In this document: piece by piece, positions 1 through 41,932 of the stretch
Position numbering within the stretch: position 1 is the first letter of the stretch
Layout: the number at the start of each line of letters is the position of its first letter
Origin: Cochliopodium minus
Taxonomy: Eukaryota; Discosea; Himatismenida; Cochliopodiidae
Direction of reading: 5' to 3'
DNA length: 41,932 nucleotides
Assembly (NCBI GenBank): GCA_024220525.1
Contig: JAMYWO010000201.1
Location: 1 to 41,932 of the forward strand
Translations under genes and position numbers: made by a program
The notes under the pieces: model-generated
Seen by the model: the letters and a program-made list of their open reading frames with translations, nothing else
What the model was told of the DNA's origin: nothing
Databases searched by the model: none

Positions 1-748
1 TCTTCATCCTTGTCATCATCAGAGTCATCTTCGTTATCTTGAAGATCACTGGTCCACAAGGTGAGGTTATCTCTGAGGAGTTGCATGATCAAGGTAGAAT
101 CTTTATAGTAGTCTTCTGGGAGGGTGTCCAATTTGGAGATAGCTTCATCAAAAGCTTGTTTTGCGAGTTGGCAAGCTCTATCAGGGCTGTTCAAAATTTC
201 ATAGTAAAATACAGAAAAGTTTAATGCAAGTCCAAGACGGATTGGGTGAGTTGGTGGAAGTTCATCATTAGCAATATCACTTGCAGATTGATAAGCAACA
301 CGGGAGCTTTCTGCAGCAGTGTTTCTTTCATCTCCAGAGAGAAATTCAGCTTTATATCTAAAGTAATCTCCCTTCATTTTGTAGAAGAATACTTTAGATT
401 CTCCAGTTTCGGATGAAGGAATGAGATGTTTGTCAAGTACATTCAAAATATCATCACAAATATCTGCGAGTTCTCTCTCAACTTTAGCACGATATTCTTT
501 AATTCTCTTTACATTGGTTGCATTTCCTTTGTTTTCTTCCTTTTGTTCAATGGAAGAGAGAATTCTCCATGAAGCTCTTCTGGATCCAGTTACATTTTTG
601 TATGCAACTGAAAGAAGATTTCTTTCTTCGACGGACAATTCACTTCCGAGTTGTGCAATTTTTTTCATGTAGTCAACCATTTCGTTATATCTTTCTGCTT
701 GTTCAGCAAGTTTAGCCATATAGACTCCCTCTTCTCTTTCTTCAGACA
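1..748 (-). CDS. 14-3-3 protein, C-terminus cut by window edge
   Basis: Phosphoserine/threonine-binding adaptor of the 14-3-3 family, which acts as a cytosolic dimer. The minus strand reads [17 protein letters not shown], the typical N-terminal helix. Family landmarks follow: Lys/Arg of the phosphate pocket in [10 protein letters not shown] and SWR, the DYFRYKAEF pair, [10 protein letters not shown], and [11 protein letters not shown] near the C-terminus. An acidic tail ([12 protein letters not shown]) runs into the window edge, so only a few residues should be missing. Reading upstream of the internal Met at 719 gives SEEREEGVY, which belongs to the family N-terminus. It is preceded by an acceptor-like AAAG and then TG at 748-747, so the start codon is probably split, with its A in an upstream non-coding exon whose donor I could not fix. 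A fallback start is the Met at 719. Family assignment is very secure; the start is inferred. Confidence 0.95.
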
Positions 749-1526
749 CTTTAATCAAAAAAAAAAAAGTAAATATTTTGTTGAATTATTTAAAGGTATG
801 GAATTTTTTATAAGGTATTATAAATTTTTTTTAAAGACAAGTAAAAGTTTTATTACTTTGTTTATTTTTTTTTATTTAGTTCAAAGGATTTTTTTTTTAT
901 TTTCTTTATTTGATTGCAATAAAATATTTTAATCACAATAAAAGATTTTTTTATTTAAATTTTAAGCTTATTTGATTTAAAGTAGGAACGATTTTAATTA
1001 CTATTTTTAGTTTTTAAGTTAAATTAATTCTCCAAAAATTAAGAAAATTCAAAAACTCAACACAACCAATACTTTTTTTAAAAGAGAAAACAAGATCAAT
1101 TAGTCAAAATGGAATTTGGATTAAAAATTTGAAAAGAGATAAATATCAAAGAATATGAAAAATTCAAATTTAATATTAAATTCAAAGATCTTCAAAAATA
1201 AAAATGAAAATTCAAAAACAATTTTATTGATTAAAGTTAATACCAAATCTTCTTTTTCTTTATAGATTTTAATATTTGAGTATTCAAGGTATTTCTCATA
1301 TATTTTTAAAGATTTTTTAGATCAAATTTTTTTATGATAAATATGATTTCTCTGAAAAAAAAAAACTTTTTGACAAAATTGAATATATTTCCAAAGATAG
1401 CATGATATTTGAATGCTATTCTTTGATGATCATTCACCAAATGATCAAATTTGTATAAATATTAATGAAAAACTAGAATTTATAGTTGTTTTAATACAAA
1501 TATAGATAGATAAAAGTTTCGGATTC
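749..1526. other. Intergenic spacer between two minus-strand genes
   Basis: No coding potential that I can support. It should contain the 14-3-3 promoter and its 5' non-coding exon, and the 3' end of the MMT-like gene. Poly-A/T runs dominate. The only structured part is a pair of hairpin-capable inverted repeats at about 1393-1447. Confidence 0.6.
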
Positions 1527-3313
1527 TCACACTTTGAAAGAAACAAAGATTTTGGATTCAATTGATTCTTCATTTAAAATGGTTTCTTCTACTTTTTGTA
1601 TTTTTTCGGAAATTTCTTTTGTAGAAAGCAGAGAAAAAGAAGGAGAAATAGAAGAAATCACTTCAGCATGTACCTTGGAGCTATCATAGTAATGAACAAT
1701 GACTTTAGGGTTTTCCAAAAAATCGAATCTTTTGATTATCTCGATTATATTTTCTTCCACAAGGTGAACTGGTTTACTGACTGAATTGATAAACTTTGTG
1801 TGTTTCATAGAAATAGGATCTACATGTACAACTACATCCTGTATTTGTGATATTTTCAGGATCTCATCTATTTGGAAAAAAAAAAAAAATTTGAAAAAAA
1901 AATTTATGAAAAATACTCCTACCTCTCACTCTATCTGAGATTGATTGAGCAGAAGAAATTGATAAATGATTATCTACTTCAATATGTAAATCAAAAAATC
2001 TATGTGGTCCAACCTATTGTAGTAAGGAGATAAGGAGATTATTTGATTTTTTTTTTTTCTCAAAAATGATTTGTTTTTTTTTTTTTACTCTTCTTGATCT
2101 TAAATCATGGTAACCTTTGACATCTTTTATATTTTTGATAGTCTCATCCACTTTCTTTTCAATTTCTTCTTCAGATCTGATATCCCCCAACTCCAAAATA
2201 CTTTCAAAGGCGATATTCACACCCATTTTGATAATAAGACCAGAAACAAGCAATGAACTGACTGGATCTCTTTGTGTTTTTTTTTTTTTTTTTTTTTTTC
2301 AATTTGAATGGAAATTTTAAATTTTAAACTGAAATGTTTGCTTTACAATATTTGATAACCATATTGAGCTCCAAAGATACCAACAAGTGCAACGAACGAA
2401 GAGATGGAATCGGATCTATGATGCCATGCATTTGCAATCAAAAGTTGATTGTTTGTTTTTTTGGCGACAGTCATTGTCATGTGATACAAAATCTCTTTTG
2501 CAATGATAGATACTACCCCTGCATATAGCGCTATATTCGTTGGTGTTTCAATTTCTTGTGATAATATCAAGTTCACACCCTGAATACACAATCCACCACC
2601 AGTTGCAATTAATGCCAACGAAAGAAATAAAGTTGCAAGTGATTGATATTTGTAATATCTTAAAGTAATTAATAGTTTTAATGATTTTAAAAATTTTAAT
2701 ATTTTTTTTACCCATATTGATGCTTTTAAAAGAAAAATAATTTAAAATCAAATTATTCTTTAGAATCATACCTTCTCATCAGGTCTTTTGTTAGAAAATT
2801 TTAGTGCTGCTAACTTTGATTTTAACAAAAAAATTTCAATTTATTTCAAATCAAATCAAAAATAAATAATTTCTTACAACGATAATATCAGACAGAATAT
2901 CAGACAATGAATGGAATGCATCTATTTGATTTTTAATTAACTTTTAAGAATGATTTTTTTTTTTTTTTGATACCTGCAACCATTGCACTACTATTTCCAA
3001 TTACACCAGCTGCTCCTTTTCCAACTGATAAAAATCCATTTACAATCAAACCATAAACAGTGATATCTTCTCCTTCTTTTCTTAATTTAGCATCTTTTTC
3101 TTCAGCATTTGAAAATCCATGTGAATGTCCTTCATGTCTCACAATTTTTGGATGGATATTGTAAACAGATTTTTGTTTAATGTGGAAATTCCTTTTTATC
3201 AAAGAATTTATTTCCAAATTTGATGAAAATTTAAAGAGATTAGGTTTGATGAAATGATTAAGTCTATTAATCCACCCAGTTTTGAATGATTTTTTGTTGA
3301 ATAGTTGCTTCAT
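1527..3313 (-). CDS. Mitochondrial cation diffusion facilitator, MMT1/2-like
   Basis: Predicted mitochondrial metal (iron or zinc) exporter of the CDF family. Eight exons: 3313-2974, 2921-2878, 2813-2772, 2722-2712, 2658-2347, 2269-2089, 2013-1923 and 1867-1527. All phases fit, giving 453 residues. The first 75 or so residues are basic, Ser/Asn-rich and free of acids (MKQLFNKKSFKTGW), as in a mitochondrial presequence. A short HEGHSHG segment follows. The metal site of TM2 is DAFHSLSD and that of TM5 is AWHHRSDS, both HxxxD as in Zn/Fe/Mn-type CDFs. The C-terminal cytoplasmic-fold domain (GPHRFFDLHIEVD, then VVVHVDP) is the usual ferredoxin-like dimerisation region, extended by about 90 residues. 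Exon 4 is only 11 bases. Best match from memory is the MMT1/MMT2 or FieF-like group; substrate is inferred, not seen. Confidence 0.9.
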
Positions 3314-3364
3314 TTTCTTTTTTTTATATTCAAATGAAAATAAAAAAATTGAAAGTATACTCAA
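3314..3364. promoter_or_regulatory. Ultra-short bidirectional promoter, MMT-like / ATE1
   Basis: Only 51 bases separate the two divergent start codons (3313 on minus, 3365 on plus). The stretch is A/T-rich with tttttttata and gaaagtatactc. Both 5' leaders must be very short or overlap, so the two genes probably share a nucleosome-free initiation region. No recognised factor site is visible. Confidence 0.6.
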
Positions 3365-6554
<3,190 letters not shown>

Positions 6555-6708
6555 TTAAAACACTCATTCTTTAAACTTACAAAAAAAAAACAGATTTTAA
6601 AGATTAAATATTTGGATAATATCATTGATCTTTTTTTTTTTTATTAAAAAAATCATTATCCTCCTTTTTTATTTTAATTATATCAATTTTTTTTTTACAA
6701 AAAAAAGC

Positions 6709-7700
6709 TCAATTTTCTTCTCCGACTTCTCCTTTCAGTAAAATAAATTGTTTTTTTTTTTGAAAAATGATTTAATGAAAATTTTATGGTTTGTTACCTT
6801 CAGTATATTCACCTTCTTCATATTCACCTTCACCCTCCCCTTCTCCTTCAAAATCTTCATCGCCTTTTTTAATCATTTTAAAAAAAAAAAAAATTTTTTT
6901 TTTTGTTATTTTGTTTACCTTCTCCTTCGTTATACTCTCCTTCTCCTTCTGCATATTCTCCTTCACCTTCTGTATAATCTCCTTCGCCTTCGTTAGAGGA
7001 ATATTCACCTCCACTAGTGTTATTTTGATATTGTTCGATAATCTTTGTTTTTCTCAAAAGAAAAAAAAGTTTGGTGATTTTCTCCATCTTTTTAACTACC
7101 AATTCATAATCTTTGTTTCCCTATTAAAATTTTTTTATTGAATAATTAATTTATAGATTGGAGATGTTAAAATAAAATCTTTAATGATTTATTTTGTTGT
7201 AATATCACATAATTTATCTTGTTTCCAAATATAATTCATATAATCCATTTTGTTTTCTTTTATTCAATTTTATGATTATAACTTTCATATAATCAAAAGG
7301 AAGCAAGGAATAAAAAAATTTAAAATTTTAAAAATATGTTTAAAAAGATCAAATGAAGAAATGTTACGGATAGTACATTAGTGGGTTGTGGAGGTGGAAT
7401 AGATCTTGGAGGTTTTGGAGGAGGGCTATTTTTAGGAGGGGGATTAGAATCAGACCTATTTTCGCCTAAATTTTGTTCTTTTTGAGAATCTTCTTCATTC
7501 AAGGGTGGATGTGGTGTTATTGATGGTGTTTGTAGTTTATTCAATTCAGATTCTAATTCTTTCACCTTGTTATTTAGAAGCTCAATGATGATCTCTTTTT
7601 CTTTCACCTTTTCGAATGATTGTTCCAATTTATCGGATAATTCTTTATTTGCATCCTTTTGTTTCTGTAATTCCAATTTTATCATCTCAATCTCTTCCAT
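6709..7700 (-). CDS. Coiled-coil, proline-rich and Gly-Glu repeat protein
   Basis: I do not recognise a family. Exon 7700-7368 encodes about 60 residues of heptad-like coiled coil (MEEIEMIKLELQKQKD, LEQSFEKVKEKEIII), then a proline-rich stretch with PPPKPPRSIPPPQP that could bind SH3 or WW domains. After an intron of about 250 bases, exon 7120-6919 adds a second helical segment (ELVVKKMEKITKLFFLLRK) and repeats of the type EGEGEY. The next exon starts at 6863 and continues GEGEGEYEEGEYTEG. Two 3' ends are possible: read-through to a stop at 6784, or use of donor 6797 and a last exon 6731-6709, which continues the same Glu/Gly pattern as GEVGEEN in a matching phase. I prefer the second. The start at 7700 is the first ATG of the coiled coil. 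Likely a cytosolic scaffold, by composition only. Confidence 0.65.
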
Positions 7701-8048
7701 TTTTTTTTTTTTTTTGTTTAATAGATTAAAAACCCATTTAAATGTACCATTTACTCTTCAAATACATATCCAATCAATTGAATCGATGTGCATTTTCAAG
7801 CTTTGAATTCCATTAATAAAAAAAAATGAAAAAAAAATAAAAAAATAGTTGGAATTCTCCTTTTATATTACTTAAATGGCAGAAACATACTGTTGCATAG
7901 TTGGAAGGTAAAACAATCAATGAGTTTGGGCAATCTTAAATTGGAATCTTTTAAAAATAAAAATTAAATTGTTGATGGAGAGAACAAAATAAGAGCTTAT
8001 ATATAAATTTATAGCTTCCCAAAACTATAAAATTTACTAATTTTAAAA
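7701..8048. promoter_or_regulatory. Divergent promoter with a TATA-like element
   Basis: Spacer between the coiled-coil gene (minus) and the Cys-rich gene (plus). A good TATA-like element, ttatatataaattt, lies at about 7997-8010, roughly 40 bases before the plus-strand ATG at 8049. A second A/T element, ctataaaattt, lies at about 8025-8035. No other gene is visible here. Confidence 0.5.
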
Positions 8049-8797
8049 ATGTTTTTAACTTCAATTGCAGTTATCATGCAGGTAAAAGAATGATAATTAT
8101 TCAAATTATTGTTTTTAAAAAAAATTTATTAAAAATTAAAAAAAAAATTTTAAAAGGGGGAGATTGCACAAATTTTATGCCTTGTTTATATGTTGGGTAA
8201 TTGAAATAGTTTTTAAAATATAATTGTAACAATTTTCAATAATTAATTTTGAAAAAAAGATGTTGTGGAAATTTACCAGAAAAATTCACATTTTGTGGAG
8301 GGTGTAATTGTTGTGGAGGGAATGAAAATCCCAAAATAGAAATACCTTGTCTTTTGTTATGTTTTCTTTGGCCTGTTGTCTATCCTTGTTCTCTTTTATT
8401 TTCTTGGTAAAAATGAAAAAAAATTTCAAACAAAAATTTAAAAATTAAAAATTGAATAATTTTTTTTTTAAAAAATTTAAAAATTAAATAAATTTTTTTC
8501 AAAAAAATTTAAAATTTAAAATAAAAAAAAGGATATTTTCTTGTTGTTGTAGAAATGCTATTTATGTGGGAGAATGTTGCTTTAACTGTGGTGAGTGTTG
8601 TTGTTGTTGTCATGATTGTGTAGAAAAAATACATGGCCCTGAACCTCCATATAATAGAGGAGCTTGGTATGATGAAGAGTATTCTTTTTTAAAAATTTTT
8701 ATTTTTTAAATTTTTTTTTAAATTCTTTTCTTTTTTTTTTAATTAAAGGAGTTTGACTGGTGGTTGTTTTTCTTGTTGTAATAAGACTATTTGTTAA
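8049..8797 (+). CDS. Small cysteine-rich membrane-associated protein
   Basis: Five exons (8049-8081, 8157-8196, 8260-8406, 8532-8678, 8749-8797) join with consistent phases to about 137 residues. The N-terminus is hydrophobic (MFLTSIAVIMQ, then IAQILCLVYMLG). Cys clusters follow: CCGN, FCGGCNCCGG, then a membrane-like segment IPCLLLCFLWPVVYPCSLLF, then SCCCRNAIYVGECC and CGECCCCCHDC, ending in CFSCCNKTIC. The total is over 25 Cys, about one in five residues. The layout of Cys blocks around a hydrophobic core recalls PLAC8-type or other Cys-rich membrane proteins, but I see no clear match to a named domain. Clustered Cys could be palmitoylated or bind metal; both are inference. The exon model is supported by phase and by continuity of Cys density. 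Confidence 0.65.
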
Positions 8798-8967
8798 AAA
8801 TACCAATTTTCCAAAAAATCACAAAAAATTTTTTCAGTAAAACGAAATTTATTTGAGAGAAAATCTGTTTTTTGAATTATTGTCTTATAGTTATAATCAA
8901 ATAAAACGATTTTTTTGAAACATTTTTTTTGAATTCGATTTTAAAATATAAATAAATTTTAAAAAAA

Positions 8968-9492
8968 ATGATAGATGGATTAGTTTTAAATCAATTCAAT
9001 AAAGAAGAGATGAATTCAATCAATAATTTTTTACTTTCATTTAAGAGTATTATCCACAAAAAAGAGATAAACAAGCTGAATGAATTATTTGATAAAGATA
9101 TCATCTTCCAAAGTCCTGTAGTTCATACACCCTACAAAGATCATCAAATAATAACCAAAATTATTTCAAATTTCTTCTCATTGTTGGATTCATTTGAATA
9201 TACAGCCACTTATCTTGGTAGAAATAAAGAAGGTATGAAGAGATTTTTCATTTCATACCCCTTTTCATTCAATCATTTAAAATAAAAAGGAAATTCAACA
9301 TTGGTTCTTCATTTCAAAGGGAAAGTGTTCAATGAAAAAAATAAAAAATATTTCGATCTTGAAGGTGCTGATTATATCACCCTAACAAAGGATTTTAAAA
9401 AGATAATTCAATTTAAGGTAATGTTGAGACCTATGGGATCATTATTGATTGTTGCTGAAAATATGAAACAAAAATTGCTTTCAAATCTTTGA
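8968..9492 (+). CDS. SnoaL-like / NTF2-fold protein
   Basis: Two exons (8968-9232 and 9290-9492) give 155 residues, the usual size for a single SnoaL/NTF2-like domain. The order fits the fold: N-terminal helix (LLSFKSIIHKKEINKLNELF), DKDIIFQSPVVHTPYKDHQ with the typical F-x-SPV-x-x-PY turn, a helix, then the strand LDSFEYTATYLG. The second exon brings LVLHFKGKVFN, the strand turn DLEGADYITLTKD and IIQFKVMLRPMGSLLIVAE. The last part matches the family pattern of a strand ending in V-x-x-RP followed by a C-terminal helix. The intron falls at the strand boundary KEG/NST. Members bind small hydrophobic ligands or act as isomerases; the ligand here cannot be told. Confidence 0.85.
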
Positions 9493-10004
9493 TCATCGGG
9501 ATTGACATTTAAAATTGAAGAAATTTCTATTTGAAAAAGAAATAAATTTTTTTTTTGAAGAGTATTATCATTCAAAATGTTAAAGAAAACTATAAGATTA
9601 ATTTACTATTGATTGTCCTTCAAAAAATTGTAAATATTTTTATAATTTATATCTTCCTATATAATCAAAATTATAAATTCATTTTTTCTCTTCCGATAAA
9701 AAAATAGAAACAAAGAAAAATAAAAATTATTAGAATGAAATTTGAAGATGAACAATAATTTTCAAACAAATCCTCAACTCATCCTCTTCAATATCAGGTT
9801 TTTTTTTTTCAATAATTTTTGAAACATCTCAAACAGAAAACTTTGGTCACATTGTTTTTCAAAGATCTAAAATTTTAAACATTTATTTAAATCTTCCTTT
9901 CAATTCTTTTTGTTTTTAAGAATAGAATGGATGTTTTTAATTGTTTTATAATTTATTATATATTATTCAAAAAAAATTAAAAAAAAAAAAGCAAGTTTTT
10001 TAAA
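9493..10004. other. Intergenic spacer upstream of the first GATA gene
   Basis: No gene is visible. Contains the 3' region of the SnoaL-like gene and the promoter of the GATA protein. Poly-A runs lie just before the start codon. An octamer TTCCGATA at 9691-9698 recurs at 10674-10681 and 16262-16269, near both GATA genes. Confidence 0.5.
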
Positions 10005-10587
10005 ATGAGCAAAATGGATAATAATAAAAGAAAGTTTAACAATAATGAAGTAAGTACGGAAGAAGACGTGGTTGATCCATGGGGGTAAAAAAAAATACAT
10101 AAATACTACATTAATCAAATTTTAATCAAATTTTTTCATTTCAAAAAAGTTTTTTTTTTTTGACATCTAATTCATTTTTCAAAAAAAAAATATTTTAGAT
10201 TGTTCGTGCCACCATACATAATGAAACGTAAAAAAACCGAAATAAGAAAAAGAAGAAGAAAAGCAAGTGATCCTGTTGTAGAAGAAAAAAAAACATACAG
10301 GCAATATCCTGGAAAATTTTGTTATTATTGTGGAGCCACAGAAACTACAGAGTGGAGAAGAGGGCCTGATCGCAAAAATTAGTAAATTAATTTCTTTTTA
10401 TATAATTTATTTTTCAATCTCTTTATCAAAATTTCCCTTTTATTTCCCCAACTTAAAATTTCTTCACTTTGTTTGTAGTCTTTGTAATGCTTGTGGTTTA
10501 AGATTTAATGACAATAAGAAAAAAGAAGCTCTGTTAGCTCCGATTGAACCTCCAGGTAGAATATCGATTCAAGATCTTTTGAATTGA
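10005..10587 (+). CDS. Single-finger class IVb GATA protein (copy 1)
   Basis: Small DNA-binding regulator of 123 residues. Three exons: 10005-10084, 10199-10381 and 10479-10587. The finger is CYYCGATETTEWRRGPDRKN then YLCNACGLRF, i.e. CX2CX18CX2C, the 18-residue-loop class IVb form seen in plants and amoebozoans. An intron splits the finger just before LCNAC. A strongly basic segment (MKRKKTEIRKRRRKA) precedes the finger and could serve as a nuclear signal and as extra DNA contact. The protein ends in the motif RISIQDLLN. A paralogue with the same exon sizes (183 and 109 bases) lies inverted at 16417-16857. Function is probably transcriptional regulation at GATA sites; targets unknown. Confidence 0.92.
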
Positions 10588-10833
10588 AAATTTGATGTGT
10601 TTTTGTAATTAAAGCTATTTTTATTTGGAGCTTTTTTTTTTTGATCATAAATTTATTGTTTTTATTATATCTCTTCCGATAGAATGGATAATATAAAATA
10701 TGAAATATGAAAAAATAATGTATTTTATAACTATTTTACTTGAATTATATTTCTTCCTATTCTTTTATTTACAAACTTGATTTTTTTTTTGAATAAAATT
10801 TTAAAAATAAAAATAATGTGATTTGTTAAATAT

Positions 10834-13800
10834 TTATTTGAGGGATTCCAATAAAAGATTCAAAGTGTTGGGAGATCCTTCAAGAAAAGATTTTGCATCA
10901 TCCTTGTGAGTTAAAAGGAAATCCCTTATTTCAGAAACAGCCTTTTGATAATCTTTAGAGTTGTGATCATTTCCATTATCATTGTTGATGCTGTGTTCAT
11001 TAGATTTCTAAACAAATGAAAAAAAATTTAAATAAAAATAAATAAAAATAAAAATAATTCAATTTTTTTACACTTGCTTGAGATATAAATAGTATGAACA
11101 TTTTTTGATATTGATTTAAAAACTTGTTCATAAAGAATAAATTATCAGAAGAGTCAAAAAAGAGGCCATTAGATAACAACTGTAAAGTCTTGGTTATACA
11201 GGTGAGAATGTATCTTGCTTCATCTGTTATTTCGTTCTTGGAGAGGTTGGATTGGAATGGAGACATCAAAGCAGGGCAGATAAATCTCAAAAAGACAAAT
11301 CCTCCTACACTTTTATGCCCACTTCCGTGAAATTTCGAGATTACATTCAAATAAACACATTCACAAATTGATTTAAATTCACTTTAAAAATAAAAATAAA
11401 AAATTAAATAATTTATTTAGAAAAAAAAAGTTTAAAATTAATAATTAAAATTGAATTAAAATTGAAAATAAAAGAAAAATAAAAAATAAAAAATAAAAAA
11501 TAAAAAATAAAAAATAAAATAAAATAAAACAAAAAAGAAAATTAATAATTAAAATTGAATTAATATTATGCGATTACTTGGGAAAGAATGAAAAAGAACC
11601 GACAATGGATAGGAGAGTGCTTTGAGTAAAATCGAAGAGATCTTTCTGGTATACTTTGAGTTGTTTTTCATCCACTTCTTCAGGGTTGATGCTGAAATTG
11701 GGGTTAAGGAGAGAATACGAAAATATGTTTTCCAAAGGTTTTGTTAGAGAATTCACCAAAAATCTATTTTTCAAAAATATATTTTTTATTTTTTATTTTT
11801 TATTTTTTATTTTTTATTTTTTATTTTTTATTTTTTATTTTTTACTCTCTTCCTTTCTTTGTGGTGAATCTGTTGATTAATTTACAAGCAAAGCTGTTTC
11901 CTCTGAAAATAGTTCCTTCACTTTCGCAATTTGAAATTTCCTGTTTTACGAAATATTTCAACAAGCTGAAAAAAAAAATTGATTAATTTTTTTTTTGTTT
12001 TTTATTTAAAATTTTAAATTTTTGTTTTTATTTTTTATTTAATTTTTTACCATTTTACTTTTTATTATTTTATTTATTTATAATGATTTATTTATTTGAC
12101 ATATTTTTTTATTTTATCATTTTTTATTTTTATTTTATATGTACATTTTATTTTTGTTCAAATAAACTTATTTTTAATGATTTATTTATTTTTTTTTTCG
12201 TTTTTCGTTCTTATTTTATTTTTAAAAATTATTTTATTTTTTTATTTTTATTTTTACTCAATTGTTTGACCATGAAAAGAAAAAATGGTGATGATGTTTC
12301 CTGGAGTGGAATAGTCGGGATTGAGATCATAAACAGCGGACAAAGTGTGAAGAACCCTGTGGTCTCTCGCCAAAAGAAGTTGGTCCAACGTTTGAACGGG
12401 TTTTGAAGAATTTGTTTTTTGAGATGAAAAGTTATCATGATAACAATTTGAGCAAACAATGTTTCCTATACATAAAAAAAAAAAAATCAAAATATTTTGT
12501 TTTTTGAATGATATATTACTTATTTTTCTTTTTTTTGATTTGATTTTCTTTTTTTGATTTATTTCTTTTTTTGATTTGATTTTATTTTTTATATTTTGAA
12601 TTCATTTTTTATTTTTTTGACCTTAATTTTTTTTTTAATATTTTGATTTATTTTTTTTTTTGAAAATTTTCTTTTTTTGAGATTCTTTTCTTTTTTTTTA
12701 TTTTTTTTTTTGTTGATCTTTTTTTTTACCGTTTTGGAAAAAATATTGATCTTTGATTGGATCTTTGCACTGTTTGCAACAATAACACGCGACATGGAGA
12801 GTGTAATCACTCACATTTATTACATCATCTCCTGGAGTGATGGGATTCAAACAAAAATTACAACGTATTCCATATATTTTACCTTTTAAAAAAAAGAATA
12901 AAACAAAAATTTTTTTTAAAAAAAATTAATTTTAAAATGAAAAAATTTAATTAAAAAAAAAATATTAATAAAAAAATTTTTTTTAACAAATAAAATTTAA
13001 CAATAAATTAACAAAAAAATTGAAATTTTTTTTTTTTTTTCTAAATAAAAATTAAAAAAAAATAAAATTAATTAAGTGCAAATAAAAATTACAAAATTTT
13101 TTTTTGTTTTACAATAACATGATGTACAAACCAGACTTTCTTCTTGTTCTAGGAATCCATCGTCAATGTTGATGGCACAAGAAAAACACTTCATACATTT
13201 TTGATGAAAATACTTGTTAGATTGTTTGTAGTGAGGCTGTTTGGTAGTAAAAACTCTTCCGCAATTAGGATAACCACCTTTTTTCAAAAATTTATTTAAA
13301 ATCATTAAAAAAAGTTAATTTAAAAAAATTATAATATTAAAAAAAAATCAAAAATCAAAAAATCATAAAATAAAAAATAAAAGATATTTTTAAAAAAAAA
13401 AATCAAAAAAAAAAATAAAAAAAAAAATTGAAAAATTGAAAAATGTTTTCATTTTTATATTACACTGATTTTCTACAACAATTTTTTCCAATTCTAAAAC
13501 TCCATCCAATAATTTAGGAAGGGTATAAAGTTTCAAAATCTCCTCTTCAAAAAGAGAGTTTTCTTTTTTGGGGAAATTTAATTCTCCGAAAATGAATACA
13601 AAATTTTCCAAGAAAAAAGAAAAAACATCAGAAATGGATTTGTAATCTAAATTCCTGTTATTATTGTTATTTTTGTAAGATTGAGGGTAGAGAAAATGAG
13701 AAGAAAACAAAGAGGATATTTTTTGCGAAATTTCCGATTTGTTGTTTTCAGTTGCGTAGTAAAGTGCGAGGAACTCTACCATGTATCTAAGGAGGTTTTG

Positions 13801-15972
13801 GTTGACTAGAGGTAAAGTTTGAATGCAGACTTCTTTAACATATTTTATTTTTCCTTCTTTGGATCTAATCAAAATTAAAAAAATTAAAAAATTAAAAAAT
13901 AAAAAATAATAAATGATTAAAATTAAAACAAAAATAAAATAAAGAAATAAAAAAATGAAATAAAAAATAAAAAATAAAATAATTATAAAAAATTTGTTAG
14001 ATAAAAAAAACAATAACATTACGTATTCTCAGTAAAAGTTTCTCTTGATATTTCAATGAAATTGGGAAAAAATATGAAGGGAATAAGAGGCTCAGGAAGT
14101 TCCTCAAAAAACTTGACAACGACAAACAATAATGATTTTTTGTTCCACTCATTGGGAATGATGACACCCCTTCTATCCAAAATTCCGTACAATTTTTGGC
14201 ACTCGATCTCCAAGTTTTTTTTAGAAATGGAGCCAAACAAAGAGATGTTGAGATGGTTTTTTTTGAGATATTCAATGATATGGTAGATTGGTGTTGGTAT
14301 TCCAAACTTCTCCGCGATTTCTGTTTCTGTTTGTTTTTTTAGGAGCTCGGTGAGGGGAATTCCGAAAAACTTCTTCTTCATCCATCTTTGTTTGTAGCTC
14401 TCTAGGTTCACCTTCAAAACAGAAAGGGATTTTTGTTCTTTGTCTTGTGTGGTTGCGTAAATGGGCTCTTTGTTATCTTTTATAATCATTTTTATACAAT
14501 TTGTAAAAATGGAATGGTTACTACAATATAAGAATTTTAATAATTAAAAACACTAAAAAAATATTCTTTTTGAAATAAAAATTTACTTGATTTCTTCAAC
14601 CTGCATTTCGGTCCAATTCCACATAGAATGGAATGTCAATTTTTCTTTCTTGTTCAATGCTAAAAGACCAATATCGCTAAAAGCAATCAAACAAGCAGGA
14701 GAAGATTTTTTAGAATCTCCGAAACAAACCAAACATTCTATTTTTTGCAAAATGTTTCTTAGAGGAACAGCCAAATCTTCAGGACATCCCAATAAACTGT
14801 TTTTTTGGAGCTGTTGTATGGATGTTAAGGGGATATTGTCACTTGCTTTCGTTTTTATTTCCATGAGCTTTCTTTGAGCTTGTTGGATGTAGTTTTTTGA
14901 ATTTTCGTTATTTTCTATTTTGAGGAGTTCTCCTAGCTCTGTTTCTAGCATTACTATTCTGTTGAATGGAGAATGAATTAGATCTTCAAACGGAATATCT
15001 TTTGCATATTTGCATGAATCTTTAACGCTCTTTATTTAATACATAAAATTAATTTATTTTGGAAAATTTTTTTTTTTAAAGAAATTTTATTTGTGATTTA
15101 CATTTATGAATTGTTGTAACTTTGGTTTTGTTTCAATCAGTGATATATTTTCTTTTATCAATTCCCAATTCGATAGAAATGGTGAATACAAATTCATGTA
15201 GTTTGATAATGAGAAGAAATATCTTGCCAACAAGAAGAAAGAATTGCATTTTATGAATCCATAAATTTCTCTCAAAATTTGTGTATGTAATGCTGAAATA
15301 ATTAAAAGAAAAATAATTCAATTTTGAATTTCTTTTATATTTTTTTTTTTATACCTTTTATTTCTTCAATATTTGAAAACAATATTAAAAGGAATTCTCT
15401 ATCTAAACCCTTTAATAATGATTTTGATGATTTTGATGAAGATTCCAATGGTTTTTTGTAAGAATATAAAAGAGATGCCAATTTATTTAAATATTTGTTT
15501 TCATTATCTAAAAATTTCAACAACCATTCTTCCTTTAGAATATCTTCTTTGCTTTTGGGGATTTGAAGAGTATTACCTCTTGTGAGCTAAAAATCAATAA
15601 ATTTTTTGGTGACAATTTTTATTTGGTGGGGAATTAATTAATATTCTTTACCTTGTTGATGATATTCTCAGTTTTACTTGTATTTGCGATATCCATGATT
15701 GTATTTCTTCTTGATCCATCAACAGATTTTTTATAATCATTTTTTTCGATTGAATTGTTTCTTGAATGTGATTTCTCTATTTTCTCAGGTGAATTGATTG
15801 AACCCTTTCTTTTGATATCAATGATAGGGGATGAAGTATTTGCTTTTTCTTTGATATAAACTATTATTTCTTTGATATCTTTTTCCAAAAATCCCATTTT
15901 TGATAAATGAACCTCAATTGCTGAGATATGCAACTTATATTTCAACTCTATATTTTCCATATTTTTCAACAA
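10834..15972 (-). CDS. Multidomain RhoGEF-PH-RhoGAP-LIM-LIM-RasGAP regulator
   Basis: Thirteen exons: 15972-15652, 15586-15355, 15292-15102, 15029-14587, 14520-14023, 13864-13464, 13277-13113, 12882-12730, 12465-12258, 11965-11846, 11763-11578, 11381-11072 and 11007-10834. Every phase agrees, giving 1133 residues. Order: a linker; a DH-like domain (about 118-290; NENKYLNKLASLLYSYKKPL, LFSNIEEIKALH, PFNRIVMLETELGELL); a PH-like domain (about 330-450) ending in ESYKQRW; RhoGAP (about 453-690; FGIPLTELLKK, FFEELPEPLIPF, LPLVNQNLLRYM); two LIM modules (about 693-830; FHQKCMKCFSC, CNFCLNPITPGDD, CYCCKQC); RasGAP (about 830-1080) with the arginine loop GTIFRGNSFACKL and FVFLRFICPALMSP. The RasGAP looks catalytically competent, whereas the RhoGAP lacks its arginine finger. 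The protein would link Rho activation, Ras shut-off and LIM-mediated targeting, probably at the actin cortex (inference). Confidence 0.88.
11476..11520. repeat. (TAAAAAA)n array in intron 11 of the Rho/Ras regulator
   Basis: About six copies of a 7-base unit on the plus strand. It is complementary to the array at 11780-11843 and lies on the other side of exon 11. Confidence 0.85.
11780..11843. repeat. (ATTTTTT)n array in intron 10 of the Rho/Ras regulator
   Basis: About nine copies of the 7-base unit ATTTTTT, the reverse complement of the unit at 11476-11520. In the minus-strand pre-mRNA the two arrays flank exon 11 and could pair. Confidence 0.85.
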
Positions 15973-16416
15973 GGAATAATTTTTTTTTTTTTTTATATAT
16001 CCTCACTTTAATTCAAAAAAAAAAAAAAAAATTCCACCCAACTTTAGAGGAGATATAATCATTTAGAAAGTTTTGATAATTGATAAATCTTTTGATATCT
16101 AAATCCTTTCTTTTTGAAATGGAAATATCCACCTTTTGGGACGAAATCTTTTTAGAATTTCAGCTTTGGCAATATAAGAAAGTAAAGATCAGATCTTTCA
16201 AAAATCCTCAATAAATAAATCTTTTTTTTCACTTATAAATAAATCATTTTTATTTTATTTGTTCCGATAGTGTTTAAAAAAATTAATTATCCAGCAAGTT
16301 AAATTATTTTTGATTGATCTCTTTTTTTTCTTTGTCTGAATAAATCTTTGTTCGTAAAATTTCCAACAAATTCGCAATAATATACAAAATTATATATAAT
16401 TTTAGATAACTATATA
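15973..16416. other. Intergenic spacer, Rho/Ras regulator 5' side
   Basis: Holds the promoter of the multidomain regulator and the 3' end of the second GATA gene. It contains a long poly-A/T run near 15980-16032 and the TTCCGATA octamer at 16262-16269. No gene is visible. Confidence 0.5.
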
Positions 16417-16857
16417 TCAATTCAAAAGATCTTGAATGGATATTCTAGTAGGAGGATCTACGGGTCGAATGATATATTCTCTTTTTTTATTTTCATTGAA
16501 TCTCAAACCACAAGAATTACATAAACTAGAAAGAAATGAAATTTTATAAAAAAAAAAATAATAATTACGAATTCTTTTTATCTGGTCCTCTGCGCCATTC
16601 TGTTGTTTCTGTAGTTCCACAATAATAACAAAATTTTCCAGCGTATTGTTTATAAACCTTTTTTTCTTCAATTGGAACACCAGCTTTTCTCCTTCTTCTT
16701 TTTCGAATATCTGTTTTTTTTCTCTTCATTATATAAGGGGGAATGAAGTTACTTAATTTTAATAAAGTTTTGAAGATTAAATTATTTAAAAATATAATTT
16801 AATATATTACTTATATTCTTCATTGATATCCTCATCAGTGCTTTCTTCATTTTTCAT
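16417..16857 (-). CDS. Single-finger class IVb GATA protein (copy 2)
   Basis: Three exons, 16857-16811, 16751-16569 and 16525-16417, give 112 residues. The finger is CYYCGTTETTEWRRGPDKKN then SLCNSCGLRF (CX2CX18CX2C). It shares with copy 1 the segment IPPYIMKRKKTDIRKRRRKA, the basic KFCYYCG approach to the finger, the intron placed before LCN, and the tail RISIQDLLN. Exon 2 (183 bases) and exon 3 (109 bases) have exactly the same lengths as in copy 1; only exon 1 differs (47 against 80 bases). The acidic N-terminus NEESTDEDINEEY is comparable to EVSTEEDVVD of copy 1. The two genes are therefore an inverted duplicate pair about 6 kb apart. Likely nuclear transcription regulator; targets unknown. 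Confidence 0.92.
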
Positions 16858-17378
16858 TTTTTTTTTTTTTTCCATATTTTAAAGTTAAAAATTTTTATAT
16901 ATTTTTATTTTTTATTTTTAAAAACTTTTTTGTTTCAATTTGAAGAAAGGTAAATTAATTTCGATTTTTAAAACTTAAAAACTCAATTATAACTAATCCT
17001 AACTTTCTATTATTATTTGATTTTTAAATATAAAATTCAAATTAATTATTTATTCCAATTATTCCTTAATCTTAGATCTTTGATGTTCCCATTGAAGTTG
17101 TTTGTCAAATTTCTCTTTAGAAGGACTTTGCATCAAAAATGAGCAATCAATTTCAATTTGGTTCAGCCAAATATGATCAAAGGATTAAATATTGAACTTG
17201 AATGGAAAACTTTATTAAAATTATTTTTTCTCCTTTCATCTTTGACTTTGTTCTTTTTTTATCTCCTTTCGACATCTTTTTGTGAATCTTTTAATTTAAA
17301 TGAATAAAAAAAAGAAATTTCTTTTTGTGACAAAATAAACAAATAAATTTAATGAAATCTTTTTTTGGGAATGGATCA
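16858..17378. other. Intergenic spacer between two minus-strand genes
   Basis: Contains the promoter of the second GATA gene and the 3' region of the receptor-like gene. Dominated by A/T runs. I see no coding exon or structured element. Confidence 0.5.
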
Positions 17379-20300
17379 TCAGTAATCAATTTCATTGTCT
17401 GAATCTAAAGTGGAGATGTAATTCCCAATACTCTCATCAATGTCAGTCAGTTCAATCAACTTTTTTTTGGGATTGTTATCAATGTTATTGTTGTTGTTGG
17501 TATCATTATTTCGAAAGTTGTTGACATTTCCAACAATCTTGTTTTGATTTCTGACCTTGTGTTGGTTGATATCTTTTCTATTTTTCTTTTTTTTGTTCTT
17601 TTTATCTTTGAAATCTTGATTAGGGACACTGGTAATTTCATCGTGAGGAGTATTAGCATCATGAATGTTTTTTTCTTCTTTTTCAGGTTTGTCACTGTTA
17701 AAAGTAAAGTCGAAAATCTCGTTTTCATAGCTTATTTCGTAACTAGAATCTGAACTTTTCGTTACTTTTGAATTTTCATTGAAAACCTCCACATCTTCGT
17801 CTCTTTCCTCTACAGGAAGAACTTGATCCGAAAGATGGTTATGATACTCTTTAACTTCTTCCTCATTAAAATCGTCCCTCTAAAAAATAATTAAACAATA
17901 ATAAAATTAAATTATAATGAAAATAAAAAATAAAAATTAAAATAATGATGAAAAAAAAAAAAAAAAATTATAATGAAAATAAAAAAAATAATAAATTATC
18001 AAGTGAATTTACATTATTGTTCATAGATCTGACTTTCTTTTGAGGTTTTTTCTTTGCAACTTTTCTTGGAGTTTTTTTGGTTGTTCTTCTCTTTTCGTCT
18101 TCCATCTTTTCCTGTATTTCGTTTAAAAAGCTTTGATTGGCTTGTCTCTTAGTGATGGTGCTATGTTTTCTATTTTTGTTGTGTTGGGAGGAAAAACTAG
18201 CTCTGGGGTTTGCGTATCCAGTTATGATTCTTTCAGAATTAAACTTTTTTGAATTAGGATCGAAATACTTCCTTTGTTGAGGCTTTTCTTCCTGCAAAGT
18301 TTTTTTTTTTAAAAAAAAATAAAATTATTGTTAAAGTAATTTTTAATATCCAATGATTTGTGTTTTTTATTCTTGTCATATTCTCGTTTTTTTTGGAAGT
18401 TGTAGTTTTTCTGTTTATTTTTATTTTATATAATAATTTGTTTTATAATATAAATGATTTTAATTTATTTTAATCCTATGTTTATTTTGTTTACCTCAAA
18501 AGAATCATCCTTTATTTTCGTAATGATGTTTTGAAGATTACTATCTTCATCACTATCCAACTCAATGATCTGGTTTTCGTTATCATCATAGTTTTGGGGA
18601 GGAAGTTGAGGAGAGTAATAAGGAGGAAATTCATTCATTTTTTTTGATTTTCTTCGGATTTTGGGTTGGGGAGAGTTTGAAAACTCTTCTTTAACTTTTC
18701 CGAATCCTGTTCTTGGGCTTCTGTGTCCGTGATATATCACCGGTTCTTCTTTATTTTTTAAATGCCAAAAAAGAAATTATTACAATAAATAGAAAACAAA
18801 AATAAAATATATAAATAACTTTAATGAAAAAATAAATAAAAATAATTATAAAAATAAAAATAAAAATATATAAATGTTGATAAAAATAAAAATTAAAAAA
18901 TATGGATTGAATAAAAATTATGAAATATGGATTGAAAAAAATAAAAAATAATACCTTGGTCACGATAATCAATGATATCACCATAACTTTTCTCGTAGGG
19001 TTTATTTCTTTGGTTGTTTCTTGCAGAGATCTGGTTGTAATTATTTTGAGAGTGCCTTCTTGGAGTGTAAGAAGAGTCCTGAGGGTGCATTGAGTAGACC
19101 TATTTTTTTAAAAAAAAATAAAAAAAAATGAATAATAATTTTTAATTAAAATTAAAATTAAAAATAAAAATAAAATTAATTTTTAGTTTTTTTTTACATT
19201 TTCATCGTCACTGTAATCTCTTTTGTAGTTTCTAGATTTTCTGAAATTTTCTTCGAGGTTGGCTTGATTTTGTTTCAAGAACAAGGACATACTCGAATCG
19301 AAGCTCTTTGATTTCCTCATAAACTTTTTTCTACTATTAGCCGAGTGTGATTTTCTTTTTTTTAATAAAAGTTAATAAAATAAAAAAATATAATGGGAAA
19401 AAAATAAAATAAAAAAAAAATATTAAAAAAAAATTCAAAAATAAAAAGTAAAAAAAAAAATATTAAATAAAACAAAAAATTTTTTACCTAGGATCAGGCG
19501 CAATTCTTTCAAATCTGACCTCACTTTGCTCAGGATCGATATCAACATCACGATCGAGATCAACGTCAACATTTCGATCATCATCAACATCTCGGTCAAA
19601 CTGAGAAGAGTAATCATCATCGTTGTGACGCTGATACTTTTTATCCTTTGAGAAATGTCTGTCTTTCAAAATGTCTTGGTTTCCAACTGTTTTCATCACG
19701 GAAAACTCATATTCTCTTTTTTTTTTGAAGCTGCAGTAGCTTGCTAGCAGACAGATAACGATTGTAAGGAAGAAGGAAGCGGCAACTCCAACCACACAGA
19801 GGAGGATGATCAGCCAAACGGGAAGGAGGGAGTTGTCGCATATAATATCGGAGATTTCTATTGTTTTGTTTTTGTACTGCAAATTTCCTTTGAGATTTCT
19901 GCATTTACTTCCTTTTTTCCATATTGCCCTTAAACTAAAAAAAAAAAGGTTTATCAAAAAATAATTTTAAAAAATAAAAAGTATTTAAAAAACATACTGA
20001 TAAAAAATTGTAAAAAAAAAAATTATTTTGTAAAAAAAAATTACTTAAACTTGCTAAAATTCCCAAAAAATTTTCCTCCATGATTAAATAATAACAAAGA
20101 TGAAGGTACGATTGAGCTATAATTCAAATAGACATTCAACAATCCATCCACACTTAACAAAGTAGTGGTGGTGATGTTAGGCAAGAAGCCATTGGAGCTG
20201 CTCGAAATGAAAGTAATGTTGGAAGTCTTGGACAAAACCAGAGCACTTATTTTAGCACTGTCTCTTAGGGTGGTAGCTGCATTATTAGTAAATGAATTTG

Positions 20301-23300
20301 ACAAAGTGGATGTCCATACTCCTTGCGAACATACATTTGTTCCTAACACTGGTTCATTAGTTAAACAAGAACAATCAGTACCATATTGTTGATTCGGGCA
20401 AACAATGGATGCTAATTGAAAAAATAAATATATTATATTTGTTATTTTAAATTAAATTTATTTACATTTAAAATTTATTAATTTAAATTATTTTTTCTTT
20501 TAAAATTTATTAATTTACCAATGGATCTGACATAGATACCTGCGTTGTCTCTAGTAATTGTAAGGGTGGTAGAGTTTTTACCATCAGTGATGATACAAGC
20601 AGAAGTGAAAAAACCAGCTCGCAAAAAATTACCATGGGACATCAGAGTGATGGAATCATTTCCATTGATCGTAAAATTATCTATATAGACTATTAATGCT
20701 GATGTACCAGTAATATTAAAAGTTTTTCTAAATAAAAAAAATGATAAATAAACTTTTAAAAAAATTTTTAAAATTTTTTTTACGTTTTTCCAATGTTAAA
20801 GATGGGAAATACAGGCATTTTGGAGAGTCTGACTATTATTGTTGCACTTGACAAAGTAAGTTGGAAAATGCTACAAGTAGAAACAGGATCAGAGACATCA
20901 AAATAAGAATCAGCAATATACAAAGATGTGCTAACAATGAAAAGGGGACCACGATAAAAGAAAAGCGCAAAAGCAGTTAATTGAAGCTGTGAAATAGAAA
21001 GGTTTCCTGTGGAAGTGTACAAAAGAGAAGAGATGATCAAATTTCCAGCTCCATAAATATTACAATTTGGACAACTAAAATATTCAAACTGAGAATCGCT
21101 CACAACATTTAATTGTCCATTCACATAGATTGTGTTGTTTTCTCCATCAATGGTGCTTAGCGTGACGATGAGGGAAGAATTAAAATAAGCAGTTGCATTG
21201 TTGGGTTCGAGGAGTAGGCCATAGAACTGAAAATATTTGCTGGCATTGGTAGGATTTGTTATAACAAAGTTATTTGCAACAGAGACATTTAAAGTGGCCG
21301 AAAAATAAGTAGCACCCACGTATATTGTTGAATTAAGAGGAAGGTAAAGATTGGAATGAATAAATGTAGAAATACTAAATGTCAAATTGTTGGAAATAAC
21401 TTGAACTATCCCTGATCCTGTAGCTGTAAATCTTAGATCAGATTGTGTGGTTGTCAAAATTACATTGGAAGTAAGATTTAAAGTTCCTGCCAAATTTGTT
21501 GCTAAAGTTCCATCTAAAAAAAATTGTTGAAAAAATATTTAATGAAGAGATTAAATACAAAATTATTTACCTTGTGTAGAAAATTTGCTAATTTCATTTG
21601 TTTGTGCATCAAATGTTAAAGAAGTAGCTGAAGAAAACCCAAGAGGAGGCAACTTTGAAGAATTTTGGAAACGAATAGTTGAAGGGCCATTAATAGTCAA
21701 CAAACGAACCAACGGAGAGAAAGTAATTTCAGAAACCCATATACTTCCGGATAACTTTACACCTACAATATCTTTACTTAAAATGCTGGTATTTCTTAGG
21801 TCCCAAGTACCTGTCAACTGAAAAGATCCGCTCAAAAGGTTAATGGTGTAGATCCCAAATAATGATCCTCCATAATTTTTAGCGCTGCTTGAAAGTGTCA
21901 AGGATCTTGTTGTAGGATCTAAAGTTATTCCATTATCCAATACAAGAAATGATGAATCTAAATTTGAAAAAAAAATTTATTTGTTTTTAATTTTTAAAAA
22001 GAAAATAAAAAGGAAAAAACTAAATGATAAAAATTAAAATAATTAAATAAAATGAGAATTGAAAAAAATTTACCAAGCAATGACAAAGTACCAGAATATA
22101 AAAAAATGTTTCTTAATTTAACAATAACACTTGAACTTATTGTCAAAGTAGGATTAACACTTCCAATTTGATAACCAATCACCAACTCTGGTGTTTTGGA
22201 GAAAGTGATGTTGTTCCCAATAATAGGTGTCGCTCCATCTGTCTGGATCGCAAAAGTATCTGCCCCATCTATAACACCTCCTCTCCAATTAGTACGAATA
22301 CCGAAATCAGAAAATGCAGACAATCCTTTTATTTTAATTTTTTAATAAAATTTATATTTTCTTAAATAGAAATTTTTTAAAAGTGAAATTTTTTTTTACC
22401 TGACCAATAAACTGTGAATGGATCATAATTACTTCCCGATGTTAAATAAACATATCTTTATTTGACAAAATAAATTTTTTGAAAGAAGAAAAACTATTTT
22501 TTAATAAAAAAATAAACCTTTGAACACTTGGAGGGATAACCATTTGTACATTGGAAAGCCACAACTCTGAAGAATTAGCCTTGTTCAAAAAAACAGTTTG
22601 AGCAGAAGAATGTGTAAAAGTTTTTTCAACAACAAAAAAAACGCCACTGATATAATACGTATAACCAGAGCCAGTTAAATCTGAAATAGAGATTCTATTG
22701 TCAGAAATGGAAATAGTTGTACCAAAATAAGCATTGTTTGTCGGCAAAGGTGAATTTATTCGCTGAAAAAAAGAATAAGTTCCATTATTTGCTCTTTTGT
22801 ATATTTCCACTATTCCTGATTGTACTGCTCCACTAACTGGTGTTCCTATACACGACATTGCCGCATAATTTGGTCCTATTGCCACTATGTTTCCGCAAGT
22901 GTCTGATGTGTTAGTAAGTGTCGATGCAGTCAAACCAAAACAGTAATCTTTATCGAATGCTTTAGTAGTTGAATTTCTATTTGTGCAATCAAGATATTAA
23001 TTTTAGATTAAAATCTTTTTAATTTTAATTAAATTTAATTTTTTTTGTTTACTTTAAATAGCATATGAAAGACAATCCAAGCCATCTTAGTGAAGGATTT
23101 GATCCATTGTATGCAACAGATCCAGGAGCTGATATTATCATCACTGCTTGATCTTCGTTGATGGAAGTGAGAGATAAATCGATATTATATCCAAAATTTG
23201 AATTCGTTGTGCTCAATAAATTGAGATTTAAAAAGGCCACATCAGTCAATGATATCTGCAAAAATGTTTGATTCAAATTCAATAAATTATAAACATACAC

Positions 23301-23850
23301 CAAGTTTGCTCCAGGTGATCCAATTGCCAATATATTGTTCAACATTGAAACACTATTACCATATCTTGTATTTGATCCATAATTTGTTATATTCATCACA
23401 GGATATTGATTCCATGTTGGATCGCTTTCATTATATTTATATATCCATACTCTACCTGATGAAAATTGAACATTATTAAAAACGGAATATGAAAATGGTG
23501 CTCCTATTGCAATCCATCCATTCCATATCTTTCATATTATCGTTATTTAGTTCAAAATATTAATTTTTCTCTTATATTACCGATACAGCCAATCCAAATC
23601 CTGCTTGGTTTGTATCCAATGAATTTATATCTCCCATATATTTCCATTTATCTTGTATTTTTTTATATATTGAAACTGGTTGATCAGAATCTCTCCCAAA
23701 AATTGCCCAGTTATCATTTACATTAATATTCTGAGTACTTCCAAATTTTGTTGCTCCGCTATAATAAATATCGTAAATATTCTCTCCAACCCAAACTTGA
23801 CAATTAATCATAGTATAAAATAAAATGATTGGAATTATAAGGAATTTCAT
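17379..23850 (-). CDS. Integrin-like FG-GAP type I membrane protein
   Basis: Fifteen exons: 23850-23581, 23528-23053, 22976-22518, 22455-22400, 22325-22074, 21957-21571, 21513-20784, 20727-20519, 20411-20045, 19934-19488, 19330-19198, 19099-18955, 18748-18495, 18291-18013 and 17879-17379. All phases close, giving 1654 residues. The signal peptide is MKFLIIPIILFYTMINCQ. Residues 20-400 carry FG-GAP-like blades: GWIAIGAPFSYS with GRVWIYKY, then NNILAIGSPGANLVYVYNL, then a third with NIVAIGP. Residues 400-1060 are Ser/Thr/Asn-rich, beta-rich and full of N-x-S/T sites, with a small Cys-rich EGF-like patch (CPNQQYGTDCSC) near 950. One helix, about 1105-1137 (LLPVWLIILLCVVGVAASFF), is followed by FKKKR. 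The tail of about 510 residues is charged, with DRDVDD repeats, basic RKSKK clusters and Asn-rich parts. Likely a surface adhesion receptor. No NPxY motif is seen in the tail. Confidence 0.85.
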
Positions 23851-24033
23851 TTTCAAAGGATTTATCAAATCCTTTGTTTCCTTTTTTTTTATAATAAAAA
23901 TTATCATCATTGAGAAAGCATTTTTTTGTTTCATCTCAGAAATTTTTAGTGATCAAATTCACAACAATTCATTCATCTTATCATCACAAGTTTCAAAAAG
24001 GATTTGTAATAAATATAAAATAAAAAAAAATTG
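23851..24033. promoter_or_regulatory. Divergent promoter, receptor-like gene / DUF2207 gene
   Basis: 183 bases between two divergent start codons (23850 on minus, 24034 on plus). It must drive both genes. A/T-rich, with aataaatataaaataaaa just before the plus-strand ATG. No other feature is visible. Confidence 0.5.
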
Positions 24034-26246
24034 ATGTTGAAGAAACTGAATAAATTCAAAGGGTTCTTCAAAAATAAACTGAACCAAAAATACTATTCAT
24101 CAGAAGTCAAAAATTTTGAATTTATAAACCTAAATAGCTCAATTACTATCAACCCAAATGGATCCCTTAATATAAATGAAAACTTCAAATTCTTGTTTCG
24201 TGGAAATTTTTCATATGGTATCAACAAAAAATGAAAATATATACAATTTTAATTAACTATATTTTTATTTCGTTTCAGGAATGAGATTTTTTGCTTTGGT
24301 ATGAAATATATTACAGTTTATAATAAATCAAATAATTATTAATATTTTCAGGGAGAAAGTGGAAAGTGCGATTCATTCAAAAATATTAAAGTTGAAGAAG
24401 AAAATACAAGCTATATTGAATCTGATTCAAGTGCAGAACATACATATAAAATTACAAATAATAAGAATAATTTGACAATAATAAATTGGTAAAAATAAAT
24501 TATACTCATCCCTACAATATATCCTCTAAAAAAATTAAAATTTTTGTTAAATTAAAACTTCAATCTAAAAAATAACAAATAAAAGGTATTATACACCTAC
24601 CAATCCAGAAGATGAAGAAATCAGAAATTTTCAATTGGAATATCTTGTGGATGGACATCTCATCAAAAGAAACTATCTTGAGAAAATCTACAATGAAAAT
24701 GTAAATCTTCCAAAACAAGAAAAAGATTTGATAGTATACACCAAATTGACCAAAGATGAAACTCATAGGTTAAAAAAAAACCAAAATAAAACTCCTTTTT
24801 TTTTTGACTTCTTACATATCTCTTATAAAAAAGATTTTTTTGGGATGTTGTACCTGGTGATTTTCCATCTAGCCCAAAAATTTGTTCCATAGAAATGTAT
24901 TTTGAATTTCTTTTTTTTTTTTAATCAATTTTAACTTTTATCTAAACCTTTTTTCAAAAAGAAATGTGCCAAACACTGCAAAGTTTAATAAGAACGAAAT
25001 TGAAGTATTTTCTGGGAACAAAATAATCACAGACGACATTATGGATTTGACTATTTTCGATAAAAAAGATTTCAAAGCAATTAGATTCAATTATTATGAC
25101 AAGGTAAACCCTTTTCTTTATTTTAATTTTTATGAATTATTTCAAATTTTTAAAAAACAATAGATAGAAAATGGAACACCCTTGACAGTATCTTTACCTA
25201 TGAATATGACCAATGTTTATGAAATGAAGAAATACAGCCCAAAATGGCAAAGATTCAAACTAAAATTCTTCGACAGAGAATGGAGCGAATTACTCACCGA
25301 CATTTCATTCCTCTTTGGTGTCTCCCTCCTCCCATTGTTGCTCTTTTATCTCCTCAGCACTGGTGATGACGAAAACGAAATGGAGGAACCTGAAAGAAAC
25401 ATAAACTTATCTGCAGGAGGATTAAGAACATTGATGATCAACGCTAATGATTCCTCTTCCATTTTAGCTACTTTTCTTCAACTTTATGAGAAAGGCTACA
25501 TTCAAATCAAAGATAACCAGTTCAGAGTTTTGGGAAGAAATGAAAAGTTTTATGATTTCTTATCTAATGGAGAACTTTCCCTCCTTTTTGTTTTGTCCTC
25601 TTTCGGCCCTGATTGGAACAACTTCCCTGCTACTCTTTCCGGATCTCAAACCAGTTTAGTTTATGAATCTATCAACTCTGAGTTGCTTCAATTCAATCTT
25701 TGGAATTCCAACCTTCGTGAGAAAGTTTCCATTTGCAACTCTGCAACTTTTACTTTATCTGCCATTGGTGTTTTTTTCCTTTCTCGCAATTCTTATGTAA
25801 AAGCAAAATCATCTTTTATTCATTTTAATTATTTGAATCAAATTTTGATCATTTTTAATTCAATTTCATATAATCAATCATTTTTTATTTCTTCTTTTTA
25901 GTTTTACTCTGTTCCTCTTTTCACAAGTGCCTTTATTTCTTGTTTGTTGCCTGAATATTTAATCAACACAAAGACAAAGTACGGAAACAAATACAGAAAA
26001 GATTTGCTTGTAGAAAAAGAGATTTTTGAGAAATCTTTGGAAGATTTCGATTACGAATACCCTCCTTCTCACTTTTACAGTTCTCTTGTTTCATTCAGAA
26101 ATCAAAATGACTTTTACAAGGTCATTTCTAAATTTCCTCAACTTAAATCTTTGGATTTGAGGTTGAAAAGACCAATGGGTAACTTTTATGTTCCTGTTAT
26201 CAATAAGTTTTCTTTTGAAGATGATATTTTGAAGAAATTGAAGTAA
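24034..26246 (+). CDS. DUF2207 membrane protein with presequence-like N-terminus
   Basis: Eight exons: 24034-24217, 24279-24298, 24352-24488, 24586-24768, 24834-24896, 24962-25103, 25164-25796 and 25902-26246. Phases agree, giving 568 residues, normal length for the DUF2207 family known mainly from bacteria and archaea. The soluble N-domain shows the family pattern: ITINPNGSLNINENFKFLF, the strand IINWYYTP, then FFWDVVPGDFPSSPKIC followed by IEINVP. A first membrane segment is LLTDISFLFGVSLLPLLLFY. The cytosolic-type segment has GGLRTLMINAND and ILATFLQLYEKGYIQI, matching the family's 'atl.dL..kGyi.i' motif. A second hydrophobic block (FTLSAIGVFFL, then PLFTSAFISCLLP) precedes a charged C-terminus. 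The first 25 residues are basic (MLKKLNKFKGFFKNKLNQ) and end in KYYSSE, resembling a mitochondrial presequence rather than a signal peptide. Function of the family is unknown. Confidence 0.85.
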
Positions 26247-26470
26247 AAAAAAAGAAAAAGAAACATAAATATTAAAACATTCTAATTTATCCTTTTATTT
26301 TTAATTCATATAATTTCGGTCAATTGATTTGGAGTTCTTTTTTCTTTTCATTTCGCTTTTTTCATTTGAAATATAAAAATTGTCAACGTGTTCTGAAAGA
26401 AGAAAAAAAAAAATTTTTGAAACTTCATAATATTCTCATAAATTTAAAAAAAAAAATTGGATAATTGGAA

Positions 26471-29236
26471 ATGAAGTGTAAAAATGCAATACTTGTGTCT
26501 TCAATAGCAGTTTTTATCTTTTTATTTATATATTTCGCAACAAGAGGGGAGAATTCACCTCCAACAATACAACCAATATCAAAAATGACAAAAGAAGAGA
26601 ATATATTGGATGAAAAGAGGAGAAAAACACATAAAGCATTAGAAGAAACAGAAAAGAAATTACAAAGAGCTTACAAGAAATTGGATAAAACAATTGCAAA
26701 ATTGAATGAGAAAAATCATTTGGAAAGCCAAAAGAAGATGGATGAAGCCAAAAAATTACAAACTGTACAAAGAAAAATGGAGAGGAAAAATGAGGAATTG
26801 TGGAAAGATGAAGAAAAGCTCAAAAATTGGAAAGAGAAGCAAGAAGAGAAAAATAAACAAGAAAGAGATGAAATCTTGTTGGAAAAAAGGGACAATTTGG
26901 AAGAAATCTCGGGAGATAAAAGAGAAATAGAAAAGAAAATACAGGATGAACAAGCTAATCAAATAGCATTGCAATTAAAATTAAAGGAGGAGAATGAAAA
27001 TTTAAAGGAAATGAAGAATTCAGCTAAAAATGAAGAGGATCAAGAGAAAATAAGGGAGAAAGAGAAAGAAATAGAGGAAATCAAGCAAAAGATTGGGGAA
27101 AATCAAATATCCAAATTGGATTTGAAGAAGAAATTGGTGGTCGAGAAGGCAAAAGAATCTAGTGATGAAATAGCAATCAGACATTTGGAGGAAGAAAAAG
27201 TGAAAGAAATAGAGAGAAAAGCAGAAGAAATAGAGAGGGAATTAGAGGATGATAAAGAAAACGAGGAAAAAAGGGAGAAAAGAAAGGAAGATATTGAGGA
27301 TAAAGTAAAGGAATTAAAGAAAGGTGTTTATATTGATAAGACTACCCATAATGAAGAGGATGCAAAGATTAAGGAACAACAGATCAATGAAGAGGATCTT
27401 AAATTGGAGAGGAATAATTCTGAATTGGAGAGGGAGAGGGAGAGTGAGGATGAGGATCTTAAGGAGCTTCATGATAATCAAAGGGAGAAGAGGGAGGTGG
27501 AAATTCAAAAGGAGAAATTTGAATTGAAAAAGTTTGTTGATTCGCAGAAGAGTGCTGAACATAATATCTTTGAAACAAAGGTGAAGGAAAATCAATTGCA
27601 GAAAGAAATCAGTTCCAATCTCAAGAATAGTCCCCTCAATCGCAATGATACTACCAAATTGGAATCCAAATTGGCTCAATTGGAAGATTTAAAGGAAACA
27701 GAGAAATTTCAGAAAGAATTTTCAGAGTATTTTATGAGAAATAAACCTAAAATCTCCAAACACATTATTGATTTGGAATTATCAGAGATAAGAAGCGATA
27801 TCGCCAACAAGAATGAAGAATTGAATTTGAAGAAGAAACATGAGCTTGATATCAAGGAGGAAGCTGGCAAAGTGAGAAGTGATATTCAAGAGTTGAAAGA
27901 ATTGGATGGCGAGGATCTTGATCAGAAGATCCAATTGAAGAGAAAGCAGATCAGGGAAAAGGAATTGCAGGATAATTTGAAGAATGAATTGGAAGATGAG
28001 GAAGAGTTGGAGAAGGAGATTCAATCAAAGAAGGAGAATTATGAAAAAATAAAGGAAGTGGAGGATAATGATACCATTCTTGACAGATTAGAACAAGATA
28101 GGATGGATAAGGAATCCATCATTTCAAGTTCCACAGAATCACCTAAAGATTTGGAGAAATTAAAGGACGAAATTAAGGAGGACTTCAAAGCAGAAGAAAA
28201 GATTAAGGAGCATATCAAGAAGCTCGATCATCAGATCCTTCAGAATGAGATTGATGATAACAACAGATTAAAGGAGATTGCCGAAACAAGAGAAAAATAT
28301 TATAATCTTAAAGTGAGGAGCGAGAAGGAAAATATCAAGGAATTGGATGCAAAGATAGACAAGATGAAATCTCTTTCGAATGTAGATAATCCTGAATTGA
28401 TTCTTAAGCAAGCAGAATTGGAAATATTGAAGGAGGAGAGAAATTATGATGAGAGAAAGGAGATGATAGAGGATAGAGATGCTCATAGAGCTGATTTCGA
28501 TGCCAAAGATAAGGAACGTGAGCAGAGACAGGAGGAGGCGGAGAATGATCATGATATCGAGTGGGATAATGAGGTGAAACATTTTGATGATGATGAGATC
28601 AACGTTGCCGAAGAAGATGAAAGTGAGGTAGATAATTCTATCACTGATTCTCTCAAACAAAACAAACAAGTTCTTGATAATCCTCAACATATCGCCACTC
28701 TTGTTGTTGATTCAGCAGATAAATTAGAAGATGAATTGGAAAGTGAAACTCTTGTCAACAATAAAAGTGAAGATGTTGTTGATACTTCTTCTGTTGTTAA
28801 CAAAAAACAAGAGACAGATGAAGAACACAATTTGGCAACTGAAAAACTCAACCTTTTTGATGATTCTCCAAAGAAACAAGAAAACAAAGATTCTGATTCC
28901 AAGAATCACGAAGAAGAAATCAGCAAACAAGTCAACAGATTGCTTTCTAGCGAAATCGAAAAAGAAGATGCTGAAAAGATCGAGAGTGGTGATGATTCTT
29001 CAAAGGGTGAAATGGAAAAAGAATTACACGAAGATACTGTCGAAATGATCGATCAAATCAAAAAAGATGCAAAAAAACATCTTAACAACAAGGTTGATCC
29101 TCAACTACCTGGAAAAGAAGATTCAAGTTATGCTTCTCCTCCAGAGAATTTGATTCAAAGGGGATCTCCTGATTCTTCAAGCAAAAGAGATAGTAAACCT
29201 AAATCTTTGGGACGTGCTACCCAACTTCCTAACTAA
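26471..29236 (+). CDS. Membrane-anchored long coiled-coil protein, intronless
   Basis: Single exon of 921 residues. It starts MKCKNAILVSSIAVFIFLFI, one hydrophobic segment of about 20 residues near the N-terminus with no cleavage signature I trust, so probably a signal anchor. From about residue 45 to 720 the sequence is almost unbroken Glu/Lys/Leu heptads (many KEIEE, EELEKE, LKDEIKE patterns), predicting a very long parallel coiled coil. The last 200 residues are acidic and Ser/Asn-rich with less regularity (DDSPKKQENKDSDSKN, SGDDSSKGEMEKELHE). No catalytic motif is present. It could be a tether or golgin-like spacer on a membrane, but composition alone cannot place it. It is unusual here in having no intron over 2.7 kb. 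Confidence 0.8.
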   Translation: MKCKNAILVSSIAVFIFLFIYFATRGENSPPTIQPISKMTKEENILDEKRRKTHKALEETEKKLQRAYKKLDKTIAKLNEKNHLESQKKMDEAKKLQTVQRKMERKNEELWKDEEKLKNWKEKQEEKNKQERDEILLEKRDNLEEISGDKREIEKKIQDEQANQIALQLKLKEENENLKEMKNSAKNEEDQEKIREKEKEIEEIKQKIGENQISKLDLKKKLVVEKAKESSDEIAIRHLEEEKVKEIERKAEEIERELEDDKENEEKREKRKEDIEDKVKELKKGVYIDKTTHNEEDAKIKEQQINEEDLKLERNNSELERERESEDEDLKELHDNQREKREVEIQKEKFELKKFVDSQKSAEHNIFETKVKENQLQKEISSNLKNSPLNRNDTTKLESKLAQLEDLKETEKFQKEFSEYFMRNKPKISKHIIDLELSEIRSDIANKNEELNLKKKHELDIKEEAGKVRSDIQELKELDGEDLDQKIQLKRKQIREKELQDNLKNELEDEEELEKEIQSKKENYEKIKEVEDNDTILDRLEQDRMDKESIISSSTESPKDLEKLKDEIKEDFKAEEKIKEHIKKLDHQILQNEIDDNNRLKEIAETREKYYNLKVRSEKENIKELDAKIDKMKSLSNVDNPELILKQAELEILKEERNYDERKEMIEDRDAHRADFDAKDKEREQRQEEAENDHDIEWDNEVKHFDDDEINVAEEDESEVDNSITDSLKQNKQVLDNPQHIATLVVDSADKLEDELESETLVNNKSEDVVDTSSVVNKKQETDEEHNLATEKLNLFDDSPKKQENKDSDSKNHEEEISKQVNRLLSSEIEKEDAEKIESGDDSSKGEMEKELHEDTVEMIDQIKKDAKKHLNNKVDPQLPGKEDSSYASPPENLIQRGSPDSSSKRDSKPKSLGRATQLPN

Positions 29237-29561
29237 AGAAATGAATGAAAAAAAAAATAGAGATCAATTTATGAAAGATCTCTTCTATTTATGTTTATGT
29301 ACTAAAACGTTTTGTTTATTAAATTTTATTATTATTTTGATTCAAAAAAAAAAAATTTAAAACCCCAACAATTATTTTTAAAATAGCAACTTTTTTAACA
29401 AATCAAATAAGTGAAATTGAAAATGCATTAGAAGATGTTCGAGATTGTTATTTTAAATTTTCTTTATACTTTTCTTCTTGAAATATATTTAATAAAATTA
29501 AAATAAAATTGAGAGTAGGAGATCTGGGTAATTTATATTTTTTTTCAAGAGTAACTAAACT
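29237..29561. other. Intergenic spacer before the P4-ATPase
   Basis: Holds the 3' end of the coiled-coil gene and the probable promoter of the ATPase. A/T-rich. I see no gene or structured site. Confidence 0.45.
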
Positions 29562-32500
29562 ATGAATATCAACCAAAAAATGAATAAGATGAGGAAAATA
29601 CCTATGCACAATTTAAAGGAATCTTCTCCATTGCTCGTAAAAAGAAATTTTTTATTATTTTGTTCAATCTTTCAAACTGATAACGAAATATACTTAGATT
29701 AACAAATAATTCAAATCAAAACAACATCTAATTATAAATCATTATAACATATAATATACTCAATTATATTTGTATTTATTTCAAAATACTCTCAATGAAG
29801 AGTTGATAATTTGAATAAAGGAAATTATATTATTAAGAAAATGATTATACATTTGACAAATATGAAACATATAAAGAATTATCTTCTCTTAAAAGCAAGA
29901 TATTAACAAATATATTATTTTTTATCCAAAAAAAAAAAATCTATCTAATTGATTGAAATAGCAGATAGAAGATTCAATAAAAATAAAGGACCCAAAGCCA
30001 AAGAAATCATGCAAAAGAAGATGTAGTGATTTCATCAAAAGAAAGCCAGATTTCAAAGCAAGAGATATCTTGGTAAATGGAGAAATGGCATTGGGGAAAT
30101 ACCCGGCAAATCTATTGAGGAATCAGAAATATAATATCTTCAGCTTTTTCTTTTTAGTTTTATACGAACAATTCAAATTCTTTTTCAATCTCTATTATTT
30201 GATTATTGCTTTGACCCAATTCATTCCCGCATTGCAAGTTGGTAATTTCAAAATGATCTCATAATCACTTTTATAAATGAAACATCCTTATCTTAAATTT
30301 GAATTCTTTTTTTATTCTTTAAAAAATAGATTAATTAAAATTAAACTTTTTTTTTTAAAAATTATCGATACAAAGAGTTTTTCAATTGGTTTATCTATTT
30401 TTCCACTAATTTATTTTCTTTTTCAAAATCATTTTTTATATTTATTCTGATTGTAATTTTTATACCATTTTTTTATTTTTTTTTCATCTTTCAATTTCAA
30501 AAACAAAATTTTATTCTTTGATAACTTTTTTTTTGAAAAATTTTCTTTTAAAAAAAAGGCTTTTTGTTTACATATGTGGCACCACTTGCGTTTGTGATAA
30601 TAATTACAATGGTAAAGGAAGCGTACGATGACTTGAAAAGGTGGAAAAGAGACAAGGAGGTGAACGGAAGAGTTTATAGACGTCTTACTAAGAATGGCCT
30701 CGAGGACATTCCTGCTTCTGAAATAAAGGTTGGGTATATCATCCAAATCAAAACCAATCAAAGTGTTCCATCTGATATGATCTTACTCAAAACTTCTGAG
30801 CACAATGGTAAAAAAAAAATTCAAAAACTTTCAAAATTAAAATTTTGTAAAATATAAAATAAAAAAACAAAAATTACAAAAAACTTATTATCAACTCAAA
30901 AACTTTCAAAAATTTTCATCTTTCTTAAATAAAATATCAACCAAAAAATAAAAAAATAAACTTTTTTCTTAATCATTATTCAACAAAAAAATTATTAAAT
31001 AACAACACAATAATAAAATAAAATTAACAAAACAAAAATTTAATTAAATGAAAAGAAAAATAAAAATTGTCTCAGATTTTAATATTAATTACAAATAAAT
31101 TAATTGATCTTTAAAATAAAATAAAAAATAAAATGATTTTTGAATAGGAGGATCTTTCATTCGTACAGATCAATTGGACGGAGAAACAGATTGGAAGCTT
31201 AGACTTGCAGTGAGCCACACTCAAAAGTTAAGCGAAGAGGAGTTACTCACCAAGAACGCCAGTGTCTACGCCGAAAAACCCAGAAAAGCCATTTACAACT
31301 TTATTGGTAACTACACTTATACTGACGAAAATAACAAGGTAAAATAATTTTTAATTTTTTTTGTTTTTAAATTTTAAATGTTTTATTTTTTTTTTATTTT
31401 TTTTATTATTTTTATTATTTTTGTTTTATTATTTTACATTTTTTCTCTTTAGGTAATTGTAGAGCCTTTATCTTTGGAGAACACGTTGTGGGCGAACACT
31501 GTGGTTGCTTCTGGAGTTGTTTATGGGCTGACCATCTACACTGGAAGAGAAAACAGAAGCGTCATGAACACTTCTTTACCTGACACCAAAATGGGTTCTT
31601 CTGGTATAAATTCCTTAAAAATTCGAAAAAAAAAATCAAATCAAAAATTCAATTCAAAAAATGTTTATTTTAGATAAAACTGTAAATTTCTTGAGTAAGG
31701 TAAAGAACCTATTAACAAATAAAACAAATAAAAATAAAACAAATCAACAAAAATTATAAATAAATAAAATTAAAAATAAGAAATAATGAAAAGATGAAAA
31801 ATGAAAATAAATAATTTTAAAAGTAATAAAAATACTAAAAAAATTTTTTTTTTATTAAAAAAAAACAGGTGTTGTTTTTGTTTTCTTTGTTCATGTCATT
31901 TCTTATGGTGGCAATTAAGGGGTTCAGAGGATTATGGTGGATTTCTTTTTTCCGTTTTCTTTTGCTTTTTTCATCCATCATCCCCATTTCTTTGAGAGTC
32001 AACTTAGACGTCGGAAAGACCGCCTACACTTTTTTCATCATGACTGACAAGAAAATCCCTGAGACCATCGTAAGAAACTCTACCATCCCCGAAGAGTTAG
32101 GTCAAGTTGAATTTCTTTTGAGTGATAAAACTGGAACTTTAACTCAGAATGGTGACTTTTTTTTTTTTTTAATTTTTTTGATTTATATATTTTATTTTAT
32201 TTATTTATAATTTATAATTTTAATTTTTAATTTATTTTTCATTTTTATGTTTTATATTTTTTTTATAATTTTTTATTTTTTTAAATTTTTTGAATTTGAT
32301 TTTTTATTTTTATTTTTATTTATTAATTAAGATATGATTTTCAAAAAATTACACTTGGGAAATTTGGTATTCACTTCAGAAACTTTGGACGAAATAAATC
32401 AAGCTTTGACAAGAGTAGACAAGAAAATCTCCGAAGAAGTTTCTGTCAGTAAAACCAAAGGTAAAAAAAAAATTAAAAAATCAACAAAAATTAAAAATAA

Positions 32501-34403
32501 TTAAAAAAATAATTTCAATAAAATAAATTAAAAAATAATTCAAAAAAGTTAAATTAAATTAATAAATAAATTCATTTTTTTTTTCAGTGAAAAAGAATAA
32601 AGACCAAAAGGTTAGAAGTTCAATTTTGGCATTGGCACTTTGTCATAACGTCACACCGGTGATTGAAGATGATGAGAGGACTTACAAGGCGAGCAGTCCT
32701 GATGAAATCGCTCTTGTCAAGTTTTCGGAGTCGGTCGGTTTGGTATTGGATGATCGTACCATGAACGAAATCGTTTTGAAAAATACCAACGGTGAAAAAG
32801 GTAAAAGAACCCAGTTTCTTATTTGTTTTATTTTTTTTTTATTAAATTTTTATTTATTTTTATTTTTTTTTGTAATTTTGTTATTGAAAATTTGTCAGTA
32901 AAAACGTTAATTGGATCAAATATAAATCTACATATACAAATTATTATGATAATTTGGGTACCATTGATCAATAATATAGTATCTTATGTTAAGATATAAA
33001 AATTGATCCAAATTATTTGCGCAAATTAAATTCTTACAAAAAAATTTCCATTTTTATTTTTATTTATTTTTATTTCTTAATTTTTCATTTTTTTTTTTTG
33101 AAATTTTTATTTGATAAAAGTTTTTTTTTTTATTTTTAAATTAAGTTTTTTCTTACATTTATTTTACATTTTATTTTTAATGTCAATATTTTCAAAAATT
33201 TTTATTATTTTTTTAAAATAAAGAATATTTTGATGTTTTACAATGCTTTCCTTTCACTTCGGAGCGTAAACGTATGGGGATAGTGATAAGAGACAGGCAA
33301 ACCAATGAAATCATTTTTTACATGAAGGGTGCTGACGCTGTCATGACCACCATTGTAAGCTACAACGATTGGTTGGTAGAGGAATGTTCCAATATGGCAA
33401 GAGAAGGTACAAAAAATAATTCAAAAAAAATTAAATTGAGAAATATTCAAAAATAAATAAAAGAAAAAAATATAAAGTAAATTTATAAACTAAAAACTTC
33501 ATGAAAAATAAAAAATAAAGATTTCAAACATTTGACAAAAAAAAAAGAAAACTTTAAATAAAAAAAAATTAAAATATTAAAAAAATAAATAACTAAAAAC
33601 ATGAAAAAATATTAAATAAATAATTAATTAATGAAAAATTTAAATAATCAAATGAAAATAAATGAATTTAACAAAATTAAATTAATCATAAAAAAAAAAA
33701 AAAAAAAAAGATAAAAAAAATTTTAATTTTTTTTAAAATAAAGGTTTGAGAACACTTGTTTTTGGACAAAAGAAACTTACAGAGGAGGAGTACAAGGAAT
33801 TCGAGGAAGAGTATCACAAAGCAAAAATATCATTGGAGGATCGTGAGAAGAGAACCAATGATGTCATCGAGTCTTTGGAGAAAAACCTCCAGCTTTTGGG
33901 TCTTACTGGTGTTGAAGACAAACTCCAAGATGATGTCAAACCTACTTTGGGTAATACCAAAAAAAAAAAATTAAAAATATAAAAAAAAAATATTAAAAAA
34001 ATTAAAAATAAAAATAAAATAAAATAAAGATTCAAATCAAATGAAATAAAATAAAAATGGAAATATTCAAAAATTTTAATAAAAAAAAAATTATTTAAAA
34101 TAAAATCAAAATATTTAAAATAAATTTTCTTGAAAAAAAAAATTATTTTAGAGTCCATTAGAAATGCAGGAATTAAAGTATGGATGTTGACGGGAGACAA
34201 AATAGAAACAGCAACTTGTATTGCTCGTTCCGCAAAGTTGGTCTCACGTAACCAAGAGATCTACACCTTGGTTAGCGGAGATTCTAACGAGATCCATGAG
34301 TCTTTGTCCGAGTTTGCAGAGAAGAGAAACTGTGTGATGATCATTGATGGTTCCACTCTCAAAATTTGCATTGACAATTTTGATGAAAAATTTATCAAAT
34401 CTG
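29562..34403 (+). CDS. P4-ATPase (flippase), Neo1/ATP9-type; 3' part absent here
   Basis: Twelve exons: 29562-29636, 29962-30241, 30559-30807, 31148-31338, 31453-31603, 31674-31699, 31869-32151, 32332-32460, 32588-32800, 33224-33406, 33744-33950 and 34152-34403. Phases agree, giving 746 residues. Seen: TM1-2 after [15 protein letters not shown]; actuator loop [20 protein letters not shown] in TM4; the phosphorylation site DKTGTLTQN; nucleotide-domain motifs [18 protein letters not shown] and MAREGLRTL; and [26 protein letters not shown] and NDWLVEEC point to the ATP9A/B-Neo1 branch rather than other P4 types. This class works on endosome/Golgi membranes and needs no CDC50 subunit. The DGxNDxxM hinge and TM5-10 (about 300 residues) are not in this window: after 34403 a different protein follows. 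Exon 1, with the dileucine-like SSPLL, is the least certain. Confidence 0.9.
32909..33014. repeat. 106-base element with terminal inverted repeats in an ATPase intron
   Basis: AATTGGATCAA at 32909-32919 faces TTGATCCAAATT at 33003-33014, with one base of difference between the arms. The interior is less A/T-monotonous than the rest of the intron and contains a second GATCA. It could be a tiny non-autonomous DNA element or just a stem-loop; no target duplication is clear. Confidence 0.4.
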
Positions 34404-34410
34404 GTAAGAA

Positions 34411-34480
34411 ATTTTTATTTTTATTTTTATTTTTATTTTTATTTTTATTTTTATTTTTATTTTTATTTTTATTTTTATTT
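34411..34480. repeat. (ATTTTT)n microsatellite at the ATPase/zinc-finger junction
   Basis: About 11-12 perfect copies of a hexamer, lying between the last ATPase exon and the first exon that no longer matches an ATPase. Such arrays are common sites of both assembly misjoins and real rearrangement. Confidence 0.9.
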
Positions 34481-34513
34481 CATTTTTTTTAAATTTTTTT
34501 AATTTTATCATAG

Positions 34514-36200
34514 GTAAACTTAAAGTCAGCAGGTAGATCAAGATCTTCCATCAATTTTTCTGCTATGGTAAAATCTGGAAAAAACGAAGAAACAGGACTT
34601 GAGCTACCTTCTTGTTCAAAGTAATCAAAACAATCTTTTTTAAATTTTTTTTTTTGATTTTTTTTATTTTTTTTATTTATGTTTATTTTTGATTTTTTTG
34701 ATTTTTTTTTTTTTTTTCAAATAAGGTGTAACGAGACAGTGATCATTTTGGATGGAGAACATTACGTCTGTTTGAAATGCAAGGTGAAATACGAGAAGTC
34801 TCTCTTTGCAAAGCCTAACATTGATCTTTCTTCTGTCCTCGAAGACCAAAAACCATCCGATCTTTCCTCCATGCTGATCAACAAGAACCCCAACAGTTAA
34901 AATATTTTTTTTTTATTTCAATTTAATTTTACATTTTTTTCTGATATATTTTAATTAATTTTTTATTTTAATTTTTAATTTAAATTATTTAAAAAATTAT
35001 TTGTTACTAAAAGTTTTATTTTTAATTTTTTATTTTAATTTTTCAAACATTTAACTCATTTTTAATTATAATTAATAGTTTAACTCAAATTAATTTTTAT
35101 TTTAAATTTATGTTTTTGTTTTTTTATTTTTTTATTTTGTTAATTTATTTTTACATTTTTTTTTGTATTATTTGTTATTTTGTATTATTTTTACATTTTT
35201 TTTTTATTTTTTTTTATTTTTTTTTATTTGTTTAAATTTTTTTTATTTTTATTGAATTAGATCCCGTGATTGAAGAAAGAATGCCTCCTTGTAAACTTTG
35301 CAAGAACCCCGTTTCGATCTTCAGCGAAAGTGCCTACATCTGCCACTCTTGCAACAAAAAATACAAAAGGAACCCTCTCGTGACTTCCCTCGTCAACCAA
35401 AAGAAGTCCAACAGCGGAATTTACTCTTCTAAATCTGAACTTTTCAACCCAAGTCCTCCTAGATCTCCCGGAAGAAATTCTCCTTTAATAACAAGTCCCA
35501 AAGGTAATAATTTTGAAATAATTATTTTAATATTAATATTTTTCATTTAAAAAATAAAATTTATTTTTCCATCATTTTTGAATTATCTATTTTTTATTTT
35601 TCTTTTAAAATTTATTTTTTTCTATTTATATTTTTTTATTTATTCTTTATGAATATTTATATATTATTTTATTTACACTAGTTTATATATTATTTTTTTG
35701 TTTTTATTTTTAATTGATATTTATAAATTATATTCGTTTTTTTTTATTTATTCATCATTAAAGTTATTTATTCATATTTTATTTTTAAAATTAGTTATTT
35801 TTTATTTTATTATTTCATTTTTTATTTATGAATATTTATATATTTTTTAGATGTAAGATTAGAAGACAGATTGCCACCTTGTAAAGTTTGCAAAAACCCT
35901 GTTTCTATCTTTGACGACAACGCCTACATCTGCCACTCTTGTAACAAAAAATACAAAAGGGTTATTCCAACCATCTCCACCATCCCTCCTCCCAACAACT
36001 CTTCATCTCCCGTCAAACCAGAAGAAACACCAGAAGAAAAAGTAATCACAAAATTTTTTTAATTTAATAAAATTATTTTTGGAATTTAATTCATTTTAAC
36101 TAACATTCCTAAAGATTTTACCTCACATTTATTTTTATTTTTTTTTTTATTTATTTTTCTTTTATTTTTATTTTTATTTTTATTTTTATTTTTATTTTTA

Positions 36201-36231
<31 letters not shown>

Positions 36232-37714
36232 TTTCATTTATTTTTTATTTTTTTATTTTTATTTTTATTTTTAATGATTTTTTCATTATTTTTTTTTTTT
36301 TTTGATAAAAGATGTTACCTTGTAAAGTTTGCAAAAACCCCGTTTCCATCTTTGACGACAACGCCTACATCTGCCACTCCTGCAACAAAAAATACAAAAG
36401 GAACAATCCAAAACACACCACCTCCACAAACAGCCCCTTGATCAGCACCCTCAGCAACAGCAGTAACATCAGCAGTAACATCAATAATAATAGCATCAGT
36501 CATATTAGCAGCAATATTAATCATAATCCTCCCAAATCCAACTTGGAGGTGAAATCCGATGAAAGATTGCCTCCTTGCAAAGTATGTAAGAATCCCGTGT
36601 CGCATTTCGACGAGAATGCCTATATCTGCCACACCTGCAGCAAAAAATACAAGAAGCCCTCCTCCAGAATCTATCCTTCGCCCATCTCATCCAACAACAC
36701 ATCTAATAATAACACTCCCTCATCCTCCAACAACAATAATAATAATAATAATATTAATAATTCCTTATCATCATCATCTAATAATATCTCATCTAATAAT
36801 AGCTCATCTAATAATGATAATAATAATAATACATCTCATATCAATAATAATAATAATAATAATGAAGATATAATTAATACTAAAACCCCTTCCACTAATA
36901 TCAATAATATCAATAATAATACCCAGAATACAAATCATGCTTCATCGTCGCAAGATCCATCTGTGGGCCCGATCCTCAAATCGCCCAATCATCATATCAG
37001 CAGCAACAACACCCCAACCCATTCCCACTCCTCCCCCAATCTCATCAATCATCAGAAACACTCCTCCGTCATCAGCCCCAACAAAAGTGCCGTCAGCAAC
37101 AACAACGTCAACAATAACAGTAACAGTAACACTAACAGTAACAACACTAACAGTAACAAGCCTTCTTTGAATAACAACAATACTGATGAGAACAACAGAA
37201 TGAAGCGAACTGACGATGACAAAATCCCTCCTAAACCCGTTTTGTCCAGTTCTACGGGTTCTTTGGAGAAAGAAGACCCTAGTAATTTTCTTTTTTTTTT
37301 TTTCAATATTTAATTAATTCATTTAAAAATTTGTTTGTTTGTTTTCATGAAAATTCATTTCTTATTTTTATATTCATTTGATTAAATTGATGAAATAATT
37401 AAAAAACATAAAACATAAAATTAAAATGATTGATTTTATTTATTTTTCAAGTTTTTTATTTAATTTTGATTTAATTTAATTTATTTTTTATTTTTATTTT
37501 TTAATTTCTTTTTAATTCATAATTTTATTCATTTTTTATTTTTTTTTTTCAGAAAAAATGTTCTCTTCAAATATGATGGCACGAATGGTGTTCTACCAAA
37601 AGAGCAAATCCAAAAAGTCCGACGAAAAGTGGATACCCGTAATTGAGGATGTTTCTTACATCAACACTCCCCAAACCTTGGAAGCCAGAAATCAGCTCGA
37701 ACAAATCATTTTGG
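34514..37714 (+). CDS. Protein with five CX2CX13CX2C zinc fingers; both ends missing
   Basis: I do not recognise the family. Exons 34514-34620, 34726-34895, 35261-35503, 35851-36041, 36312-37281 and 37553-37714 join in phase. They carry five fingers of spacing CX2CX13CX2C. The first, CSKCNETV to VCLKC, is diverged. The other four are near-identical, with core CKNPVS, AYICH and KKYK. Fingers 2, 3 and 4 sit in separate exons at the same relative place, pointing to exon duplication. Linkers are Pro/Ser-rich, and finger 5 is followed by a long Asn/Ser/His-rich stretch. The last exon (MVFYQKSKSKKSDEKW, then NTPQTLEARNQLEQIILG) looks like the start of a folded domain, and the gene is cut by the N at 37900. 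The best first acceptor (34514) is phase 0, whereas the ATPase exon before it ends in phase 1, so these are probably separate genes. Confidence 0.65.
36164..36229. repeat. (ATTTTT)n microsatellite in a zinc-finger gene intron
   Basis: Same hexamer unit as at 34411-34480, in the intron before the fourth finger exon. About 11 copies. It shows that the hexamer is repeated in this locus, which would favour recombination or misassembly between copies. Confidence 0.85.
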
Positions 37715-38779
37715 GTAATTTAAATTCATTATATTTTAATATTTCATTTTTAATTTTTTTGTTATTTGTATCTTTTTATTTTATTTAAATTTTTTTTAAT
37801 TATATTTTTTTATTTAAATTTTTTTTTTTATCACTTTTTTTTCTTTTTTTTGACATCTTTACTTTTCATTTCTTAATTTTTTTTTTTAAAAAAAAAAAAN
37901 GTGCTGCTTTCTGATTTCTGAAACAAAATAATTCTTTTTCTTTCTATTCTTATTTTAATCTCAAATAACCAAGGGATTTCAATAGAAAATAAAAAAAAGA
38001 TGTGAACTATCAAAAAATAAATAATCTTTCTCTTCAAAATCTTCTTTTCAATGCATAATCTTTCTCTTCAAAATCTTCTTTTCAATGCTACAGGAAAGAT
38101 GTCAAATATAGAAGAGTCTTGATAAACATTCTTGTTCCAATTTGAAGTCTACCAAATGTTGATTGAATTATCTGGAATAATTTTATACTTTTTTGTTTGA
38201 TAATGTTAAATATTTTAAAAAATAGAAATCCAACTTTGTGGATGTTTTAAATCAAAAAAAAAGATCAAACAGATATTTTCTTCCACACAAAAAAAGAAAT
38301 TCTCTTTTTCAAAGGGATCTAATAATTGATGTTTTCTCACTCAAACAAGACCACAATTCTCGGATCAGATAATACAATTCGGAGTTAAGCGATGAACCTC
38401 CAAAGCAACAAAATAAAATAATAAATAATAGAGTAAAAAAAATAAAAATAAATTTAAAAATACAAAAATGAAAATAAAAAATGAAAATGAAAAGAAAATG
38501 AAAAATAAAAATAAAAATACACTTTAAAAAAGTGATTGTAAATGATTTTGACCACTTTCTCCTACAACTCTTTGGACACTCTCCAGATTTTCCAATCTTT
38601 GGGGAGTTTATTTGTATGTTCAAACGGTGATAAAATCAAGAACAAAAATAATTATACTACCCCAGTTTGGAAAAATAATAATTACCCTTATTCCTATTTC
38701 TATCAATTTCTATCTGTCTTCGTCGTTAAAAAAGAGATATTATATATCTGAGATTTCAAAAAAAAAAAAAAATCAAAGA
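37715..38779. other. Contig join (N at 37900) and non-coding flank
   Basis: An intron of the zinc-finger gene runs into poly-T, then poly-A, then a single N at 37900. Directly after the N the sequence does not continue any exon: the first frame compatible with the upstream phase stops within a few codons. The remainder to 38779 has no supported gene. A short stretch near 38341-38400 ends in GGAGTTAAGCG, faintly like the core of 5S rRNA. Confidence 0.6.
38021..38088. repeat. Two perfect tandem copies of a 34-base unit
   Basis: The unit starts ataatctttctcttc and ends ttttcaatgc. Copies lie at 38021-38054 and 38055-38088 with no mismatch, so the duplication is recent or an assembly artefact next to the N at 37900. 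Confidence 0.9.
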
Positions 38780-39295
38780 ATGAAACTTAGATCCTACCAA
38801 GACAAATTGCACATGATTGATGAAGAAATCGAAACATTTTTTAGCATAAAGATAAATAAACTCAAAACTGCAAAAAAAAGATGAGAAAAATTTTGGAAGA
38901 AAGATGAGAAAGGTGAAAAGGAAAAAGAGGGGAATAAACAAATTGTAGATCTTGAATCTTCACTGAGAAAAAAATAATACAATCAATCAAGAAAACTGGA
39001 AACAAAGCACATGGACCTCCAGGAGTGAGAATAACTCACTTTAGAAAGTTTATTGATCATTTTGCACCAATTATCTCAAAAATTGCAAATGAATCTTCTT
39101 AATGGAATCACAAGTAAACCTATTTTGGAAGGCAAGATCACTTTCATCCCAAAGAAGATTGCAACGATGTGAAAGAAAAAATTATGAGCATTAAAAATAG
39201 GAATTTTAAATTTGAAAATTTGGCGCAATTTGTATATAAATTCAAAAAGAAAAATTTTAATTATGTTAAAAAGTTATCAAAAGAAGAATGAATTT
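38780..39295 (+). mobile_element. Decayed LINE-like reverse transcriptase fragment
   Basis: A charged helical stretch (MKLRSYQDKLHMIDEEIETF) is followed by Lys/Glu-rich sequence like the linker between endonuclease and reverse transcriptase in non-LTR elements. At 38991-39100 comes AHGPPGVRITHFRKFID, matching the 'GPDGi..efyk' start of the RT fingers, and about 60 bases later EGKITFIPKK, matching 'G.I.LIPKK'. Several breaks interrupt it. Palm motifs (FADD) are not found. The element is a short remnant; its family within non-LTR elements cannot be given. Confidence 0.55.
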
Positions 39296-39389
39296 AGTGG
39301 GAATGATAAACTGATAAATTTTTAAAAAATTAATAATTTAACGATCTCAAAAAATAAAAATTAAAAAAAAAGTTGATAGATTGAAAAAT

Positions 39390-41932
39390 ATGCCAAAAAT
39401 ATTGAAAGAAAATAACAGTAATAAGAATAATCCTCTTGGCAAAAAAAAAACAATAAGGCCCGGTGGAATTATATCCACAATTAAAAATGTATACAATTAT
39501 TGGTTTTCTTCAGATAAGAGTAATGAAGAGAAAAAAGAAGATAAAGATAATATATTTGAAAATGTTAAACAAGAGCCATTAAATGATAATGAAATAGATT
39601 TTAGTTTTGTCAATAAACAGCAAAATAACAATATCTTGGACAATATAACAAACAACCCCTTATCTCCTAAAACAAAACAATTCCAAAATTTAAGAGATAA
39701 ACTCTTTAATAACAATAATAAAACAGAAATAGAAAATGAAGAAGAAAATAATTATTCTCCTCCACCAAATTTTAAAAAACCAATTGCTATAAAACCTAAA
39801 ACACCCACCGATATTTTGAAAACAACATTTATGAAAAGGACCCCTATTTCCAATAAATCTGCCTCTCGTTTTACTCCCATCCCTTATTCATCTTCTAAAA
39901 TGGAAAAGAATAATTCTTTTAATTCTTCCAATTTCAATTCTTTCAATTCTTCAAGAAATAATACCTTTTCTCAACAATCTTCTACAAACATGAAACAAAA
40001 CAAAAGAAAAAGAAATGAGAGAGCAGAAAGAGAAGAAGAAGAAGAATACAACGAAAATAAAAATAACATTTCTTCTAAATTTTCAATTACCCCAAAAAGA
40101 GAACCCCTCACTACGTGGAAAAAAGTAGAAAGAAGAAGAAGAGGAAGAACAAACAAACTTTCAGAACCTATAGCTTCTGATGTTATTCTTAAAATTCTTC
40201 AAACTTTACAAACTAAAATAGACAAATCCTCTTTATCTTCTTCCATCTCTTCTCCTTCTTCTTCTTCTTCTTCAAGAAAAAAATTAAAAAAAGATTCCTC
40301 TTCTTCCCCCTCCTCTTCTTCTTCCAAAAATAAAAAAACTAAAAAACAAGTAAATAAATCTCCTTCTTCTTCTTCCAATACCTCTCCTTCTCACTCTCCT
40401 TCTCCAAAAAATAAAACTAACAAAAAACAAAAAGATTTTCCCAAAAACAAAAACAAAGACAAAAATAAAAATAAAAATAATGAAGAAAATAACAGTAATA
40501 AAAATAACAGTAATAAAAATAACAGTAATATAAATAAAAATAACAGTAATAATGTTAATCTTAATGAAACAATTACTTCTGATTTTACTGCTTCTACTTT
40601 TTCTTTTTCACCTTCATCTACTTCATTTTCTTCTACTTTCCAACAAAAATTTTCACCAATACCACAAAACAAAGAAGAAAAAGAAGAAAATGTAAATCCT
40701 CTCCTCATTTCTTTTCAACCAAACAAAGATGAGCTTTCAAATAAAAAAGAAGAAAGTAATCTCTTTTCTCTCCCACAAGATGTTTCTTCTGGTTTTAATA
40801 ACAATGATAACAACAACAATGGTGGTTTTGATTTTACTAATAATTTCTCTGAACAAAAAGAAAATTCCTCTCCTTCTACAAGTACTTCCACTACTCCCAC
40901 AACTTCTTCTTTTGATTTCACTTCCAAAACTGAAAATCCTTCTTCCTCTTCTGAAAAACAAACTTCTTTTTCTTTTGAAAGCGACAACAAAAATATCACC
41001 AATGCAAAGACGGATTTTGCTTTTAATTCTTTTTCTGATAATAAAAAAACAACAGAGGATTTTTCATCTCAAAAAGAAAATGGCTTCAATTTTATTTCTT
41101 CCAATAATGATGGTGATAATAACAAAAACGAAAAAGATGAAAACAGAAACAAAAAAAATAAAAGTGAAACAGACTCTACTTTTTCCTCTACCTCTTCTAC
41201 TTTTTCTTTTACACAACCTGAACAACAAAACAAACAAGATACTTTTTCTACTCAAAGTGATGGTTTCAGCTTCACTCAACCCGAAAAAACAACTGAATCT
41301 TCCTCCACTTCCTCATTTACCTCTTTCACTGGTAACAATACTAATAAGGAAACTAACACTGGCAACACTGGTTTTAATTTCATCTCCGAAACACCATCTT
41401 CTACAAACACTGACACCACCAGCAAAACTACTGTTGGTTTTAATTTTAATGACAACTCTTTTTCTACTTCGAATAATTTCAATTTTGAAACACCCAAAAA
41501 AGAGAACAAACCCCAAACTTCTATGCTTGATAATTTTTCTTCTAACGACACTAAACTTTCTTCTTTTGATACAAAACAACCAGAAAATAAAGATCCAAAC
41601 AGTGATGTTTTCTTTTTTGGGGGAGGATCTCAAACCAACACCAACGCCACCACTAGTAACATCAACACCCAAAATACAAATGCTTTTGCTCAAATAGGAA
41701 ACTTTCCGGGTGTCTCTTCTTCCCAAAATCCTTTTTCTTCATTTCCTAGCGGAAACGATACAGTTTCTTCTTTTAATCAATCTTCCAATACCCCAAATAA
41801 CCCTTTTTCTGGTATTCCTCTTGCTTCTACCAATACTAATTCTAATTTTTCAGGATTTCAATCTTCCACTTCAAACTCTGGTTTCCCATCTTCTACTTCT
41901 GGTTTCCCTTCTTCCACCCCAAACTCTGGTTT
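39390..41932 (+). CDS. FG-nucleoporin with N-terminal amphipathic helix; 3' end outside
   Basis: One open frame of 847 codons without an intron, running off the window. The N-terminus (GKKKTIRPGGIISTIKNVYN, then YWFSSDKS) has a basic patch and an amphipathic helix, as in the membrane-binding segments of Nup1, Nup60 and Nup153. Next come short motifs (LSPKTKQFQNLRDKLF, TPTDILKTTFMKRTP), basic clusters that may be nuclear signals (KRKRNERAERE, RRRRGRTNK), and Ser- and Asn/Lys-rich low complexity. From about residue 380 onward FG-type repeats appear: FSFSP, GFDFT, FSFES, GFNFIS, FSFTQP, GFSFTQ, GFNFN, FFFGGGS, then NPFSGIP, FSGFQ and GFPSST near the end. FxF types come first and FG/PF types last. 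It would sit on the nuclear basket side and bind importins/exportins. Likely the Nup1/Nup153 type; the basket assignment is inference. Confidence 0.85.
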   Translation, partial: MPKILKENNSNKNNPLGKKKTIRPGGIISTIKNVYNYWFSSDKSNEEKKEDKDNIFENVKQEPLNDNEIDFSFVNKQQNNNILDNITNNPLSPKTKQFQNLRDKLFNNNNKTEIENEEENNYSPPPNFKKPIAIKPKTPTDILKTTFMKRTPISNKSASRFTPIPYSSSKMEKNNSFNSSNFNSFNSSRNNTFSQQSSTNMKQNKRKRNERAEREEEEEYNENKNNISSKFSITPKREPLTTWKKVERRRRGRTNKLSEPIASDVILKILQTLQTKIDKSSLSSSISSPSSSSSSRKKLKKDSSSSPSSSSSKNKKTKKQVNKSPSSSSNTSPSHSPSPKNKTNKKQKDFPKNKNKDKNKNKNNEENNSNKNNSNKNNSNINKNNSNNVNLNETITSDFTASTFSFSPSSTSFSSTFQQKFSPIPQNKEEKEENVNPLLISFQPNKDELSNKKEESNLFSLPQDVSSGFNNNDNNNNGGFDFTNNFSEQKENSSPSTSTSTTPTTSSFDFTSKTENPSSSSEKQTSFSFESDNKNITNAKTDFAFNSFSDNKKTTEDFSSQKENGFNFISSNNDGDNNKNEKDENRNKKNKSETDSTFSSTSSTFSFTQPEQQNKQDTFSTQSDGFSFTQPEKTTESSSTSSFTSFTGNNTNKETNTGNTGFNFISETPSSTNTDTTSKTTVGFNFNDNSFSTSNNFNFETPKKENKPQTSMLDNFSSNDTKLSSFDTKQPENKDPNSDVFFFGGGSQTNTNATTSNINTQNTNAFAQIGNFPGVSSSQNPFSSFPSGNDTVSSFNQSSNTPNNPFSGIPLASTNTNSNFSGFQSSTSNSGFPSSTSGFPSSTPNSG

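Follow-up and report, generated by a model that had tools for sequence, protein, structure and literature searches.

Fungal Rga1/Lrg1 and other LIM-RhoGAP proteins combine LIM and RhoGAP in one chain, with LIM placed before RhoGAP; we know of no protein of the Rga1/Lrg1 type with DH-PH or RasGAP. The GAP of human BCR and ABR acts on Rac and Cdc42; the N-terminal part of BCR contains a coiled coil and a kinase region. To our knowledge, BCR and ABR are without LIM and RasGAP, and neurofibromin (NF1) is without RhoGEF, RhoGAP and LIM. For the amoeboid protein RGBARG of Dictyostelium discoideum (rgbA, DDB_G0269934), the available portion of PMC7416115 proposes that it expands Rac activity at the rim of the cup and restrains Ras, at adjacent sites. 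Of the Dictyostelium RasGAPs involved in macropinosome formation, it is named there as the only one to carry a RhoGEF domain as well. The same source treats as a major unanswered question how cells keep Rac-driven protrusion to the border of a quiet area in which Ras is active.

We identified a gene (C201) for a protein with RhoGEF, PH, RhoGAP, two LIM and RasGAP domains in the window (the whole stretch of Cochliopodium minus DNA analysed, 41,932 nucleotides). The gene is on the minus strand (10834..15960) and consists, in our hand-built model, of 13 exons in phase, running from an ATG at 15960 to a stop at 10834 and encoding 1129 aa. The exons are at 15960-15652, 15586-15355, 15292-15102, 15029-14587, 14520-14023, 13864-13464, 13277-13113, 12882-12730, 12465-12258, 11965-11846, 11763-11578, 11381-11072 and 11007-10834 (exons 1 to 13). 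All 12 introns are bounded by GT-AG, are 62-292 nt long and have 78-96% A+T, compared to 62-75% for exons 1-12. The host genome (an assembly of 44.65 Mb in 598 contigs) is that of an AT-rich eukaryote. A preliminary description had given a 13-exon, in-phase gene of 1133 residues at 10834..15972, and our model bears this out. A TTG at 15972 is in frame, four codons upstream of the ATG, and fits the earlier end and length, so the exon set is presumably identical.

A simple gene finder with a strict gene-start penalty returned exactly the same 13 exons, an agreement that is not independent, since its training set was the hand model's introns. When 10500-16300 was shuffled 100 times with dinucleotides preserved, predictions reached no more than 482 letters (median 191), and in the same control the opposite strand gave 359 (stop sign counted throughout). 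The next gene at the 3' end is 246 nt away.

The protein begins with a short N-terminal element, followed by DH, PH, RhoGAP, LIM, LIM and an NF1-like RasGAP. Profiles, phmmer and relatives thus confirm the domain set and order proposed earlier. The N-terminal element (residues ~1-45, 15826..15960; this and all following features are on the minus strand) aligns with those of relatives C174, C72, C239 and C37, in a weak alignment of five rows that has no E-value and for which the starts of C72 and C37 were chosen by hand. The DH (RhoGEF) domain (residues ~125-311, exons 2-4, 14829..15523) matches P-Rex1 (phmmer, 1.4e-5), Vav and Dbs, as well as the DH stretch of C174 (tblastn, 1.4e-20), in which PF00621 is recognised. 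PF00621 and the Pfam PH models gave no row in the C201 protein up to E 10, a search in which the HMMER filters discard weak matches. The PH domain (residues ~326-437, exons 4-5, 14385..14786) lies directly behind the DH; a profile of five family members matches the DH-linked PH domains of ARHGEF18, SOS1, FARP2 and Vav (best 1.9e-6).

The RhoGAP domain, which lacks the arginine finger, spans residues ~443-660 (exons 5-6, 13558..14369), with PF00620 at residues 467-618 (44.2 bits; curated cut-off 24.5). LIM 1 (residues 692-745, 13113..13464) and LIM 2 (residues 754-810, exons 8-9, 12428..12862) each have eight zinc ligands in the exon model, and PF00412 matches two stretches of the protein (57.6 bits, above cut-off). 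The first knuckle of LIM 1 is CX4C where CX2C is usual, and its first Cys codon is split (T and GT) across intron 6. The RasGAP domain (residues ~823-1070, 11078..12391) scores 82.6 bits with PF00616 (curated cut-off 28.3). Pfam gave no row for RCC1 or BAR up to E 10. NCBIfam identified 0 families in the protein, as expected for prokaryotic models.

Judged from the sequence, the DH-PH-RhoGAP-LIM-LIM-RasGAP exons very probably belong to one gene. It is extremely improbable that they represent two or more adjacent genes wrongly joined in the model, although the longest introns (up to 292 nt) rival the 246-nt gap at the 3' end and the gene finder, with a laxer gene-start penalty, placed a gene boundary between exons 4 and 5. 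Single exons hold pieces of two adjoining domains: the DH end and PH start in exon 4, the PH end and RhoGAP start in exon 5, and the LIM 2 end and RasGAP start in exon 9. One stop-free stretch of the relative C37 (L038 4573-3800) holds the second half of RhoGAP, LIM 1 and the first Cys of LIM 2, which argues against the gene break between RhoGAP and LIM that had been raised as a possibility. The C174 gene repeats the domain order, and the first Cys codon of LIM 1 in C201 is completed only on joining exons 6 and 7. On these four grounds we rejected separate genes.

The gene on contig C174 has 16 predicted exons and encodes 1207 aa, with the same six domains in the same order (Pfam: PF00621 84.2, RhoGAP 67.8, LIM 45.5 and RasGAP 102 bits). 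Four further relatives in the genome have parts of the set. The architecture is thus no one-off, as might be supposed from C201 alone, and a fusion confined to C201 was rejected given the full set in C174. LIM and RasGAP matches occur on 7 contigs, and among the matches listed they are close together and on one strand in C201 and C174 only. No RasGAP was found in the four relatives with other parts of the set; for C72 and C37, whose predicted ends downstream of the LIM region are implausible, this refers to the absence of matches. In C82 (L036) the PH end, RhoGAP and LIMs are present and no DH was found.

The sister relation of C201 and C174 is recovered both in a tree of the core (7 rows; 100/99) and in one built from 24 RasGAP domains of the loci fetched (100/96). 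The latter draws on loci fetched for 30 of 69 RasGAP matches plus later loci, with the C331 domain added by hand; seven repeat-locus rows, one neighbour copy on C366 and four rows with <150 profile positions were omitted. At 1.93 changes per column, the C201 branch is longer than any other in the core tree, and this could reflect relaxed selection. In the simplest history, RasGAP would have joined a DH-PH-RhoGAP-LIM-LIM protein once, before duplication into C201 and C174. The core tree has an unsupported root (65/52), so RasGAP may have been lost in the relatives rather than gained by the C201/C174 ancestor.

We examined five RhoGEF and RasGAP loci outside the C201 family (C331, C294, C2, C6 and C111). 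C331 and C294 each encode RhoGEF, a PH-like stretch and RasGAP in one predicted chain, with no RhoGAP or LIM row. They also differ from C201 in that the RasGAP of C294 leads the chain and falls in another part of the RasGAP tree (96/91), and in that the C331 RasGAP has no clear placement. In C2, C6 and C111, RhoGEF and RasGAP appear by eye to be in different predicted genes. C201, as a second architecture that joins the domain pair of RGBARG with different modules, would point to fusion of RhoGEF to RasGAP as a solution reached more than once.

The arginine finger (Arg282 of p50RhoGAP) is absent from the C201 RhoGAP domain: the segment NHLNISLFGSISKKN contains no arginine. The residue at the finger position is G in alignments with p50RhoGAP and with the family, and S in alignments with ARHGAP15 and p190. 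Among the key residues named in the available portion of PMC8305018, R323, N391, V394 and P398 of p50RhoGAP are replaced by E, K, S and S, and the equivalent of Lys319 is kept (alignment read by eye). That portion terms finger-less RhoGAPs catalytically inactive, and describes the RhoGAP-like domain of OCRL1 as lacking the finger and that of p85 as lacking most contacts (e.g., R323, N391, V394 and P398). With no finger arginine and these four equivalents missing, the C201 domain is probably catalytically dead, as in p85, and we set aside an active RhoGAP. The preliminary description had the protein bind a Rho GTPase through this fold; with the finger and four more binding determinants lost, and Lys319 alone kept among those named above, this is doubtful. 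The p85 and OCRL1 domains lack GAP activity, as proposed here for C201, and they are surrounded by other domains; according to the same portion, the OCRL1 domain still binds Rac1-GTP.

A BCR-like cycle, in which GEF and RhoGAP would both act on Rho proteins and RasGAP would be an addition, is very unlikely given these substitutions. It would agree with the Pfam score of the RhoGAP, with the Lys319 equivalent, with the retention of the finger arginine in relatives C239 and C82, and with the GEF and GAP activities of BCR in one chain (PMC6505627, available portion). As one genome holds both finger-bearing and finger-less RhoGAPs of this family, the role of a dead RhoGAP beside a GEF could be compared within it.

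Whereas the RhoGAP finger is lost, the RasGAP domain keeps its finger and the FLR..PA motif. Its best match of solved structure is neurofibromin (4.5e-21), and FRGNS and FLRFINPA of NF1 align with FRGNS and FLRFICPA of C201, so that both arginines are kept. The finger arginine is residue 888 (IFRGNS starts at 886), and FLRFICPA starts at 999; we take the two arginine motifs to have their usual roles here.

From the domains and these residues we infer, with a probability of about 60%, that C201 is a cortical coupler of a Rac/Rho-GEF and a RasGAP, which would work in a manner similar to RGBARG with its RhoGAP inert. The DH-PH unit would load GTP on a Rac/Rho GTPase, and the C-terminal NF1-like RasGAP would switch Ras off at the same spot. 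The two LIM domains would anchor it, with actin or adhesion proteins as the probable partners of the whole C201 protein. The RhoGAP would not reverse the GEF, because the catalytic arginine and most of the named GTPase contacts are lost, and most likely persists as a structural or regulatory remnant. The Rho-on/Ras-off switch suggested earlier is therefore plausible in its logic, as far as domains can indicate, but probably has no working RhoGAP part.

The DH might be inactive too, and merely bind a Rac-type GTPase to position the RasGAP. The DH of C201 is weakly conserved (no PF00621 row; best phmmer match 1.4e-5), the adjoining RhoGAP has already decayed, and RGBARG requires its RhoGEF domain for arrival at the membrane, its exchange activity being described as unclear (PMC7416115, available portion). 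The DH of C174 scores 84.2 bits, and the alignment shows that C201 keeps the Glu of DH block 1 (ENKY; ERDY in P-Rex1) and the third-block helix. These two features presumably play their usual part in C201, and we regard an inactive DH as rather unlikely. The coupler reading may tentatively be extended to a conserved family in which the RhoGAP turned into a non-catalytic part of the RhoGEF and RasGAP was added behind the LIMs, giving a Rac-on/Ras-off switch independent of RGBARG; the dead RhoGAP might restrain the GEF, or read Rac-GTP, until the LIMs dock.

Part of this architecture is already known, namely the RhoGEF and RasGAP pair and the DH-PH-RhoGAP order. The full combination had been put forward as unfamiliar, and among the titles and starts of abstracts searched (literature, not proteomes) we found no single chain with RhoGEF, RhoGAP, LIM and RasGAP; the pair itself has been studied as RGBARG. 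C201 shares the RasGAP domain with neurofibromin. Like BCR and ABR (PMC6505627, available portion), it carries a RhoGAP behind DH-PH in a single chain, but proteins of that type need a catalytically complete RhoGAP and the C201 finger is absent. RGBARG is a protein of 225 kDa with RCC1 and BAR, neither of which has a row in C201, so we excluded C201 as an RGBARG member; conversely, C201 has PH, RhoGAP and LIM, of which the available portion of PMC7416115 names neither LIM nor RhoGAP for RGBARG. The two proteins are alike in having RhoGEF and RasGAP in one chain.

We identified a gene on the minus strand of contig C201 (from an assembly of 44.65 Mb in 598 contigs) that encodes a predicted protein of 1129 aa. 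Its 13 exons join in phase from an ATG at 15960 to a stop at 10834, all 12 introns are GT-AG, and G+C content across the window is 20-31% (2 kb steps). This bears out the 13-exon chain of the preliminary description, and the 1133 aa given there are compatible with a TTG start four codons above the ATG in the same frame, above which a TGA terminates the reading frame. A simple gene finder of our own, trained on long ORFs and this gene's introns, returned the identical 13 exons when gene starts were strictly penalized and broke the gene behind exon 4 under a lax penalty. Across 100 dinucleotide-shuffled versions of the region, the longest prediction was 482 letters, including the stop sign.

Pfam matches above cut-off were RasGAP (82.6 bits), two LIM domains (57.6) and RhoGAP (44.2); the same search gave neither a RhoGEF nor a PH match. 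A phmmer search of solved structures revealed the DH domain (P-Rex1 at 1.4e-5, followed by Vav and Dbs), and a five-member family profile revealed the PH domain by matching its counterparts in ARHGEF18, SOS1, FARP2 and Vav (1.9e-6 at best). The nearest match of the RasGAP domain is neurofibromin (4.5e-21), and both its finger arginine (residue 888, in IFRGNS) and the second motif (FLRFICPA, from residue 999) are present. Each LIM domain has eight ligands; the first pair of LIM1 is CX4C, its first Cys codon divided by intron 6.

That this is very probably one gene is indicated by three minus-strand exons that bridge adjacent domains: exon 4 (DH end, PH start), exon 5 (PH end, RhoGAP start) and exon 9 (LIM2 end, RasGAP start). 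No exon of the window gene bridges RhoGAP and LIM1. In the relative on contig C37, a single stop-free stretch (258 codons, L038 4573-3800) covers the latter half of RhoGAP together with LIM1 and the first LIM2 Cys; the gene finder predicts a 54-nt in-frame intron inside it. Homology to C37, rather than a transcript of its own, suggests that RhoGAP and LIM1 are continuous in the window gene.

The RhoGAP arginine finger is retained in two of six family members (GIFRISG in C239 and C82) and lost in four. The replacing residues differ among these four: G (family alignment; against p50RhoGAP) or S (against ARHGAP15 and p190) in the window gene and, as read by eye from the alignment, I in C174, Q in C72 and N in C37 (loci listed: L033, L034, L038). 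At p50RhoGAP R323, N391, V394 and P398 the window protein has E, K, S and S; Lys319 is retained. Because the finger and most named contacts are lost, this domain is unlikely to act as a GAP on Rho, and even the Rho binding through this fold proposed in the preliminary description is doubtful. Excerpts of PMC8305018 list finger-less RhoGAPs as catalytically inactive, describe p85 as missing most of these p50RhoGAP contacts, and report that OCRL1 has no finger, yet retains Rac1-GTP binding.

Own-genome profile scans gave at least 69 RasGAP, 128 RhoGAP, 163 RhoGEF and 91 LIM exon-wise matches. Among these, C174, C72, C239 and C82 each have a LIM match behind a RhoGAP match on the same strand. The exon-wise scan overlooked the window RhoGAP itself, and C37 was recovered through DH and LIM matches. 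The C174 gene was predicted as a single gene (16 exons, 1207 aa) with all six domains in the order of the window protein (Pfam RhoGEF 84.2, RhoGAP 67.8, LIM 45.5 and RasGAP 102 bits; PH sub-threshold). C72, C239 and C37 have DH, RhoGAP and LIM-type stretches, and genome scans and predicted proteins yielded no RasGAP in them. The C37 LIM match comes from the own-genome LIM scan, PF00412 giving no match to the C37 piece; no DH was found in C82. Over their longer aligned segments, C201 and C174 share 25 to 42% identity, which makes them old paralogues rather than alleles. Both the tree of the relatives' shared core (7 rows, support 100/99) and that of the RasGAP domains (24 sequences, 100/96) place them as sisters. 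The simplest history is a single gain of RasGAP followed by duplication. Since the core tree root is unsupported, RasGAP may instead have been lost in the other relatives.

Two further predicted genes combine RhoGEF and RasGAP, each with a weak PH-like stretch. The predicted C331 protein (L049 9622-6421, minus strand, 939 aa; RhoGEF 100.7, RasGAP 52.1 bits) has no LIM or RhoGAP match in Pfam. The predicted C294 protein (L040 5122-2519, minus strand, 683 aa) has RasGAP then RhoGEF (72.4 and 52 bits). In the own-genome match lists, read by eye, DH is followed by RhoGAP on the same strand within ~3 kb at 11 places (C26, C82 near 56 kb, C32, C17, C174, C113, C161, C348, C16, C72 and C239). Dual RhoGEF-RhoGAP genes seem common in this genome.

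Two related short GATA zinc-finger genes flank the window gene in opposite orientation (10005-10587, plus strand, PF00320 44.7 bits; ~16857-16417, minus strand), their DNA 68% identical across a 389-nt piece. The plus strand of the window carries three copies of the word TTCCGATA (9691, 10674 and 16262), all around the window gene, and none of the word's reverse complement (base composition predicts 0.65 per strand). An ORF of repeated short zinc-ribbon-like units (36309-37310, plus strand; DUF4428 36.4 bits) was fused by the gene finder with a gene that we take to be P4-ATPase-like; these are probably two genes. An ORF with long Asn-rich stretches (3804-5585, plus strand) matches ATE_N, the arginine-tRNA-protein transferase N-terminal domain (32 bits).

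LIM with RhoGAP is a known combination, as are RhoGEF with RasGAP and DH-PH with RhoGAP. The titles and abstract openings covered by our paper searches showed no single protein with the full set, LIM and RasGAP included. Most likely, DH-PH would increase the Rac/Rho-GTP pool, RasGAP would decrease Ras-GTP at the same spot, the LIM domains would dock the protein, and RhoGAP would be a spacer or a regulator without catalysis; we infer both activities and location. The nearest studied precedent is RGBARG of Dictyostelium. According to excerpts of PMC7416115, it turns cytosolic once its RhoGEF or BAR domain is deleted, its RasGAP restricts its localization to the border of the cup interior, and its GEF activity is called unclear. 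Human BCR, as described in part of PMC6505627, is a precedent for GEF and GAP activity within a single chain.
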